From contig JAFEDD010000019.1 of assembly GCA_018241765.1 (NCBI GenBank), positions 76,761 to 140,760 of the forward strand: a DNA stretch of 64,000 bases. The letters are read 5' to 3'. A model generated the notes under the pieces. That model was not told the DNA's origin and made no database searches. It saw nothing but the letters and a program-made list of their open reading frames with translations. The translations under genes and the position numbers were made by a program. The stretch comes from Pseudomonadota bacterium (GTDB taxonomy: Bacteria > Pseudomonadota > Gammaproteobacteria > Burkholderiales > Casimicrobiaceae). Below are positions 1 to 64,000 of the stretch, one piece after another (position 1 is the first letter of the stretch; each line of letters starts with the position of its first letter).

Positions 1-1433
1 TCAAGAACATCATCTACGTCGGCGCGCTGTCGGTGCTGCTCGATGTGGATGCTTCCGTGTTCGAGACGCTGTTCGCCGAGCAGTATCGCGGCAAGGAGCG
101 GCTGCTCGAATCGAACGTGCGCGCGCTGCACCTCGGGCGCGACTACGTGCGCGAACATCTGGCGGCGCCGATCGGGCTGCGCGTCGAGCGGCGGGATCAC
201 GTCGGCGAGCAGATCTTCGTCGACGGCAACAGTGCCATCGCGCTCGGGCTCGTCTACGGCGGCGCGACGGTGGCGGCGTGGTATCCGATCACGCCGTCGA
301 CATCGATTGCGGAAGCGTTCCAGAAATATTGCTCGAAGTACCGCGTCGATGCGGCGAGTGGGCGCCAGAACTTCGCCATCGTGCAGGCCGAGGACGAGCT
401 TGCGGCGATCGGCGTCGTCGTCGGCGCGGGCTGGAACGGCGCACGGGCGTTCACGGCCACCTCCGGCCCCGGCATTTCGCTGATGACGGAGTTCATCGGG
501 CTCGCCTATTTCGCCGAGATTCCGGTCACCATCATCGACGTGCAGCGCGGCGGCCCCTCGACCGGCATGCCGACCCGCACGCAGCAGTCCGACCTCATCT
601 CCACGGCCTACGCCTCGCACGGCGACACCAAGCATGTGCTGCTGTTCCCGCAAGACCCGCACGAGTGCTTCGAGCACGCCGCGGCGGCGCTCGATCTGGC
701 GGACCGCCTGCAGACCCCGATCTTCGTGATGACCGACCTCGACATCGGCATGAACCAGCGGTTGTGCCGACCCTTCCAGTGGGACGAGCAGCGCGACTAC
801 GATCGCGGCAAGGTGATGAGCGCGGCGGAACTCGACGCGGGACGCGAATTCGCGCGTTACAAGGATGTCGACGGCGATGGCATCCCCTGGCGCACGCTGC
901 CGGGCACCCACCCGACCAAGGGCAGCTACTTCACGCGCGGCACCACGCGCGACCCCTACGCGCGCTATTCCGAGCGCGGACCGGACTACCTCTACAACAT
1001 GGATCGGCTGCGCCGCAAGTTCAAAACGGCGGCGACGCTTGTGCCGCAGCCGGTCGAGCGTGCGGCGAAGCAAAAAACGCCTTGGGGCGTCATCTACTTT
1101 GGTTCCACATCGCCGGCGATGGCCGAGGCGCTCGACGTGCTGGAGGCGCGCGGCATCGCGGTCGACGCGATGCGGCTGCGGGCGTTCCCGTTTCCGGACT
1201 CGGTGCCGGCATTCATCGCGGCGCACGAACGGGTGTTCGTCGTCGAGCAGAACGTCGATGCGCAGATGCGCTCGATGCTGATCAACGAGCTCGAAATCGA
1301 CCCCGCGCGACTGATCAAGGTGCTGCACTGCGACGGCACGCCGATCACCGCGCGCTTCATCACCCGCACCATCGCCGAACACATCGAAGCGGCAGGCAAG
1401 GCAACGCCTGAGCGCGCCATGGAGGCCGCATGA
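1..1433 (+). CDS. korA: 2-oxoacid:ferredoxin oxidoreductase, alpha subunit (5'-partial)
   Basis: Alpha subunit, with a fused gamma-type part, of a 2-oxoacid:ferredoxin oxidoreductase, most likely the 2-oxoglutarate enzyme. It decarboxylates the 2-oxoacid to an acyl-CoA and passes the electrons to ferredoxin. The frame is already open at base 3, so the gene starts outside the window. The first ~65 visible residues look like the end of a gamma domain. The pyrimidine-binding domain follows (WYPITPSTSI near base 280, ATSGPG near base 460) and a C-terminal Rossmann-like domain ends the protein. The stop overlaps the korB start (ATGA), which indicates translational coupling. The exact substrate cannot be read from the sequence. 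Confidence 0.88.
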   Translation, partial: KNIIYVGALSVLLDVDASVFETLFAEQYRGKERLLESNVRALHLGRDYVREHLAAPIGLRVERRDHVGEQIFVDGNSAIALGLVYGGATVAAWYPITPSTSIAEAFQKYCSKYRVDAASGRQNFAIVQAEDELAAIGVVVGAGWNGARAFTATSGPGISLMTEFIGLAYFAEIPVTIIDVQRGGPSTGMPTRTQQSDLISTAYASHGDTKHVLLFPQDPHECFEHAAAALDLADRLQTPIFVMTDLDIGMNQRLCRPFQWDEQRDYDRGKVMSAAELDAGREFARYKDVDGDGIPWRTLPGTHPTKGSYFTRGTTRDPYARYSERGPDYLYNMDRLRRKFKTAATLVPQPVERAAKQKTPWGVIYFGSTSPAMAEALDVLEARGIAVDAMRLRAFPFPDSVPAFIAAHERVFVVEQNVDAQMRSMLINELEIDPARLIKVLHCDGTPITARFITRTIAEHIEAAGKATPERAMEAA

Positions 1434-2485
1434 CCTACATCGCCAAACCGAAGCTGCATCACCCGACGCTCACCCGCAACAACGTCGGCTACACGCGGCG
1501 CGACTATGAGGGGCGCATCTCCACGCTGTGCGCGGGTTGCGGCCATGATTCGATCTCCGCGGCCATCGTGCAGGCATGCTGGGAGCTCGACATCGAGCCG
1601 CACCGCGTCGCCAAGCTCTCCGGCATCGGCTGCTCCTCGAAGACGCCCGACTACTTCCTCGGCGCGTCGCACGGCTTCAACAGCGTGCACGGCCGCATGC
1701 CCTCGGTGCTGACCGGCGCCAATCTCGCCAATCGCGAGTTGCTCTATCTCGGCATCTCCGGCGATGGCGACTCCGCCTCGATCGGGCTCGGGCAGTTCGC
1801 CAACGCCATGCGGCGCGGCGTGCGCATGGCCTACATCGTCGAGAACAACGGCGTCTACGGACTGACCAAGGGGCAGTTCTCGGCCACCGCCGACCGCGGA
1901 TCGAAGAGCAAGAAGGGCGCGATCAACACCGATGCGCCGATCGATCTCGTCGGGCTCGCGCTGCAACTCGGTGCCACCTACGTCGCTCGGAGCTTCTCGG
2001 GCGACAAGGCGCAGCTGGTGCCGCTCATCAAGGGCGCGATGGAGCACGGCGGCGCCGCGTTCATCGACGTCATCAGCCCCTGCGTGACCTTCAACAACCA
2101 CGCCGGCAGCACCAAGAGCTATGACTACGTGCGCGAGCACAACGATGCCGTCAGCCGCATCGATTTCATCAGCGAGCACGAAGAGATCACCACCGACTAC
2201 GCGCCGGGCGAAGTGGTCGACGTGCGCCAGCACGATGGCAGCGTGCTGCGATTGCGCAAGCTGCATCCCGAGTACGACCCGACCGACCGTCTTGCGGCGA
2301 TGAACTACATGCACGAGCAGCAGGCGCGCGGCGAAATCGTCACCGGGCTGCTCTACGTCGACCCGCTCGCCACCGACCTGCACACGGCGTTCAACACCAC
2401 CGAGCGGCCGCTCAACACGCTCGGACGGGCGGAGCTGTGTCCTGGCGCACGCGCGCTCGACAAGATCAACGCGTCGCTGCGCTAG
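1430..2485 (+). CDS. korB: 2-oxoacid:ferredoxin oxidoreductase, beta subunit
   Basis: Thiamine-diphosphate-binding beta subunit that works with the preceding alpha subunit. It is 351 aa. The CAGCGH motif at residues 34-39 and GCSS at 67-70 are typical of the 2-oxoglutarate/2-oxoacid family. The ThDP/Mg motif GDGDSASIG at 111-119 is followed by ENN at 138-140. There is no separate ferredoxin-type delta subunit next to it, as is usual for the two-subunit KorAB type. Its start lies inside the korA stop. Assignment to the family is firm; the 2-oxoglutarate preference is inferred from the family. Confidence 0.9.
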   Translation: MTYIAKPKLHHPTLTRNNVGYTRRDYEGRISTLCAGCGHDSISAAIVQACWELDIEPHRVAKLSGIGCSSKTPDYFLGASHGFNSVHGRMPSVLTGANLANRELLYLGISGDGDSASIGLGQFANAMRRGVRMAYIVENNGVYGLTKGQFSATADRGSKSKKGAINTDAPIDLVGLALQLGATYVARSFSGDKAQLVPLIKGAMEHGGAAFIDVISPCVTFNNHAGSTKSYDYVREHNDAVSRIDFISEHEEITTDYAPGEVVDVRQHDGSVLRLRKLHPEYDPTDRLAAMNYMHEQQARGEIVTGLLYVDPLATDLHTAFNTTERPLNTLGRAELCPGARALDKINASLR

Positions 2486-2496
2486 GAGCCCACGTC

Positions 2497-2940
2497 ATGA
2501 GCAGCGAACGCACCGTCTTTCAATCGATGTCGCAGAAGCATGTGGTGAGCCTCGGCCCCACGGCCTCGGTGTGGGAGGCCGCCTGCCTGATGACCGGCGC
2601 CAATTGCGGCAGCGTGCTGATCGTCGAGCCGCCGGGCAAGTTGCTCGGCATCGTCACCGAGCGCGACCTGATGACGCGCGTGCTCGCCCGCGCCCTGGCG
2701 CCCGACAAGACGCGGGTGGCCGACGTGATGACGCGCAACCCCTACTGCGTGACGCCGGAGACGCCGGTGGCCGACGCCGTGCTGATCATGATCGAGCGCG
2801 GGTTTCGCCATCTGCCGGTCATCGGCGCCGGCGCCCGCATCCTCGGGGTGTTCTCGGTGCGCGATGCGCTGCCGCGCGAGATTGGCGCCGCGCAGAGCCT
2901 CGCCGAATTCAACGAGCAGGTGAACGACGCCCGCGGCTGA
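2497..2940 (+). CDS. CBS-domain-pair protein
   Basis: A 147-aa stand-alone Bateman module. The first CBS repeat spans about residues 8-62 and ends with GIVTERDLMTRV. The second spans about 73-130 and ends with LGVFSVRDALPRE. Such proteins bind adenine nucleotides or SAM and usually regulate a partner. The ATG at 2497 has an AGGAG eight bases upstream that overlaps the korB stop, so this start is preferred over a longer in-frame reading from inside korB. The tight spacing suggests co-transcription with korAB and a possible energy-sensing role for that enzyme (inference). Confidence 0.85.
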   Translation: MSSERTVFQSMSQKHVVSLGPTASVWEAACLMTGANCGSVLIVEPPGKLLGIVTERDLMTRVLARALAPDKTRVADVMTRNPYCVTPETPVADAVLIMIERGFRHLPVIGAGARILGVFSVRDALPREIGAAQSLAEFNEQVNDARG

Positions 2941-2986
2941 CCTTCACGGCATCGCCGGCGGGGGCGTTGCGACCAACAATGCGCTT

Positions 2987-3104
2987 CAACTTTTTGTCGA
3001 AAGGCGCATCCATGACGGGCTTGGCGCGCGATTTCGCATGAAGTCGACTTTCATCGTTTTGTTGCTGCAAGCCTGTTGTGGATGCGCCTTGCAGCAAAAA
3101 GTTG
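2987..3104. repeat. Dispersed palindromic repeat, GTCGACTTT family, copy A (full)
   Basis: Two 37-bp arms (2987-3023 and 3068-3104) form an imperfect inverted repeat around a centre containing GTCGACTTT. The arms read toward GCATCCATGACGGGCTTG on one side and its complement on the other. The element lies between convergent genes (CBS protein and mtfA). Full copies occur at 44485-44601 and 53051-53167, and half copies at 9555-9621 and 60911-60978. It has no coding capacity. Confidence 0.85.
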
Positions 3105-3153
3105 ATGCGAGATTTTGCGTGTGCGAGCACACCCGTGCGCGCGCGGCGCGGGC

Positions 3154-3957
3154 TCAGCCGAGGATGCGCCCGGCCACCGGATCGATGCAGAAATAGCGGC
3201 GCAGTTCGCCGAAATAGTCCGGGTATTCCTCACGCAGCAGTTCCGGTTCGGCGAAGAACACTTCGCAGCTCACGGCAAAGAATTCGCCGATGTCTTCGGC
3301 GGCGTAGGGGTCGATCGCGGTGTCCTCGTCGCCTTCCACTCGGTGGCGAAAGTCATCGAAGGCTGCGCCGATGGCGTGCGCGAAGGTGCGTCGCGCCTCA
3401 CCATGCAACGGCGGAATGCCGTCGACCTCGCCGTCGAGCAGGTCGATCTTGTGGGCAAACTCGTGGATGACGAGCGCCATGCCGCTGTCCTCGTAGCCTG
3501 CCTCCACGGCGGGCCACGAAAGCAGCACCGGCCCCTGCGGCAGGCTCTCGCCGAGGACCATCTCATCGGAGGTGTGCACGACGCCGGCCTCGTCCTCGTA
3601 GTCCTGCGTCGACGGAAAATCGTCGGGATGCACGACCACGTTGTCGAACCCGCCATAGTCGTGCAGCGCCTCGGTCACGCTCTCGTCGCGTCCGAGGATC
3701 AAGAGGCAGGCCTGCGCGGCGATGATGATGCGCATCAGCGGCGTCACATCGAGCGCATGCGGGCCGTCGTCGGCGCCGCTGACGATGTTCTTCTCGACCA
3801 GAAACAGCGTGCTCAATTCACGCAGCCGGGCGAGCGCTGCCGCGTCGTAATGGTCGAGGAAGGGCAGTTCGTGCAACGCCGCCTGCCATTGCGCGTCCGG
3901 AATCGCCCAATCGTCGAGGAGGCGCTTTCGACGCCTTTCCTTCAACCAAGCAAACAC
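3154..3957 (-). CDS. mtfA: MtfA-type zinc peptidase (M90 family)
   Basis: 267-aa zinc aminopeptidase-like protein. In enterobacteria MtfA interacts with the Mlc repressor of the glucose PTS; the role in other groups is unknown. The zinc motif HEFAHKID lies at about residues 165-172, with a downstream EFFAVSCEVFF segment that supplies the further acidic ligand. Length and N-terminus (FAWLKERRRKRLL) fit the family. It is cytoplasmic with no signal peptide. It is transcribed leftward after rmuC with a 15-base gap, probably in one operon. Confidence 0.9.
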   Translation of the reverse strand: MFAWLKERRRKRLLDDWAIPDAQWQAALHELPFLDHYDAAALARLRELSTLFLVEKNIVSGADDGPHALDVTPLMRIIIAAQACLLILGRDESVTEALHDYGGFDNVVVHPDDFPSTQDYEDEAGVVHTSDEMVLGESLPQGPVLLSWPAVEAGYEDSGMALVIHEFAHKIDLLDGEVDGIPPLHGEARRTFAHAIGAAFDDFRHRVEGDEDTAIDPYAAEDIGEFFAVSCEVFFAEPELLREEYPDYFGELRRYFCIDPVAGRILG

Positions 3958-3972
3958 ATCCGCGCTCCGTGC

Positions 3973-5346
3973 CTAGCCCTCACCCGAGGGTGGCGTCGCT
4001 GCGGGAGCGAGACGCGGCTCGACCGACTCCAGATCCACCGTCTTGATGCGCTCGAAGTGGCCGCTGATCTTGCGGCTGGAAATCTGCACCTGTTCGGCGT
4101 CGTCATGCGCCTGCTTGATGTGCGTCGCGAGCTTCTCCATGCGTTCCTGAAAGCGCCCGAAGTCGCCACCGAGCTTGCCGAGCTCGCTCTTCATGACGCC
4201 CAGTTGGCGGCGCATCTCGGCGTCACGGATGACCGCACGCACCGTGTGCAGCACCGCCATCAGGTTGGTGGGGGATGTGAGCCACACCCGCATCGTCTGC
4301 GCCTGGGTCACGATCTCGGGGTGATTGCCGACCACCTCGGCGAACACCGCCTCGGAGGGGATGAACATCACCGCCGAATCGGCCCCGGCGCCGGGCTGGA
4401 TGTATTTGCTCGCAATGTCCGTGATGTGCTTCTTGACGTCGGTTGCGAACTGCTTGCGCGCCGCGTTGCGCTCACTCTCCGGCAGCGTCGCGTCGATGGC
4501 GATGCGGTAGTTCGAGAGCGGAAATTTCGAGTCGATCGCCATGCGCGAGGCGCCATCGGGCATCGTCAACACGCAGTCCGCCTTTTCACGGCCCGAGCCC
4601 ACGGCAGACTGAAATGCGTAGGCACCCGGCGGCAGCGTGTCGCGCACCAGCGCTTCGAGCTGCACTTCGCCGAAAGCACCGCGCGCCGACTTGTCGGAGA
4701 GCACCTGTTGCAGGCTCACGACGTTGCTGGTCAGGCCGTCGATCTTCTTCTGCGCTTCATCGATGACGGCGAGACGCGCCATGACGTTGGTGAAGGTTTC
4801 GTTGGTCTTTCGGAACCCTTCATCGAGGCGTTCGTTGACGCGGCCGCTGATCTGCTCGAGTCGGCCATCGACCGATTTCGTCATCGCCTCGGCCTGCGCC
4901 GTGAACTGCAAACCCATGTGGCGCAGCGTGCTTTGCAGCAACTCCTGGTTGGCGCGCGTCTGCTCGGCCATCTTCAGCAGCATGCCTTCGAGCACCTCGC
5001 GCTTGAGCGCATCCTGCTGCGACGACAAGCTCTGCTGCAACACCGCCAACTGCTTCAGCGAAGCCTCGCTCTGCTGCGCGATGGAGTGCACCACCTGCAC
5101 CTGCAACGTGGCGATGACTTCGCGCGTGCCGCTGCTCGCCGTCGTCAAATCCCGCCCGACGCGCTCGCTGACCTGATGGAACATGCCCCCGACGTCGCCG
5201 ATCATCGCGCGATGCTTCGATTCGAGCTGCGCGCCGAGTTCTCCGCTCACACGGCGCACGATGTCACCGCGCTGCGTCAGCACCAGAATCACGATGATGA
5301 CGAGAAGGACGATGATGAGCGCAAGGGCTCCCTCGGTGAATGTCAT
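3973..5346 (-). CDS. rmuC: DNA recombination protein RmuC
   Basis: 457-aa RmuC family protein, known in E. coli to limit recombination at inverted repeats. It has one N-terminal membrane segment (about residues 7-24), then a long coiled-coil region (about 30-190). The conserved nuclease-like core includes GAFGEVQLEALVRD, DSKFPL and IPSEAVFAEV. The ATG at 5346 is preferred to far-upstream in-frame codons because it places the membrane anchor at the N-terminus and overlaps the stop of the upstream gene by ATGA. The C-terminal tail is Pro/Ala-rich. Confidence 0.93.
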   Translation of the reverse strand: MTFTEGALALIIVLLVIIVILVLTQRGDIVRRVSGELGAQLESKHRAMIGDVGGMFHQVSERVGRDLTTASSGTREVIATLQVQVVHSIAQQSEASLKQLAVLQQSLSSQQDALKREVLEGMLLKMAEQTRANQELLQSTLRHMGLQFTAQAEAMTKSVDGRLEQISGRVNERLDEGFRKTNETFTNVMARLAVIDEAQKKIDGLTSNVVSLQQVLSDKSARGAFGEVQLEALVRDTLPPGAYAFQSAVGSGREKADCVLTMPDGASRMAIDSKFPLSNYRIAIDATLPESERNAARKQFATDVKKHITDIASKYIQPGAGADSAVMFIPSEAVFAEVVGNHPEIVTQAQTMRVWLTSPTNLMAVLHTVRAVIRDAEMRRQLGVMKSELGKLGGDFGRFQERMEKLATHIKQAHDDAEQVQISSRKISGHFERIKTVDLESVEPRLAPAATPPSGEG

Positions 5347-6368
5347 GATGCGCCAGCACCTTCGGCAAGCAGTGCGAACGAGATGAGCCAGTGCGTGCTG
5401 ACATAGTCGCCGCCCACGATGGCTGCCTCCGCCGCGCGCCGGTGCATCGCGGCGAGCGCGCGAAAGTGTGGCGCCACCGGATGCGCCGCCGCCTCGAGCA
5501 GCGGCAACAGGCTGCGCATCGCCCACGCGCGGGAGAGGTTCAGGCCGTGGTTGTGCACCTGGCGGGCGTCGGTTTCGTTGCGCACGCACGCCGGTTGCAG
5601 CCGCGTGCAGTCGCCCTGGGCAAGCTCGGGCAAGAAGGCGTCGAACCAGCGAAGGAAATCCGCCGATGGCAACACCTTCGACATCAGGAGTGCCTCGGTG
5701 AGCGCGGGCGACAGGAAATCTTCGCCCGAAAAATCGAAGGCAAGACGATAGTCGCGATCCTCGCCAAACCACGCCCGCGCCCGGCGCTCGATCAGCGCGG
5801 AAAGCGCTGGCGCCCCCGCCGCTTGCGCGTAGTCGAGTGCCAGCAGCATCGCGAAGGCCGTGTTCGAGTGCACGCCGTGGCGCACCGGCGCGGGGGCCGT
5901 GGCCAGAAGCTGCGACAGCGCTTGCTCGATGCGTGTGGTGAGCGGGTGCAATCCGGCGTGCCAGCGCGGCGCGTGCGGGTGTTCCGAGCGCGCGAGTTCC
6001 GCGTCGAGCTTCAGCAGCCACGCCCAGCCGTAGGGGCGCTCCCAGTGCGCTGCCCCTTCGCGGTCGAAGTAGGCGGCCTCGGCTGCCGCGCGCGTCGGCT
6101 CGAACTGGCGGTCGAACCATGACGCGATGGCCTTCGCGTGTGTCGCCTTCGGCGCGAGGTTCAACAGATGCGCCAGCGACCAGTGCATGTGCACGCACGA
6201 ATGCCAGTCGTAGCTGCCGTAGAACATCGGGTGCCACGTCGATGGCGCGCAGTCGCGCAGGTCCGCTGCGGAATGCGCGAAATGCATGACGAAATTCGGG
6301 TACTCGCGACGCACATGTTCGAGGGCGGTGCGTGCGTAGACCGCGTGGACGGCGCTGATGTCGGGCAT
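5343..6368 (-). CDS. DUF2891 family protein
   Basis: 341-aa protein of the DUF2891 family, an alpha/alpha-toroid-like fold of unknown activity. Recognisable conserved segments are WHPMFYGSYDWHSCVHMHW near residue 45, WERPYGWAW near 110 and a C-terminal VGGDYVSTHWL. The histidine- and tryptophan-rich pattern resembles carbohydrate-active helical toroids, but no catalytic role is established. There is no signal peptide. The stop overlaps the rmuC start (ATGA), so it heads the mtfA-rmuC transcription unit. Confidence 0.85.
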   Translation of the reverse strand: MPDISAVHAVYARTALEHVRREYPNFVMHFAHSAADLRDCAPSTWHPMFYGSYDWHSCVHMHWSLAHLLNLAPKATHAKAIASWFDRQFEPTRAAAEAAYFDREGAAHWERPYGWAWLLKLDAELARSEHPHAPRWHAGLHPLTTRIEQALSQLLATAPAPVRHGVHSNTAFAMLLALDYAQAAGAPALSALIERRARAWFGEDRDYRLAFDFSGEDFLSPALTEALLMSKVLPSADFLRWFDAFLPELAQGDCTRLQPACVRNETDARQVHNHGLNLSRAWAMRSLLPLLEAAAHPVAPHFRALAAMHRRAAEAAIVGGDYVSTHWLISFALLAEGAGAS

Positions 6369-6577
6369 AAGCGGAAGTCTATCGACTTGCGCCTACAATT
6401 TCGTGCAACCCAGCGAGGTTGCCATCGAACGAACGTTTGCCGGCGCCTCGCTTTTTGTTGCCCGCCCGTCCGGGTGCGGCGTCGCCGATGCGACGACCGT
6501 CGAACCCGCGCTGCTTTGCGGCCGGAATGTCGTGAACCCTGCCCCGATGATCGCATCGGTGGCGTTCGAGGTGCCCC

Positions 6578-7627
6578 ATGCGTATCGAAGAAGAAGTCAA
6601 GCTCGATTTCAAGGACGTACTGTTTCGCCCCAAGCGCTCGACGCTCGGCTCTCGGGCCAAGGTGGAACTCAAACGCAGCTATCGCTACCGCCATTCCGGC
6701 CGCTCGAGCGAGAGCGTGCCGATCATCGCCGCCAACATGGATACGGTCGGCACCTTCGAAATGGCGGCCGCCCTCGCGCGGCACGACATGCACGTCGCCT
6801 TGCACAAGCATTACCGTGTCGAGGACTACGTCGCGTTTTTCCACGAAGACAACCGCGCGCGGCACCGCAACGCGTTCTATTCGCTCGGCATCACCGAGCC
6901 CGATCTCGCCAAATTCAACGCTGTGCGCGCCGCCACCGGCGATGCCATCGAATTCGTCTGCATCGATGTCGCCAATGGCTACACCGAGACGTTCCTCGAC
7001 TTCGTCAAGCGTTTCCGCGAAGCGCATCCGAACATCACGCTGATGGCCGGCAACGTCGTCACCGCCGATATCACCGAGGCGCTGATCCTCGCCGGTGCCG
7101 ACATCGTCAAGGTGGGCATCGGCCCCGGCAGCGTCTGCACGACGCGCAAGATGACCGGTGTGGGCTATCCGCAACTCTCCGCCATCATCGAGTGCGCCGA
7201 CGCCGCGCACGGCCTGGGCGGCCACATCTGCGGCGACGGTGGCTGCACGGTGCCGGGGGATGTCGCCAAGGGTTTTGGCGGCGGCGCGGACTTCATGATG
7301 CTCGGAGGCATGCTCGCCGCGCACGATGAATCGGGCGGTGAAGTCGTCGAGCGCGACGGCCGCACCTATCGGCGCTTCTACGGCATGTCGAGCGACGTGG
7401 CGATGGAGAAGTACGCTGGTGGCGTCGCCAAATACCGCGCCAGCGAGGGCAAGGAGGTTCTGCTCGAGGCGCGCGGCCCGGTCGATCACACGGCGCAGGA
7501 AATCCTGGGCGGTGTGCGCAGCACCTGCACCTACGTCGGCGCCCGTACGCTCAAGGCGCTGTCGAAGTGCACCACCTTCGTGCGCGTGACGCAGCAGATC
7601 AACGAGGTCTACGGCAGGTCGGTGTAG
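6578..7627 (+). CDS. guaC: GMP reductase
   Basis: NADPH-dependent reductive deamination of GMP to IMP in purine salvage. The 349-aa protein has the IMPDH/GMPR TIM-barrel pattern: [12 protein letters not shown] at 49-60, [10 protein letters not shown] at 181-190 with catalytic Cys187, and [14 protein letters not shown]. No CBS insert is present, and the length matches GMP reductase rather than IMP dehydrogenase. It stands alone on the + strand. Its last ~95 bases plus 15 bases of downstream sequence recur at 9718-9829 on the far side of island 1. Confidence 0.95.
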
Positions 7628-7747
7628 CGGGTTGCTCCTTCGGCGTCGGCGAGGAGGCGCTCAAGATGGTCCGATACCGTGCGCGCTCGAGGTTTCGCTT
7701 TCGCTTGTCTCGACGGTTCGACGGGGGCGAAGATCGTAACGATCCGC

Positions 7748-8010
7748 AGCAAGCGTAGCCTCGATGCAACGAAGTGGAATCGAGGTCCGCCGCCGCACGC
7801 CCACGACCGTGTCGGCGTTGCAACGCAAGCGGCGAGACACTCGACACCAAACCCAACAACCATCCCCTTTCGACAATCGCTGCCGCAAGACGGCTCCGAC
7901 TTCCCTACCATGACCAACCGCCTACGGCCATCGAGCGAATCGCCGACACGGTCAGGAGCGCGATGCAGCGGCCCTCGATTCCACTTCGTTGCATCGAGGC
8001 TACACTTGCT
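7748..8010. repeat. Inverted REP pair with conserved core, copy 1 (263 bp)
   Basis: Two REP-type palindromes point at each other: a + copy at 7755-7785 and a - copy at 7973-8003. Each has a GTAG head, the stem CCTCGAT/ATCGAGG and a 13-base loop. They enclose about 187 bp of conserved, apparently non-coding sequence. Copy 2 at 9052-9314 is the same length and differs at only a few positions. The core matches, in reverse orientation, the cores at 60346-60664 and 61042-61367. No RAYT transposase gene lies inside. The bases at 7643-7747 and 8011-8059 show nothing recognisable. Confidence 0.85.
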
Positions 8011-8089
8011 CCGTTCGATTTAACGTCGACCTTGACGGGTTCTGGTGCATTGAGGGGCTTTGACCATGAAAGTCTTTTGGAGAACACCC

Positions 8090-8773
8090 ATGAATCGTGA
8101 CCGCGTGGGTTCATTCTTTCGTCGAATATTTCGATTGGTGCCAATCGCATTGGTGTTATCAGGCATCACAGGCTGCACGGCAAACGGCTTCGTCGTTACC
8201 GGCAAGGTGATCGATGGTGAAACGGGCAAACCGATACCGAATGCGTGGGTGCATCAGGAGTGGACTGTCAGTAGGCGCATCGCGTACAACTGGAATGGTT
8301 CAACAACACGTGGCTGCGCTGACGAGCAAGTCACCAAAACCGACGCCAAAGGCAAATTTCGATTCGAAAAGCCACCGCGGCTTCATTCCAGCGTGATTTG
8401 GGAGAGTACGGGCGCCTATCTGACTCCACTGATTCCGGGCTACGAACTTGACTATGACAAGTCGAAGGATGGCGGGGAAAGCCATCAGGTGGTGGTGGTT
8501 CGTGTATCGCCAGAGCAACGGTCAGTCTGGCTGCGCAAATTGCAAATATATCTGCTGTTCACTCCCTGTCCTCCAACCGGCGCCAATTCAGTAATCGCAA
8601 AGGAAGAAATACTAAGGTCGATTGCGGCTATGAAGGTATCACCGGCAGAATTTGCGGCAGCCTTAGGTTACGTAAGCCATGGCATGGTCAGACCGACATC
8701 GAATGATCCTGCGATATCACGTCGTTGGGATTTGTACGAACAATATTTACGCGTGGTCGGAGACGAGAAATGA
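8090..8773 (+). CDS. Putative lipoprotein with carboxypeptidase-regulatory-like domain
   Basis: 227-aa predicted lipoprotein. The signal peptide is followed by the lipobox ITGC (Cys29), then VTGKVIDGETGKPIPNAWV ... KTDAKGKFRFE, the usual start and turn of a carboxypeptidase-regulatory/CnaB-like beta sandwich. The C-terminal half is not recognised. The ATG at 8090 is chosen because GGAG lies seven bases upstream and it gives a clean signal peptide; ATG at 8066 is an alternative. Codon use is visibly less G+C-rich than in guaC, suggesting transfer. The stop overlaps the next start (ATGA). Function is unknown; an envelope immunity or scaffold role is only a guess from context. Confidence 0.7.
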   Translation: MNRDRVGSFFRRIFRLVPIALVLSGITGCTANGFVVTGKVIDGETGKPIPNAWVHQEWTVSRRIAYNWNGSTTRGCADEQVTKTDAKGKFRFEKPPRLHSSVIWESTGAYLTPLIPGYELDYDKSKDGGESHQVVVVRVSPEQRSVWLRKLQIYLLFTPCPPTGANSVIAKEEILRSIAAMKVSPAEFAAALGYVSHGMVRPTSNDPAISRRWDLYEQYLRVVGDEK

Positions 8774-8984
8774 GACTATATGCGATTCGATGGCGCGGTA
8801 CCGTAGTTTGCTTGTTATTCGCGGCGCTACCGGCTGCCACATGTGCCTATGAAGTGGGCACCCACGCCAAGATCACTAATGAAGCATATAGGCGATCGTC
8901 GCTATTCGCCAGGCCGAAACTTTCCCAACTCGGATTGTTTGATTTGAACTACGTGCTTGGATTGCAGCAAGCGTAGCCTCGATG
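8770..8984 (+). pseudogene. Truncated secreted protein gene, cut by a REP
   Basis: The frame starts with an ATG overlapping the preceding stop. It encodes a signal peptide (cleavage probably after TCA near residue 26) and about 40 mature residues beginning YEVGTHAKITNEAYRRS. It then runs into a REP at 8973, where CAGCAAGCG followed by TAG supplies the last residues and the stop. The THAKIT..A...S opening resembles that of larger secreted proteins, so most of the gene appears lost. It was probably coupled to the lipoprotein gene upstream. The parent function is unknown. Confidence 0.6.
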
Positions 8985-9003
8985 CAACGAAGTGGAATCG
9001 AGG
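8973..9003 (+). repeat. Single REP (GTAG head)
   Basis: One unpaired copy of the 31-base REP, identical in sequence to the left REPs of copies 1 and 2. It sits directly at the truncation point of the secreted-protein gene. About 50 bases of unique sequence separate it from the next REP pair. Confidence 0.9.
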
Positions 9004-9051
9004 GAATCTGTCAGAAATCTGTTTGCGAGGAGCGGCCCTATTCGTCAAGAC

Positions 9052-9314
9052 AGCAAGCGTAGCCTCGATGCAACGAAGTGGAATCGAGGTCCGCCGCCGC
9101 ACGCCCACGACCGTGTCGGCGTTGCAACGCAAGCGGCGAGACACTCGACACCAAACCCAACAACCATCCCCTTTCGACAATCGCTGCCGCAAGACGGCTC
9201 CGACTTCCCTACCATGACCAACCGCCTACGGCCATCGAGCGAATCGCCGACACGGTCATGAACGCGATGCAGCGGCCCTCGATTCCACTTCGTTGCATCG
9301 AGGCTACGTTGGCT
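9052..9314. repeat. Inverted REP pair with conserved core, copy 2 (263 bp)
   Basis: REPs at 9059-9089 (+) and 9277-9307 (-) enclose a core nearly identical to copy 1 at 7748-8010. By eye I see two core substitutions (GTCAGGAGCG against GTCATGAACG) and small differences after the right REP. The near-identity points to recent copying or gene conversion. Confidence 0.88.
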
Positions 9315-9677
9315 GCGCCGCCGCCTTGGCCGATTCGCTGCTCGTTGCGATCTCGGCACGGGTGGCGGAATCGTGTTCGCCATGGGTGAATTGGCTTCTC
9401 TCGTTGATCGGCGCGGCTTGCAGGGCAACTTTCACGTTCCGACGCCGTTTGCGCGTCGCTTGCATGCTGGCGATGTCCGTTGATGAGCATGCAACACACT
9501 GATTAACATGCACAATTTCATCTGCGAGACCTGCGACGCACTTTCTTCATGATTGCAAGTCGACTTTGGCCGCATTTCGCGCTCCAAGCCCATTATGGAT
9601 GCGCCTTCCAGCATCGAGTTGTATCGTGTGCACAGTCCACTCCGCGGACGGGTGGCCAAGGGCGCGTTGCGGCAACC
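9315..9677. repeat. Segment shared with island 2 (at about 60672-61041)
   Basis: About 360 bp that recur, diverged by perhaps 10-15 percent, at 60672-61041 in island 2. In both places the segment follows a right-facing REP and precedes another + REP. It contains a half copy of the GTCGACTTT palindrome and, on the - strand, a 69-codon frame (9304-9513) conserved in the other copy (60659-60868). Whether that frame is a gene is unclear: it runs partly into the REP and has no recognisable domain. Confidence 0.65.
9555..9621. repeat. GTCGACTTT palindrome family, half copy D
   Basis: Contains the core GTCGACTTT and the right arm (CCAAGCCCATTATGGATGCG from 9584), but no left arm is recognisable upstream. 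It lies inside the segment shared by the two islands. Confidence 0.7.
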
Positions 9678-9708
9678 GTAGCCTCGATGTAACGAAGTGG
9701 AATCGAGG
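9678..9708 (+). repeat. REP at the junction with the guaC fragment
   Basis: A + REP with one loop change (GTAACG for GCAACG). It is followed directly by CTACGCTTGCT, so its stem side also reads as the end of a reverse REP. The guaC-derived sequence starts within the next ten bases. The hisA duplication in island 2 is joined to a REP in the same way. Confidence 0.85.
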
Positions 9709-9717
9709 CTACGCTTG

Positions 9718-9829
9718 CTACGTCGGCACCCGCACGCTCAAGGCGCTATCGAAATGCACCACCTTCGTGCGCGTGACGCAGCAGATCAACGAGGTCTACG
9801 GCAGGTCGGTGTAGCGGGTTGCGTCTTCG
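9718..9829 (+). pseudogene. Duplicated 3' end of guaC
   Basis: 112 bases matching 7531-7642: the last 32 codons of guaC, its stop and about 15 bases beyond. I see four differences within the coding part. Three are silent third-position changes and one turns an Ala codon into Thr (GCC to ACC). The fragment is joined to a REP at its 5' side and to the native mscS flank at its 3' side. It has no start of its own and is not expected to be functional. Confidence 0.9.
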
Positions 9830-9852
9830 ATGGCGGCATAGGGGGATCGTGT

Positions 9853-10671
9853 TCAGACCTGTCGCTGCACATGCGGCGTCTCGGGCACCGGGTAGCCGGC
9901 GTTTGCGAAGACGCGGGCGATGGTCTGGTTGACGTCGAAGTACACCTGCCAGTAGTGATCGGTGTGCGTGTAGGTGCGCACCGTCAGCAGAGGGCCTTCC
10001 GGCGTGAACTTGCTGATCTCGACTTCGGGTGCGGGCGTTGCCATGACGTTTTGCACCATCGGCAATGCGGCACGCAAGCGGGCGACGGCATCCCCGATAT
10101 CGACGCCGTTGGCGATTTTCGCTTCGGTGTCGACGCGTCGGTGCGGCTGCGTGGAGTAGTTTTTGATCGTGGCGCTGAACACGTTGTTGTTGCCCACGAT
10201 GTTGGTGACGTTGTCGCCGGAGACGATGGTCGTCGTGAAGAGTCCGAGTTCGGTGACCGTGCCTTCGACGCCTCCGGCATTGACGTAGTCGCCAACCTTG
10301 TAGGGGCGAAGCACCTGCATGAAGACGCCCGCCGCGAAATGGGTGAGCAATCCGCCCCAGGCGGTTCCAATGGCGAGGCCGGCGCCCGCAAGCAATGCCG
10401 CGAAACTCGTTGTCTGCACGCCGAACAGATCGAAGATCGCCAACACCAGCACGATGTTGAGCAGCACGCTGATGATGGACGTCAGATAGCGCGCGAGGGT
10501 CGGTTCGAGTCGACCGCTGCGCGTGAACGCGCGCTCGACGAGCTTCATGACGGCGCCGATCAGCCATCGGCCAATGATCCAGACGGCGATCGCTGCGAGC
10601 ACCTTGAGCGCGAAATCGGCGCCGCGTGTGGCGAGCCACGACATGATCTGTTCGGTGTTGATGGCGGTCAT
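9853..10671 (-). CDS. MscS-family mechanosensitive channel
   Basis: 272-aa small-conductance mechanosensitive channel that releases solutes from the cytoplasm on hypo-osmotic shock. Three membrane segments lie at about residues 18-40, 62-85 and 88-115. The pore helix is Gly/Ala-rich (LLAGAGLAIGTAWGG), followed by the beta domain VGDYVNAGGVEGTVTELGLFTT and a C-terminal alpha/beta domain. Length is typical of the short MscS type. It is transcribed away from the iron-binding-protein gene and ends 24 bases from the guaC fragment. Confidence 0.92.
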   Translation of the reverse strand: MTAINTEQIMSWLATRGADFALKVLAAIAVWIIGRWLIGAVMKLVERAFTRSGRLEPTLARYLTSIISVLLNIVLVLAIFDLFGVQTTSFAALLAGAGLAIGTAWGGLLTHFAAGVFMQVLRPYKVGDYVNAGGVEGTVTELGLFTTTIVSGDNVTNIVGNNNVFSATIKNYSTQPHRRVDTEAKIANGVDIGDAVARLRAALPMVQNVMATPAPEVEISKFTPEGPLLTVRTYTHTDHYWQVYFDVNQTIARVFANAGYPVPETPHVQRQV

Positions 10672-10905
10672 GGTGCTCCTGTCAATGGCAACGGACGTGC
10701 TGAATTCGTAGCACGGTACGCGTCAAATGCCGCCGCCGTCGGCGTATTGGGAGCTTTCCGAGACCGTACGTATGGCCCTGGCGGACTCGTCGCCGCAGGG
10801 CGCCGCTGGCTCCTCCTATACTGTCTTGCTGCGCTATCGCAGCAGGCGTCGCCCGTCGCGGTAGTCGCGCGTTCAGTTTTTCATCGTTCGTTGAAGGAAG
10901 TTTTC

Positions 10906-11931
10906 ATGCGTCGCATTCACGCACTCGCGTTCGCCGTCACGGCCGCCATGGCGCACCCAGCGCTTGCGCAAGACAAGGGCAATCTCAACATCTACTGTTC
11001 CATGCAGATCGAATGGTGCACGCTGGCGGCCAATGAGTTCGCCAAGCAGACGGGCATCAAGGTCAACACATCGTTCAAGGGCTCGGGTGAAACCTTCGCG
11101 CAGGTGAAGGCCGAAGCATCCAACCCGAAAGGCGACATCTGGTTCGGTGGCACGGGAGATCCGCATCTGCAGGCGGCCGAGGAGGGACTGACCGAGGTCT
11201 ATCAATCGCCCAACCTGAAGGACCTGCACAACTGGGCGCAGTATCAGGCGCAGATTTCCGGCTACAAGACAGTCGGCATCTACGCGGGCGCGCTGGGCTT
11301 CAGCTACAACACGGAAGTGCTCGCCAAAAAGGGCGTGAAGCCACCTGCCTGTTGGGCCGACCTGATCAAGCCTGAGTTCAAGGGTGACGTGCAGATGGCC
11401 AACCCGGCCGCGTCCGGCACGGCGTACACCGCGATGGCGACGCTCGTTCAACTGATGGGGGAAGACAAGGCGTTCGACTATCTGAAGGCGTTGCACAAGA
11501 ACATTTCGAATTATCCGAAGTCGGGTACCGGGCCGGTGAAAGCCGTTGCACGCGGCGAGGCGGCGGTGGGCGTGAGCTTCATGCACGATGTGCCCGGCGA
11601 AAAGAAGAACGGATTCCCGATCGAGATGGCGGCGCCCTGCGAAGGAACGGGCTACGAGGTTGGTTCGATGTCGATCATGAAGGGGGCGCGCAATCTCGAT
11701 AACGCGAAGAAGTTCTATGACTGGGCGCTGACGCCGGATGCGCAGAAGCTCGCTGCGCAGGCCAAGCAATATCAGTTGCCCTCGAACAAGGCGGCACCGC
11801 AGCCGCCGGAGGCCCCCCGTTTTTCGAGCATCAAGCTGATCCAGTACGACTTCCGCAAATACGGCTCGTCGGCCGAGCGCAAGCGGCTGCTCGAGAAGTG
11901 GGAGAAGGAAGTCAACTCGATCCCGCGCTGA
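10906..11931 (+). CDS. ABC transporter substrate-binding protein, Fe(III)-type
   Basis: 341-aa periplasmic binding protein of the extracellular solute-binding family 1/FbpA-AfuA type. The signal peptide ends at about ALA-Q22. The mature part opens NLNIYCSMQIEWC and contains FKGSGETFAQVKAE, IWFGGTGDPH and LGFSYNTEVL, features of ferric-iron or related metal/anion binding proteins. The ATG at 10906 has GAAGGAAG just upstream. A longer in-frame reading through the guaC fragment is rejected. No cognate FbpB permease is adjacent; the neighbouring ABC genes are of a different type and convergent. The ligand is uncertain. Confidence 0.82.
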   Translation: MRRIHALAFAVTAAMAHPALAQDKGNLNIYCSMQIEWCTLAANEFAKQTGIKVNTSFKGSGETFAQVKAEASNPKGDIWFGGTGDPHLQAAEEGLTEVYQSPNLKDLHNWAQYQAQISGYKTVGIYAGALGFSYNTEVLAKKGVKPPACWADLIKPEFKGDVQMANPAASGTAYTAMATLVQLMGEDKAFDYLKALHKNISNYPKSGTGPVKAVARGEAAVGVSFMHDVPGEKKNGFPIEMAAPCEGTGYEVGSMSIMKGARNLDNAKKFYDWALTPDAQKLAAQAKQYQLPSNKAAPQPPEAPRFSSIKLIQYDFRKYGSSAERKRLLEKWEKEVNSIPR

Positions 11932-11969
11932 ATTGAGGGCGGCGGTTTCGGGCTGCACGGCCCCGCCGG

Positions 11970-12731
11970 CTACTTCGCGATGAAGGCCGGTGCCGCCACG
12001 ATCGGCTGGCCGTAGCACGCGCTCAGAGTGGTCTCATCGAGTGCGTGCTCGGTAGGCGCATGGAGCAGCGCGCGGCCGTGGCGCATCAACAGCGCGTGGT
12101 CGGCGATCGCTTGCGCTTCCATCGGGTCGTGCGTCGAAAAGACGACCGCCCATTGCAACGCCTTCGCGAAGCGCTGCATCAGCTTCAGAACGAATTGGCG
12201 CTGCACCATGTCCAGATGGGCGCACGGTTCGTCGAGCAACCACAGGCACCGCGTGCGCCCCTCGCTCGCGCCCAGTTGATACAGCGAGCGGGCCAGCTGC
12301 ACGCGAAGTTGCTCGCCCATCGATAGCGTGGCGTAGTCGCGAGCCCGCCACGGGTCGGCGTGGCATTCCGCGAGCGCCGCCGTCACCGCCTCGGCATCGG
12401 GTGCCGCGAACGGGCGACCGAGCGCGACGTAGTCGGCAACGCTCATGGCGAACGGAACCGGCGGTTCGCTGGCGTTCAGGGCTCGCCGGCTCGCCAATTC
12501 GAGTGGAGACCAGGCCGCAAGCGGTTTGCCGGAGAACTCGATGTCGCCGCGGTCAAGCGTGCTGTCGCCGGCGAGTGCTGCCATCAGCGTGCTCTTGCCG
12601 GCGCCGTTGGCGCCGAGCACCGCGAGCACGGCGCCCTCGTCGACCGCGAAGGACACCGATTCCAGCAGCAGCGCCGTGCCCGCACGACGACCAACGCCGA
12701 GCACACGCAACAGGGCGCGCTCCGTGCTCAC
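11970..12731 (-). CDS. Heme/siderophore-type ABC transporter ATPase (FecE/HmuV-like)
   Basis: 253-aa ATPase energising uptake through the adjacent permease. The Walker A is GANGAGKST, the signature is LSMGEQLRVQLARSL and the Walker B LWLLDEP lies before HLD. The GTG at 12731 overlaps the permease stop (GTGA), giving translational coupling. The family imports heme, vitamin B12 or ferri-siderophores. No periplasmic partner of the matching type lies nearby. Confidence 0.85.
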   Translation of the reverse strand: MSTERALLRVLGVGRRAGTALLLESVSFAVDEGAVLAVLGANGAGKSTLMAALAGDSTLDRGDIEFSGKPLAAWSPLELASRRALNASEPPVPFAMSVADYVALGRPFAAPDAEAVTAALAECHADPWRARDYATLSMGEQLRVQLARSLYQLGASEGRTRCLWLLDEPCAHLDMVQRQFVLKLMQRFAKALQWAVVFSTHDPMEAQAIADHALLMRHGRALLHAPTEHALDETTLSACYGQPIVAAPAFIAK

Positions 12732-13720
12732 AAGGCGCTTGTCCTGCGCGTGACGAGCCACACCATCAGCGGCACGCCCAGGATCGATGTGATGGCGCCT
12801 ACCGGCAGTTCGATGGGGGCGGCGATGGCGCGAGCGACGAGATCGGCAAGCACGCACAGGAGCGCGCCGAGCAGGGCGGAGAGCGGCAGGACCCGGCGCG
12901 GTGCTGCGCCGACCATCAGACGCGCGATATGCGGCGCCGCAAGCCCGACGAAGGCGACGCTGCCACAAAACGCGGTGACGCATGCCACCATCGCTGTCGT
13001 GACCAGCGCGATGCGCAGTCGTAGCCGCGTGACGCTGACGCCGACCATGTGAGCGGATCGTTCGCCGAGCGCCAGGGCTCCGAGCGCCGGGCTTTCGCGG
13101 CTGAGCGCGAGTGCGCCAAGCATGGTGGCAGTTGCCATCGCGATCACCTGAGGCCAGGTCAGGGAGGCAAAGCTGCCCAGCATCCAGAACGCGAGCGTCT
13201 TCAATTCGCCTTCGGTTGCGAGCGCGGTCAGTAGTGCGATACCGGCTGCGCACGCGGCATTGATGGCAACCCCGAGCAGCAGCAGCGTGATGGTGCCACC
13301 CACCAGGTTCGACGCGGTTCGCCGCATCGCCATCAGCATGCCGAGCATGACGATGCCCGCGCCGATCAGGGCGCCGAGCCAAAGCCCCGTACCGTGGCCA
13401 AGCACGATCAACGCGGTCGCCGCGCCAAGGCCGGCCGCAGAGGGCACACCCAGGAGGCCTGGTTCGGCCAGCGGGTTGCGAAAGAGCGATTGCAGCGCAG
13501 CACCGGCCGTTGCAAAGGCCACACCGCCGACGCAGGAGGCCAGCACGCGCGGCACGCGAAGACGCGTGAGAACCGACCATTCGCTGTCGCTCAGCGTGCC
13601 GTCGAGCACTCGGGCCAGCGGTATCGGGTAGGCGCCGATCGCGAGCGACAGCGTCGCGGCGATCGCCAGCAACACGCTGACGGCCAGCATGGTGTGCGTG
13701 AACCTTGGTTGCGGAATCAT
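12728..13720 (-). CDS. FecCD/BtuC-type ABC transporter permease
   Basis: 330-aa inner-membrane permease with about nine to ten hydrophobic segments. FecCD family signatures visible are RLPR-like RLRVPRVLASCVGGVAFATAG near residue 55, FRNPLAEPGLLGV near 80 and VGLAAPHIARLMVG near 270. It imports heme, cobalamin or Fe-siderophore together with the ATPase encoded next. It may be linked in function to iron supply, since a Fe(III)-type binding protein gene converges on this pair. Confidence 0.88.
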   Translation of the reverse strand: MIPQPRFTHTMLAVSVLLAIAATLSLAIGAYPIPLARVLDGTLSDSEWSVLTRLRVPRVLASCVGGVAFATAGAALQSLFRNPLAEPGLLGVPSAAGLGAATALIVLGHGTGLWLGALIGAGIVMLGMLMAMRRTASNLVGGTITLLLLGVAINAACAAGIALLTALATEGELKTLAFWMLGSFASLTWPQVIAMATATMLGALALSRESPALGALALGERSAHMVGVSVTRLRLRIALVTTAMVACVTAFCGSVAFVGLAAPHIARLMVGAAPRRVLPLSALLGALLCVLADLVARAIAAPIELPVGAITSILGVPLMVWLVTRRTSAL

Positions 13721-13783
13721 CGCGCAGGCGGGGCAGGGGAGTGACGTTCGGCCATCGAGCGAGACGGATCCTTCGTCAAGACG

Positions 13784-14707
13784 TCATCCCAGCAAGTGCG
13801 CTTCGACACGAGCCGCGACGCGTTCGGGCTGATCGTGATGCAACATGTGACCGGCGCCGCTGATGGTCTCGAAGCGCAAGTGTCGGATCGCCATCAGGCG
13901 CGCGGCGAAGCTGTCGGGGCGCACCTCGTCGCCCGCGGCGGGAACGAGGGTGCTGTCGTCGTAGCCCAGCCATCGCTTGGCTTCCGACTCACTGGCGCCG
14001 AGCCATAGCGTCGGAGCCTCGATGCGACGCCAGATCGTGAGCATTTCATCGAGTCGGTAGAGCGTCGGAAACGGCAGCTTGTGCGCGGGGTCGGCCCGCA
14101 GATGCCAACGGCCGTCGTCACGACGCTGCGCCCAGTGCCCGGCCAGCCACAGCGCGCGCTCGCGGCTCAGTCGTGGGTTGTTGCGTTGCAGACGATCGGC
14201 GACGTCGTCACGGGAAGCGTAGCTCGCGAGATTCGGCGTGGTACGGATCGCGTCGAGCCATGCAACGTAGCGTTCGGCGGCCTTGTCCGGTGCCACCGCG
14301 GGCAGGCCGAACCCATCGAGCGAGACGAGTCGCGCCACCCGTGTCGGCCGCAACCCCGCGTACAGCGTGCACACATTGCCGCCAAGGCTGTGCCCGACGA
14401 GATGCACGGGCGCCGTCGGCGAAAAATGATCGAGTACGGCATCGAGGTCAGCGACGTATTCGGGAAACCAGTAGCCGCCCGCGTTCTCGCGGAAAGGTTC
14501 CGTACCGCCGTAGCCGCGTTGATCGGGTGCGATGACGTACCAATCGTGCTTTAGCGCGTCGACCAAAAACTGGAACGATGCCGCGACATCCATCCAGCCG
14601 TGCAGCAGCAATACCGGCGTCGCGGTGCGCTCACCCCAGGTCAGCACTTCGGCGCTATGTTGACGCAAGGAAAGGCGGTGGCGAGTGAAAGCTTTGTGTG
14701 GCGGCAT
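13784..14707 (-). CDS. Alpha/beta hydrolase
   Basis: 307-aa alpha/beta-hydrolase-fold protein. The oxyanion region LLLHGWMD is at 34-41, the nucleophile elbow GHSLGG is at 105-110 (Ser107) and the C-terminal GAGHMLHHD holds the probable catalytic His. The substrate is unknown; similarity is to the epoxide-hydrolase/serine-esterase group. The ATG at 14707 (MPPHKAF) is preferred over one 15 codons upstream, which would add a tail outside the fold. It follows the divergent matB promoter region and runs leftward toward the FecCD genes. Confidence 0.85.
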   Translation of the reverse strand: MPPHKAFTRHRLSLRQHSAEVLTWGERTATPVLLLHGWMDVAASFQFLVDALKHDWYVIAPDQRGYGGTEPFRENAGGYWFPEYVADLDAVLDHFSPTAPVHLVGHSLGGNVCTLYAGLRPTRVARLVSLDGFGLPAVAPDKAAERYVAWLDAIRTTPNLASYASRDDVADRLQRNNPRLSRERALWLAGHWAQRRDDGRWHLRADPAHKLPFPTLYRLDEMLTIWRRIEAPTLWLGASESEAKRWLGYDDSTLVPAAGDEVRPDSFAARLMAIRHLRFETISGAGHMLHHDQPERVAARVEAHLLG

Positions 14708-14917
14708 GCCCGAAGCGTAGCAGTGACCGGCTTCCCGACGCGCACGCAGCATGTCGGGGCCACCACCGATCCTGGCGGCAGGGGTCGCATCGGACAGGCT
14801 GAGCAGTTCGCCCGAGGTCTTTCAGAGGTGCGTGGCGGCGCTTGTGGCCAAATTCCGGGCTACCATGTCACGGTTATTGTTTTGTGGACTTGCAAGACAG
14901 AGAGTCCAACGGCACCG

Positions 14918-16477
14918 ATGACCAACGCCAATCTCTTTGCAACGCTGCGCGCTGCGTTCCCGGCCGAACTCGATACCTGTGCGATCGAAGTGACCGACGG
15001 TCCTGGTGGTTCGACGACGGCGCGTTACTCCTGGCGTGAAGTCGATGAGCAAAGCGCTCGCGTTGCCAATCTGCTGGAGTCGCTGCAACTGCCGCCCGGC
15101 AGCCGAATCGCGGTACAGACGGAAAAGAGCGTCGATGCGTTGTTGCTCTACCTCGGCGTGTTGCGCGCGGGGTGTGTCTACCTGCCACTCAATCCGGCTT
15201 ATCAGGCGGACGAGATGCGTTACTTCATCGCCGACGCCGAACCGGCCGTCGTGGTCGGCACGAGCCAGTCGATGAATTGGCTCGGCGCCATTGCGCGTGA
15301 GGCGGGTGTGGCGCACTGCTTCACGCTCGACGCAGACGGCGACGGAACGCTGCGCCACGCGCTGGCGGCGCAGTCGCCGCGCCACGATGTCGCTGCATGC
15401 CACGACGATGACCTTGCCGCGATCCTGTACACGAGCGGCACGACGGGACGCAGCAAAGGCGCGATGTTGTCGCACCGGAATCTGCGATCCAACGCGCTGA
15501 CCCTGCGTGATTACTGGGGCTGGCAGAGCACTGATGTGTTGATCCACGCGCTACCGATCTTCCACGTACACGGGCTCTTCGTGGCATCGCACTGTGCGCT
15601 GTTGGCGGGTGCGCGCATGCTCTGGTTCTCGCGTTTCGATGCCGGCGCAGTCATCGCGCGGCTCACGGACGCGACGGTGTTCATGGGGGTGCCGACCCTC
15701 TATGTGCGGATGCTGGGCGCGACGGCGCCGCGTTTGTCGCGTGAGCACTGCCGCCACATGCGCCTCTTCATTTCCGGTTCGGCTCCGTTGCTCATCGAAA
15801 CTTTCAATGAGTTTCGCGAGCGTACCGGTCACACGATTCTCGAACGATACGGCATGAGCGAGACCTGCATGTTGACGTCCAACCCGTGGCTGCGTGCCGA
15901 TGGTGAGCGTCGCGGCGGCACCGTCGGGCTCCCTCTTCCCGGCGTCGAGGTGCGAGTGCATGACGAGCGTGGCTTGGCGTGCGAGGCCGGGGTCATCGGC
16001 GCCATTCAGGTGCGCGGCCCCAATGTCTTTGCGGGTTATTGGCGAATGCCGGAGAAGACGCGTGAGGAGTTCACCGATGACGGCTGGTTCCGTACCGGCG
16101 ATGTCGGCCGCATCGATGCCGATGGCTATGTGACGATCGTTGGCCGCAGCAAGGACTTGCTCATAAGCGGCGGGTTCAACGTCTATCCGGCTGAAGTCGA
16201 GGGATTCATCAATGAGACGGCGGGCGTGGCGGAATCGGCTGTCATTGGCGTGCCGCATCCGGACTTCGGGGAGGCGGTCGTTGCGGTGGTGGTGGCGAAA
16301 CCCGGTGCAAGTGTCGACGGCGAGCGCATGATGGGTTCTCTCAAGGGGCGCATCGCCAGCTTCAAGGTACCAAAGCGGGTGTTCGTCGTCGACGAATTGC
16401 CGCGCAATGCCATGGGCAAGGTGCAGAAACAGCGACTGCTCGAGGAGTTCTCGCAGATCTTCGTTGGCGGTGCTTGA
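14918..16477 (+). CDS. matB: Malonyl-CoA synthetase
   Basis: 519-aa adenylate-forming enzyme that ligates malonate to CoA with ATP. The P-loop is YTSGTTGRSKGA near residue 171. Segments diagnostic of MatB are LFISGSAPLL, ERYGMSETCM and GTVGLPLPGVEVR. The C-terminal GRSKDLLISGGFNVYPAEVE hinge and KVQKQRLLEEF with the catalytic Lys follow. The ATG at 14918 gives the family N-terminus; upstream in-frame codons overlap the divergent hydrolase promoter. No malonate carrier or decarboxylase gene is adjacent. Confidence 0.87.
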   Translation: MTNANLFATLRAAFPAELDTCAIEVTDGPGGSTTARYSWREVDEQSARVANLLESLQLPPGSRIAVQTEKSVDALLLYLGVLRAGCVYLPLNPAYQADEMRYFIADAEPAVVVGTSQSMNWLGAIAREAGVAHCFTLDADGDGTLRHALAAQSPRHDVAACHDDDLAAILYTSGTTGRSKGAMLSHRNLRSNALTLRDYWGWQSTDVLIHALPIFHVHGLFVASHCALLAGARMLWFSRFDAGAVIARLTDATVFMGVPTLYVRMLGATAPRLSREHCRHMRLFISGSAPLLIETFNEFRERTGHTILERYGMSETCMLTSNPWLRADGERRGGTVGLPLPGVEVRVHDERGLACEAGVIGAIQVRGPNVFAGYWRMPEKTREEFTDDGWFRTGDVGRIDADGYVTIVGRSKDLLISGGFNVYPAEVEGFINETAGVAESAVIGVPHPDFGEAVVAVVVAKPGASVDGERMMGSLKGRIASFKVPKRVFVVDELPRNAMGKVQKQRLLEEFSQIFVGGA

Positions 16478-16504
16478 TGCTTGCCGGCACGCGATGCGCG
16501 TCGC

Positions 16505-17635
16505 TCACACCTTGCCTGCGGAGACACGGCCGGCGCGCTCGAAGCGCTCGATGCGTCGGTCGATGTCCGGGTGCGTGCTGAGGAAATCGGGGATCGACCA
16601 ACGTTTGCCTGGCTTTTCCTTGCGCTCTTCGGGCGAGGTGGCTTCATCCTTGGGGGGCGCCGCGATTCCTCCCTGATCGCGGATTCGACGGAACAGTTCC
16701 GCGAGTTGGCGAGGGTCGATGTGGTGGCGCTGCATCTGCAAGAGCGCAGCACTGTCGGCCTCTGCCTCGAATTCACGCGAATAGTTCAATTGCGTGAGGG
16801 TGGCCGTGACCGTTGCCAGCGACGAGAAGTCGCCGAAGTACCACGCCGCGAGGGCGGATACCGCAGCGGAACGAAACAGCGTCCGTAAACCATGTCGGTG
16901 CTCGACATGCCCGAGTTCGTGGGCGAGAACGCCGAGCACCGCGTCATCGTTCGGGGCCATGTTCACCAGTCCGTCGAGCACGATGATCGTGCCACCGGGC
17001 AGAGCAAAGGCATTGGCTACGTTGCCCATGCGTCGAAAAACCAGGCTGACGGGCTGCGCCGGCGGCAGCGATAGCGTCAGCTCGGAAAATTTCTGTCTCA
17101 GCCGGTCCTGAGTGGCGGTGTCGAGCCGACTCTTGGTGAGATCGGTCTGGTGATCCAACTGGGCGAGCGCGGCACGGTCGATCAGGGCGGCCAGATCGTT
17201 CGAGGTATGGTGCGCAAGGAAATCCGCTGCGACCGGGAGCCCCCAGCGGTAGCCTGCGATCGCGAGAACGATCGTGATGATCAAGGCCGTCAGCGCGGCT
17301 CGTTTGCTGTGCTGCCAGCGAGTGACGATTGCGTCGGGATTTCCGGCGGCGGTCAGCAGGCGCGAAAGTGCACGGCCGTCGTCGATCTCGAGCATGTCGC
17401 CGCCGGCGAGTTGAACGGTGCGTGTCGCGGCGACGAATCGCTCGGAGGCGTCGAGTTCGCGAACGGGAATGTCGCGTGTCGTCGCGTCATCGGTCAGGCT
17501 CAGTAGCAGCGTGCCGGGTGCGTCGCCCAGACTGAGCGTCGCCGACCGCGCGCGCGCGCCGCCGCTTGCTGCGAAGTAGCGTGCCGCAACCGGTGCGGCG
17601 TCGCCGGCAGTGGACTCAGAAGCCAAAGTCCACAT
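16505..17635 (-). CDS. M48 family metallopeptidase
   Basis: 376-aa membrane-anchored zinc peptidase. A single membrane segment lies at about residues 112-130, after an N-terminal domain of unknown type. The zinc motif HELGHVEHRH is at 239-248 and the third ligand is in SREFEAEADS. The C-terminal LSTHPDIDRRIER is typical of M48. Orientation and the large C-terminal domain suggest action in the periplasm on misfolded or outer-membrane-bound proteins (inference). The start overlaps the end of the upstream DUF898 gene by 20 bases, so the two are probably coupled. Confidence 0.9.
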   Translation of the reverse strand: MWTLASESTAGDAAPVAARYFAASGGARARSATLSLGDAPGTLLLSLTDDATTRDIPVRELDASERFVAATRTVQLAGGDMLEIDDGRALSRLLTAAGNPDAIVTRWQHSKRAALTALIITIVLAIAGYRWGLPVAADFLAHHTSNDLAALIDRAALAQLDHQTDLTKSRLDTATQDRLRQKFSELTLSLPPAQPVSLVFRRMGNVANAFALPGGTIIVLDGLVNMAPNDDAVLGVLAHELGHVEHRHGLRTLFRSAAVSALAAWYFGDFSSLATVTATLTQLNYSREFEAEADSAALLQMQRHHIDPRQLAELFRRIRDQGGIAAPPKDEATSPEERKEKPGKRWSIPDFLSTHPDIDRRIERFERAGRVSAGKV

Positions 17636-18815
17636 CCATCATGTCCGTGATTTCGGCGCCAGCGGCCGCGTCGGAGCCTGCGCGCTGCACGGCGATGAGA
17701 TCGTCCGGCGAGCCTTGCCATGACAGCGCTTCGAGGCGCAGGCGTGCAAGCTGGACCACGGCGAAGGGCCGATAGAGGCCGATCGTGATGACGGTCAGGA
17801 TGGTGACCCCGAGCCAGGTCACCACGTAGTTGGCAACGCGGAGATCGGATTGGAAGGCTTTGCGTTCCAGCGACGTGCCGGACCACACGGTGTTTTGCAG
17901 CATGCCCTGCACCAAGGGCACCACGGCGAGCATGCCGATATAGAACACGGCAAGCAAGATGATCATTGCGACGCGATGCGGGATCGACCCTTCCTTTATT
18001 GCATCCATCGTGCCTTGCAGGCTCGATAGATCGAGACCAAAAACGGTGGCCAGTATGGCAAACGCGACGGCGACATAGGCTATCCAGTAGCCGACGGCGA
18101 CGACGTAGGCGAGGTAGTATCGTCCCGGGCCGACATGCAGTCCGAATTGGGCGGTGCCCATTCGGCTGCCGGCCGTGACGTACGCGCGAATCCTGTATTG
18201 GATGTAGGGACCGATGCCATAGAACGCGAAGATGGAAATGGCCAGCATCACGCTTCCGATTCCGCGTGAAGCGAAATGCACGATGAACGACATGACGACG
18301 CTGATGAGGATGATGGCGATGGGAAAGAGGATTGCGCGATAGATGCCTCCGGCGGTGCCCATGAACGCGAACCGGAGATTACGGTAAGTCGTGTTCGCCA
18401 GGTGAAAACGCATCGAACGGTAGATGAACCACGGCAACAGCGCAAAGTAGAAGATCAGCACGACGGCTCCGAGAAAGGGAACCTGGATCAGCAGCAGCAA
18501 CAGGAACGCGATCACGCGGCCCTTCAGGATCGCGATCGGGGAGCCGCGGAAATCGAAGCTCGAGCCTGCGAGGCGGGTGTTGTTGTAGAAGTAGCGCAAA
18601 CGGCGAACCTTCGCCCATGCCGAATAGATGCCGAGAGTCACGATGGTCAGCAGTACGTTGACGATCCATATCCTGAAATATTCGCCTCCGCTGCCGGTGA
18701 ACTGAAAACGTTGAGCGGGATGACTCGCCTGGGCGGACGAAGCGTTCGTTGCGGCAACGCTCATCTCCGATGGCGAACCGTTGGGCGTCCCCGATGTCAG
18801 GGGTGAGTCGATCAT
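17616..18815 (-). CDS. DUF898 (YjgN-type) membrane protein
   Basis: 399-aa inner-membrane protein of the DUF898/YjgN family. FQFTGSGGEYFRIWIVNVLLTIVTLGIYSAWAKVRRLRYF-type opening is characteristic, with about seven to eight further hydrophobic segments. Internal repetition of the GxYxxWAKVRxxRY theme is visible (GLYRPFAVVQLARLRL near the end). Molecular role unknown. The ATG at 18815 is chosen since residues before it are not family-like. It is followed by, and overlaps, the M48 peptidase gene, a pairing suggesting a common envelope-maintenance role. Confidence 0.85.
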   Translation of the reverse strand: MIDSPLTSGTPNGSPSEMSVAATNASSAQASHPAQRFQFTGSGGEYFRIWIVNVLLTIVTLGIYSAWAKVRRLRYFYNNTRLAGSSFDFRGSPIAILKGRVIAFLLLLLIQVPFLGAVVLIFYFALLPWFIYRSMRFHLANTTYRNLRFAFMGTAGGIYRAILFPIAIILISVVMSFIVHFASRGIGSVMLAISIFAFYGIGPYIQYRIRAYVTAGSRMGTAQFGLHVGPGRYYLAYVVAVGYWIAYVAVAFAILATVFGLDLSSLQGTMDAIKEGSIPHRVAMIILLAVFYIGMLAVVPLVQGMLQNTVWSGTSLERKAFQSDLRVANYVVTWLGVTILTVITIGLYRPFAVVQLARLRLEALSWQGSPDDLIAVQRAGSDAAAGAEITDMMDVDFGF

Positions 18816-18980
18816 GGCGGTGGTCCCCGTGCAACCGTCCCCGCGGTGTATGGAGACGACGTTGTTGGAGCGTAGACGTATCCACCGCCAACCGAGCGAC
18901 ATCGTTTGCGCCAGGATTTTGGGCGCACGCTGGCGTGCCTCGCCATTCGGCCGCGCGCATCACCCCGCCGCAGGATAGCG

Positions 18981-19328
18981 TCAGCGCAGTGCCGGTGTCG
19001 GAATCAACGAGAACAGATGCCGCAGCGTTGCTTCCAGCGCAAGCTGGCGCAGGATGGGGCTCTCATACTCCCACCACGACAGAACGCTCGCTGGCGCCGC
19101 GTCCCTGCGTGACGTGTTGGATGACGATGAATTCGAGGCCCTTCCGAGCAGCGCCGTGCCGAGTGAAGCGCGGGCGAACCAGCGTGCAAGCAAGCGCTCA
19201 CGTGCACCGATCCACTGGTGCGCGCGTCCGACGAGACCCCGCGCGTGCCAGGGCGAGAGCGCCGACGTCTTTCGGAAAGAGACCGCCGCGCGGGTGTTGC
19301 CGGCGCGGCGCGATTCAGGGCGTGACAT
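18981..19328 (-). CDS. Hypothetical protein, 115 aa
   Basis: A 115-codon frame whose ATG at 19328 overlaps the end of the bactofilin gene by 14 bases and which runs in the same direction. The product is basic and Ala/Ser/Arg-rich in its first half, with WWEYESPILRQLALEATLRHLF near the C-terminus. No domain is recognised. Position and coupling favour a real gene, but coding evidence is weak. Confidence 0.4.
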   Translation of the reverse strand: MSRPESRRAGNTRAAVSFRKTSALSPWHARGLVGRAHQWIGARERLLARWFARASLGTALLGRASNSSSSNTSRRDAAPASVLSWWEYESPILRQLALEATLRHLFSLIPTPALR

Positions 19329-19989
19329 GGCTCGGCTCCGACGGTTTGCCGCTGCCGCTGCGCGCGGAGGGGTAACCAGCGAATAGCGGCGCCTGCGGCG
19401 ATGAACGGTCATCGCTGATGGCGGCGATGTCCCCACTGACGACACCGCCTTCGCTGACGAGCAGTGACCCGTAACGCACCGTCCCGCTGACCCACCCCGA
19501 GGCGTGCACGATGAGCTTCTTGCGCGCGGTGAGAGTGCCCTCGAACTTGCCGTGGATTTCGGCGACATCGATGGTGACCGTGCCTTCGTAGGAGCCTGAT
19601 TTGAGGATTTCCAGCGTTTTGCTGTCCATCGAGGCCTCCACGTGCCCTTCGACGACGAGCGTGTCGCAGTCGTTGATCTCCGCTCCCTTCAGCTTGATGT
19701 TCGGTCCGACCGTGAGACGCGGCAACCCGCTTGCTCCCGTTGCGCCCAAAGCCGTCGTGGTTTCGGAGTGCTCCGTGGCCGCTGTGGGGGCGTTCGTTGC
19801 GCTTCGCCGCTCAGCCCCTGCGTTGCTGAGACCGTTCGTGGGGGCCGAGGCAAGCGGCGTCACCGCCACGGCCGACAGGGCGGGTGCGTCGGGTTGCGGT
19901 GCGTAACGCGGTGACTCAGGTGACGCTCGCGAAGGGTTGGCAGCGGGAGATGGGTCGTCGCGACGACCGAGAAAGCTGTTTTTCAGCAT
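19315..19989 (-). CDS. Bactofilin (polymer-forming cytoskeletal protein)
   Basis: 224-aa bactofilin. An N-terminal low-complexity Ala/Ser/Pro/Thr region (about 1-95) precedes a right-handed beta-helix domain with repeating short strands: VGPNIKLKGAEINDCDTLVVEG, SMDSKTLEILKSGSYEGTV, AEIHGKFEGTL and GWVSGTVRYGSLLVSEGGVVSGD. Bactofilins polymerise without nucleotide and organise cell-shape or envelope enzymes. The ATG at 19989 has AGAGGAA in front. It reads leftward toward the DUF898-M48 pair. Confidence 0.88.
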   Translation of the reverse strand: MLKNSFLGRRDDPSPAANPSRASPESPRYAPQPDAPALSAVAVTPLASAPTNGLSNAGAERRSATNAPTAATEHSETTTALGATGASGLPRLTVGPNIKLKGAEINDCDTLVVEGHVEASMDSKTLEILKSGSYEGTVTIDVAEIHGKFEGTLTARKKLIVHASGWVSGTVRYGSLLVSEGGVVSGDIAAISDDRSSPQAPLFAGYPSARSGSGKPSEPSHVTP

Positions 19990-20002
19990 CGGAAGTTCCT
20001 CT

Positions 20003-20185
20003 CTACGGATGGGTTGCAGCAGTGTCGCGACGCCCTTGGCCGTCGCCGTCGAGTACCTCGACATCCTCCCCCGATGGCGTGTGATTGCCTTGACGGACCA
20101 AAAATTCCCCTGCTATCGCCCGCGCCTGCCGAAAGCCTGCGTTTGGCGGTTGAACGTGGTGTTCCTCTTGATCTCGCGAGGCCAT
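20003..20185 (-). CDS. Possible small protein upstream of the bactofilin gene
   Basis: A 60-codon frame in the same direction as the bactofilin gene, ending 13 bases before its ATG. It encodes a hydrophilic product (starts MASRDQEEHH; GEFLVRQGNHTPSGEDVEVL inside). No good ribosome-binding site and no recognised domain, so coding status is uncertain. The rest of 20186-20428 shows no gene. Confidence 0.25.
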   Translation of the reverse strand: MASRDQEEHHVQPPNAGFRQARAIAGEFLVRQGNHTPSGEDVEVLDGDGQGRRDTAATHP

Positions 20186-20428
20186 GAGCGATGCCCGTGC
20201 CAGCGCACGTAAAGGCATGCGCATTCAATGGGTTATGACGACGTCATCGTTGTCGGAACGCCCGGTTCCTCCGCCTGCGCGCGCGGGACCGTCGTCGAAT
20301 GGAGACCGCATCGCCGCGCCGGGCTATAACCCATTGATCACAAAGGATTTTGTCTGTCGTGGGGCGCCGACAAACGCCTCCCGCCATCCGCTCCGTGGCT
20401 CGGTTGGAGCGCTTGGGCGGACGGCGCG

Positions 20429-21232
20429 CTACATCTGCTTGAAGAGATGCGAAAATGGGCGGGACACCTTCAATGCTTCCTTGTGTCCTTTCACCTTGAC
20501 CGTGGCGTCGCCGCGAAAGTCGCGCGTGACGCCGGCGATCGCGTTGACATTGACGATGGTGCCACGGTGAATCTGCCAGAAGCTATTGGGGTCGAGTTCA
20601 CCGAGAAGTTCTCGCAGCGGCTTGCGAATCAACGCTTCCTCGGATTCGGTCACGACTCGCGTGTATTTCTCGTCCGAGTTGAAGAAAAGCACGTCCTTCA
20701 CATCGATGAGCTTCAGCGTGGGGCCGAGCGATGCCTTGATCCAACGCATGAATTCGTGCGGCGTGGACGCGTCGCCGCGCAGTTCGCGCTTCAGTGTGGC
20801 AACGAGTTGCGCGAGATTGTCAGGCAACGTCGGCGCGTCGCGGTCATCGGAGGCGATGCGTTCGCGCAGACGTGCGATGGTGGCGTTGAGACGCGCTTCC
20901 TCGATAGGCTTCAATACGTAGTCGACGGCGCCGCGCTCGAACGCAGCAACCGCGTACTCATGGAACGCCGTGACGAACACGATGTGAGTGTCGGGCGCGG
21001 CTTCTGCAATCTGCGTGGCGACTTCGAGTCCGGTCATCTCGGGCATGCGGATGTCGAGAAAGGCGACACTGGGTTTCAGCGTGGCGATGAGTTCGACGGC
21101 CGCGACGCCGTCCTCGGCTTCGCCGACGATCGTGAGTTCAGGCCAGAGCTTCTCGAGCTTCTTCTTCAAGAATTGCCGCAGCAGCGCTTCGTCTTCGGCC
21201 AGCACCGCCGAGAGAGTTGGAGTCATTCCCAT
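20429..21232 (-). CDS. LytTR-family response regulator
   Basis: 267-aa response regulator. The receiver domain (about 7-125) has the acidic pair ED at 13-14, phospho-acceptor Asp60 in FLDIRMPEMTG, Thr in VFVTAFHEYAV and Lys in VLKPIEE. The LytTR DNA-binding domain (about 165-267) contains FFNSDEKYTRVVT and FWQIHRGTIVNVNAI. It pairs with the LytS-type kinase upstream; the two overlap. An internal ATG at 21226 (ATGA with the kinase stop) is an equally good start. Confidence 0.92.
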   Translation of the reverse strand: MGMTPTLSAVLAEDEALLRQFLKKKLEKLWPELTIVGEAEDGVAAVELIATLKPSVAFLDIRMPEMTGLEVATQIAEAAPDTHIVFVTAFHEYAVAAFERGAVDYVLKPIEEARLNATIARLRERIASDDRDAPTLPDNLAQLVATLKRELRGDASTPHEFMRWIKASLGPTLKLIDVKDVLFFNSDEKYTRVVTESEEALIRKPLRELLGELDPNSFWQIHRGTIVNVNAIAGVTRDFRGDATVKVKGHKEALKVSRPFSHLFKQM

Positions 21233-23313
21233 TCGCTTACCCGTTTGTCGTCAGTATCGATGAAATTGCCGTTGGCAACGCGCACGATGTCGATGATCCA
21301 CCAAATGCCCAATCCACCAAGCGTGAAGAGCATAGCGAAGCCGGAGCCGATGCGGCCGACGTAGAAGCGATGGGCGCCGAACACCCCGAGCGGTACCGCC
21401 AAGGCAAGCACAATGGCGCGCGAATAGCGGGAGGATTCGGGGTCGCGCCTGCGCAGCGCTTCGCGGTAGGGCCTGGCGTCGGCCGCAGACCAGCGCACGA
21501 TGCGTCGCCCTTCACGATCGTTGAAATCACGGGTACCGATCCAGACGAGATCGAGGATCACCCAAAGAAGAAGCGGCAGCAGGAAAACCGGCACTCCGCC
21601 ACTGAGGAGCGACAACACGCCGAGAGCGGCCTGCACCGCACCTGTGCGTCGATGCCCGACGTAGAAGCGGTGCGCGCCAAGCCATCCCAACAGCAGCGCA
21701 AGCAGCCCGGTTGTCTGCACGGTATAGGGAGAAACGCCGTCGGCGTCGTCCGATGCGGCATCGGCGACCATCGCGGGCGGAGTTTTGGGGACGCGCAGCA
21801 GCGCGCGGACGCCGCTCGGGGCGTTGGGCTCAACCACCAGTTCCGCGAGACCACCGTACAGCATGGCGAGCCGTTCGCGCGTGTTGGTCAGGCCGACGCC
21901 GGTGCCTGCGGTCGCGGAACCGCCCAGGCCAAGTCCGTCATCGGCAACCAGGACCTCGACGCGGTCATCCACGCTGTGCACGCGGATGGCGACGCTGCCT
22001 CCGTCGCGCTTGGGTTCGAGCCCGTGCTTGATGGCGTTTTCGACGAGCGTCGCAATCATCGTGGGCGGAAAGGCGACCGCAGCAAGCTGGTCAGGCAGAT
22101 CGATCGCATAACGCAGGCGTTCCCCCATGCGGATGCGCAGCAATTCGAGGTAGGCACGAACGACGTCGATCTCTCGGCCCAGCGTGGACGTGCTTTCGCG
22201 CATGGTCGGCATGGCAGCGCGCAGGTAGGCGATCAGGCGCTCGAGCATCACGCTTGCCTGTGGGGGGTCGATTTCCTGAAGCGCCTGCACGTGGGCGAGC
22301 GTATTGAACAGGAAATGCGGTTCAACCTGGGCACGCATCACCATCAGGCGCGCCTCCGCGAGCTGCCTGGCGTAGCTCGCGGAGCGCTCCCGCGACTCGG
22401 CAACGACAGCGCGCTGCTCGCCGCGAACCGCGCGACCGGCGAAACCGCGTGCGATCAACAACGAGGCAAAGAGCAGGGTCAAACCGATCAACATGATGTT
22501 GCCTACGATGACCTTGTGCGCATCGGCGCTGATCGTCGTACGGATTTCGTCGCGCAGTTGTCGATCGAGCGAGGCAGGCTCGTTGACGCGGGCGCCGTCG
22601 ACGGAGAGCAGGGGTTTGCCCGCGACGCTGAACACACTGACCGTGATCTTGGTGGGCGCCGTCGCCGCCTTGTCGGTCGGGCGAGACGCCGCGATTTCGC
22701 GCGCACGTTCCTGAAACTCCTCCAGTTGCTCGACGCTGCGTTGCAGCGCCGCGACGCGCTCGTTCAGGGCGGCGAGCTGTTCGTCGCTCGCCGGTGTTCC
22801 TGGCGCGAGATCGAGTCCCGCCACGTAGGAGGACAGTGCTGCGCTGTCGCGACGCACCGCATCTCGTTCGCGAGCGATCAGCGCATTCAACTCCGCAAGG
22901 CCGGAAAGCGTGATTTCGCTCTTGTTTGCGCGCAGTTCTCGTTCGACGTCGCCGAGGGCGCTGTCGACGTCACGCGCGGTGGCGGGATCCGACGCGATCA
23001 GCTTGATGCTCACGAGACCGGATCGCGTGAGTTGCAGTATCTCCTGTTGTACGGCGAACTTGAATTCCTGGCGCGCGGCGTCGGAGGTGAGCCGCTGTTG
23101 CAGGCGAATCGAGGCGATCGGCAGAGTGAGTGCAGCGACCGCAGCGAGCACGATCAATCCGCCGAGCACGAGGCGCCACCACGGCGTGCTGCCGAAGTGC
23201 TTCCAGAGGCGCGTGCCGAGCCCCGCTCCGCCAAGGTTTGACGCAGGGCCGTCGGACTTGGTCGGATTGGGCGTGGCGGTCATGGGTGAGGTGGGGGCGA
23301 TGATGGGGGGCAT
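21223..23313 (-). CDS. LytS-type sensor histidine kinase with two C-terminal TM2 domains
   Basis: 696-aa kinase with an unusual architecture. Membrane segments at about 48-68 and 268-290 flank an external helical region (70-267). A His_kinase domain follows with AQVEPHFLFNTLAHVQAL (phospho-His333), then an HATPase domain with VENAIKHG (424-431) and DDGLGLGG. After about residue 535 come two TM2 domains, each with a GxxGAHRFYVG motif (543-553 and 643-653) and two hydrophobic hairpins. The kinase core matches the downstream LytTR regulator. No clear ribosome-binding site is seen; Met11 (23283) is an alternative start. The 355 bases 23314-23668 show no gene. Confidence 0.9.
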   Translation of the reverse strand: MPPIIAPTSPMTATPNPTKSDGPASNLGGAGLGTRLWKHFGSTPWWRLVLGGLIVLAAVAALTLPIASIRLQQRLTSDAARQEFKFAVQQEILQLTRSGLVSIKLIASDPATARDVDSALGDVERELRANKSEITLSGLAELNALIARERDAVRRDSAALSSYVAGLDLAPGTPASDEQLAALNERVAALQRSVEQLEEFQERAREIAASRPTDKAATAPTKITVSVFSVAGKPLLSVDGARVNEPASLDRQLRDEIRTTISADAHKVIVGNIMLIGLTLLFASLLIARGFAGRAVRGEQRAVVAESRERSASYARQLAEARLMVMRAQVEPHFLFNTLAHVQALQEIDPPQASVMLERLIAYLRAAMPTMRESTSTLGREIDVVRAYLELLRIRMGERLRYAIDLPDQLAAVAFPPTMIATLVENAIKHGLEPKRDGGSVAIRVHSVDDRVEVLVADDGLGLGGSATAGTGVGLTNTRERLAMLYGGLAELVVEPNAPSGVRALLRVPKTPPAMVADAASDDADGVSPYTVQTTGLLALLLGWLGAHRFYVGHRRTGAVQAALGVLSLLSGGVPVFLLPLLLWVILDLVWIGTRDFNDREGRRIVRWSAADARPYREALRRRDPESSRYSRAIVLALAVPLGVFGAHRFYVGRIGSGFAMLFTLGGLGIWWIIDIVRVANGNFIDTDDKRVSEWE

Positions 23314-23668
23314 TCAGGCCGGCGTCATGTGGCGAGCTCGCGTGCGGCGCGGACGCATGACGGAGCCTGGCGTGGTGCTTCGTGTTGATCAGAAGCAGAA
23401 GACGCGATGGACTTCGTTGCGTGTCCAGGGGCAACGCGCAGCCATGGCAAGCTATCGCGAGCGCCGACAACGAAGGCTCGTGGCGGAAGACACGTCCTTA
23501 TGCTCTGAGACAAGCGAAACAGTGCACTAGTGTGCCTGCGTGCGACCTCAAGCACACGCCGTCTGCGATGGAATGCGGGCAGCGCCGATCAGGCGCGGAG
23601 CTCGTCGATCGGTGCGGGTACGGCGGACCCGGAGCACCTCGCAGCAACGGATGCTGCGCGCTCCGAGG

Positions 23669-23995
23669 CTACTTGCCGGGGTTGGGCGAGAAGTGCTCGA
23701 ATTTGCCGGGCTTTCCGTTCCAGTCATCGGCATCTGCCGGGGCAGCTTTCTTGCGGGAGATGTTGGGCCACTGCGGCGCAAATTCGGCGTTGAGCTTCAG
23801 CCATTTCTCCGCGGTATCGGAGTCCGGTTTGATGGCGTCGGCGGGGCACTCCGGTTCGCACACGCCGCAGTCGATGCACTCGTCCGGGTGAATGACCAGC
23901 ATATTCTCGCCCTCGTAGAAGCAGTCCACGGGACAGACATCGACGCAGTCGGTGTACTTGCACTTGATGCACTGATCGTTTACGGCGTAGGTCAT
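23669..23995 (-). CDS. fdxA: 7Fe ferredoxin FdxA
   Basis: 108-aa ferredoxin of the FdxA type. [14 protein letters not shown] near the N-terminus holds the [3Fe-4S]-type cysteine pattern and [12 protein letters not shown] the [4Fe-4S] pattern. The extended C-terminal tail with [17 protein letters not shown] is characteristic of proteobacterial FdxA. It is a cytoplasmic low-potential electron carrier and a plausible acceptor for enzymes such as KorAB, although nothing in the sequence links them. It stands as a short separate gene. Confidence 0.94.
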
Positions 23996-24162
23996 GGCGG
24001 TGGGTCCGACGAAAAAAGTGACGCGCCAAGCAGTCGGCGCGCCCCGATATTTTGCAGCAGGAGACTGATTTCCTCGCGCAGAGCACGGGTTATGGCGCGC
24101 GCGGGCCGCTCGATTTGCATCGACGTTGACGAGCGTCAAGTGTGTTGCGATGGCGAAACGCC

Positions 24163-24882
24163 CTACGCGGCCAGATAGCGGGCGGCAAGCGTGGTATCGC
24201 CGCTCAGCACCCGAAAATCGCCTTCGTAGCGTACGACACCGCGCTCGATGACGACCGCCCGATCGGCGATGGCGCCCGCAAGCGTCAGATTCTGCTCCGA
24301 GAGGACGATGCAAAGCCCCTCGCGCTTCAGCGCAAGCAGCACGTCGATGAGATGATCGACCACGATCGGAGCGAGGCCCTCCGAGGGCTCATCAAGCAAG
24401 ATCGCACGTGGATTTCCCATCAGCGTGCGCGCAATCGCGAGCATCTGTTGCTCCCCGCCCGACATCTGTGCGCCGGGGCGGTCGAGCATTTCTCCGAGCC
24501 GAGGGAAGAGGGTGCGAATTCGCGCGAGATTCCAGTGTGGTGCGTCGCTCACATTCGCACGTGTCGCGATGCGGCCGACTTCGAGATTTTCGGCCACGCT
24601 CAGGCCGGTGAAGATGCGCCGGTCCTCGGGCACGTACCCGAGGCCGAGGCGTGCGATGGCGTGTGGGGCAAGCCCCATCAACTGTCGTGTCGCGAAGCGA
24701 ACGCTGCCGGACGCTTCGCGCAACAAACCCATGATCGCCTTCAAGGTCGTGGACTTGCCGGCCCCGTTGCGACCGACGAGCAGCAGCACTTCGCCCGGAC
24801 GCGCGGAAAACCCGACATCAAACAACAGTTGTGCGCGTCCGTGGTGGACACAAAGGCGCTCGACTTCAAGCATCAACGTCAT
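24163..24882 (-). CDS. livF: Branched-chain amino-acid-type ABC transporter ATPase LivF
   Basis: 239-aa LivF-type ATPase. The Walker A is GRNGAGKST, the signature is [16 protein letters not shown] and Walker B is [13 protein letters not shown]. The short C-terminus without the extra helix seen in LivG identifies it as LivF. The start at 24882 overlaps the LivG end by 17 bases. It forms an operon with livG and the fused permease; no LivK binding protein is encoded next to it. Confidence 0.9.
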
Positions 24883-25696
24883 TTGCCCCCGCTCGTTTGT
24901 CACCCAAAAACGCGCCCCGCTCACCAAGGTATACGGCGCGAACGTCGTCGTGGCGTCGAATGTCTTCCGGTCGTCCCTCGGCGATGACGCTTCCGCGGTC
25001 CAGCACGATGACGCGATCGGCAAAATTGAATACGATGTCCATGTCGTGCTCGGTGAACAGCAACGCCGCGCCGCGAACGCGACATGCGGCGAGCGCGCTT
25101 CGCATCAGCGGCTCGCGTTCGGTTGGTGCCATCCCGGCCGTGGGTTCGTCCATCAACAGGAGGCGCGGTTCGCTCGCCAAGGCCATGGCGAGTTCGAGTC
25201 GCTTGAGATCTCCGTACGCCAGCTCATTGGCGGCACGGTGGGCCTGCGCGTCGAGCCCCTGTTCGGCGAGCAAGGCCATCGCGCGCTCCGCCCCGGCGCG
25301 ATCGGCGCGCCGGGCAAGCGCTCGCCAGGAGGGCGCAAAGGCCCGATCGTGGCTCAGGAGCGCCATTTGTACGTTCTCCCGCACCGTCATGGAGGAGAAC
25401 GTCGCCGTGATCTGAAACGTGCGCGCCACGCCGATCCGAAACAGTTCTTCTGGCGAACGGCCGCCGATCGCATGGCCGGCGAGATGAATGGTGCCCGCAT
25501 CCGGTCGCAGTTGACCGTTGATCAGGTTGAACGTCGTCGTTTTGCCGGCGCCGTTGGCACCGATCAGGGCGACCGCCTCGCCGGCACGGACCAAGAGGTC
25601 GATGCCGCGTACCGCGCGCACGCCGCCGAAGGAGCGGGCCAATCCGCGTACTTGCAGCATCACGCTTGCCGACTCTGGAGATGTCGGCTTGCTCAT
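24866..25696 (-). CDS. livG: Branched-chain amino-acid-type ABC transporter ATPase LivG
   Basis: 276-aa LivG-type ATPase. The Walker A is GANGAGKTT, followed by the LivG-typical ARTFQITATFSSMTVRENV stretch. The signature region LAYGDLKRLELAMALA and LLLMDEPTAGMAPTE follow, with the C-terminal LivG extension. The ATG at 25696 overlaps the permease stop (ATGA). The substrate of the system (amino acid, urea or other amide) cannot be decided. Confidence 0.9.
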   Translation of the reverse strand: MSKPTSPESASVMLQVRGLARSFGGVRAVRGIDLLVRAGEAVALIGANGAGKTTTFNLINGQLRPDAGTIHLAGHAIGGRSPEELFRIGVARTFQITATFSSMTVRENVQMALLSHDRAFAPSWRALARRADRAGAERAMALLAEQGLDAQAHRAANELAYGDLKRLELAMALASEPRLLLMDEPTAGMAPTEREPLMRSALAACRVRGAALLFTEHDMDIVFNFADRVIVLDRGSVIAEGRPEDIRRHDDVRAVYLGERGAFLGDKRAGANDVDA

Positions 25697-27573
25697 GGTC
25701 CGGGCCTGCCCGACCGCCAGGATGTCACGATACCGGCGATGCCGCGCGGAAAGGCCAGGACGGTCAACAGTACCGTCGCACCAAGCGCTGCGCGCCAGTA
25801 CTCGGTGATTCGTGCCAACGAGTCGGCGAGCCAGGTAAACAGCGCGGCGCCGACGAGGGGCCCGAACAGCGTATCGATTCCGCCAAGCAGTACCATGACC
25901 AAGCCATCCACCGAGCGCGGAATGGAGAGTGCGTCCGGGGCGACGCTTCCTTTCGAAAATGCGTGCAACACGCCGGCAGTGCCCGCGAGCGCTCCTGCGA
26001 GGCAGAACCAAGCCCATTGCAGACGCTGCGGTGAGAGTCCGATGACACGCGCTTTCAATGGTGCATCCCGCGAGGCGCGCACGGCGTAACCCAAAGGGGT
26101 GAATGTGAGCCACAGGCAAAAAGCGATGGCGGTGCCACTCACCGCCAGCACGAACCAGTAAAGCGTAGCGCGCTCGCCAAGCCATTCGGGAGGCCAGATG
26201 CCAATCAGGCCGTTGCTGCCGCCGGTCACGGCGTCCCACTGAAATGCAACGGACCAGACGATTTGGGCGAACGCCAACGTCAACATGGCCATGTAGGTGC
26301 CGCTCAGGCGAACACAGAACCAGCCAAATATCAACGCGGTGATGCTCGCGAGTGTGACGCCCCCCAACATGGCTGACGCGAGACCGCCTCCCGATTGCGT
26401 CAGAAGCGCTGCCCCATAGGCCCCCGCGCCGAAATACGCGGCGTGGCCAAACGAGCCCATGCCGCCGGGGCCTACGATCAGCCCGAGGCTTGCGGCGAAG
26501 AGGGCGAACACGAGCATGTCGATGGCCAGAACCAACGTGTACTCGGAGGCGAAGAGCGGGAGCGCGACGAGTGTCAGCAGAAGCAGGCCGATGACGACGA
26601 AGGTTCGCAGACCTGGCGCGCGCAGCAGCGGTGCCTGGGCCGCGTCGCCTCGCACCTGGGGCAACGGCGTTCCGAGCAGTCCGTAGGGTTTCCAGACCAG
26701 CACGACGGCCATGACGATGAACTCCACGACGAGCGTGAGTTTGCTGAACACCAGATCCATGCCGAACAGCGACGTCTCACCGAGTCCGATGCACCAGGCT
26801 TTGGCCAGTGAAATGACGATGGCTGCCACGAAGGCGCCGGGCAGGCTGCCGAGTCCACCCACGACGACCACGACAAAGACATCCGCAATCACGGCGAGAT
26901 CCATGCCGAGCGCCGCCGGCTCCCGCGGCAGTTGCAGCGCGCCGCCGAGACCGGCGAGAAAGCTGCCGAGTACGAACACCGTGGTGAACAACAAGCGTTG
27001 GTTCACGCCGAGCGCATCGGTCATTTCACGATCTTCTGTCGCCGCGCGGAGCAGCAACCCGAAGCGCGTTCTTCGAAGCAGCAACGAAAGAGCGAGCAGC
27101 ACGAAGAGCCCGGCGCCAATCAGGAACACATCATAGGCAGGAAACGAGCGACCCAGAAGATCGACGGCGCCCGACAGTCCAGGGGCGCGTGGTCCGAGGA
27201 GGTCCTCGGCCCCCCAAACCGCGAGCGTTGCGTCCTTGATGATCAGTACGAGCGCAAAAGTCGCGATCAATTGCAGCAGTTCAGGCGCCTGGTAAATGCG
27301 TCGCAAAACGAGCACCTCGACGACCAGGCCGATAGCCGCCACCGAGACGCCAGCGACAAGCAGCGCGCCCCAAAAACCGAGCGCGCCGCCAACGACGGTG
27401 GCCACGGTGTAGGCTATGTAGACGCCGAGCATGTAGAACGAGCCATGCGCGAAATTCACGACGCGCGTCACGCCGAAGATCAGCGATAACCCAACCGCTA
27501 CCAGGAACAGCGAGGATGCGGACGCGAGTCCGTTCAGTGTCTGGATGGCGAAGGCGGCGAGGGGCGCGGTCAT
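25693..27573 (-). CDS. Fused LivH-LivM ABC transporter permease
   Basis: 626-aa membrane protein combining both permease subunits. The first ~300 residues are LivH-like (LIFGVTRVVNFAHGSFYMLG near 32, GLGSLPGAFVAAIVI near 245). Residues ~325-626 are LivM-like (GLIVGPGGMGSFGHAAYFGAGAY, GYAVRASRDAPLKARVIGLS, GGIDTLFGPLVGAALF). The frame is uninterrupted across the junction near residues 300-325, so this is a genuine fusion rather than two genes. It would insert as a single-chain heterodimer-equivalent energised by LivG/LivF. Confidence 0.9.
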   Translation of the reverse strand: MTAPLAAFAIQTLNGLASASSLFLVAVGLSLIFGVTRVVNFAHGSFYMLGVYIAYTVATVVGGALGFWGALLVAGVSVAAIGLVVEVLVLRRIYQAPELLQLIATFALVLIIKDATLAVWGAEDLLGPRAPGLSGAVDLLGRSFPAYDVFLIGAGLFVLLALSLLLRRTRFGLLLRAATEDREMTDALGVNQRLLFTTVFVLGSFLAGLGGALQLPREPAALGMDLAVIADVFVVVVVGGLGSLPGAFVAAIVISLAKAWCIGLGETSLFGMDLVFSKLTLVVEFIVMAVVLVWKPYGLLGTPLPQVRGDAAQAPLLRAPGLRTFVVIGLLLLTLVALPLFASEYTLVLAIDMLVFALFAASLGLIVGPGGMGSFGHAAYFGAGAYGAALLTQSGGGLASAMLGGVTLASITALIFGWFCVRLSGTYMAMLTLAFAQIVWSVAFQWDAVTGGSNGLIGIWPPEWLGERATLYWFVLAVSGTAIAFCLWLTFTPLGYAVRASRDAPLKARVIGLSPQRLQWAWFCLAGALAGTAGVLHAFSKGSVAPDALSIPRSVDGLVMVLLGGIDTLFGPLVGAALFTWLADSLARITEYWRAALGATVLLTVLAFPRGIAGIVTSWRSGRPGP

Positions 27574-27577
27574 TGCG

Positions 27578-27907
27578 CTAGACGTGACTCATGCGGACAT
27601 CGTTCGACAGCGGTGGCAGTCCGTGTCGTCGGCGAGCGCGCTGGCAAGCATCATCGCCCGCACGGAATTCCCGACAGGGTCCGGGACGCCATTCGTAGAT
27701 ATGGCAGAGCACCTGCCTGCCGATCTCGCCGCCCAGCGCGGCACAGCGAGCCGGCGACTGATCGGTGCCCCGCATCCGGGCGACGCCCGCCGTGATTTGA
27801 TCGGCAAGACCGTCGGGCACGGCGCCACCCTGGTGCATCAGCTCTTGCACGGAGAAGTCGACGCGAAACGTGGCGCAACACGCGCCACAGTCGGTGCAAC
27901 ACAACAT
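27578..27907 (-). CDS. YkgJ-family cysteine cluster protein
   Basis: 109-aa protein with the CxxCxxCC-type motif CCTDCGACCATF at residues 3-14, and further cysteines in CHIYEWRPGPCREF and the ARC/DAC positions. This is the zinc/iron-chelate-binding YkgJ (UPF0153) pattern. Function is unknown. The ATG at 27907 places the cysteine motif at the N-terminus as usual. It follows lysS by 13 bases and is probably co-transcribed. Confidence 0.85.
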   Translation of the reverse strand: MLCCTDCGACCATFRVDFSVQELMHQGGAVPDGLADQITAGVARMRGTDQSPARCAALGGEIGRQVLCHIYEWRPGPCREFRAGDDACQRARRRHGLPPLSNDVRMSHV

Positions 27908-27920
27908 GTGGCGAACGCGA

Positions 27921-29429
27921 TCAGTCGTCTTTGCGCAACTGCGGAAACAAAATGACATCACGGATCGTCGCTGAATTGGTGAACAGCATCGCAAGTCGAT
28001 CGATGCCGATACCCTCGCCGGCCGTTGGCGGAAGACCGTATTCAAGCGCTCTGATGTAATCGGCGTCGTAGAACATCGCCTCTTCGTCACCCGCATCCTT
28101 GGCCCGCGCTTGCGCCTGGAATCGGGCCGCTTGATCCTCCGGGTCGTTCAGTTCGCTGAATCCGTTGCAGATTTCGCGTCCGGTGATGAAGAGCTCGAAA
28201 CGATCGGTGATCTCCGGGTTGGCATCATTGGCGCGCGCGAGCGGCGAGACATCCGTGGGGTGAGCCATGATGAACGTCGGTTGAATCAGTTTCTCCTCGG
28301 TGTTCGCCTCGAAGAGTTTCAACTGCAGCACGCCCAATCCATCCGTTGCTCGGACTTCTTCACCGGCGCTAGCGACGGCTTCACGCAGGAAGGTGATGTC
28401 ATGCAACTGATCCGTCGTGAAGTGCGGGTTGTATTTCTGAATGGCCTGCGCCATGGTCAGCCGATCGAACGGCCTTCCGAGCTCGATATCGAGGCTGCCG
28501 AATTTCACGGTCGTCGTGCCGAGTACCTCGCGGGCACAGTCACGTAACAACGTTTCCGTCAGATCCATCAGATATCGATAGTCCTGATAGGCCTCGTAGA
28601 ACTCGAGCATCGTGAATTCGGGATTGTGCCGCGTGCTGATGCCCTCGTTGCGGTAATTGCGATTGATCTCGAAGACCTTTTCGAACCCGCCCACCGTGAG
28701 ACGCTTCAGGTAGAGCTCGGGAGCGATCCGCATATACATCTGCTGATCAAGCGCGTTGTAGTGCGTGACAAAAGGCTTGGCGGCCGCACCCCCAGGGATC
28801 GGGTGCATCATCGGCGTTTCGACTTCAAGGTAGCCCCGGCGCACGAAGAATTCCCGAATGAATGAAATCATCTTGGAGCGCGTTTCGAAGGTGCGGCGCG
28901 ACTCGGGGTTGACGATGAGATCGACGTAGCGTTGACGGTACTTGATCTCCTGGTCGGTGAGGCCGTGAAACTTCTCCGGCAAGGGGCGCAGCGATTTCGT
29001 GAGCAAGCGAAGCTCACGCACCTTGATTGAGAGTTCACCCTTCTGGGTCTTGAACACCGTGCCCCGTGCGCCAACGATGTCACCCATATCCCAGTGTTTG
29101 AACGCTTCGTGCGCATCGGCACCCACGCCCTCATCGTTGATGTAGAGCTGGATTCGCCCTGACATGTCCTGCACTGTGGCGAAGCTCGCCTTGCCCATCA
29201 CGCGCTTCAGAAGCATCCGGCCGGCGATGGAGACCTCGGCTTTCAGGGCGTCAAGCGCTTCCTTCGGCTGATCGCCGTAGCGCGCGACGAGTTCGGAGGC
29301 GAGATGCTCGCGCCGGAAATCATTGGGGAACGCGTTGCCCTTCGCTCGAAGTGCGCCAAGCTTCGCGCGCCGCTCGGCGATGATGTGGTTTTCGTCTTGG
29401 ACTGGGGGCGGAGGGGCTTCGTTCGTCAT
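27921..29429 (-). CDS. lysS: Lysyl-tRNA synthetase (class II)
   Basis: 502-aa class II lysyl-tRNA synthetase, charging tRNA-Lys with lysine. The OB-fold anticodon domain spans about 60-170. Motif 1 region is [21 protein letters not shown], motif 2 is [21 protein letters not shown] and motif 3 is [14 protein letters not shown] near the C-terminus. Length is standard. The ATG at 29429 (MTNEAPPPP) is the usual betaproteobacterial-type N-terminus; an upstream in-frame extension is rejected. Confidence 0.97.
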
Positions 29430-29606
29430 GGTGAACAGAGGTGATTCAAAACAGGCAATGCGTTCGGCATGGACGCCGAGGCGGGTGCGCTCGCATTGCG
29501 TTACGGTGCGAGAAGGCGCTTTCGAGGCGGCAAACCCCGCATCGCTCGTGCGCGCAACCTGCAATTTTGCTGCAAGTCGTCTTGCCGCTGCCCTTGGGCT
29601 GGGTGA

Positions 29607-30095
29607 TCAGGCGAGAATCGGACGGTCGGGCTGTTCGTTCGGTGCGCTGGCGGCGGGAGTGTGCATACGCAAAAGCTCGCCGACGGCCCGAATACCCTCC
29701 GCCAAGCCGCGCTCGAACTCGCCCTGCTGGAACTCTTGCCGCATCGAGCGGCAGATGGCAGCCCACTGCGCCGACGGTACCCGACCGTTGAAACCACGAT
29801 CGGCCACGATTTCCACGGTGCGCTCGGCGACGAGCAGGTAGATCAGGACGCCGTTGTTGTGCTCGGTGTCCCAGACCCTGAGCCGGGAAAACCAGTCGAG
29901 CGCGCGCTGACGCGAAGTCGTCCGACGCAGCTCCAGAAGCGGCCAAGCCGATTCGATGAAGATGCGAATCTGGCCACTCGAGCCACGCTCGGCGTCGACG
30001 ACCGCTCGCTCCAGTGCGTCCAGTGAACTGGCCGGGAACATGCGGTTGACCTGACGGCGTGTGGTGAACAGGTGCGCGAGCGTGTGGCGGATCAT
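29607..30095 (-). CDS. TPM-domain protein
   Basis: 162-aa TPM (YgcG) domain protein without signal peptide or glycine-rich tail. The visible TPM features are SSGQIRIFIES, RALDWFSRLRVWDTEHNNGVLIYLL and VEIVADRGFNGRV. The family is linked to membrane or photosystem maintenance in other lineages; the role here is unknown. The start overlaps the stop of the glycine-rich YgcG-type gene (ATGA), and the lemA-TPM-TPM order is common in proteobacteria. Confidence 0.87.
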   Translation of the reverse strand: MIRHTLAHLFTTRRQVNRMFPASSLDALERAVVDAERGSSGQIRIFIESAWPLLELRRTTSRQRALDWFSRLRVWDTEHNNGVLIYLLVAERTVEIVADRGFNGRVPSAQWAAICRSMRQEFQQGEFERGLAEGIRAVGELLRMHTPAASAPNEQPDRPILA

Positions 30096-31078
30096 GAATC
30101 GTCACCCCATCCGCCCGAAGCGCCGCCGCCACCGAAGCCGCCGCCTCCGCCTCCCCACCCGCCACCACCACCACCACCCGAGGACCAACCGCCGCCCGAG
30201 GACCAGCCGCCACTCCCGCCACCGCCGCTGCGGTAGATGGATCGTCCTCCCAGTGGTGCACTATGCAACGTGCCGAAGAGACCACGCAGGATTCGTGCGA
30301 TGATGAAGCCGATGAAGGCGGCGATGGCCGCGGCAGGCAGTGAGGCTGTCAGCAAGAACGCGCCCACGCCAACGAGGCCACCCACGATGAGCGGCGGTGC
30401 CAGGAATGCCGCCGCAATGAGCACACCCAGCAACGTCGGCACCATGGCGCGCAACGATTCGCCGGTGCTTCCGGCTGCGGTTGCATTGTGGCTCTGCTCC
30501 CACTGCTTGCTCTCGTCGGACGGTAGCGCAGTGCCCTCCTTGCTCACCGCCAACTGGATTTTGTCGATTCCTGCTTCGATGCCCTGCGCATATTGCGCTT
30601 GCTTGAAGAAGGGAGAAATCGTGTCGCGAATGATTCGTTTGGCTTCCACGTCGGGCAAGGTCCCCTCCCAGCCATAGCCGACCTCGATGCGAAGCTTTTT
30701 CTCCTTCATCGCGATGATGAGGATGGCGCCATTGTCCTTGCCCTTCTTGCCGATTTTCCATGCGTCGGCCACACGAAGCCCGTACTGCTCGATGGTTTCA
30801 GGCTCGGCGGTTTTCACGATCAGCACGGCGAGCTGGCCGCCGGTCGCTTGCTCGAAGGAGCTCAGCCGGGCTTCGATCTGTTCGCGCGCGGAGACACCAA
30901 GAATCCCTGCCGCATCGGTCAGCCGGGACGCAAGCGCTGGAATCGCGGCTTGGTCGTCGGCGTGGACACGCCCGATCCCCAGTGCCAGCACGAGCGCAGT
31001 GACGCAACCGATCCACGCGAGGGCGGACAGGCTTCGCGATCGCAGGACGCGGGTCAGGAACGGTTGAATGACGTCCAC
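30092..31078 (-). CDS. YgcG-type TPM-domain membrane protein
   Basis: 328-aa exported TPM protein. The signal peptide/anchor is at about 18-41, and the TPM domain at about 50-180 has QLAVLIVKTAEPE and DNGAILIIAMKEKKLRIEVGYGWEG. Hydrophobic segments lie near 215-265. The C-terminus is strongly repetitive in Gly/Ser/Trp (GGGGSGGWSSGGGWSSG type), typical of YgcG. It is encoded 47 bases after lemA and couples to the second TPM gene. Confidence 0.9.
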   Translation of the reverse strand: MDVIQPFLTRVLRSRSLSALAWIGCVTALVLALGIGRVHADDQAAIPALASRLTDAAGILGVSAREQIEARLSSFEQATGGQLAVLIVKTAEPETIEQYGLRVADAWKIGKKGKDNGAILIIAMKEKKLRIEVGYGWEGTLPDVEAKRIIRDTISPFFKQAQYAQGIEAGIDKIQLAVSKEGTALPSDESKQWEQSHNATAAGSTGESLRAMVPTLLGVLIAAAFLAPPLIVGGLVGVGAFLLTASLPAAAIAAFIGFIIARILRGLFGTLHSAPLGGRSIYRSGGGGSGGWSSGGGWSSGGGGGGGWGGGGGGFGGGGASGGWGDDS

Positions 31079-31125
31079 GGGTTCAAGTCAGCCGGCGCAG
31101 CGTGTCGCCGACGTCGGCGCAGAGC

Positions 31126-31749
31126 TTACTGCGTCTTGGCGGGAGCCGCCGGCGCCGGCTTGCTGAAATCCACCTTGGGTGGCGTCTTGATCTCGTCCTC
31201 GTTGGTGACGGTGAATTGGGGCTTTTCCTTGAACCCGAACATCATGGCGGTCAGGTTGGTTGGAAAGGAAACCACCGCGTTGTTGTAGCTTTGGATCGCC
31301 TTGATATAGCGATTGCGAGCAACGGTGATGCGGTTCTCCGTCCCCTCGAGCTGGGCTTGCAGATCACGGAACGATTGGTCGCTCTTCAGATTCGGGTAAT
31401 TTTCGGCGACGACCAACAGTCGGCTCAACGCGCCCTGCAACTGGTTTTGCGCTGCAATGAACTTCTGGAATGCCGCCGGATCGTTGACCAGTTCGGGCGT
31501 TGCCTGAATGCTCGTTGCCTTGGCGCGCGCTTCGACCACCTTGGTCAGCGTGTCCTGTTCCTGCGCCGCGTAGCCCTTGACGGTCTGCACCAGATTCGGG
31601 ATGAGGTCGGAGCGTCGCTGGTATTGGTTCAGAACCTCGGACCACGCCGCCTTGATCGACTGATCGCCCTGCGCCATGTCGTTGTATCCGCAACCGCTGA
31701 GCACGGCCATGGCGACGAAAGCGGTGACGGCAACAAAGAGGCGCTTCAT
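31126..31749 (-). CDS. lemA: LemA family protein
   Basis: 207-aa LemA protein. The N-terminal hydrophobic segment ends in the lipobox LSGC (Cys20). The helical LemA domain contains SEVLNQYQRRSDLIPNLVQTVKGY and FPTNLTAMMFGF. The C-terminal tail is Pro/Ala/Lys-rich. LemA proteins are envelope-attached helical bundles of unknown function. Operon with the two TPM genes is typical. Confidence 0.93.
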   Translation of the reverse strand: MKRLFVAVTAFVAMAVLSGCGYNDMAQGDQSIKAAWSEVLNQYQRRSDLIPNLVQTVKGYAAQEQDTLTKVVEARAKATSIQATPELVNDPAAFQKFIAAQNQLQGALSRLLVVAENYPNLKSDQSFRDLQAQLEGTENRITVARNRYIKAIQSYNNAVVSFPTNLTAMMFGFKEKPQFTVTNEDEIKTPPKVDFSKPAPAAPAKTQ

Positions 31750-31867
31750 GAACGGATCCTTTACGGTCGCACCGTCAGCGTGTTTGGTGCGGGGTTGGTC
31801 GACTTCGGCAATATGCACGCATCGCATCATTTTTTCAAGCACCGCTACGCAGCGACAGGCATGCGGC

Positions 31868-32593
31868 TCAGGGGGCAATGTCGAGCGCGCGCAGCAAGTC
31901 CGCCCACGCTTTGGCTTTGTCGATCGGCGTACGCAGCAGGTAGGACGGGTGATAGGTGACCTGGACGGGCGTGGTCTCATACTGCGCCGTGCTGCCGCGC
32001 AAGGCACCGACGGTGGCGTCACGATTCAGTAAAGTCTGGGCCGCGGTTTTGCCGACAGCGAGCAACAGTTTCGGTTGCGCCAGCGCAATTTGCCGACGCA
32101 GATAGGGGGCGCACGCCGCGATTTCTTCGGCCTCCGGGTTGCGATTTCCTGGAGGGCGGCATTTCACGACGTTGGTGATGTACACGCCATGCCCCCGCCG
32201 TTTGCCAATGGCGGCCAACATCGCATCGAGCAGTCGCCCCGCCGCCCCGACGAACGGCTCTCCGCGTTGGTCCTCCTGCTCGCCGGGACCTTCGCCCACG
32301 ATCATCCAAGTTGGCGCGCGGTCGCCCACACCGGGAACGGTGCGGTGACGTGTACGGTGCAGCTTGCAGGCCGTGCACTTCGCGATGCTGTGCGTCAGTT
32401 CGTCCCACGTTGCGGACGCGATGCATTGGTCACGTGACAGCTCGCGGGCAGCTTCAGCGACCGTCGCAGGGCTATTCTCGACCGCGACGGAGCGATCGTC
32501 GGTGGCTTGCACTGACCCGCGCGGTGCGGGCGTGCGCTCACGCCATGCCGGGGTGAGCCCGAGTTCACGCAGGATGGCGATACGTTGAGTCAA
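31868..32593 (-). CDS. Uracil-DNA glycosylase, family 4-type with [4Fe-4S] cluster
   Basis: 241-aa uracil-DNA glycosylase that removes uracil from DNA. The N-terminal ~60 residues are variable. Cluster ligands are Cys73 and Cys76 (CTACKLHR) and Cys145 and Cys161. The active-site motifs are GEGPGEQED (100-108) and HPSYLLR (215-221). Family 4/5-type proteins of this length often carry such an N-terminal extension related to phage polymerase binding proteins. Seven bases separate it from the rimI stop. Confidence 0.9.
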   Translation of the reverse strand: MTQRIAILRELGLTPAWRERTPAPRGSVQATDDRSVAVENSPATVAEAARELSRDQCIASATWDELTHSIAKCTACKLHRTRHRTVPGVGDRAPTWMIVGEGPGEQEDQRGEPFVGAAGRLLDAMLAAIGKRRGHGVYITNVVKCRPPGNRNPEAEEIAACAPYLRRQIALAQPKLLLAVGKTAAQTLLNRDATVGALRGSTAQYETTPVQVTYHPSYLLRTPIDKAKAWADLLRALDIAP

Positions 32594-32599
32594 GAACGG

Positions 32600-33121
32600 C
32601 TACTCCTTTGCCGCATCGCCGGCATGGGCTGACGCACTGTGTAACGCGACCTGCATCAAAAGGGCGTCCTCACGCCGCGAGTCCTGGGTGCCGCTCGGAT
32701 AATAGCCACCCCGAATGCCCTCGATGGTGAAGCCGCGCATGGCGTAGAAGCGTTGGGCGCCAGTGTTCGACTGCCGTACTTCAAGATGGATACGACGCGC
32801 ACCACTGGCGTAAAGGCGCAGCGCAAGTTCGTTCCACAGCAACGTTGCGACACCTTGACGCCGGATCTCCGGCAGTACCGCGATCAGCAACAGTTCGGCC
32901 TCGTCAAGCAACATGCGACCGACGGCGAAGCCACACGGTACACCGGCCTCGCGCGCAATGAGGCACAGATAGCCGGAGGCGAGCGCATCGCGAAAATTGC
33001 GTTCGCTCCACGGGTGTGAGTTGCAGCGGCGTTCGATCGCCAGCACGTCGGCGACGTCCGCTTCCGCCATGGGGCTCACGCGGGCGCTCGAAAAACTGAG
33101 CGTTTGCGTTGAGCTCAGCAT
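32600..33121 (-). CDS. rimI: Ribosomal protein S18-alanine N-acetyltransferase
   Basis: 173-aa GNAT acetyltransferase. The acetyl-CoA-binding motif is around LPEIRRQGVATLLWNEL, followed by HLEVRQSNTGAQRFYAMRGF and GIRGGYYP, the RimI pattern. It acetylates the N-terminus of ribosomal protein S18. The start overlaps the tsaB stop by seven bases; the tsaB-rimI pair is a standard arrangement. About 15 extra N-terminal residues precede the GNAT core. Confidence 0.9.
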   Translation of the reverse strand: MLSSTQTLSFSSARVSPMAEADVADVLAIERRCNSHPWSERNFRDALASGYLCLIAREAGVPCGFAVGRMLLDEAELLLIAVLPEIRRQGVATLLWNELALRLYASGARRIHLEVRQSNTGAQRFYAMRGFTIEGIRGGYYPSGTQDSRREDALLMQVALHSASAHAGDAAKE

Positions 33122-33846
33122 GACGTTGCCTCTCGCGTGGAGTTGCGCCTCGCATATCGTTGCGCTTCGGTGAGGGCAACGTCGTTGCGAACGTAGAGCG
33201 GTTCTGCCGCGAGCGCGTCCATCCGCATGCCGCGATCGAGTTGCGCTGCGGCGACGCGGGCGACGCCAATCGCCCAATCATCGTCGATGCCGGTGATGGT
33301 GCTGCGGTCGGTCGGGGACGCGCCTGTCGTTACAGGGGGGGCGCACAGCACCGCGCCCGAGCCCACCCAGAGCGAATCATCCCTCGTTACCGATGAAACG
33401 GCGAGCGCTTGCGTCGGCGCCAGGCGTTCGATGCCCGCACCCTCTGGGGTTCGAGCAAACCGTGCGAGGTATAGCTCGCCGAGGCGTGCGTCGATCGCGA
33501 CGGTGACTTCGGCGGCGGTATCCAGCGCGATGATCGCCAACGCTTCGAGCGAGTCGACGGCCAGCAGAGGCTTGTTCCATGCAAACGCGAGCGCTTGCGC
33601 AGTGGCGCAGGCGGTTCGTACACCAGTGAATGCGCCGGGGCCAGCGCCGAACGCAATCGCGTCGAGTGCTTCGGGGGGGAGCGCCGAGCGGGCCAGCACG
33701 CGTTCGACTGCGGGTAGCACCCAGCCCGACAGTTTGTTGTTGTCGCGCGTCGCTTCGTGGACTGCGCCGCGTGTCTGCGGCGCATGCGGCAACAGCGCGA
33801 CGGCGCCGATGTGCGTCGACGTTTCGATGGCAAGGATGGCGGGCAT
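33115..33846 (-). CDS. tsaB: tRNA threonylcarbamoyladenosine biosynthesis protein TsaB
   Basis: 243-aa TsaB, the partner of TsaD in forming t6A37 in ANN-decoding tRNAs. The ASKHA-like N-terminus ILAIETSTHIGAVALL and the GAGPGAFTGVR motif are clear. The ATG at 33846 begins the family N-terminus; an ATG eight codons upstream adds an unlikely tail. It leads the tsaB-rimI-glycosylase leftward unit. Confidence 0.93.
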   Translation of the reverse strand: MPAILAIETSTHIGAVALLPHAPQTRGAVHEATRDNNKLSGWVLPAVERVLARSALPPEALDAIAFGAGPGAFTGVRTACATAQALAFAWNKPLLAVDSLEALAIIALDTAAEVTVAIDARLGELYLARFARTPEGAGIERLAPTQALAVSSVTRDDSLWVGSGAVLCAPPVTTGASPTDRSTITGIDDDWAIGVARVAAAQLDRGMRMDALAAEPLYVRNDVALTEAQRYARRNSTREATSC

Positions 33847-34046
33847 GGCGGTGTTATTGTAGGCAGGCAACTCTGCGCGCTTCGCTCTCCGTGCGCACGT
33901 CGTAGCCGCGCCGGATCGCAGGCGATCATAGAATCGGGAAATTCCCGGCTGCGTGCGTCGCGACGGCCTGTCTATATTCTCCTGTGCCGCTACGACCCGC
34001 GCCGCGCTGCTGGCCGTGGCTTGGCGCTGTCGGTACGCCGCTCACC

Positions 34047-35351
34047 ATGTCGATCACGCTGCACATCGAATCCCTGGATCACGAAGGTCAAGGCGTTGCC
34101 CGTCGCGAAGGCAAGACCGTTTTCGTCGACGGTGCCTTGGCAGGCGAGGTTGTGCTTGCCCACGTGACTCGCAACAAGCCGAGCTATGAGAAGGCGGCCA
34201 CCGACGACGTGTTGCGCGCAAGCACGTTTCGAGTGCGGCCCGCGTGTCCGCACTTTGGCGTGTGCGGCGGTTGCAGCATGCAACATCTGGATGCGCGCGC
34301 GCAGCTCGCAACCAAGCAGCGGGTACTGGAAGATCAGCTGCTGCATTTGGGTGGCGTGCGCGCCGAGCTGATTTTCCCTCCCATCGAAGGGCCGCACTGG
34401 GGCTACCGACACCGAGCGCGGCTTTCCGTTCGCCACGTCGAGAAAAAGGGCGGTGTGTTGGTCGGCTTCCACGAACGTCGATCCAGCTACGTGGCCGACA
34501 TGACGCAGTGCCGGGTGTTGCCGGAAGCCATCTCCGCGCTGCTGCCATCGTTACGCGTTCTGGTTGCCGGGCTCGCCGCCCGTGACCGCGTACCGCAGAT
34601 TGAATACGCCCAGGGCGACGGATTGCCGACGCTGGTATTGCGTCATCTCGAGCCGCTCGCGGACCGGGACGTCGACGCCTTGCGTGCTTTCGCGGCGACG
34701 CATGGCGTGCAGTGGTACTTGCAGCCCAAGGGGCCTTATTCGGTGCGGCCGTTGCCCGGTGAGGAGCATCGACTCGGCTATCGGCTTCCCGAGTTCGGCC
34801 TGCGCTATGCCTTTCAGCCCACCGAGTTCACGCAGGTCAACCCGCATGTCAACGCGATGCTCGTTCGACGCGCCCTGCGGCTGCTGGAGGTGCGTTCGAC
34901 GGATCGCGTGGCAGACCTTTTTTGCGGCCTCGGCAACTTCACGCTGCCGATCGCGCAGAAAGCCGGCATGACGTATGGCATCGAGGGTTCGGCGGCCTTG
35001 ATTGAACGTGCCCGTGAAAATGCACGCAGCAACGGCCTGGGCGATCGCGTCGACTTCGCCGTGGGCGACCTGTTCGCCGTGACCGACGGTTGGTTCGAGA
35101 CGCTGCCACGGGTTAACAAGCTGCTGATCGATCCACCGCGCGATGGTGCCGTCGCGGTCGTAAAGGCACTGCCGCCGGCGGCAAGCCGTCGCATCGAGCG
35201 CTTGGTCTATGTCAGTTGCAATCCAGCGACGCTGGCGCGTGACGCTGCGATTCTCATTCACGAAAAAGGCTATCGCTTGGCCGGAGCTGGCGTCGCCAAC
35301 ATGTTCCCGCACACCGCGCACGTGGAGTCGATCGCGCTCTTCGTGGGGTGA
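34047..35351 (+). CDS. rlmD: 23S rRNA (uracil-1939-C5)-methyltransferase
   Basis: 434-aa RlmD. The N-terminal TRAM domain spans about 1-58. The [4Fe-4S] ligands are Cys67, Cys73 and Cys76 (CPHFGVCGGC) plus the Cys in TQCRVLP. The SAM-binding domain has DLFCGLGNFTLP. The catalytic Cys lies in VYVSCNPATLARD and the C-terminal MFPHTAHVESIALF is family-typical. The ATG at 34047 fits the TRAM start. It is monocistronic and divergent from tsaB. Confidence 0.94.
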   Translation: MSITLHIESLDHEGQGVARREGKTVFVDGALAGEVVLAHVTRNKPSYEKAATDDVLRASTFRVRPACPHFGVCGGCSMQHLDARAQLATKQRVLEDQLLHLGGVRAELIFPPIEGPHWGYRHRARLSVRHVEKKGGVLVGFHERRSSYVADMTQCRVLPEAISALLPSLRVLVAGLAARDRVPQIEYAQGDGLPTLVLRHLEPLADRDVDALRAFAATHGVQWYLQPKGPYSVRPLPGEEHRLGYRLPEFGLRYAFQPTEFTQVNPHVNAMLVRRALRLLEVRSTDRVADLFCGLGNFTLPIAQKAGMTYGIEGSAALIERARENARSNGLGDRVDFAVGDLFAVTDGWFETLPRVNKLLIDPPRDGAVAVVKALPPAASRRIERLVYVSCNPATLARDAAILIHEKGYRLAGAGVANMFPHTAHVESIALFVG

Positions 35352-35526
35352 TCCGCCAGCGTTCGCGGCGGCGGCCCCAAGGCCGCTGCCTGCGGGGTGC
35401 GTCCGACGTCGACCGCGCGCATCGCGGTGTCTCGCGACACCGTTGCGGCGTGCGTCGCCTGGCGTCTGGGTGTTCGCAGATTTCTTCGTAAGCTATTGAA
35501 TTATATGGGTTTTCAGGAATTGCGGC

Positions 35527-35553
35527 AAAAAAAAGCCGGGGTTTTGCCCCGGC
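35527..35553 (-). terminator. Rho-independent terminator on the - strand
   Basis: The 19-base hairpin at 35535-35553 has a seven-base G+C stem. Read leftward it is followed by an eight-U run (35527-35534). In the + direction no U run follows, so it does not serve rlmD. Confidence 0.8.
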
Positions 35554-35637
35554 CTCAAATTGCTGTTGATTCTAACTAAGTCACCCCAGACGCCATATCA
35601 CGCGGGGGAGTCCCGCACGCCATGATGCCTGATTTGA
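35527..35637 (-). ncRNA. Candidate small RNA between rlmD and rpsP
   Basis: A consensus TATAAT lies on the - strand at 35645-35650, about 110 nt upstream of the - strand terminator, with no annotated gene between. The predicted transcript has a 5-bp hairpin near 35603-35617 with the loop ACUCC, able to pair with Shine-Dalgarno sequences, and ends in the terminator. It also contains a 15-codon frame (MACGTPPRDMASGVT), so a tiny peptide is an alternative. The -35 region is poor. The rest of 35352-35955 otherwise holds only the rpsP leader. Confidence 0.45.
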
Positions 35638-35644
35638 CCAGACG

Positions 35645-35650
35645 ATTATA
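35645..35650 (-). promoter_or_regulatory. -10 element (TATAAT) for the candidate small RNA
   Basis: A perfect TATAAT reading leftward. At 17-base spacing the -35 hexamer is GTTTTC, a weak match. Confidence 0.45.
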
Positions 35651-35841
35651 GCCACAGGCTTTTCCTCGAAAACAGCCCGGACTGCGGCAAAACGGCACTG
35701 CTTTCGCTCTGTTGCAGTAGCGTCACACGAGCGTCGCCAAAATGCGACAACGCGGCTTTCGACCGGATCGAGAACCGGCAGGTGCTGCGTCGTCGACGGG
35801 CGGACTGGACTTCGGACATGGGCCGCGCGGCGATGACGCGT

Positions 35842-35894
35842 TACAATACTCGGCTAAACACAGAACCGACACTGGGGCGCGCTTCACGTGCCCC
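35842..35894 (+). promoter_or_regulatory. Possible promoter and leader hairpin upstream of rpsP
   Basis: TACAAT at 35842-35847 is a fair -10 element. About 25 bases downstream a hairpin with stem GGGGC/GCCCC (35874-35894) is followed by GGTTTCTT. This could be an attenuator-like leader of the rpsP-rimM-trmD operon. No convincing -35 element is seen. Confidence 0.35.
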
Positions 35895-35955
35895 GGTTTC
35901 TTCCCGATCCCTGTCCGGCGCCCTGCCGCGCGGGGGTTGTCAACCGAGCATAGTC

Positions 35956-36216
35956 ATGGTCGTAATCCGCCTTTCGCGCGGCGGTGCCAAGGGCGCCCCG
36001 TTCTACAACATCGTCGTCGCCGATTCGCGCAACCGCCGCGATGGACGCTTCATCGAGCGCCTGGGGTTCTACAACCCGGTCGGCAAAGAGGGCGGCGAGA
36101 ACTTTCGCATCGCCTCGGACCGCCTTGCGCACTGGGTTGGCCACGGTGCCCGCATGTCCGACACCGTTGCCCGCCTCGTCAAGGTGGCCGGCAAGGCGGC
36201 GCCCGCTTCCGCCTGA
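35956..36216 (+). CDS. rpsP: 30S ribosomal protein S16
   Basis: 86-aa S16 of the small ribosomal subunit. The N-terminus [20 protein letters not shown] and [11 protein letters not shown] are diagnostic. First gene of the conserved rpsP-rimM-trmD-rplS order. The C-terminal tail is short and Ala-rich. Confidence 0.97.
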
Positions 36217-36323
36217 TCGAGAGATCGGCGCGGGGCGTCGTGCGGGGGCAACCGCCACCTCGCGATCGCGAGCGACGCGCGGCGGCCTGTCGCGGTTTGC
36301 GCGATGTCCCCGCAACACTTGCC

Positions 36324-36854
36324 ATGTCGACACGGAGCCCATCGCACTCGACGCGCGGCGTGGATGAGCGTTTGGTCGTCCTCGCCAAGGTCGGTCGACC
36401 CTACGGCCTGACAGGCGCTCTCCACCTCTATCCCTATTCGGCGAGTGCCGAGACGTTGTTGCGCGCCGACGCACTGACGATCGGCAGCGCAAACTTCGCG
36501 GTGCATCGCGCCCGGCGTCACGGTGACAGCGTCGTGGCGCAATTGGTTGGCATCGATACGCCGGAGGCGGCCGCTCGTCTCACGAATCAGGAAGTGGCCG
36601 TTCCGCGTTCGACTTTCGCGCCGCTGCCCGAAGGCGAATATTACTGGGTGGATCTGATCGGCTTGACCTGCAGTGATGGCGAACGCGAGTTCGGTACCAT
36701 CGTCGAGGTGTTCGACGCGGGGGCGCAGCCGATTCTTCGGGTGCGTTCGCCATCGGGCGAGCGCGACGAGTTGATCCCGTTCGTCGACGCCATCGTACGC
36801 TCGGTCGATCTGGCCGCCCGTCGCGTCGACGTCGATTGGCCAGGGCTCGACTGA
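36324..36854 (+). CDS. rimM: Ribosome maturation factor RimM
   Basis: 176-aa 16S-processing factor that binds S19 during 30S assembly. The N-terminal RimM domain has VVLAKVGRPYGLTGALHLYPY, followed by the linker and PRC-barrel domain with YYWVDLIGLT and LIPFVDAIV. The ATG at 36324 is used; an upstream frame through rpsP is rejected. The 107-base gap after rpsP holds no gene. Confidence 0.94.
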   Translation: MSTRSPSHSTRGVDERLVVLAKVGRPYGLTGALHLYPYSASAETLLRADALTIGSANFAVHRARRHGDSVVAQLVGIDTPEAAARLTNQEVAVPRSTFAPLPEGEYYWVDLIGLTCSDGEREFGTIVEVFDAGAQPILRVRSPSGERDELIPFVDAIVRSVDLAARRVDVDWPGLD

Positions 36855-36883
36855 CCGCGCACCAAGGTGCATGCCTTGAGCCG

Positions 36884-37675
36884 ATGATGCAGCCGCGACT
36901 CCGTGTTTCACTGCTGGCACCGTTTCCTGATCTGGCCGCTCAGGCGCTCGACTACGGTGTCACCGGACGGGCGCTGGGCAATGGCCTGTGGCGTTGGCGG
37001 GGCTTCGGTCTGCACGATCATGCGGATGACCCGCGACGTTCAATCGATGCCCGGCCCGCGGCCGGCGGGCCCGGAATGGTGCTCGCGGCGGCGCCACTCG
37101 ACCGGGCGCTCGCGGCTGCGCGACACTGGCACGGCGCAGCGCCGCACGTCGTGCTGCTGAGCCCCGACGGGGCGCCTTTGACGCAGGCGCGGGTTCGCGA
37201 ATTCAGCGATCGGCGAGATCTCGCGTTCGTTGCTGGCCGCTACGAGGGCGTCGATCAGCGCTGGGTGGACGCCAACGTCGATGCCATCGTGTCGCTGGGC
37301 GACTACGTTCTCTCGGGCGGCGAATTGGCGGCGGCCGTCGTGGTCGACGCCTGTGTGCGTCTGTTGCCCGGGGCGCTTGGCGACGCCGATTCCGCGCTCA
37401 GTGAATCGTTTGCTGACGCGCAGACCGCCCGGCTCGACTGGCCGCAATATGCGCTGGCCGACGCGTCGGCGCCGCTGCCGCCCGAACTGACGCAGGGCGA
37501 CCACGCCGCCGTGCACCGCTGGCGATTGAAAGAGGCGCTGCGCCGCACCTGGTGCCGCCGCCCCGATCTGCTTGCGCGGGCGGCGCTGTCCTCGGTCGAA
37601 CGTTCGCTGGTGGACGAAATTGCGTTAGAATTCAAGGCTTCACACGGCCAACCGCGATCTGACGCTGCGGGCTGA
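36884..37675 (+). CDS. trmD: tRNA (guanine-37-N1)-methyltransferase (divergent TrmD)
   Basis: 263-aa TrmD, methylating G37 of tRNAs that read CNN codons. The knot-forming segments are recognisable: GGPGMVL, VLLSPDG, AGRYEGVDQRW and SLGDYVLSGGELAAAVVVD. Several positions differ from the usual family consensus: AGRYEG for CGRYEG, ESF for DSF, and WPQYALADASAPLPPEL where CPHYTRPE is normal. Position between rimM and rplS supports orthology. ATG 36884 is followed at once by a second ATG. Confidence 0.9.
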   Translation: MMQPRLRVSLLAPFPDLAAQALDYGVTGRALGNGLWRWRGFGLHDHADDPRRSIDARPAAGGPGMVLAAAPLDRALAAARHWHGAAPHVVLLSPDGAPLTQARVREFSDRRDLAFVAGRYEGVDQRWVDANVDAIVSLGDYVLSGGELAAAVVVDACVRLLPGALGDADSALSESFADAQTARLDWPQYALADASAPLPPELTQGDHAAVHRWRLKEALRRTWCRRPDLLARAALSSVERSLVDEIALEFKASHGQPRSDAAG

Positions 37676-37857
37676 TTTCGCTTCGTTCGTCGTGTCGCCC
37701 GTGTGAATTTCCAGCGTGTCGATGGCTTGGTCTCGCGCCAAGCGTCGTCCACGGATCCCGATGTGTGTTCCGCGAGGGCCTTGGTGCACTCGACGAGGCC
37801 GTGCGTGAGTACGGCCGCACACCGCTCGGACTCTGAAAAATCGAATAGGAAACCATC

Positions 37858-38271
37858 ATGTCGAAGACTGCTCGTGGCGGTGCCACCAAATCCCTGATCG
37901 CGGCGCTCGAAACCGAAGAGATCGCGCGCCTGAACAAAACCATTCCCACCTTTGATGCCGGCGACACGGTCATCGTGAGCGTCAATGTGGTCGAAGGCGA
38001 ACGCAAGCGCGTCCAGGCTTATGAAGGCGTCGTCATCGCCAAGCGCAATCGCGGGATCAACAGCGCGTTCATCGTGCGCAAAATCTCCAACGGCGAAGGC
38101 GTCGAACGCACCTTCCAAACGTATTCACCGCTGATCGCGTCGATCGAGGTGAAACGCCGTGGTGATGTGCGCCGCGCGAAGCTGTACTACCTGCGCGATC
38201 GCTCGGGCAAGTCGGCGCGCATCCGCGAGAAGCTTCCCGCGAAGAGCGCGGCGACGACCACCGCGCAGTAA
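37858..38271 (+). CDS. rplS: 50S ribosomal protein L19
   Basis: 137-aa L19 at the 30S-50S interface. Diagnostic stretches are [29 protein letters not shown] and [28 protein letters not shown]. The C-terminus has a short basic/Ala/Thr tail. Last gene of the operon, 182 bases after trmD and followed by a terminator. Confidence 0.97.
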
Positions 38272-38295
38272 CGTCGGCTTCCGACGCCATCTCAG

Positions 38296-38318
38296 ACGGC
38301 CCTGCGGGGCCGTTTTTG
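38296..38318 (+). terminator. Rho-independent terminator after rplS
   Basis: ACGGCCC/GGGCCGT-type stem (38296-38313) followed by five T residues, 25 bases after the rplS stop. Confidence 0.85.
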
Positions 38319-38549
38319 TTGTTCCGTTGTGTTCATGCCGCGAAACCGCATCGCGTGCCTGTGCGGCGGCGCATTGGCTTGCCGATTGTCATGCTGCTGC
38401 CGCTATCATGCGGGCAACCCAACAGCACGCGTTCGAGTCGACGTCGGCGCCGTTTGGTGCCCGCCGTGGTCGGTCTCTCGTGGTGCCGGCAGAGGCACGG
38501 GCTCCCGACGTCAATGTGAGGCGACACGTGCAGTGGCAAACCACCGAGT

Positions 38550-40367
38550 ATGCGCACGAGCATCTACGACGCCCTCGAAATTGCGACCAATAGCAGCGCG
38601 GAGAACATCCGCGTCGCGGTGCGCACGGTCGTGCGTCGGTTCTGGGCGGTACCGCGCGACGCCTCGGGCGACTCGGAAGAGGCGGTGCGCTTTGCCGCAT
38701 TGGCGGCTTCGATGCTGCTCGATCGCACGCGCCGCAAGGACTACGACGTTGCGCTGAACCCTGGCGTCGGCAGCGGTCCCTGGCGTTTGCCGGTGGGGGG
38801 CGCCGGGTTGCGCGACATGCCACTGAGCGAAGGGGGCACCGATTCTCGCGTGCTCGGCGAAGGCGCCGAGGTTTCGCAGCTTTCGATCGTCGCCACGGCC
38901 CCCAAGGCGTTGCCGGGTGTCGATGCATTGGCCGAGCCGTTGCCGGAAGGCGCGGCCTGGCAATCACCGTTGGTCTGGGGTGGTTTTGCCTTCGCGACCT
39001 TGCTGCTCTGGTACGCTCTGACGCAGTGGTTCAGCGGGGCGATGACCTATCGCCTGCTCGTGGGGCTCGGGGGCGCGGCGTTGCTGGCTGCGGCGAGTGT
39101 GTTTGCGGCGTTGTGGGCTTCGCGTGTGCGTGCGGTGCCGCAGGCAGCGGCCAGTCTGTCGCGTCTTGCCATCATCAAATGGCGGCGTGAGAGTTCCATT
39201 TTCATCGGCGCGCCGGCACCGCAGCACGACACCGCGTGGGTGTTCAAGCTGCGTCTGATGGAGCTCACGCGAAGCGCGGCGGGGTTCGTCACCGCGACCA
39301 ATGCCTGGCGACGTTTCGCGGCGCGTGTCGTCGACTACAGCATCGTCGGATTGCTTGTCTTTGGCGTCATTCAACTCGGCGACGTGGTGTTGCCGTGGCC
39401 GGATGCCTGGTTCGCCTGGATGCGCTCACCGCTGTTGCTGCCGGTGTTGACGGTGCTCGCCGCAGTGCCTGCGGAGGCGCTTCTGCTGCGCACGATTCGT
39501 ACGACGCCTGGCAAATGGTTGCTTGGCATGGTGGTGGTGGTCGGTGTAACGCGCCCGGCGGACCACGCGGCGCCAAGCCAGGCTCAGCTGTGCTGTCGTC
39601 GCGCCTGGCAAGCCGCGTGGCGCGGTGCGGCGCTCGGGGTGTGGCCACTGGCGCTGGTTTGGCTACCGGGGCAACTCGAACGCGCGCGGCGGCGCGAAAA
39701 CGACTGGGAGGTGGGCGGCGACTCGCTGGTCATGGCACGGCCTCTTGCTCGATCAGGGGTCGCGACGGCGGTGGCCGTCGTGCTGGCCGCCGTGCTGACC
39801 GTCGGCGCTGCGTGGCGCAGCGACGGCCAAACATGGTGGCCAGCGCTTCGCGCGAGCGTCGGATCGATGTCGGCGCTGATGACCGATCTGATGCCGCGGC
39901 GTAGCGCGCCGGTGCAGGCGCCACCGGTCGCCGGCGACGAGCCGGTGGCTCCGGGAGGAGGCGCCCCGGTGGCGCCCGTCACGACGGGTGCGCCCGCGGC
40001 GCCGCCCGACACGCCCCGCGGCACGGTGCAGCCCGTGCCTGCGGTGGCGCCGGCGGCATCACCCACTGCGGATGACGAAATGACGCGGCAAGCGCGGGCG
40101 TCGCAAGCGCGGCGGGCGCGTGTCGAAGGCTACGCGAAGCAGGCGGAGGCGGCGCGCCGCAGCGGCAACTATGGCGCGCTGATGGGGGCTTGCCAACAGT
40201 GGACGCAGGACCAGCCTGGCAACGCCGAAGCGTGGCGCTGCTATGGGCTGGCCCAATTCCAGAACGGCCGCGGTCGCGACGCGCTTCCCGCGTTGCGGCA
40301 GGCGTTGAAACTGGAGCCCAACGACCGTCAGGTCGAAGCGGCCATCCTCGCGATCTTGCGTCCTTGA
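38550..40367 (+). CDS. J-domain-like / RDD / TPR multidomain membrane protein
   Basis: 605-aa protein of mixed architecture. Residues 4-68 resemble a J-domain shell (IYDALEIATNSSAENIRVAVR ... RRKDYDVAL) but lack the HPD motif that activates Hsp70. Two hydrophobic segments lie at about 142-160 and 170-190. An RDD membrane domain runs from about 250 to 395 (WRRFAARVVDYSIVGLLVFG, TTPGKWLLGM). A further hydrophobic segment is near 402-420. A Pro/Ala/Val-rich linker (452-508) leads to a TPR-like helical pair (525-600). The role is unknown; membrane scaffolding is a guess. It stands alone between rplS and the - strand genes. Confidence 0.8.
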   Translation: MRTSIYDALEIATNSSAENIRVAVRTVVRRFWAVPRDASGDSEEAVRFAALAASMLLDRTRRKDYDVALNPGVGSGPWRLPVGGAGLRDMPLSEGGTDSRVLGEGAEVSQLSIVATAPKALPGVDALAEPLPEGAAWQSPLVWGGFAFATLLLWYALTQWFSGAMTYRLLVGLGGAALLAAASVFAALWASRVRAVPQAAASLSRLAIIKWRRESSIFIGAPAPQHDTAWVFKLRLMELTRSAAGFVTATNAWRRFAARVVDYSIVGLLVFGVIQLGDVVLPWPDAWFAWMRSPLLLPVLTVLAAVPAEALLLRTIRTTPGKWLLGMVVVVGVTRPADHAAPSQAQLCCRRAWQAAWRGAALGVWPLALVWLPGQLERARRRENDWEVGGDSLVMARPLARSGVATAVAVVLAAVLTVGAAWRSDGQTWWPALRASVGSMSALMTDLMPRRSAPVQAPPVAGDEPVAPGGGAPVAPVTTGAPAAPPDTPRGTVQPVPAVAPAASPTADDEMTRQARASQARRARVEGYAKQAEAARRSGNYGALMGACQQWTQDQPGNAEAWRCYGLAQFQNGRGRDALPALRQALKLEPNDRQVEAAILAILRP

Positions 40368-40409
40368 CGAGCCTGCGGCACAGGCGCGGCGGCCGCACGC
40401 GTGGGGCGA

Positions 40410-40646
40410 CTACTTGCGACGCAGCAGATAGATGTAATCGCCGTTGGCGATGGATTGGTCGACGATGGCGTTGCCGGTTTGCCGCGAAAACGCCTGAAAG
40501 TCGCGCTGCGACGCGGGGTCGGTCGCGACGACTCTCAGGATTTGCCCGCTCAGCATGTCGTTGAGCGCCTTTTTCGTGCGCAGAATCGGCAACGGACAGT
40601 TCAATCCGCGGGCATCAACTTCACGATCCACTGTGAACGTCGTCAT
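40410..40646 (-). CDS. TusA-family sulfur carrier
   Basis: 78-aa TusA-fold protein. The conserved CPLP motif with the sulfur-accepting Cys17 follows VDARGLN, and a typical second half (GQILRVVATDPASQRDFQAFSRQTGN) completes the fold. Such proteins relay persulfide sulfur for tRNA thiolation, cofactor synthesis or sulfur oxidation. No tus partner genes are adjacent, so the specific pathway is open. Confidence 0.9.
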   Translation of the reverse strand: MTTFTVDREVDARGLNCPLPILRTKKALNDMLSGQILRVVATDPASQRDFQAFSRQTGNAIVDQSIANGDYIYLLRRK

Positions 40647-40725
40647 CTCATTCCACTTCCAGATTAACGCAGGTGACCGTGTCGAGTTCGACGTGTCACA
40701 TCCGAGGTGCCCATTTTAGTGGAGG

Positions 40726-41310
40726 TCAATCGAGGTATTCGAACAGGCGCACGACACGCTTCACGCCGGCGGTCGTGCTGGCCACCTGCGTCGCGGCATC
40801 CGCCTCGCTTCGCTTGACCATGCCGAGCAGGTAGACGACGCCCGCCTCGGTGACCACTTTGACGTGATTGGCCTGAAAGCCCTTGGCATCGAGAAAACGT
40901 GCCTTGACGATGGTGGTCAGGCGCGAGTCGTTGCTCGATGCCAGAAGGCTCGCGAGCGGCCCGACGGTCATTTCGTTGAATACCCGCTTGACGCCCGGCA
41001 CGGCGCTCACTTCCTGCTCGACGCCCTGGCGGACGGCCTCGGTCGTTGCCTCGCCGCTCAACAGGACTTGTCGGTTGTAGCTCGTAATGTTGACGTGTAC
41101 CTGTTCGCCGAAGCGGTTTTTCACGCGAAAGAGCGCGCGCGTCTCGATGTTCTCGTCATCGATGAAGACGCCGGTGCTGCGTCGATCATCGGCCACCACG
41201 ACGGCCGTGGCGGCGCCGCCGATGACCAGCGGGGCACACGCGGTGAGCCACACCGACGCCGCGGCGACGGTGAGCACGAGAAGCTGGCGCAGAGACAGGC
41301 AAGGCTTCAT
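40726..41310 (-). CDS. BON-domain lipoprotein (DolP/YraP type)
   Basis: 194-aa outer-membrane lipoprotein. The signal peptide ends in the lipobox LTAC (Cys25). Two BON domains follow, at about 47-115 and 122-194, the second with VVTEAGVVYLLGMVKRSEAD. This matches DolP (YraP), which supports outer-membrane integrity. The start overlaps the stop of the SIS gene by ATGA, and the lpoA-yraN-SIS-BON order is the classical one. Confidence 0.9.
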   Translation of the reverse strand: MKPCLSLRQLLVLTVAAASVWLTACAPLVIGGAATAVVVADDRRSTGVFIDDENIETRALFRVKNRFGEQVHVNITSYNRQVLLSGEATTEAVRQGVEQEVSAVPGVKRVFNEMTVGPLASLLASSNDSRLTTIVKARFLDAKGFQANHVKVVTEAGVVYLLGMVKRSEADAATQVASTTAGVKRVVRLFEYLD

Positions 41311-41945
41311 GACAACCCTCCAAGCAATATCCGATCGATGACATCACAAAGCGCGTGCATGCCGACGCGATGCAATTCCTGGGCCCGCATTATGCGGCTT
41401 GCCGGCACGGCGATCAGATGATCGCCCGCGAGCAGGTGTTCACCCACGCGACCGCCGCCTTCGCCGGTGAAGGCGATGACGCGCATCTCGCGTTCGTGCG
41501 CCGCATCGACGGCGGCGACCACGTTGACCGAGTTGCCGCTCGCCGAGAAGGCGATCAGCACGTCACCCGGATTGCCCAGCGCGCGCACGGGCCGAGCGAA
41601 CACCTCTTCGTAGCCGTAGTCGTTGCCGACGGCCGTCATGGTGCTCGACGGCACGGTGAGGGCGATCGCGGGCAGGCCTGGGCGTTCCTGCTCGAGCCGC
41701 CCGATCAGTTCGGCGACGAGGTGCTCGGCGTCCGCGGCCGAGCCGCCGTTGCCGCAGGCGAGTACGCGATGGTTGTCGAGGAAGGCCGCGACGACGCACT
41801 GCGCCGCCTCGGCGATTGCCGCATCCAATCGTTCCGCCGCGAGCAGCGCCGCGGCCGCCGCTTCGCGGTAGTGGCGCGCGACCCAGTCACGGGCCGAGTG
41901 TGTTGCCGGTGAATCCTCTTGCGTTGCGTCGTTCATGGCATTCAT
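41307..41945 (-). CDS. SIS-domain protein (DiaA / phosphoheptose isomerase-like)
   Basis: 212-aa SIS-domain protein. ACGNGGSAADAEHLVAELIGR and FSASGNSVNVVAAVDAA are the GmhA/DiaA signatures. Context between yraN and the BON lipoprotein gene points to DiaA, a DnaA-binding initiation factor, rather than GmhA (inference from synteny). Confidence 0.85.
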   Translation of the reverse strand: MNAMNDATQEDSPATHSARDWVARHYREAAAAALLAAERLDAAIAEAAQCVVAAFLDNHRVLACGNGGSAADAEHLVAELIGRLEQERPGLPAIALTVPSSTMTAVGNDYGYEEVFARPVRALGNPGDVLIAFSASGNSVNVVAAVDAAHEREMRVIAFTGEGGGRVGEHLLAGDHLIAVPASRIMRAQELHRVGMHALCDVIDRILLGGLS

Positions 41946-41951
41946 GGGGTG

Positions 41952-42323
41952 TCAGTCGCGCTCGCCGAGCACATCGCGCAGCCACTCGGGCGCGCTGTCG
42001 CCATCGAAGAGCACGGCATCGACGCGACACGGCGGCGTGTGCGCGAGCGCGCCCAGGTACATCGAGATCGCGCGGCGCAGCCGCTCGCGTTTCGCGTTGC
42101 CGATGCTGGCGGCGGCGGCGCCGAAGCGCGAGCGGTCGCGTTGGCGCACTTCGACGAACACGAGCGTTGCGCCGTCATGCATGATGAGATCGATCTCGCC
42201 GAAGCGGCACTGCCAGTTGCGGCACACGGGCGTCAGCCCATGGCGCGAGAGCAGCGCCTCGGCGCGTGCTTCGAACGCCTGACCACTGGCGCGGCGGTCG
42301 GCCGGCGTCCGTGCGCGCAGCAC
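41952..42323 (-). CDS. yraN: YraN-family (UPF0102) endonuclease-like protein
   Basis: 123-aa protein with a restriction-endonuclease-like fold. The core motif is CRFGEIDLIMHDGATLVFVEVRQR (acidic residues in GEID and EVR). The function in cells is not known. The start is unclear: a GTG at 42323, one base after the stop of the upstream lpoA-like gene, fits the family N-terminus (ADRRASGQAFEARAE). No ATG is available in a suitable place. Confidence 0.85.
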   Translation of the reverse strand: MLRARTPADRRASGQAFEARAEALLSRHGLTPVCRNWQCRFGEIDLIMHDGATLVFVEVRQRDRSRFGAAAASIGNAKRERLRRAISMYLGALAHTPPCRVDAVLFDGDSAPEWLRDVLGERD

Positions 42324-42324
42324 G

Positions 42325-43515
42325 TCAGGAACCCGCCTTGACCAAGGCGCGCTCACGGAATTCACCGACCATCGGCACGCGGCGATATTGCGCATCGCGC
42401 AGCGTGAGTCGGCCGATGGCGCCATCGAATTCGACGGGCAGTGCGCCGCGCGCGGCCGACAGCGCAATGCGCGCGGCATCGACGCCGAGCGCATAAAGGC
42501 GCGCGAGCGTCGGCGACGGCGCCGGGGCGTCCGGCGCGGGCGCCGGAGCCGCGACGGCGATGAAGTCGGCGCGATCGGCATCGATCAGCCAGGGCGCATC
42601 CGCGATGCGAACGCCGGTCCAGTCGACCGTGCGTTCGAGCGGCGCCTCGTAGGAGGCGCTGGTGGCGTAGATGGCAATGTCTCGCAGGTAGGGGCGCAGT
42701 TCGGCGAGCGTTGCGCCGCCGCCGGAAAAGAGCAGGCAGTCGACGTTGTCCTGGCGCCAACCGTCGGCGAGTTTGCGCCAAGCGCTGCGCGCGCCCAGCG
42801 TCACCACGGGCAAGCCGATGGCGTTGCGCTCGCGCCACGCGAGCGTCATCGCGGTGGCCACGCGCCCGGCGAGCGCGCCTCCGGTGTCGAGCACGATCGG
42901 CTTGCGGCAGGCGTCATCACCGGCCTGGCGTGCGATCGCCTCCGCTTCGGAGTCGAGATCGGGGGCCAGCACCGCCATCGGTGCCGGCGGTGTCGCGCCG
43001 AGCGGTGACAGCATCAGCGTCGGCCGCACCAGCGCGAGCCTGGCGCCGGCCAGCGCCGCGACGTCGCTGCGACTGAGCGGCCCGATGACCCAGTCGACGG
43101 TGGCATCGACACATCGCTCATAGGCCGCCACCACGCCCTCGTTCGGGTAGGGGCAGTCACGCACGCTCGGCTCAGGCTTGCTCAGGGCAAACGCGGCCAT
43201 GGCACCGCTGCGCACGCTGGCGGCGGCGCGGCGCAGCAACGGCTGCTCCGTCGGCAACAGCAGCACGATGCGCAACGGCGCCTCGGTCTGCGCCGGCGGC
43301 GTCGCCACCTCTTGCGACAAAATCAGCCGTGGTGGCACGGCCGGCACGTTCGCCGACGATGGCGCGGCGCCGCTGCTCGGCGTTTGCGCGACGGTGCCGG
43401 CGGGCAGCGCGATGGCCGTGATGAGTGCCGCGAGCGCGGCGAGGCCCGAACTCGCCGCACCGCGCGGCGGTGGGGACAACGAAGGCGACGGTCGGCAACG
43501 GGTTGGGGCGATCAT
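42325..43515 (-). CDS. Penicillin-binding protein activator (LpoA-like)
   Basis: 396-aa exported protein with a type 1 periplasmic-binding-protein fold, resembling the C-terminal domain of LpoA, which activates PBP1a. The signal sequence is at about 20-45 (GLAALAALITAIALPAGTVAQ). The core has IVLLLPTEQPLLRRAAASVRSGAMAAF and VDWVIGPLSRSDVAAL. No lipobox is evident and the TPR half of LpoA is missing, as in many betaproteobacterial forms. The ATG at 43515 is interleaved with the divergent rsmI ATG. Confidence 0.83.
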   Translation of the reverse strand: MIAPTRCRPSPSLSPPPRGAASSGLAALAALITAIALPAGTVAQTPSSGAAPSSANVPAVPPRLILSQEVATPPAQTEAPLRIVLLLPTEQPLLRRAAASVRSGAMAAFALSKPEPSVRDCPYPNEGVVAAYERCVDATVDWVIGPLSRSDVAALAGARLALVRPTLMLSPLGATPPAPMAVLAPDLDSEAEAIARQAGDDACRKPIVLDTGGALAGRVATAMTLAWRERNAIGLPVVTLGARSAWRKLADGWRQDNVDCLLFSGGGATLAELRPYLRDIAIYATSASYEAPLERTVDWTGVRIADAPWLIDADRADFIAVAAPAPAPDAPAPSPTLARLYALGVDAARIALSAARGALPVEFDGAIGRLTLRDAQYRRVPMVGEFRERALVKAGS

Positions 43516-44422
43516 GACTCGACAGCAGACACAGGAGAGGCGCGTGGCGCAGACGCAGCAGGAAGGGGCGGCCGCAGAGGGCTTGCCCGCTGGATTGTAT
43601 GTAGTGGCCACGCCGCTCGGAAACCTCGGTGACATCACGGTGCGGGCGCGATCGGTGCTCGCACGGGTGGCCTGCATCGCCTGCGAGGACACCCGCGTGA
43701 CGCGCGAACTGCTGCGGCTCCTCGACATCGCGCCGCCACCGCTGCGCGCCGTGCACGGGCACAACGAGCGTGCGGCGGCCGCCGACGTGCTCGCCCGCAT
43801 CCACGCTGGCGCCGCCGTCGCCTACGTGAGCGATGCCGGTACACCGGCCATTTCCGACCCCGGCGCACGGCTGGTGGCGGCCGTTCGTGCTGCCGGTTTT
43901 CCGACGATTCCGATCCCCGGCGTCAGCGCCGTCACGGCGGCGCTGTCGGTGGCCGGGATCGAGGCGACCGCCTTCGCCTTCCTTGGCTTCGCGCCCTCCG
44001 CGAAGGGCGAACTCACGCGCTTCGTCGAAGGGCTGGCCGCGCGTGTCGAAACCAGCGTGTTCTTCGAGGCGCCGCACCGCATCGAGGCGACGCTGCGCGC
44101 GCTGGCGGCCGGACTGCCGGCGGCGCGGCGCATCGTCATCGCCCGCGAGCTGACGAAACGATTCGAGACGGTGAGCGCGCTGGGTGCGGGCGAGATCGAC
44201 GCCTGGCTTGTGGCCAACGGCGAGCGCCTGCGCGGCGAATTCGTGCTCGTCGTCGCGGGCGACGATGCGCCGCGCCGCCCGAGCGCGCTCGACGCGCGCG
44301 AACTGCTCACCGAACTGCTCGCCGAACTGCCGCCGGCGCGCGCCGTGCGCGTCACGGCGCGGCTCACCGGCGAGGACCGCGAAGCGCTCTACGCGCTGGC
44401 GGAGACGCTGAAGGCGCGCTGA
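43514..44422 (+). CDS. rsmI: 16S rRNA (cytidine-1402-2'-O)-methyltransferase
   Basis: 302-aa SAM-dependent methyltransferase of the tetrapyrrole-methylase fold. Signatures are LYVVATPLGNLGDIT, ACEDTRVTRELL, YVSDAGTPAISDPG and FFEAPHRIEATL. It methylates C1402 at the ribosomal decoding centre. The ATG at 43514 is the only suitable start; longer readings overlap the divergent lpoA-like gene. Some 28 residues precede the fold. Confidence 0.93.
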   Translation: MTRQQTQERRVAQTQQEGAAAEGLPAGLYVVATPLGNLGDITVRARSVLARVACIACEDTRVTRELLRLLDIAPPPLRAVHGHNERAAAADVLARIHAGAAVAYVSDAGTPAISDPGARLVAAVRAAGFPTIPIPGVSAVTAALSVAGIEATAFAFLGFAPSAKGELTRFVEGLAARVETSVFFEAPHRIEATLRALAAGLPAARRIVIARELTKRFETVSALGAGEIDAWLVANGERLRGEFVLVVAGDDAPRRPSALDARELLTELLAELPPARAVRVTARLTGEDREALYALAETLKAR

Positions 44423-44484
44423 CGCGCTGCCAAAGGCGCGCTGCACGCGTCGTGCAACGTGGCGAAGGGCCCATCCGTTCGTAA

Positions 44485-44601
44485 CAACTTTCGCCATAAA
44501 TGGCGTCCATAACGGGCTTCACGCCATGAAACGCCGATTGTCGACTTTTATGGTTATGTGGCTGAAAGCCCGTTATGGATGCGGCTTTCAGCATAAAGCT
44601 G
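44485..44601. repeat. GTCGACTTT palindrome family, copy B (full)
   Basis: Arms at about 44485-44519 and 44566-44601 pair imperfectly, meeting at CCATAACGGGCTT and its complement. The centre has GTCGACTTTTATGG. It lies between rsmI and mlaF. Confidence 0.82.
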
Positions 44602-44653
44602 ATACGGTTTTGCAATGCAGCGAAAACGTGCTGGCACCGATACAATCGACCGG

Positions 44654-45496
44654 ATGACTGCCGCGCCCGCCAACCTCTCCGCCGTTCCGGCCGCCGCGGC
44701 TGCCGCCGATGCGCTGGTCGAGCTGCGCGACGTCAGCTTCGGCTACAGCAAGGATCGGCTGATCCTCTCCGGCATCAACCTCACCGTGCCCAGGGGCAAG
44801 CTGGTTGCCGTGATGGGCGGCTCCGGCTGCGGCAAGACGACGATCCTCAGGCTGCTGTGTGGCCAGATTCGTCCGAGCGTGGGCGAAGTGCGGGTCGAAG
44901 GCCGCTCGGTCGCCGCGATGTCGCGCGAGGAGATCTACGCTCACCGCCGCCGCCTCGGCATGCTGTTTCAGTTCGGCGCGCTGTTCACCGACATGACGGT
45001 GCATGACAACGTCGCCTTTCCGATCCGTGAGCACACCGACCTGCCCGAGGAAGTGATCCGCGATCTCGTGCTGATGAAGTTGAACGCCGTCGGCCTGCGC
45101 GGCACGGCGAATCTGAAGCCGAGCGAACTCTCCGGCGGCATGGCGCGCCGCGTCGCGCTCGCCCGCACCATCGCGCTCGACCCGCAGATCGCCTTGTACG
45201 ACGAGCCCTTCGCCGGGCTCGACCCGATCTCGCTGTCGGTCGTCGGCCAGATGATCCGCCGCCTGAACGACGCGCTCGGCATGACCTCGATCCTCGTCAC
45301 CCACGACATCATGCAGTCGATGAAGATCGTCGACTACATCTACTTCATCTCCGAAGGCCGCGTCATCGCCGAGGGCGACGTGCCGAGCATTCGCGCGAGC
45401 CACGACCCCTTCGTGCGCCAGTTCGTCGATGGCGAACCCGATGGCCCGGTGCATTTCCATTACCCGGCCAAGCCGCTCGCCGAGGACTTCGCATGA
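44654..45496 (+). CDS. mlaF: Phospholipid ABC transporter ATPase MlaF
   Basis: 280-aa ATPase of the Mla system, which moves phospholipids between the inner membrane and the periplasmic carrier. The Walker A is GGSGCGKTT, the signature is LSGGMARRVALARTI and Walker B is IALYDEPFAGLDP, with the MlaF-typical GQMIRRLNDALGMTSILVTHD. The ATG at 44654 is preferred to one 13 codons upstream. Its stop overlaps the mlaE start by four bases. Confidence 0.94.
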   Translation: MTAAPANLSAVPAAAAAADALVELRDVSFGYSKDRLILSGINLTVPRGKLVAVMGGSGCGKTTILRLLCGQIRPSVGEVRVEGRSVAAMSREEIYAHRRRLGMLFQFGALFTDMTVHDNVAFPIREHTDLPEEVIRDLVLMKLNAVGLRGTANLKPSELSGGMARRVALARTIALDPQIALYDEPFAGLDPISLSVVGQMIRRLNDALGMTSILVTHDIMQSMKIVDYIYFISEGRVIAEGDVPSIRASHDPFVRQFVDGEPDGPVHFHYPAKPLAEDFA

Positions 45497-46290
45497 GCAT
45501 GCTGGCACGTCTGCTGCGCCGGCTCGGTCGCGCCAGCATCGGCGCCATCGAGCGGCTTGGCTTCGTCACCCGCTTCTACTTCGCGATCCTGCGCCAGAGC
45601 GGCACCTCGGTCGTGCGGCCGCAACTGGTCGTCAAGGAGATCTATCAGGCCGGCGTGCTGTCGCTGATCATCGTCATGATGAGCGGGCTCTTCATCGGCA
45701 TGGTGCTCGCGCTGCAAGGCTACGAAACGCTGGCGCGCTTCGGCGCCACCGAATCGATGGGCGTGCTGGTCGCGCTCTCGCTCGTGCGCGAGTTGGGGCC
45801 GGTGGTCGCCGCGTTGCTCTTTGCCAGCCGCGCGGGCTCGGCCATCACCGCCGAGATCGGTCTGATGAAGACCACCGAACAACTGGCCGCCATGGAAGTG
45901 ATGGCGGTGGACCCGATTGCGCGCGTCGTCGCGCCGCGATTCTGGGGCGGCGTCATCTCGTTGCCGCTTCTGGCCGCGCTGTTCTCGATGCTCGGCGTCT
46001 ACGGCGGCTACCTGGTCGGCGTGCAATTGATCGGCATCGACGGCGGCTCGTTCTGGGGGCAGATGCAAGCCTCCGTCGACTGGCGCTACGACATCATGAA
46101 CGGCGTCATCAAGAGCATCGTGTTCGCCTTCGCGGTCAGTCTGATCGCGGTGTTCGAAGGGTATGATGCGAAACCGACGGCCGAGGGCGTCTCGGCCGCC
46201 ACCACGCGCACCGTGGTCACCTCCGCGCTGACCATCCTCGCGCTCGATTTCGTGCTCACCGTCTTCATGTTCCGCGGCGGAATCAACTGA
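45493..46290 (+). CDS. mlaE: Phospholipid ABC transporter permease MlaE
   Basis: 265-aa MlaE permease with about five to six membrane helices. Family stretches are LIIVMMSGLFIGMVLALQGYETL, LVRELGPVVAALLFASRAGSAITAEIG and MKTTEQLAAMEVMAVDP. Coupled to mlaF by an ATGA overlap and followed after five bases by mlaD. Confidence 0.95.
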   Translation: MSMLARLLRRLGRASIGAIERLGFVTRFYFAILRQSGTSVVRPQLVVKEIYQAGVLSLIIVMMSGLFIGMVLALQGYETLARFGATESMGVLVALSLVRELGPVVAALLFASRAGSAITAEIGLMKTTEQLAAMEVMAVDPIARVVAPRFWGGVISLPLLAALFSMLGVYGGYLVGVQLIGIDGGSFWGQMQASVDWRYDIMNGVIKSIVFAFAVSLIAVFEGYDAKPTAEGVSAATTRTVVTSALTILALDFVLTVFMFRGGIN

Positions 46291-46295
46291 CCACC

Positions 46296-46808
46296 ATGAA
46301 CCGAAAAATCATTGATCTCTGGGTCGGCATCTTCGTCGCCATCGGCCTGGGTGCCTTGCTCTTCCTCGCCCTGAAGGTTGGCAACCTGCTCTCCATCAAC
46401 GAGGACCGGCGCGGCTACCAGATCGAGGCGCGCTTCGACAACGTCGGCAACCTCAAACCGCGGGCACCGGTCAAGAGCGCCGGCGTCGTCGTCGGGCGGG
46501 TCGAATCGATCCGCCTCGACGACAAGACCTTCGAGGGCATCGTGCGCCTGCACATCTACTCGCAGTATCTCTTTCCGCGCGACACCATCGCCGCCATCTT
46601 CACCTCGGGGCTCCTCGGTGAACAGTTCGTCAGCCTCGAAGCGGGGGGTGACACCGTCATGCTGAAGGACGAGAGCAAGATCGCGAAGACGCAATCGGCC
46701 ATCCAGCTCGAAAAGCTCGTCTCGCAGTTCATGTTCAGCAAGGCGCAGGACAGCGCGCCACCGGCGCCGAGCGCAGGTGGCGCCGCCACGCCCGGAGCCA
46801 AGCCATGA
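46296..46808 (+). CDS. mlaD: Phospholipid-binding protein MlaD
   Basis: 170-aa MCE-domain protein forming the hexameric periplasmic ring on MlaFEB. The N-terminal anchor spans about 6-28. The MCE domain includes ARFDNVGNLKPRAPVKSAGVVVGRV and FTSGLLGEQFVSLEAGG. The C-terminal tail is Pro/Gly/Ala-rich. Stop overlaps the mlaA start. Confidence 0.94.
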   Translation: MNRKIIDLWVGIFVAIGLGALLFLALKVGNLLSINEDRRGYQIEARFDNVGNLKPRAPVKSAGVVVGRVESIRLDDKTFEGIVRLHIYSQYLFPRDTIAAIFTSGLLGEQFVSLEAGGDTVMLKDESKIAKTQSAIQLEKLVSQFMFSKAQDSAPPAPSAGGAATPGAKP

Positions 46809-47500
46809 CGACGCGTGCGCTGCTCCTCACCGCGCTGCTCGCCGTCGCGCTCGGCGGTTGCGCCGCGTTCCGCAACGCGGCACCCGGCGACCCGCTGGAG
46901 CCGATCAACCGCGGCGTCGATTCGTTCAACAACACCTTCGATCACTACCTCTTCCGCCCCATCGCCAAGGGCTACGACGCGGTGTTGCCGGTGCCGGTCA
47001 AGCGCGGCGTCAGCAACGTCTTCCAGAATGCCGCCGACGCGCAATCCTTGCTCAGCGATGCGCTGCAACTGAAGGGCGGCAAATTGGGCGACGACCTGGG
47101 TCGCGTGCTGATCAACTCGACGATCGGCCTCGGTGGCCTGTTCGACCTCGCAAGCGACATGGGCATCGAACGTGGCAACGAAGACCTCGGGCAGACGCTC
47201 GGCCATTGGGGCTTGGGCTCGGGGCCCTACCTCGTCGTTCCGTTCCTCGGCCCCTCGTCGGTGCGCGATCTGGCCGGACGCTATGCCGACGGCAAGATCG
47301 ACCCGGTGGCGCTGGTGTCATCCGTGCCCCTTCGCAACTCGTTACTGGGCCTGCGCGAAGTCGATGCCCGCGTCGCGCTGTTTCCGGCGGAGGCACTCAT
47401 CCAGCAAGCGGCGCTCGATCGCTACAGCTTCATCCGCTCCGCGTATCTGCAACGACGACAAAGTCTCGTGCTCGACGGCAAGCGGCCAAAAGACGAATGA
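46805..47500 (+). CDS. mlaA: Outer-membrane lipoprotein MlaA (VacJ)
   Basis: 231-aa VacJ/MlaA lipoprotein that extracts misplaced phospholipids from the outer leaflet. The lipobox is LGGC (Cys19), followed by DPLEPINRGVDSFNNTFD and the family-typical GLFDLASDMGIERGNEDLGQTLGHWG and GPYLVVPFLGPSSVRD. Encoding mlaA within the mla operon is usual in betaproteobacteria. Confidence 0.94.
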   Translation: MTTRALLLTALLAVALGGCAAFRNAAPGDPLEPINRGVDSFNNTFDHYLFRPIAKGYDAVLPVPVKRGVSNVFQNAADAQSLLSDALQLKGGKLGDDLGRVLINSTIGLGGLFDLASDMGIERGNEDLGQTLGHWGLGSGPYLVVPFLGPSSVRDLAGRYADGKIDPVALVSSVPLRNSLLGLREVDARVALFPAEALIQQAALDRYSFIRSAYLQRRQSLVLDGKRPKDE

Positions 47501-47542
47501 CGTTCCACGCAGGTCATCGCAACCCACAGGACCATCCATCGC

Positions 47543-48136
47543 ATGAAAATCGCTCACTGGCTCAGCGTCGCCTTCGCTGCCCTCTCGTTCGTGTCCGCCC
47601 ATGCCAACCTCGCGCCCGACGCGCAGGTGAAGGCGGTCGCCACCGACGTCACGCAGGTGCTCAAAACCGACCCCTCGGTGCTTGGCAATCCCGCCAAGCT
47701 GAGGGATCTGATCGAAGTGAAGCTCTTGCCGAACTTCGACTTCAAACGCATGACGCAGCTCGCGATGGGGCGCAACTGGGCCCGCGCGACGCCGGAACAG
47801 CAGGCTGAGCTGACGCGCGAATTCCAGACGCTCCTGGTGCGCACCTACTCCGGCGCGCTCGCCAACTTCCGCAACAACACCATCGACTACAAGCCGCTGC
47901 GCATGCAACCCAACGACACCGACGTCACCGTGCGCACCGTCGTCAACCAGCCCAACGGGCAGGGCATCCCGATCGACTACTCGATGGAGAAGGGCGCCGA
48001 TGGCCAATGGCGCGCCTACGACGTCGTGCTGGCCGGCGTCAGCCTCGTCACCAACTATCGCGACGAGTTCAACGGCATCGTGCGCGATCAGGGCGTCGAT
48101 GCACTGGTCAAGCAACTGCAGGCGAAGAACAAGTAG
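47543..48136 (+). CDS. mlaC: Periplasmic phospholipid carrier MlaC
   Basis: 197-aa MlaC (Ttg2D) protein that shuttles phospholipid between MlaA and MlaFEDB. The signal peptide ends near AHA22. The core includes LLPNFDFKRMTQLAMGRNWARATPEQQAELTREFQTLLVRTYSGAL and a hydrophobic lipid-binding pocket pattern. Confidence 0.93.
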   Translation: MKIAHWLSVAFAALSFVSAHANLAPDAQVKAVATDVTQVLKTDPSVLGNPAKLRDLIEVKLLPNFDFKRMTQLAMGRNWARATPEQQAELTREFQTLLVRTYSGALANFRNNTIDYKPLRMQPNDTDVTVRTVVNQPNGQGIPIDYSMEKGADGQWRAYDVVLAGVSLVTNYRDEFNGIVRDQGVDALVKQLQAKNK

Positions 48137-48167
48137 CCACCCGCCCCGACGCGTCCGACGCCCACTC

Positions 48168-48434
48168 ATGCAACTCAGCGGCGACATCACCCTCGCGAAC
48201 GCACACGCGCTGTGGGAGGCGCTTGCGCCTGGCGCGGCGGGCGCCGCGCAGATCGACGTGTCCGCCGTCACCCGTGTCGACTCCTCCGCGCTCGCGCTGA
48301 TCCTCGCGCTGCGCCGCCGGGCCGGGCCGCAATGCCGCGTCGTCGGGTTCACCTCGCGTCTGGCGGCGCTGGCGAGCGTCTACGACGTCGAAGCGCTGTT
48401 CCAGCCCGCATCCGGCGCCGTGGTGGGCGGATAA
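48168..48434 (+). CDS. mlaB: STAS-domain protein MlaB
   Basis: 88-aa STAS protein that stabilises MlaF. The core is QIDVSAVTRVDSSALALILALRRRA. It ends the mla operon. The ATG at 48168 is 31 bases after the mlaC stop; no Shine-Dalgarno sequence is obvious. Confidence 0.85.
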   Translation: MQLSGDITLANAHALWEALAPGAAGAAQIDVSAVTRVDSSALALILALRRRAGPQCRVVGFTSRLAALASVYDVEALFQPASGAVVGG

Positions 48435-48503
48435 AATACCCGCTGCCGTTTCGCCCTCTCTCCCGCGCCTTTTTCGCGCCCATTCGCCGCGCCGCACCGC
48501 CTC

Positions 48504-49433
48504 GTGAAACCAGAGCCTGTTTTGGCGGCCGTCGAAGTGATCGACGTCTGCAAATCCTTTCCCAACGTCCGCGCGCTCGACCACGTGTCGTTGCGTGTCG
48601 AGCAGGGCGAGTTCTTTGCGCTGCTCGGCCCGAACGGCGCCGGCAAGACGACACTGATCAGCATCCTCGCCGGGCTCGCACGCGCTGACAGCGGGCAGGC
48701 GCGGATCATGGGCTTCGATACCGTCGCGCAGGCACGCGATGCGCGGCTGAGCCTCGGCGTGGTGCCGCAGGAACTGGTGTTCGACCCCTTCTTCACGGTG
48801 CGCGAGATGCTCGAACTTCAGGCGAGCTACTACGGCGTGCGTGGTGCCGGCGCCTGGATCGATGAGATCCTCCATCACCTCGACCTCACCGACAAGGCGA
48901 ACACCAACATGCGCGCGCTCTCCGGTGGCATGAAGCGGCGCGTGCTGGTCGGGCAGGCGCTGGTGCACCGGCCGCCGGTCATCGTGCTCGACGAGCCGAC
49001 GGCGGGCGTCGATGTCGAGTTGCGGCAGAACCTGTGGACGTTCATCAAGCGCCTGAACCGCGAGGGCCACACCATCATTCTGACCACGCACTATCTGGAA
49101 GAGGCCGAGGCGCTGTGCCAGCGTGTGGCCATGCTCAAGGGCGGGCGCGTCGTCGCGCTCGACACCACGGCGAACCTGCTGCGCGGGGCGAGTGGCATCA
49201 CCGTCGAGATCGCCGCCGATGCGGTGCCCGAAGCATGGCGTGGGCGTGCCGCCGTGCAGGCCACGGGCGCGTTCGGCTTCACGCTGGCGGGCTACGGCGA
49301 ACTCGAGCCGCTGCTTGCCGCGTTTCGTGAAAGCGGCATCGCGATTGCCGAGATGAAGCTTGGCGCAGCGGACCTCGAGCAGGCATTCCTGCGCCTGACC
49401 TCACCGACGGCGGCCACGGCGGAGGCCGCATGA
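48504..49433 (+). CDS. ABC-2 type transporter ATPase (YadG-like)
   Basis: 309-aa ATPase. The Walker A is GPNGAGKTT, the signature is LSGGMKRRVLVGQAL and Walker B is VIVLDEPTAGVD, with the C-terminal domain of the YadG type. It starts with GTG at 48504. Together with the next gene it forms an exporter of unknown substrate commonly found between mla and bolA-murA in betaproteobacteria. Confidence 0.9.
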   Translation: MKPEPVLAAVEVIDVCKSFPNVRALDHVSLRVEQGEFFALLGPNGAGKTTLISILAGLARADSGQARIMGFDTVAQARDARLSLGVVPQELVFDPFFTVREMLELQASYYGVRGAGAWIDEILHHLDLTDKANTNMRALSGGMKRRVLVGQALVHRPPVIVLDEPTAGVDVELRQNLWTFIKRLNREGHTIILTTHYLEEAEALCQRVAMLKGGRVVALDTTANLLRGASGITVEIAADAVPEAWRGRAAVQATGAFGFTLAGYGELEPLLAAFRESGIAIAEMKLGAADLEQAFLRLTSPTAATAEAA

Positions 49434-50305
49434 GCGACGCCGTCGACCGCGAAGACAGAGCGGCACCCGTCGCGCCACCGGCCACACGCTGCGGCCCCGC
49501 GGTCGTGCGCGCCGGGCACCACTCGGTGTGGAGCCTCGGTCCCGGCTTCAAGGCGCTCTTTCGCAAAGAGTGTCTGCGCTTCTCGAAGGTCGCGTTGCAG
49601 ACGATCATCGCGCCGGTCGTCTCGACGCTGCTCTATCTCTTGATCTTCTCGCACGTGCTGTCCTCGAACGTCAAGGTCTACGACGGGCGCGTCGGTTATG
49701 CGCAGTTTCTGGTGCCGGGGCTGGTCATGATGGCGGTGTTGCAGAACGCTTTCGCCAACAGTTCGTCGTCGCTGATCCAGTCCAAGATGATGCGCAGCAT
49801 CGTCTTCGTGCTGTTGCCGCCGATCAGCTCGTTCGAACTCTTCTGCGCCTATGTGCTGAGCGCGATGGTGCGCGGTGTCGCCGTCGGCCTTGGCGTGTGG
49901 CTCATCACGCTGCCCTTCGTCGGCGCGGCGGCCTCGGTGCCGGAGCATCCGCTGTGGGTGCTGGCCTTCGCCGTCGGCGGCAGCGCCATTCTCGGCACGC
50001 TCGGACTGGTGGCGGGCATCTGGTCGGAGAAGTTCGATCACCTCGCGGTGTTCCAGAACTTCATCATCATGCCGCTGACGTTTCTCTCCGGCGTCTTCTA
50101 TTCCATCCATTCCCTGCCGCCGTTCTGGCAGGCACTGTCGTACTTCAACCCGTTTTTCTACATGATCGACGGCTTTCGCTACGGGTTCTTCGGGCTCTCC
50201 GACATCAACCCGTGGCGCAGCGTCGCCGTCGTCGCGTTTTTCGTCATCATGCTGGGGGCGATTGCGTTGCGCATGCTCGCCACCGGCTACAAACTGAGGC
50301 AATGA
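49430..50305 (+). CDS. ABC-2 type transporter permease (YadH-like)
   Basis: 291-aa permease with six hydrophobic segments. The ABC-2 signature region is LTFLSGVFYSIHSLPPFWQALSYFNPFFYMIDGFRYGFFG. The N-terminal ~35 residues are hydrophilic. ATGA overlaps link it to both neighbours. Confidence 0.9.
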   Translation: MSDAVDREDRAAPVAPPATRCGPAVVRAGHHSVWSLGPGFKALFRKECLRFSKVALQTIIAPVVSTLLYLLIFSHVLSSNVKVYDGRVGYAQFLVPGLVMMAVLQNAFANSSSSLIQSKMMRSIVFVLLPPISSFELFCAYVLSAMVRGVAVGLGVWLITLPFVGAAASVPEHPLWVLAFAVGGSAILGTLGLVAGIWSEKFDHLAVFQNFIIMPLTFLSGVFYSIHSLPPFWQALSYFNPFFYMIDGFRYGFFGLSDINPWRSVAVVAFFVIMLGAIALRMLATGYKLRQ

Positions 50306-50577
50306 TGGTCACACCCGAACTCGTCCGCAACTACATCGCCGAGGGGCTTCCCTGCACTCACCTCGAAGTCGAGGGCGACGGCCATCACTTCTACGCGATC
50401 ATCGTCAGCGACGAATTTCGCGGGCTCAGCCGCATCAAGCAGCATCAGCGCGTCTACGCCGCGATGGGCGAGCGCATGCGCGCCGAGGTGCACGCGCTGT
50501 CGATGCAGACGTTCACGCCCGAACAGTGGGCCGAGCAGCGCAGCGCAGCCGGCGCGAGCGGGGTGCAGCGTGGATAA
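50302..50577 (+). CDS. BolA-family protein (IbaG-like)
   Basis: 91-aa BolA/IbaG-type protein, a partner of monothiol glutaredoxins in Fe-S or iron regulation. [33 protein letters not shown] and [16 protein letters not shown] are conserved; His in GDGHHF and Cys in LPC are candidate cluster ligands. Placement before murA is classical. The stop lies within murA by eight bases. Confidence 0.92.
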
Positions 50578-51829
50578 GCTGCGCGTCACCGGCAACGGGC
50601 CGCTGCGCGGCGCCGTGCGCATCTCGGGCGCGAAGAACGCGGCGCTGCCGATCCTGTGCTCGTCGCTGCTGGTCAAGGCGCCGGTCACCTTCACCAACGT
50701 GCCGCAGCTGAACGACACGCGCACCATCGTGCGGCTCTTGAACCAGATGGGCGTCACCGCCGCGCGCACCGAGACGCATCGCGTCGAGATCGACGCCAGC
50801 ACGCTCGACCGGCCGCTCGCCGAATACGATCTCGTGAAGACCATGCGCGCCTCCATTCTCGTGCTCGGGCCGCTGGTGGCGCGCTGGGGCGAGGCGCGGG
50901 TGTCGCTGCCGGGTGGCTGCGCCATCGGCCAGCGCCCCGTCGACCAGCACCTGAAGGGGCTCGAGGCGATGGGCGCCGAGGTCACGCTCGACGGCGGCTA
51001 CATCAATGCCCGAGCGCCCGGCGGCCGCTTGCACGGCGCGCACATCGTCATGGACATGGTGACGGTGACCGGCACCGAGAACATCCTGATGGCGGCGACC
51101 CTGGCCGAGGGCACCACGGTCATCGAGAACGCGGCGCGCGAGCCCGAGGTGGTGGACCTCGCGCAATGCCTGATGGCGATGGGGGCGCAGATCGAGGGCG
51201 CCGGCAGCGACCGCATCACCGTGCACGGCGTGGCGCAACTGCACACGGCAACGCACCGTGTGATGCCCGACCGCATCGAGGCCGGCACCTTCGCCTGCGC
51301 GGTGGCGGCGGTGGGCGGCGAGATCACGTTGCTCGATGCCCCGGTGGCGGCGATGGATGCGATCTTCGACAAGCTGCGCGACGCCGGCTGCACGATCAGC
51401 GTGCAGGGCAACAACGTCACCGTCAGCCGCAAGGGGGCGCTGCGCTCGGTCAGCGTGAAGACGGCGCCGTATCCGGCGTTTCCGACCGACATGCAGGCCC
51501 AGTTGATGGCGATGAACGTGGTCGCCGAAGGCACCGCGGTGATGACCGAGAACATCTTCGAGAACCGCATGATGCACGTGTCGGAACTGAGCCGCCTCGG
51601 CGCCCGGATCGACATCACCGGCAACACCGCCGTCGTGCATGGCGTGCCGAGGCTGAAGGGCGCCAACGTCATGGCGACCGATCTGCGCGCCTCAGCGAGC
51701 CTCGTCATCGCCGGGCTCTGCGCCGAGGGGCAGACGCTGATCGATCGCATCTATCACCTCGATCGCGGCTACGAGCACATCGAGGACAAGCTGATCGGTC
51801 TCGGCGCCACCATCGAACGGGTGTCCTGA
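50570..51829 (+). CDS. murA: UDP-N-acetylglucosamine 1-carboxyvinyltransferase
   Basis: 419-aa MurA, the first committed enzyme of peptidoglycan synthesis, adding enolpyruvate to UDP-GlcNAc. [12 protein letters not shown] carries Lys22-Asn23, and [14 protein letters not shown] holds Cys117, the fosfomycin-reactive residue. Begins with GTG at 50570. The stop overlaps the hisG start (TGATG). Confidence 0.96.
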
Positions 51830-52473
51830 TGCTGACCTTTGCGCTCTCCAAGGGGCGCATCCTCGACGACACGCGGCCACTGCTGCGCGCCGCCGGCATC
51901 GACGTCACCGAAGAGGCCGAGCATTCGCGCAAGCTGATCCTCGCCACCGAGCGCGCCGACGTGCGCGTGCTGCTCGTGCGCGCGAGCGACGTGCCGACCT
52001 ACGTGCAGCACGGCGGCGCCGACCTCGGCATCGCCGGCAAGGATGTCCTCATCGAAGGCGACAGCACCGGGCTCTACGAACCGCTCGATCTCGGCATCGC
52101 CAAATGCCGGCTGATGGTGGCGGTGCCCGAGGCGACCGACTACGACGCGCTGATGCGCCGCGGTCGCCGCTTGCGCGTGGCCACCAAATACATGGACACG
52201 GCGCGCGCCCACTTCGCCGGCAAGGGCGTGCACATCGACCTGATCAAGCTCTACGGCTCGATGGAACTGGCGCCGCTGGTCGGCATGACCGATGCCATCG
52301 TCGACATCGTCTCCAGTGGGGCCACGCTGAAGGCGAACCACCTGAAGGCGGTCGAGAAGATCGCCGACATCTCGGCGCGGCTCATCGTCAATCAGGCCGC
52401 ACTGAAGACCAAGCGCGAGGCCATCATGCCGATCATCGAGAGCTTCGCGCGCTCGGTCGGCGCGCAGCGCTGA
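51829..52473 (+). CDS. hisG: ATP phosphoribosyltransferase, short form
   Basis: 214-aa HisG, the first step of histidine synthesis. [25 protein letters not shown] and [14 protein letters not shown] and the PRPP-binding [14 protein letters not shown] region are typical. It is the short form without the C-terminal regulatory domain. Such enzymes need HisZ for activity and feedback control, but hisZ is not in the window. Confidence 0.95.
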
Positions 52474-52581
52474 GACCGGGTCGGCCACGCATGGCGGCGG
52501 CGCGCGCCGCTTGACGCACCGTCGCGCGTCGGTTTGAATGGGATGCAGCGCGCCGTATCGAGCGCCGTGTGGAGTGGAAAC

Positions 52582-52941
52582 ATGATGTCGAGCGCAGCCA
52601 ATGGTTTGATCGTTCTCGTGGCGTTGCTGCACGTCGGCTTTCTCGTGCTCGAGATGTTTTTCTGGGACAAGCCGATCGGGCGGCGCGTGTTCGGCCTGAC
52701 GCGGGAGTTCGCGACGCACAGCCGCGTGCTGGCGGCCAATCAAGGGCTCTACAACGGCTTTCTCGCGGCCGGCTTGTGCTGGGGGCTCTGGCTCGGCGCG
52801 GCAGGGTTTGCCGTGAAAGTCTTCTTTCTGCTCTGCGTCGTGGCGGCCGGCGTCTTCGGCGGCTTCACCGCCAGCCGCATGATCCTCGTCGTGCAGGCCT
52901 TGCCCGCGGGGCTTGCCCTCGCGCTGCTGACGATGGGGTGA
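52582..52941 (+). CDS. DUF1304 membrane protein
   Basis: 119-aa inner-membrane protein with four hydrophobic segments. The DUF1304 pattern includes ALLHVGFLVLEMFFWDKPIGRRVFGL and NQGLYNGFLAAGLCWG. The ATG at 52582 has GGAG seven bases upstream. It lies between hisG and hisD, which is not a usual his-operon position. Confidence 0.87.
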   Translation: MMSSAANGLIVLVALLHVGFLVLEMFFWDKPIGRRVFGLTREFATHSRVLAANQGLYNGFLAAGLCWGLWLGAAGFAVKVFFLLCVVAAGVFGGFTASRMILVVQALPAGLALALLTMG

Positions 52942-53050
52942 GCGGGCGCCGGCGCCCGCAACGGGCCGCCCGCCCCGTAAAATTCGACGGCTGCCGCGAT
53001 GGGGTCCGCAGGGGTTCGTGCCGCTGTGGTGGACACCGGTTCGAGGCATA

Positions 53051-53167
53051 CAGCTTTTTGCGCAAAGCCGCATCCATGACGGGCTTGGCGCGTGGTTTCA
53101 TTGATAGTCGACTTTCGCCCTATCCACGCTCCAAGCCCTTTATGGATGCGCCTTTCACGAAAAAGTC
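53051..53167. repeat. GTCGACTTT palindrome family, copy C (full)
   Basis: Arms at 53051-53088 and 53131-53167 pair imperfectly. The core GTCGACTTT is at 53107-53115. It lies between the DUF1304 gene and hisD. Confidence 0.85.
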
Positions 53168-53281
53168 ATAACGAGAATCGGCGGACGCTTTCGTCCCCGC
53201 ACGGCGCGTCCGCAACGATGCGCTCATAGCGCTTGCCACCTCTTTCATCGCGCCTTCGCATCGCCAACGCTTCCCGATTTC

Positions 53282-54574
53282 ATGAAACGGCTCGACTCCT
53301 CCGCTCCCGATTTCTTCGCCGCGCTCGATGCGCTGACCTGGCAGGGCGGCGCGCTCGATGAGAACGTCGATCACGCGGTGGCGGCCATCCTCGCCGACGT
53401 GCGCGCGCGCGGTGACGCCGCGGTGCTCGACTACACGGCACGCTTCGATCGCGTGCAGGCGCCGAGCGTGGCGGCGCTGGAGCGTGCGCCGGGCGAACTC
53501 GCGGCGGCGTTTCACGGGCTCGATGCCGACGTCCGCGACGCGCTGGTGCTCGCGCGTGAGCGCATCGAACGCTACCACCGCCGACAGCTGAGCGTCGGCT
53601 GGCGCGATGTCGAGCCCGACGGCACGATGCTCGGCGTCGTGATCACGCCGCTCGATCGGGTCGGGCTCTACGTGCCGGGCGGCAAGGCCGCGTACCCCTC
53701 GTCGGTGCTGATGAACGCGGTGCCGGCCAAGGTGGCCGGCGTGCGCGAGATCATCATGGTGGTGCCGACGCCCGATGGCATCGCCAACCCCACGGTGCTC
53801 GCGGCGGCGCACCTCGCGGGCGTTGATCGCGTGTTCACCATCGGCGGCGCGCAGGCGATCGGCGCGCTCGCCTACGGCACGGCCACGCTGCCTGCGGTCG
53901 ACAAGATCGTCGGCCCCGGCAATGCCTATGTCGCCGCGGCCAAGCGCCGCGTGTTCGGCCTGGTCGGCATCGACATGATCGCCGGTCCATCGGAGATTCT
54001 CGTCATCGCCGACGACGGCGCGCGCCCTGACTGGGTGGCGATGGATCTCTTCTCGCAGGCCGAGCACGACGAACTGGCGCAGGCGATGTTGCTGACGCCG
54101 AGCAGCGCGCTCATCGACGCCGTGGCAGCGAGCATCGAGCGGCTGCTGCCGACGATGCCGCGTGCGGCCATCATCCGCGCTTCCCTCGACGCGCGTGGCG
54201 CGCTGATCCGCACCCGCTCGCTCGCCGAGGCCTGCGCCATCGCCAACCGCATCGCGCCGGAGCATCTTGAACTCGCCGTCGCCGAGCCCGAAGCGCTGCT
54301 TCCCGAACTGCGCCACGCCGGCGCCATCTTCATGGGCTATGGCAGCAGCGAAGCGCTGGGTGATTACGTCGCCGGCACCAACCACGTGCTGCCGACCTCG
54401 CGCTCGGCGCGCTTCTCATCGCCGCTGGGTGTCTACGATTTCCAGAAGCGCACCAGCCTGATTCATGCATCCGCCGCCGGCGCCGCCACGCTCGGCCGCG
54501 CCGCCGCCACGCTCGCCCACGCCGAGGGTCTGCCGGCGCACGCGCGGGCTGCCCAACTAAGAACTTGTCCGTAA
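53282..54574 (+). CDS. hisD: Histidinol dehydrogenase
   Basis: 430-aa HisD, catalysing the last two oxidations of histidine synthesis with NAD and zinc. [39 protein letters not shown] and [13 protein letters not shown] (zinc ligands Gln and His) are conserved, as is GTNHVLPT. The last few residues (RTCP) and the stop come from a repeat element inserted after AAQL, replacing the natural C-terminus. That terminus is normally variable, so function is probably kept. Confidence 0.95.
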
Positions 54575-54719
54575 ATAAACCGGGGCGGTCAATGGGTCAG
54601 TTTCGTCGCACTCTTCGTTGCTTTTTCTCACCATAGCCCCGCTATGGTTGCGAAAAAGACGCCTCAATTGCAACAAAACTGCCTGCGTTGCCCATCCCCT
54701 CTTATTTACGGACAAGTTC
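54561..54719. mobile_element. MITE-like palindromic element at the 3' end of hisD
   Basis: 159 bp with perfect 18-bp terminal inverted repeats (54561-54578 and 54702-54719; GAACTTGTCCGTAAATAA and its complement). The interior is itself one long imperfect palindrome, centred near 54640 (CACCATAGC/GCTATGGTTG). It has no coding capacity. Flanks CTAA (left) and CCAA (right) hint at a four-base target duplication of the YTAR kind used by IS5-type transposases (inference). Confidence 0.8.
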
Positions 54720-54732
54720 CAAGGACTGAACC

Positions 54733-55854
54733 ATGACCGAATCCATCGCCGAGCAGCGCGCGGCCCGCGTGCGTGCCACCGTGCGCCCCGAGGTGCAGGC
54801 CGTGCGCGGCTATCCCGTCACGCCGCCGTGGAGCGGCATCAAGATCGAACTGATGGAGGACAACCACCTCGATCGCGGCAACGACACCGCCGCCACTCTG
54901 GCGCTGCGCGACGCACTCGGTCGCGCGCTGGCCGATGCCGCCTTTCACCGCTACCCCGACCCGGCTGCCCCGGCGCTGAAGGCAAAGCTGCGCGAGCGGC
55001 TCGGCATCGCCGCGCACCACGGCATCCTGCTCGGCGCGGGCTCGGATGAAGTGATCACCATGGTGTCGCAGGCGATCATCGCCGGTGGCGGCACCGTGCT
55101 CTCGCTCGAACCCTCGTTCGCCGTGTTCCGCAACGCCGCGCTCGCCAGCGCCGGGCGCTACGTCGGCGTCGCGCTGCGGCCCGATTTCACGCTCGACCTG
55201 CCGGCCACGCTCGCCGCCATCGAACGCGAACAGCCCAAGCTCATCTGGGTCGTCTACCCGAACAACCCGACCGGCAACAGCTACGCCGACGCCGACATCG
55301 AAGCGATCGTGCGCGCCGCGCCCGGCCTCGTGGTCATCGACGAGGCGTATGAGCCCTTCGCCGGGCGCAGCTGGGCATCGCGGCTCGATGAATTCCCGAA
55401 CGTGCTCGTCATGCGCACGCTGTCGAAGATCGGCCTTGCCGGTGTGCGGCTGGGCTACCTGTTCGGGGCGGCGGCCTGGATCGACGAGATCGACAAGGTG
55501 CGCGGCCCGTTCAACGTCGGCGTGCTGCAGCAGGTCGCCGCCACCGTGCTGCTCGATCACTACGACGAACTGAAGCGCCACGCCGCCGCGATGATCGCCG
55601 AGCGCGAGCGCACGGCCGCCGCACTGCGCGCGCTGCCCGGCGTCACCGTATTCCCGTCGAATGCCAACTTCCTGCTCGTGCGCTTCCCCGATGCCGCGGC
55701 CGTGTTCGCGGCGCTGAAGGCGCACGGCATCCTCGTGCGCAACCTCTCGGCGCTGCATCCGCTGATGGCCAACACGCTGCGCATCTCGATCGGCACCGCC
55801 GCCGAGATGGACGCATTGACCGCGGCGCTGAAGCAGACGCTCGCCGCGCCGTGA
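54733..55854 (+). CDS. hisC: Histidinol-phosphate aminotransferase
   Basis: 373-aa PLP-dependent aminotransferase of the histidine pathway. [26 protein letters not shown] and [14 protein letters not shown] (PLP-binding Lys232) are conserved. It begins 13 bases after the palindromic element; hisD and hisC would ordinarily be closer. Confidence 0.95.
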
Positions 55855-55870
55855 CGCCTACAATCGCCGC

Positions 55871-56473
55871 ATGAATCAGCCGACGACCCGCGCCGCCACC
55901 GTCGAGCGCAACACCAAGGAAACCCGCATCCGCGTCGCCATCGACCTCGACGGCAACGGCCAGGCCGAGCTCGACACCGGCGTGCCCTTTCTCGACCACA
56001 TGCTCGACCAGCTCGCGCGGCACGGCATGATGGATCTGCGCGTGAAGGCGCAGGGCGACCTGCACATCGACGCCCACCATACGGTCGAGGACATCGGCAT
56101 CACGCTCGGGCAGGCGTTCCGGCAGGCGCTGGGCGACAAGGCCGGCATCCTGCGCTATGGCCACGCCTACGTGCCGCTCGATGAAGCGCTCTCGCGCGTC
56201 GTCGTCGATCTCTCCGGTCGGCCGGGGCTCGAATTTCACGTGCCCTTCACCCGCGCGATGATCGGCAGCTTCGATGTCGACCTCGTGCACGAGTTCTTTC
56301 AAGGCTTCGTCAACCACGCGCTCGTCACGCTGCACATCGACGGCCTGCGCGGCAGCAACGCGCACCACCAGTGCGAAAGCGTGTTCAAGGCGTTCGCGCG
56401 GGCACTGCGCATGGCCGTGAGCGCGGACGTGCGCGCAGCTGGCGTCATCGTCTCGACCAAGGGCGTGCTCTGA
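55871..56473 (+). CDS. hisB: Imidazoleglycerol-phosphate dehydratase
   Basis: 200-aa monofunctional dehydratase. The paired manganese motifs [10 protein letters not shown] and [17 protein letters not shown] and the DFxDHM-type [13 protein letters not shown] are present. No phosphatase domain, as expected outside the enterics. Confidence 0.96.
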
Positions 56474-56507
56474 TCGGCCCCCGTCTCACGCGAGCACGCA
56501 CGCCATC

Positions 56508-57170
56508 ATGTCCACCATCGCCATCGTCGATTACGGCATGGGCAACCTGCGCTCGGTCGCCAAGGCCTTCGCCCACGTCGCCCCCGACCAGCGCGTGCTG
56601 ATCACCTCGGATGCCTCCGAAATCGAATCCGCCGAGCGCGTCGTCCTGCCCGGGCAGGCTGCCATGCCCGAGAGCATGGCGGCGCTGGAAGCGTCCGGGT
56701 TGCGCGCGGTGCTCGACCGCGTGTCGCGCGATCGGCCGTTTTTTGGCGTGTGCCTGGGCTTGCAGATGCTCTTCGAATCGACCGAAGAGGGCGACGTCGC
56801 CGCGCTCGGCTATCTGCGCGGACGCAACGTGCGCTTTGCACGCGGCCTGACCGACGCCGAAGGCCGCGTGCTCAAGGTGCCGCACATGGGCTGGAACCCG
56901 ATCCGCATCGCGCCCGCGATGCGCGGCCATCCGTGCTGGGCTGGCGTACCCGACGAGAGCGCGTTCTACTTCGCGCACAGCTACTACGCGCAACCGGCCG
57001 ACGCCTCGGTCATCGCCGGCAGCGTCGACTATCCCGACCCGATCTGCGTCGCGGTCGCCCGAGACAACGTTTTTGCGGTACAGTTTCACCCCGAAAAGAG
57101 CGCGGACGCCGGTCTGCGCGTTCTCCGAAACTTCACCACCTGGAACGGCACGTTTCACGTATCGAACTAG
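56508..57170 (+). CDS. hisH: Imidazole glycerol phosphate synthase, glutaminase subunit
   Basis: 220-aa class I glutamine amidotransferase. The nucleophile is Cys82 in GVCLGLQML. The His-Glu pair is in AVQFHPEKS near residue 200. It supplies ammonia to HisF, whose gene is not found in this window. Confidence 0.95.
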   Translation: MSTIAIVDYGMGNLRSVAKAFAHVAPDQRVLITSDASEIESAERVVLPGQAAMPESMAALEASGLRAVLDRVSRDRPFFGVCLGLQMLFESTEEGDVAALGYLRGRNVRFARGLTDAEGRVLKVPHMGWNPIRIAPAMRGHPCWAGVPDESAFYFAHSYYAQPADASVIAGSVDYPDPICVAVARDNVFAVQFHPEKSADAGLRVLRNFTTWNGTFHVSN

Positions 57171-57200
57171 TCTCGCAGCGCCTCTCGGCCCAACTCCCGC

Positions 57201-57929
57201 ATGCTTGTCATCCCGGCCATTGATCTCAAAGACGGTCATTGCGTTCGCCTTCGTCAGGGCGACATGGACAACGTCACCGTGTTCTCCGAAGACCCGGCGC
57301 AGATGGCGCGCCACTGGGTCGATCAGGGCGCCACGCGGCTGCATCTGGTCGACCTGAACGGCGCCTTCGCCGGCAAGCCGGTCAATGAGGCCGCGATCAA
57401 GTCGATCCTTGCCGAAGTCGGCGAAGACATCGACGTGCAACTCGGCGGCGGCATTCGCGACCTCGACATCATCGAGCGCTACCTCGACGACGGCATCAAC
57501 TACGTCATCATCGGCACCGCCGCCGTGAAGAACCCCGGCTTCCTGCACGACGCCTGCAATGCCTTCCCCGGCGCGGTCATCGTCGGCCTCGACGCCAAGG
57601 ACGGCAAGGTCGCCACCGACGGCTGGAGCAAGCTCACCGGCCACGACGCGCTCGACCTCGGCCGACGCTTCGAGGACTACGGCATCGAAGGCATCATCTA
57701 CACCGACATCGGTCGCGACGGCATGGGCACCGGCATCAACATCGAAGCCACCGTGCGCCTCGCGCAGCCGCTGCGCGTGCCGGTCTACGCGTCCGGCGGC
57801 ATTCACGACGTCGAACACATCAAACTGCTCAAGCCCTACCAAGCCGACGGCATCGCGGGCGTCGTCTGCGGACGCGCGCTCTACGAGGGCACGCTCGACT
57901 TCAAGGCGGCGGTGGCGGCGCTGGCCTGA
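57201..57929 (+). CDS. hisA: ProFAR isomerase
   Basis: 242-aa HisA, isomerising ProFAR to PRFAR on an eightfold beta/alpha barrel. The catalytic Asp8 is in PAIDLKDG and the second in [18 protein letters not shown] and [12 protein letters not shown] are phosphate-binding. This is the complete copy. From base 57225 to about 57975 it is repeated at 61373-62122. Confidence 0.96.
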
Positions 57930-57989
57930 GGGGTGAGCCGCAGCGCGCTGCGTGATGGCCGCTCGCGCTCATCGAGTTGTGTGTGTCAA

Positions 57990-58203
57990 GTTGTGCAAAT
58001 TGATGTTCTGGTAATCGGTCGTCCTGTTTGCGCTCGACTATGCCGTTGGTCTGCGGAGTTCGGCGTCGGGTCAGACGGTGCTCGATGCCTAGCGCGTGAC
58101 AAAACCGATCGAATTCATGCGCGCCGCTGGCCTCGCGCTCGCGTCGGGCAAAAAGCCGATCGGTGAACTCCTTGCCGTTGTCGGTCAGCACTTTGGTGAT
58201 CAT
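57990..58203 (-). pseudogene. IS481-type transposase remnant
   Basis: On the - strand the frame encodes KVLTDNGKEFTDRLF, HEFDRFCHALGIEHRLTR and RTPQTNGIVER, the middle of an rve-type DDE catalytic core of IS481-family transposases. The upstream part is missing. After VER the homology is lost, probably by a frameshift. The remnant starts about 25 bases after the end of the hisA-duplicated segment. Bases 58204-58336 show nothing recognisable. Confidence 0.75.
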
Positions 58204-58336
58204 GATGGGACAGGCCGTACGCGCGAGCCCGAACGTCGGACGCGAGGTAGTGTGTTTCCGTGGCGGACTTCACACCTCACGGGGTTGGCATTGTCTTCTG
58301 TCCACGAGCGACGGCGATCATGCGGATGCGGAATAG

Positions 58337-58714
58337 TTACGGCCGTGCAAACTCGAGAATCTCCTGTCCCATCAGGACGCAGGTATCCGAAATTGGGGCG
58401 TAGATGAAGCGCATGCGGTAGGTTGCCTTGTAAACATAGCCATCGACACCGAGCACGCTGAAACGCTGCTTCGTATCGGCCGGATTCCTGATGGACGGCA
58501 ACGCGCGAACCTCACGTGCGATCGCGCCGTTCGATGTTTCCGCGTGCAGCGCCAATAGCTTGGCGGCGCGCTCGCGTGCATCGCCTGCGCAGCGCGGTTC
58601 GCTCGTCGCAGCCACACCTTGTGTTACGGGTGAGGCGACCAACATGAACATGAGAAATACCGCCTGTGCAGGCGAGGGAAGTGCGCGAAAGGATGCCAGT
58701 GGAGTTGCATTCAT
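58337..58714 (-). CDS. Putative periplasmic immunity protein
   Basis: 125-aa exported protein of unknown family. A signal peptide covers about 1-36 (cleavage near VAA), and two cysteines remain in the mature part (Cys42 and Cys112), a possible disulfide. It overlaps the end of the GH19-like effector gene by ATGA, so the two are translated together. A secreted small protein coupled to a peptidoglycan hydrolase is the usual form of an immunity gene; this is inference, as no known immunity domain is recognised. Confidence 0.6.
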   Translation of the reverse strand: MNATPLASFRALPSPAQAVFLMFMLVASPVTQGVAATSEPRCAGDARERAAKLLALHAETSNGAIAREVRALPSIRNPADTKQRFSVLGVDGYVYKATYRMRFIYAPISDTCVLMGQEILEFARP

Positions 58715-59727
58715 TTGCGTTGCCTCGGTTTGCCCTTGGTTGTCGTGTTCGCCCGTTGTGAAACGACGATTCCAAGGAAATTTCTGCCAGCGGAGAATGC
58801 GCGGATGAAACCAGTCAGTCCGTGGCTGCCGCCGTTTACCAACCGCCGTGCCGTCCGAAGGTCATTTTCGCTCAGCGCGTGTCGAATCGCAGTCTCATGA
58901 TTTTTCAAAAATTGCGCCAATATTTTTGAGGCGATTATGGGGTCATTGGCAAGTTCTGGATCTTGTTCAAGCGTAGCCCCCACTTGCGCACCAATATTGA
59001 TGTAGTTGCTTCTTCCAGTAAGTTGCACGAAACCGCGACCTTTCCATTTCGCGCCTTCTCCGTGGCCGTCTTGACCCAAATCAGTACGGTGGTCATACAG
59101 ATCAAACGCGTGGTGCCCTTCGCTCTTTATTGAGGATGTGTTGTATTTGGAAATGCCCTCGCTAATCGGCCGAAAAGACGCGCTCTCTGCCCGGATAGTT
59201 GCGAGCGCCATCATCAACATATCGGTATCATTAAGCGATTTGCTAGTCAATGCGGTGAGAATATTCGGAAGATGTACGCGAATGTTACCTGGCGTTGTTA
59301 ATCTTGCTGATTCGATATGCGTGAAGGTTTTTCCGTTGACAACAGTGCGCGCTTTTTTTCGTATCAGTCGGGTTATGTCCGCGCCACCTGGTACCATCAC
59401 CGCAGCGAGTTGGTATGCCTCCGCCGAAAGGGAACTTGCGACGGAGTTTTTGGTCGCGGCTGTGTGCGCCAGGAAACGAAATAAAGTATCATCGTTTTCG
59501 AGTTTTGCGTTGGGATCGGCAACGCCAAAGAAATACTGCCTTTCAATCGCATGGAGTGCATTGGCTACAGCAGCATCCCAGCTGCCGGTTAGCGGGATTT
59601 GATTAACCCCTGGAATCAAACCAATTATCGCGAGCTCATTGAGCAGCGTTCGAACGGTAAGCATATCTTCGGGAAGATTGGGCTGTCCCGGTCCAACCGT
59701 AGATTTGAGTGTAGCCGTTGTGCACAT
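58711..59727 (-). CDS. GH19-like peptidoglycan hydrolase, putative type VI effector
   Basis: 338-aa protein without signal peptide. The N-terminal ~85 residues match a peptidoglycan-binding fold (VGPGQPNLPEDMLTVRTLLN at 11-30). Residues ~150-325 are a GH19/lysozyme-like domain: ALATIRAESASF with the likely catalytic Glu181, SEGISKYNTS with Glu190, FDLYDHRTDLG, and KWKGRGFVQLTGRSNYI at 228-244. Lack of a signal peptide together with a coupled secreted partner gene suggests an antibacterial effector delivered by type VI secretion. No T6SS structural gene is in the window, and a phage-type endolysin origin is possible. Base composition is lower in G+C than in the his genes. Confidence 0.75.
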   Translation of the reverse strand: MCTTATLKSTVGPGQPNLPEDMLTVRTLLNELAIIGLIPGVNQIPLTGSWDAAVANALHAIERQYFFGVADPNAKLENDDTLFRFLAHTAATKNSVASSLSAEAYQLAAVMVPGGADITRLIRKKARTVVNGKTFTHIESARLTTPGNIRVHLPNILTALTSKSLNDTDMLMMALATIRAESASFRPISEGISKYNTSSIKSEGHHAFDLYDHRTDLGQDGHGEGAKWKGRGFVQLTGRSNYINIGAQVGATLEQDPELANDPIIASKILAQFLKNHETAIRHALSENDLRTARRLVNGGSHGLTGFIRAFSAGRNFLGIVVSQRANTTTKGKPRQRK

Positions 59728-59929
59728 CGATTTGTTTGTTCCGAAAATAAGGCGAAGAAGTGGCCTCGCGCATCAACACAAAAAACCCGACCGTTAAGGG
59801 GAACTCGGAAGGTCGCGTGAGGGTGTGGCGTTATCCACAGAGCGCACGAAAACTCGTTGTGTCGAGCTCGTTTCGTGCGCCCTCGCGGGTAACGCGGGGC
59901 ACGCCAGTTCGGTTCATTCTATGCAGCCG

Positions 59930-60330
59930 CCGCCAGCATCCGTTGCGCCTGCTTGTGTCGTGAATCATCATAGGCTTGCTTTGGCGTCCCATCTTGTTCG
60001 TTGGACGAATGCGGTCGACGCTCGTTGTACCAGCCGATGTGCTCGGCCACGTCGATCACGGCGGTGAGGTAGGCGCAGCCGTGGCGCATCGGGATGTAGG
60101 TCGTGTCCAGTGCCCACAGCGTGTTGGCTTCGATTCGACTCAGATCAACGCCACCGAGCAGGTAGGGGAACGCTTGGTGCCGTGGGCCGCGCCCGCGCTG
60201 GCTGGTGCCGGGCTTGGGGCACTATGCCTCAATGTCCATGCGCCGCATGAGCGTGCGGACGTGCTTGCGTCCCAAGGGGTGTTGCGCGATCCACGGCGGG
60301 ATCGATGCGTCACGCAAGAGCAAGCGCAAG
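59930..60330 (-). pseudogene. IS3-family transposase remnant
   Basis: On the - strand the sequence reads GRKHVRTLMRRMDIEA, an in-frame stop, then PGTSQRG, FPYLLGG, NTLWALDTTYIPMRHG and YLTAVIDV. It then jumps to HIGWYNERRPHSSN and TPKQAYDD. These are parts of an IS3-family OrfB with the middle of the DDE domain deleted. The 5' side is cut by the REP at 60346. Bases 59728-59929, between the effector gene and this remnant, show no gene. Confidence 0.75.
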
Positions 60331-60345
60331 AGATCGCGAGCAAGT

Positions 60346-60664
60346 GTAGCCTCGATGCAACGAAGTGGAATCGAGGGCTCTGTGGCGCGCCATTGACCGT
60401 GTCGGCGATTCGCTCAGCGACCGCAGGCGCTTGGTCGCGCCAGAGAAGCCGGCGCCGTTTGGCGGCAGCGATTGGAAGAAGGGGATTGTTGCTGGGTTGG
60501 GCGGCGTGTGTCCCGCCGCTTGCGTTGCAACCTACGCCTTCCGGCAACGCTCCGAGCGCCGCTTCGGCTTTCGGGGTTCGCTATCTTGCTGACTCGGGCA
60601 TCTTCTCACGCACAAAATGCCTGACGTGCTCCCTCGATTCCACATCGTTGCATCGAGGCTACGT
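60346..60664. repeat. Inverted REP pair with conserved core, copy 3
   Basis: REPs at 60346-60376 (+) and 60634-60664 (-; one stem-loop change, ACATCG) flank about 257 bp. Its core matches the reverse complement of the cores at 7748-8010 and 9052-9314 over most of their length (GACCGTGTCGGCGATTCGCT is shared exactly). It has about 60 extra bases before the right REP. Confidence 0.82.
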
Positions 60665-60671
60665 TGGCTGC

Positions 60672-61041
60672 GCCGCCACCTTGGCCGATTCGCTGCTCGC
60701 CGCGATCTCCGCCCGGGTGGCGGGATCATGTTCGCCACGGGTAAGTTGGCTGTTCTCGTTGATTGGCGCGGCTTGTACGGCAACTTTCACGTCCGGACGC
60801 CGTTTGCGCGTCGCTTGCACGCTGGCGATGTCCATTGATGCGCATACAACACATTGATTGACATGCACAATTTCGTCTGCGAGGCCCGCGACGCACTTTC
60901 TTCATGATTTCAGGTCGACTTTGGCCGTATTTCGGGCTCTAAGCCCGTTATGGATGCGCCTCCCAGCATCGAGCTGTATCGCACGCACAGTCCATTCCGC
61001 GGACGAGCGGCCAGGGGCGCGTTGCAGCAACCGTTGCGACC
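60672..61041. repeat. Segment shared with island 1 (9315-9677)
   Basis: Diverged second copy of the 9315-9677 segment, again placed between a right-facing REP and a + REP, and again with a half GTCGACTTT palindrome (60911-60978) and a conserved 69-codon - strand frame (60659-60868). Confidence 0.65.
60911..60978. repeat. GTCGACTTT palindrome family, half copy E
   Basis: Core GTCGACTTT near 60913 and the right arm CTAAGCCCGTTATGGATGCG from about 60939; the left arm is missing, as in half copy D. Confidence 0.7.
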
Positions 61042-61367
61042 GTAGCCTCGATGCAACGAAGTGGAATCGAGGGCCGCCGCCGCCCGCCCACGACCGTGTC
61101 GACGACTTACGCAACGACCGCAAGCGATGGGTCATGGCGCAGAAGTCCGGGCCGCTTTGCGGCAACGATTAGCGAAGGCGGGATGGTTGCTGGGTTGGGT
61201 GTCGTGGAACGCGCCCCGCGCGCGTTGCAACGCCACGCCTTCAGGCTACGCGCCGAGCACCGCTTGGGCTTTCGGGGTTCGCTGTCCTGCCGACTGAGGC
61301 AACTTCTCTCTCGCGCACAAAATGCCTGACGTGCTCCCTCGATTCCACTTCGTTGCATCGAGGCTAC
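61042..61367. repeat. Inverted REP pair with conserved core, copy 4
   Basis: REPs at 61042-61072 (+) and 61337-61367 (-). The core is alignable with copy 3, including an identical CGCACAAAATGCCTGACGTG just before the right REP. The sequence derived from hisA begins within six bases of the right REP. Confidence 0.85.
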
Positions 61368-61372
61368 GCTGG

Positions 61373-62122
61373 CTCAGAGACGATCATTGCGTTCGCCTTC
61401 GTCAGGGCGACATGGACAACGTCACCGTGTTCTCCGAAGACCCGGCGCAGATGGCGCGCCACTGGGTCGATCAGGGCGCCACGCGGCTGCATCTGGTCGA
61501 CCTGAACGGCGCCTTCGCCGGCAAGCCGGTCAATGAGGCCGCGATCAAGTCGATTCTTGCCGAAGTCGGCGAAGACATCGACGTGCAACTCGGCGGCGGC
61601 ATTCGCGACCTCGACATCATCGAGCGCTACCTCGACGACGGCATCAACTACGTCATCATCGGCACTGCCGCCGTGAAGAACCCCGGCTTCCTGCACGACG
61701 CCTGCAATGCCTTCCCCGGCGCGGTCATCGTTGGCCTCGACGCCAAGGACGGCAAGGTCGCCACCGACGGCTGGAGCAAGCTCACCGGCCACGACGCGCT
61801 CGACCTCGGCCGACGCTTCGAGGATTACGGCATCGAAGGCATCATCTACACCGACATCGGCCGCGACGGCATGGGCACCGGCATCAACATCGAAGCCACC
61901 GTGCGCCTCGCGCAGCCGCTGCGCGTGCCGGTCTACGCGTCCGGCGGCATTCACGACGTCGAACACATCAAACTGCTCAAGCCCTACCAAGCCGACGGCA
62001 TCGCGGGCGTGGTCTGCGGACGCGCGCTCTATGAGGGCACGCTCGACTTCAAGGCGGCGGTGGCGGCGCTGGCCTGAGGGGTGAGCCGCAGCGCGGTGCG
62101 TGATGGCGCTCGCGCTCATCGG
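61373..62122 (+). pseudogene. Second, 5'-truncated hisA
   Basis: Repeats 57225-57975: hisA from codon 9 to the stop plus about 45 bases beyond. I count seven coding differences after the first few codons, all silent third-position changes. An in-frame ATG at 61322 inside the REP pair would give a 251-aa hybrid whose first 19 residues come from the repeat. That hybrid has Trp where the catalytic Asp8 should be, so it should be inactive as an isomerase. The frame is otherwise fully open. Confidence 0.9.
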
Positions 62123-62158
62123 GACTGACCCGGTAGTGACGGTGGCGAGAGGAAAAGC

Positions 62159-62267
62159 CTGACGCCCAAACTCAGGCGACCGCCTCCCGCAGTGTCGCGA
62201 AGCGAAACGGAGGCAAGAGGGCGGCAGGAGCCCGAAGGCGGTCGCGTGAAGGAACCGTTTGCGTCAG
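62159..62267. repeat. Large nested inverted repeat after tai4
   Basis: Outer arms CTGACGCCCAAAC (62159-62171) and GTTTGCGTCAG (62257-62267) and inner arms AGGCGACCGCCT (62174-62185) and AGGCGGTCGC (62236-62245) can fold into one long hairpin. No U run follows on either strand. It lies between the hisA copy and the 3' end of tai4. The rest of 62123-62290 shows nothing else. Confidence 0.6.
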
Positions 62268-62290
62268 ATGCCTCACGTAGCCTGCGTGAA

Positions 62291-62659
62291 CTACTTGGTG
62301 CGCGATAGTTTGCCCGCGAGCTCGTCCAACTCTTTGCTGTTGAACAGGTCGATACATTTCATGGTGTTCAGCCTTGAGCCTGAGACGCTTCCGTAATTCA
62401 GCTTCGCATACCGGATGGCTAGTTCATCGAGCTTTTCATAAGCCTCCATCGGCTGCTTGCCACGCTCCAGGTAAGCGGCAGCCGAGGCATTGGCATCGTC
62501 TTTGGACGTCTGATCCGAGTACGCCTCCGCGAGGCAGCGAGTCACCGCCCAATTCTTCAGCAAGGCCTTTTGCGAGTACTTGGGCGGCAGTTCACCCGCG
62601 ACCGACGTGGCGGACATGATGGCAAGAGTGACGGCGAGCTGGATATCTCGCGCAGTCAT
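62291..62659 (-). CDS. tai4: Type VI amidase immunity protein Tai4
   Basis: 122-aa periplasmic Tai4-family protein that neutralises the Tae4 amidase. The signal peptide spans about 1-22. The mature part shows the family pattern: KNWAVTRCLAEAYSD, SAAAYLERG and NTMKCIDLFNSKELDELAGKL, with Cys residues in RCLAE and KCIDL. The ATG overlaps the tae4 stop (ATGA), giving effector-immunity coupling. Confidence 0.88.
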   Translation of the reverse strand: MTARDIQLAVTLAIMSATSVAGELPPKYSQKALLKNWAVTRCLAEAYSDQTSKDDANASAAAYLERGKQPMEAYEKLDELAIRYAKLNYGSVSGSRLNTMKCIDLFNSKELDELAGKLSRTK

Positions 62660-63156
62660 GGCAACACCCAGATCGAAGCGGTGTCCGGAACGAATGTTCC
62701 ATTCTCTGGATCATTGAGCAAATGACACGTGTCAGAACATCCCGAACCGTCCCACAGCGTGACGTGCCCTTTGGCGTCTCGCCAACCGTGACCACGAACA
62801 ACCAAAATGCCTTGCAGATTCGCAAATGCCGCAGGGGAAGGGGATTTGGCCGTTTTATCTGGGTTCCCGAATGATTTTTCCCGCTGGTCCATCATGTCGC
62901 TGACCCTAAACAGATAGCGCTTTCCGTCCGCACCACTCACGGTTGGGTGTTGGTTTGTCTTGATGAGATGCCCAGTTGAATTGAGCACATAGCTCATACG
63001 TATTGGGCAGGCATTTGTGAACACTTTGGAATCGATGTTCTGTTGAACTTTCCCACCAATCTTCTGGCCGACCTGCGCAACCGGCACACGAACAGGCTGA
63101 AATGCGACCCAAGCATTGTGAAATTTTGGGCGTTCCGCCTTGGCTCTTTTCGACAT
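62656..63156 (-). CDS. tae4: Type VI amidase effector Tae4
   Basis: 166-aa NlpC/P60-like peptidoglycan amidase of the Tae4 family. These cut the D-Glu/mDAP bond of peptide stems in target cells after T6SS delivery. The catalytic Cys50 is in NACPIRMSYVLN, His131 in GHVTLWDG, and an Asp at 142 has the spacing of the family triad; Cys140 and Cys144 could form the known disulfide. RGHGW precedes the His. ATG 63156 is chosen for its AAGGA six bases upstream and its fit to the family N-terminus. There is no signal peptide, as expected for an effector. Confidence 0.9.
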   Translation of the reverse strand: MSKRAKAERPKFHNAWVAFQPVRVPVAQVGQKIGGKVQQNIDSKVFTNACPIRMSYVLNSTGHLIKTNQHPTVSGADGKRYLFRVSDMMDQREKSFGNPDKTAKSPSPAAFANLQGILVVRGHGWRDAKGHVTLWDGSGCSDTCHLLNDPENGTFVPDTASIWVLP

Positions 63157-63195
63157 AACCATCCTTTTCGATAATGGTGTGGAGGGTTTTCTGGC

Positions 63196-63255
63196 GCGTA
63201 ACGGTCCATATAGGCTGCCCGGCGTCGGCGGGTCGGCTCGAGCGCAGAGTTGGAC
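63196..63255 (-). other. Possible attC-like site between ydjM-type gene and tae4
   Basis: A 60-bp stretch bounded by GCGTAAC and GTTGGAC. The second fits the GTTRRRY core of integron attC sites and the first fits RYYYAAC with one mismatch. The inside has partial palindromy (GGTCC/GGACC, CCCG/CGGG). It follows the stop of the upstream gene by about 43 bases, where an attC would lie in a cassette. No integrase gene is seen. Confidence 0.25.
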
Positions 63256-63298
63256 CGAAGGCCAAAAGGGAGCGCCCTGACCTGGAGACGGGCGCGAA

Positions 63299-63856
63299 CT
63301 ACGCATGGCGATGTCCTGATGTCGTGGCGCGGTGATAAAGCAAGCGAGCGCCTAAAAGGGCGGCGCCGCAGAATAGGCAAGGCAACCACACCCAAAGCAA
63401 CTCTGAAAAAAGAACTTCTACACCCTTTGGTCCAAAGACGCGACGAAGACTCAACGGGGAGACTTCGATGACTTGCCATGGAAGGAAGAAGCGCTCGCCT
63501 GACGCGGGCCACCACAAGGCAACGCCGTGTCCTCCGTTGGTGAGCATGTCAAGTAAGCCGTGTGAAGCCGCGGAGATTGCGGTGAAGGCGAACGCCAAGC
63601 ACCGAGTGGTATGTAGACGTGACGCGATTAGCGATGCGATAAGCCCAAGAAGCAAGGCAAGAGCTAACGAGTGCGATGCACCGCGATGGCCGAAGGAGTC
63701 GGCGTAGGGGATGCCGAAGCGAAAAGCCAAAACGTCTAGGTCTGGCAGCACCGATGCCACCAACCCAGTTGCGAGTAGGCGAGGTGAAACCGCCTGCTTA
63801 CCTAGACCCAGGCGCAATGCCAGGGGAGCAGCTATATGGGAGAAGACGGTTGGCAT
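63299..63856 (-). CDS. YdjM/YbcI-type (DUF457) membrane-bound metal-dependent hydrolase
   Basis: 185-aa inner-membrane protein with four to five hydrophobic segments. Conserved His/Asp positions are FSHIAAP, LPDLDVLAFRF, GHRGASHSLA and HGLLDMLTNGGHG, the YdjM (DUF457) pattern. The family is described as LexA-regulated or metal-dependent hydrolase-like; the reaction is not known. It lies between a tae4 fragment upstream and tae4 downstream, all on the - strand. Confidence 0.85.
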   Translation of the reverse strand: MPTVFSHIAAPLALRLGLGKQAVSPRLLATGLVASVLPDLDVLAFRFGIPYADSFGHRGASHSLALALLLGLIASLIASRLHTTRCLAFAFTAISAASHGLLDMLTNGGHGVALWWPASGERFFLPWQVIEVSPLSLRRVFGPKGVEVLFSELLWVWLPCLFCGAALLGARLLYHRATTSGHRHA

Positions 63857-63879
63857 TGAGAAAAGCCTGACAAAAAATG

Positions 63880-64000
63880 CATTTCAGTTTCGCGAATGCG
63901 GCTGGGGGAGGGGATTTAACCGCTTTGTCTGGATTGCCGAATGATTCTTCCGGGTAGGCCATCATCTCGCTGACCTTAGTGCAGTGTTTCGCTCTTCTTG
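63880..64000 (-). pseudogene. Second tae4, fragment running off the right edge
   Basis: The - strand frame encodes KVSEMMAYPEESFGNPDK and SPPPAAFAKLK, aligned with VSDMMDQREKSFGNPDK and SPSPAAFANLQ of the complete Tae4. Homology stops abruptly after AFAKLK, before the RGHGW and catalytic His part, where the upstream region of the ydjM-type gene begins. The 5' part lies outside the window. Confidence 0.75.

What the first reader, a model, noticed from the sequence alone, without database searches (positions are those of the whole stretch)
57225..62122. Island 2 sits between a complete hisA and a REP-joined, nearly full second hisA
The second hisA copy lacks only codons 1-8, is joined directly to a REP, and differs from the first by silent changes only (seven that I count). 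Silent-only divergence means the copy was under selection as a working gene before truncation. It is therefore more likely an allele brought in from a relative than a decayed tandem duplicate. A single-crossover integration of circular DNA carrying a 5'-truncated hisA next to a REP gives exactly one complete and one truncated gene flanking the insert.
Basis: partly seen in the sequence, partly recalled or inferred. Interest (0 to 1): 0.8.

Follow-up and report, generated by a model that had tools for sequence, protein, structure and literature searches.

The report
Antibacterial gene islands stacked beside hisA
In this environmental bacterium a block carrying antibacterial-looking genes lies between a working hisA gene and a recent, almost complete but probably dead second hisA, which looks like the scar left when DNA from a close strain was inserted next to an older set of such genes; the genes are of known kinds, the scar is the interesting part.

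Summary
hisA1 is complete; hisA2 starts at codon 9, at the edge of a 1,037-bp REP composite found elsewhere in the genome. Codons 13-242 differ at seven sites, all silent; two replacements (codons 10, 12) sit at the joint. All 15 same-genus genomes with a readable hisA have one full copy.

The copies are sisters (98/94), at most 91% identical to held relatives, so import from another lineage is not shown. About six of seven changes lie on the truncated copy, yet are silent: it diverged as a working allele, most simply in a strain of the same species. It lacks conserved Asp8 and is probably dead.

The surroundings matter more. hisA1-hisA2 holds a GH19-like wall hydrolase and possible immunity gene; hisA2-hisF holds Tai4/Tae4, a Tlde1-domain gene and remnants. 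The genome has type VI genes. Best reading (0.5): two alternative islands stacked by one crossover in hisA plus one illegitimate joint at the REP edge. Assembly chimerism (0.2) is the main rival. New variant of a known kind.

The parts
57201..57929 (+). hisA1, complete gene (242 aa), after hisC-, hisB- and hisH-like genes
   Evidence: ORF list; Pfam His_biosynth 3.5e-79, IGPD, GATase, Aminotran_1_2; the names hisC and hisH rest on domain plus position
57930..57974 (+). 45-bp 3' flank shared with hisA2
   Evidence: alignment
57979..58220 (-). IS481-type transposase remnant and its end, start of the insert
   Evidence: NCBIfam IS481 3.9e-17, 62.7 bits, model positions 189-238 of 284, far below its cut-off of 224; 9 of 10 listed plasmid matches fall here
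58337..58714 (-). small protein (125 aa) with a signal-like N terminus (by eye), overlapping the GH19 gene; possible immunity protein (inferred)
   Evidence: ORF; no Pfam family; role by position only
58711..59727 (-). GH19-like peptidoglycan hydrolase (338 aa), possible antibacterial effector
   Evidence: Pfam Glyco_hydro_19 3.1e-5, 24.3 bits, just under the cut-off of 25.5
59930..60240 (-). transposase remnant with stops (IS3-like by eye, not tested by HMM)
   Evidence: three-frame translation
60339..61375 (.). REP composite of 1,037 bp (two ~340-bp REP-bounded units plus a ~360-bp middle); full-length copies elsewhere in the genome
   Evidence: repeats; C72 89%, C2 90% and 88%
61333..61365 (.). 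terminal REP (GTAG-type palindrome), outer edge at the hisA2 joint
   Evidence: 63 matches to a query from this REP in the own genome, itself included; most end at window 61374-61375
61373..61385 (+). joint: REP edge to hisA codons 9-13, 9 of 11 bases matching hisA beyond the REP edge
61373..62077 (+). hisA2, codons 9-242, lacks the conserved Asp8; open frame runs into the REP
62078..62122 (+). second copy of the 3' flank; shared sequence ends here
62291..62659 (-). Tai4 immunity protein family member (122 aa)
   Evidence: Pfam Tai4 5.9e-18, above cut-off
62656..63306 (-). Tae4 amidase effector family member (216 aa)
   Evidence: Pfam Tae4 7.1e-18, above cut-off
63299..63856 (-). YdjM-family membrane protein
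   Evidence: Pfam YdjM 2.6e-25
63874..63978 (-). remnant of a second tae4 (81% over 105 nt), before a repeat that holds the N gap
   Evidence: family D3 (L004:8635-8739)

Best explanation
Two alternative accessory islands that sat at the same place (between hisA and hisF) in two strains of one species have been stacked in tandem in this genome. Incoming DNA carried hisA with its downstream cargo (GH19-like hydrolase, possible immunity gene, IS remnants, REP composite). One end entered by ordinary homologous recombination inside hisA. The other end, at the outer edge of the REP composite, was joined illegitimately near codon 9 of hisA, helped by short imperfect homology. That leaves one complete hisA upstream and one 5'-truncated hisA downstream, followed by the older island (Tai4/Tae4, YdjM, Tlde1-domain gene, remnants) and hisF. 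The route could be linear transforming DNA, or a fragment that first circularised by end joining and then integrated by a single crossover; I cannot choose between them. hisA1 supplies the enzyme; hisA2 is a recent fossil. Shown: the anatomy, silent-only divergence past the joint, single hisA in relatives, type VI genes in the genome. Inferred: conspecific donor, order of events, the joint mechanism, and that the cargo proteins are type VI effectors with immunity.
For: Seven of seven differences in codons 13-242 are silent (P 5e-5 to 2.7e-4 without constraint). Polarised against 15 relatives, four are clearly derived in hisA2, two probably, one in hisA1; branches 0.0085 and 0.0015. Single full-length hisA in 15 of 15 readable same-genus genomes; hisF next to it in 13 (gap about 12-791 bp in 11, 2.65 and 3.07 kb in 2), 2 end at contig ends. 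Both copies share the same 45-bp flank and then diverge into different islands, as expected of two alleles of one locus. The joint carries 9 of 11 bases matching hisA; 11 of 63,989 11-mers of the window do as well, the joint and hisA1 themselves included. The region past hisA2 has remnants of another tae4 (81%) and ydjM (93%), so stacking has probably happened before. On C35 an intact-looking Tai4 (129.6 bits) lies beside a broken tae4, as when an effector is lost and its immunity kept. Type VI genes and ComEC- and DprA-family genes are present. Precedents: one-ended integration with partial duplication (PMC3240628, passages); effector-immunity stacking, with illegitimate recombination proposed (PMC5361080, passages).
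Against: No strain with either island alone is held, so the two alleles were not seen apart. The copies are sisters among held relatives. Homology-facilitated illegitimate recombination generally leaves deletions, not duplications (PMC3240628). The first 171 bp of codons 13-242 have no difference, as predicted if the crossover lay there, but this is weak (P 0.14). The assembly is fragmented (76 contigs, 90% complete, 4% contamination), with an N gap 1.9 kb after hisA2. ComEC and DprA families are also found in 10 and 11 of 14 control genomes, E. coli among them, so they do not show competence. The GH19 hit is just below the Pfam cut-off; its two close relatives carry wall-binding or peptidase domains, no type VI domain, so nothing ties it to type VI secretion.
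Confidence: 0.5

Rival explanations
1. Assembly chimera: two strains in the sequenced population carry different islands next to hisA, and their contigs were joined at the REP repeat, so no cell has both hisA copies.
For: Two functional-looking alleles, a joint at a repeat with 63 matches in this genome, a fragmented draft and an N gap nearby inside another dispersed repeat are what a strain mixture would give.
Against: The joint is continuous and carries two bases that differ from hisA1 just past the REP edge; REP and hisA share no long exact word there, which a graph assembler would need (inference). A true strain-2 hisA would have a full 5' end, not a REP at codon 9. Besides the two copies only one weak 56-bp match exists in the assembly.
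Confidence: 0.2
2. In-place tandem duplication: hisA plus downstream DNA was duplicated in this lineage with a breakpoint at the REP, and the copy then drifted.
For: Copies are sisters at 99%; dispersed REP composites can promote rearrangement (general knowledge).
Against: About six changes fall on the truncated copy and all are silent; drift should give about 69-76% replacements. Sequence after the two copies differs beyond 45 bp, so the duplicated unit would have to lose or replace its cargo.
Confidence: 0.12
3. Disruption then rescue: the REP composite first inserted in hisA at codon 9; later an intact hisA with the GH19 cargo was imported by recombination in flanking hisH and in the REP composite, restoring the gene.
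For: The joint lies at the outer edge of a repeat found full length elsewhere; a related unit lies within an IS30-like frame on C35 (IS30 by eye).
Against: Needs a histidine-requiring intermediate; no target-site duplication was evident in the flanks printed and no empty site was seen; two replacements within 11 bp of the joint suggest an imprecise join (P 0.01 for two or more of nine changes in the first 12 bp).
Confidence: 0.12
4. hisA2 is still used: the open frame starting in the REP (61322-62077, 251 aa) makes a selected protein, which is why changes are silent.
For: The frame is open from an ATG in the REP; all changes beyond the joint are silent; Pfam still finds the HisA domain.
Against: It lacks codons 1-8 with Asp8, which is present in 15 of 15 same-genus and 78 of 78 other HisA loci checked; that Asp8 is catalytic and that the first barrel strand is lost is recalled.
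Confidence: 0.04

Closest known systems
Sequential displacement of type VI effector-immunity modules (Vibrio cholerae; PMC5361080, passages read)
   Same: New effector-immunity DNA added beside older modules, older ones partly kept as remnants or orphan immunity genes; one homologous plus one illegitimate end was suggested there
   Different: Here the stack lies in the histidine operon, outside the type VI cluster, and the homologous arm is a housekeeping gene left as a truncated duplicate
Single-crossover integration of a circle lacking part of its homologous end, and homology-facilitated illegitimate recombination (PMC3240628, passages read)
   Same: One homologous crossover plus an illegitimate joint; the circle route left a partly duplicated gene; 3-10 bp micro-homology is usual at the illegitimate joint
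   Different: Laboratory plasmids selected in E. coli; here inferred from sequence, with a REP at the joint
REP / REPIN elements of the GTAG type (PMC3733652, PMC2817692, PMC3116915: search listing only)
   Same: GTAG followed by a palindrome, many copies, alternating orientation
   Different: The composite is about 1 kb, with ~340-bp REP-bounded units; no RAYT gene was looked for
Tae4/Tai4 and Tlde1 antibacterial effector families
   Same: Pfam domains above cut-off
   Different: Lie in the his operon on C10, whereas the type VI genes found are on C64

Membership tests
Tae4/Tai4 effector-immunity pair | Tae4 and Tai4 domains above the curated cut-off in adjacent genes | tested here: met
   PF14113 65.3 bits (cut-off 27), PF16695 65.7 bits (cut-off 27.1), adjacent on the minus strand
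Tae4/Tai4 effector-immunity pair | Type VI machinery in the same genome | tested here: met
   VipB, VipA, TssF, ImpA_N, ImpE, a ClpB-type AAA protein, FHA C-terminal domain; completeness of the machinery not tested
Tae4/Tai4 effector-immunity pair | Secretion and killing/protection activity | not testable with these tools
   -
Tlde1 family | Tlde1 domain above cut-off | tested here: met
   PF10908 36.9 bits (cut-off 30.1), L004:9094-9594, beyond the window end
GH19 type VI effector | GH19 domain above cut-off | tested here: not met
   24.3 bits against 25.5; called GH19-like only
GH19 type VI effector | Link to type VI secretion (VgrG/PAAR neighbour or fusion) | tested here: inconclusive
   no type VI domain in the protein or in its two close relatives; wider neighbourhoods were fetched but not scanned
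Integrative element with site-specific integrase | Integrase gene and defined attachment site | tested here: not met
   among four insert ORFs scanned only a transposase piece (rve) and the GH19-like protein had domains; no phage match; best listed plasmid match covers 6% of the query
One-ended homologous/illegitimate integration | One whole and one truncated homologous copy flanking the insert | tested here: met
One-ended homologous/illegitimate integration | Microhomology at the illegitimate joint | tested here: inconclusive
   9 of 11 bases match hisA but could be mutated hisA itself
GTAG-type REP | GTAG tag followed by a palindrome, high copy number | tested here: met
   GTAGCCTCGATGCAACGAAGTGGAATCGAGGGC; 63 matches to the query in the own genome, itself included

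The most novel reading that the evidence does not exclude
A housekeeping gene (hisA) serves as a recurrent homologous docking arm by which strains of a species add, rather than swap, antibacterial effector-immunity islands, so truncated hisA copies, broken modules and orphan immunity genes record successive additions: a fossil of the additive step that PMC5361080 (passages read) only proposes for effector-immunity arrays.
Probability: 0.2. Interest if true: 0.65.

Novelty: new variant of a known kind. Interest (0 to 1): 0.42.

Why it matters
In the V. cholerae work whose passages I read (PMC5361080), the addition of effector-immunity modules is inferred by comparing finished arrays. If the joint here is real, this locus preserves both ends of such an event: the homologous arm as a nearly intact second hisA and the illegitimate joint at a REP. 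That makes the additive model testable in a natural population and points to the hisA-hisF gap as a place where accessory genes can gather in this genus (gaps from about 12 bp to 3 kb in 13 relatives).

Tried and rejected
Import from another lineage: not supported by held data; hisA2 is no closer than hisA1 to most relatives, and the few gains are of one or two sites (hisA2 is nearer to G014 by one site and to G004 by two). Two rare states shared with G004 (codons 69, 106) are taken as chance convergence because G004 is 83% identical overall.

Other lineages with long hisA-hisF gaps: six named loci (four Variovorax, one Pelomonas, one Burkholderiaceae) were read for ORFs (six of the 80 loci); by eye they carry other genes, not effector pairs; no HMM was run on them. 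G011 and G007 carry a similar large protein; the G011 one was scanned and gave only a weak dockerin hit below cut-off (E 0.014).

Phage and plasmid origin: no phage match; 1,022 plasmid records match, none over 80% of the query, the best listed covering 6%; 9 of the 10 listed fall on the IS481 remnant.

GH19-like protein: 9 of 60 genomes matched, the own included; two matches are strong (E about 1e-48), six weak (6e-13 to 3.5e-5). The two strong ones were scanned; wider stretches around them and G005 were fetched and not scanned.

Target-site duplication of the REP composite: none evident among the flanks printed. Literature on a duplicated hisA beside an island: none recognised in the 12 listed of 17 hits; this does not prove absence. 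Searches were read as listings only, apart from PMC5361080.
Full report
What is there. The window is part of contig C10 of a 3.24-Mb draft genome in 76 contigs, 90% complete, 4% contamination. The nearest titled records by HisA are two Burkholderiales metagenome genomes (95 and 94% protein identity). The his genes run hisC-hisB-hisH-hisA1 (hisB by its IGPD domain, hisA by His_biosynth, hisC and hisH by domain plus position). hisF is not next to hisA1 but about 7.3 kb away, beyond the window end (L004:10002-10763). Between them lie a first insert (57975-61375), a second hisA (61373-62077) and a second accessory stretch up to hisF.

The two hisA copies. They align without gaps from codon 9 to the stop and share 45 bp beyond it. 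Codons 13-242 differ at seven sites, all silent; two replacement differences (codons 10 and 12) abut the joint. If changes were unconstrained, 25-31% would be silent, so seven of seven has P of 5e-5 to 2.7e-4. Sixteen same-genus genomes are held; 15 have a hisA, and G003 (85% complete) gave only a 31-bp hit. Against these 15, codons 69, 106, 128 and 159 are derived in hisA2, 221 is derived in hisA1, and 171 and 228 are probably derived in hisA2. A tree puts the copies together (98/94) with branches of 0.0015 (hisA1) and 0.0085 (hisA2). The truncated copy therefore most likely changed as a working gene before truncation, and truncation is recent. It lacks Asp8, present in 15 of 15 and 78 of 78 HisA loci checked; that Asp8 is catalytic in HisA is recalled, not tested here.

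The locus in relatives. All 15 have one full-length hisA. In 13, hisF follows: gap about 12 to 791 bp in 11, 2.65 kb in G011 and 3.07 kb in G007. In G008 and G010 the contig ends first. Tae4 occurs in 1 of 17 genus genomes, this one. The GH19-like protein matches in 9 of 60 genomes including its own: two strongly (G035, G058; E about 1e-48, 51-54% identity), six weakly.

Cargo. First insert: an IS481 remnant, a 125-aa protein overlapping a 338-aa GH19-like protein (24.3 bits against a cut-off of 25.5), a transposase remnant (IS3-like by eye), and the REP composite. Second stretch: Tai4 and Tae4 above cut-off, YdjM, a second tae4 remnant (81%) and a ydjM remnant (93%), and a Tlde1-domain protein above cut-off. 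The genome has type VI genes on C64. That the cargo is delivered by this system is inferred; for the GH19-like protein nothing but its wall-hydrolase domain points that way. The cargo genes are poorer in G+C (0.51-0.59) than the his genes (0.65-0.68). Elsewhere, on C35, a broken tae4 lies beside a Tai4 frame of 129.6 bits, an orphan-immunity arrangement like those described for V. cholerae (PMC5361080, passages).

The joint. A query from the terminal REP has 63 matches in this genome, itself included, most ending at its position 49-50, that is window 61374-61375. The 1,037-bp composite has full-length relatives on C72 and C2 (88-90%). Its edge meets hisA at codon 9, and the next 11 bases match hisA at 9 positions; 11 of 63,989 window 11-mers match as well, the joint and hisA1 included. 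Either the join was guided by short homology, or hisA itself was altered there.

Reading. The pattern (two alleles of one locus, each followed by a different island, one allele truncated at a repeat edge) is what one homologous crossover in hisA plus one illegitimate joint would leave. In E. coli, 56 of 60 analysed clones from cut incoming plasmid gave the PCR product diagnostic of a partial duplication of the homologous gene, read by the authors as single crossover of a circle that had lost part of its homologous end; homology-facilitated illegitimate recombination itself generally leaves deletions, with 3-10 bp micro-homology in most cases (PMC3240628, passages). For V. cholerae, addition of effector-immunity modules, perhaps by that route, was proposed (PMC5361080, passages). 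ComEC- and DprA-family genes are present but are found in 10 and 11 of 14 control genomes too, so competence is not shown.

Limits. No reads and no strain with a single island are available. A chimera of two strains' contigs could mimic much of this; the continuous joint and the missing 5' end argue against it but do not exclude it.

Noticed in passing
L004:8738-8861 (just past the window end): Short dispersed repeat with inverted ends (MITE-like) that holds the 33-N gap; the search with this region gave 46 matches besides itself, 45 of them to this repeat, several at contig ends.
   Followed up: partly
G000:C35:58080-58429 and L171:6439-6900: A second, broken tae4 beside a Tai4 frame (129.6 bits), with REP units nearby: a candidate orphan immunity gene.
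   Followed up: partly
   Followed up: no
hisA-hisF gaps of G005, G006, G002, G007: A similar small protein of about 80 aa lies just after hisA in four relatives (by eye); the G007 one has no Pfam family.
   Followed up: partly
C10:151462-151491: The contig ends in a 30-bp match (93%) to the IS end next to hisA1, as expected of a break at a multi-copy element.
   Followed up: no
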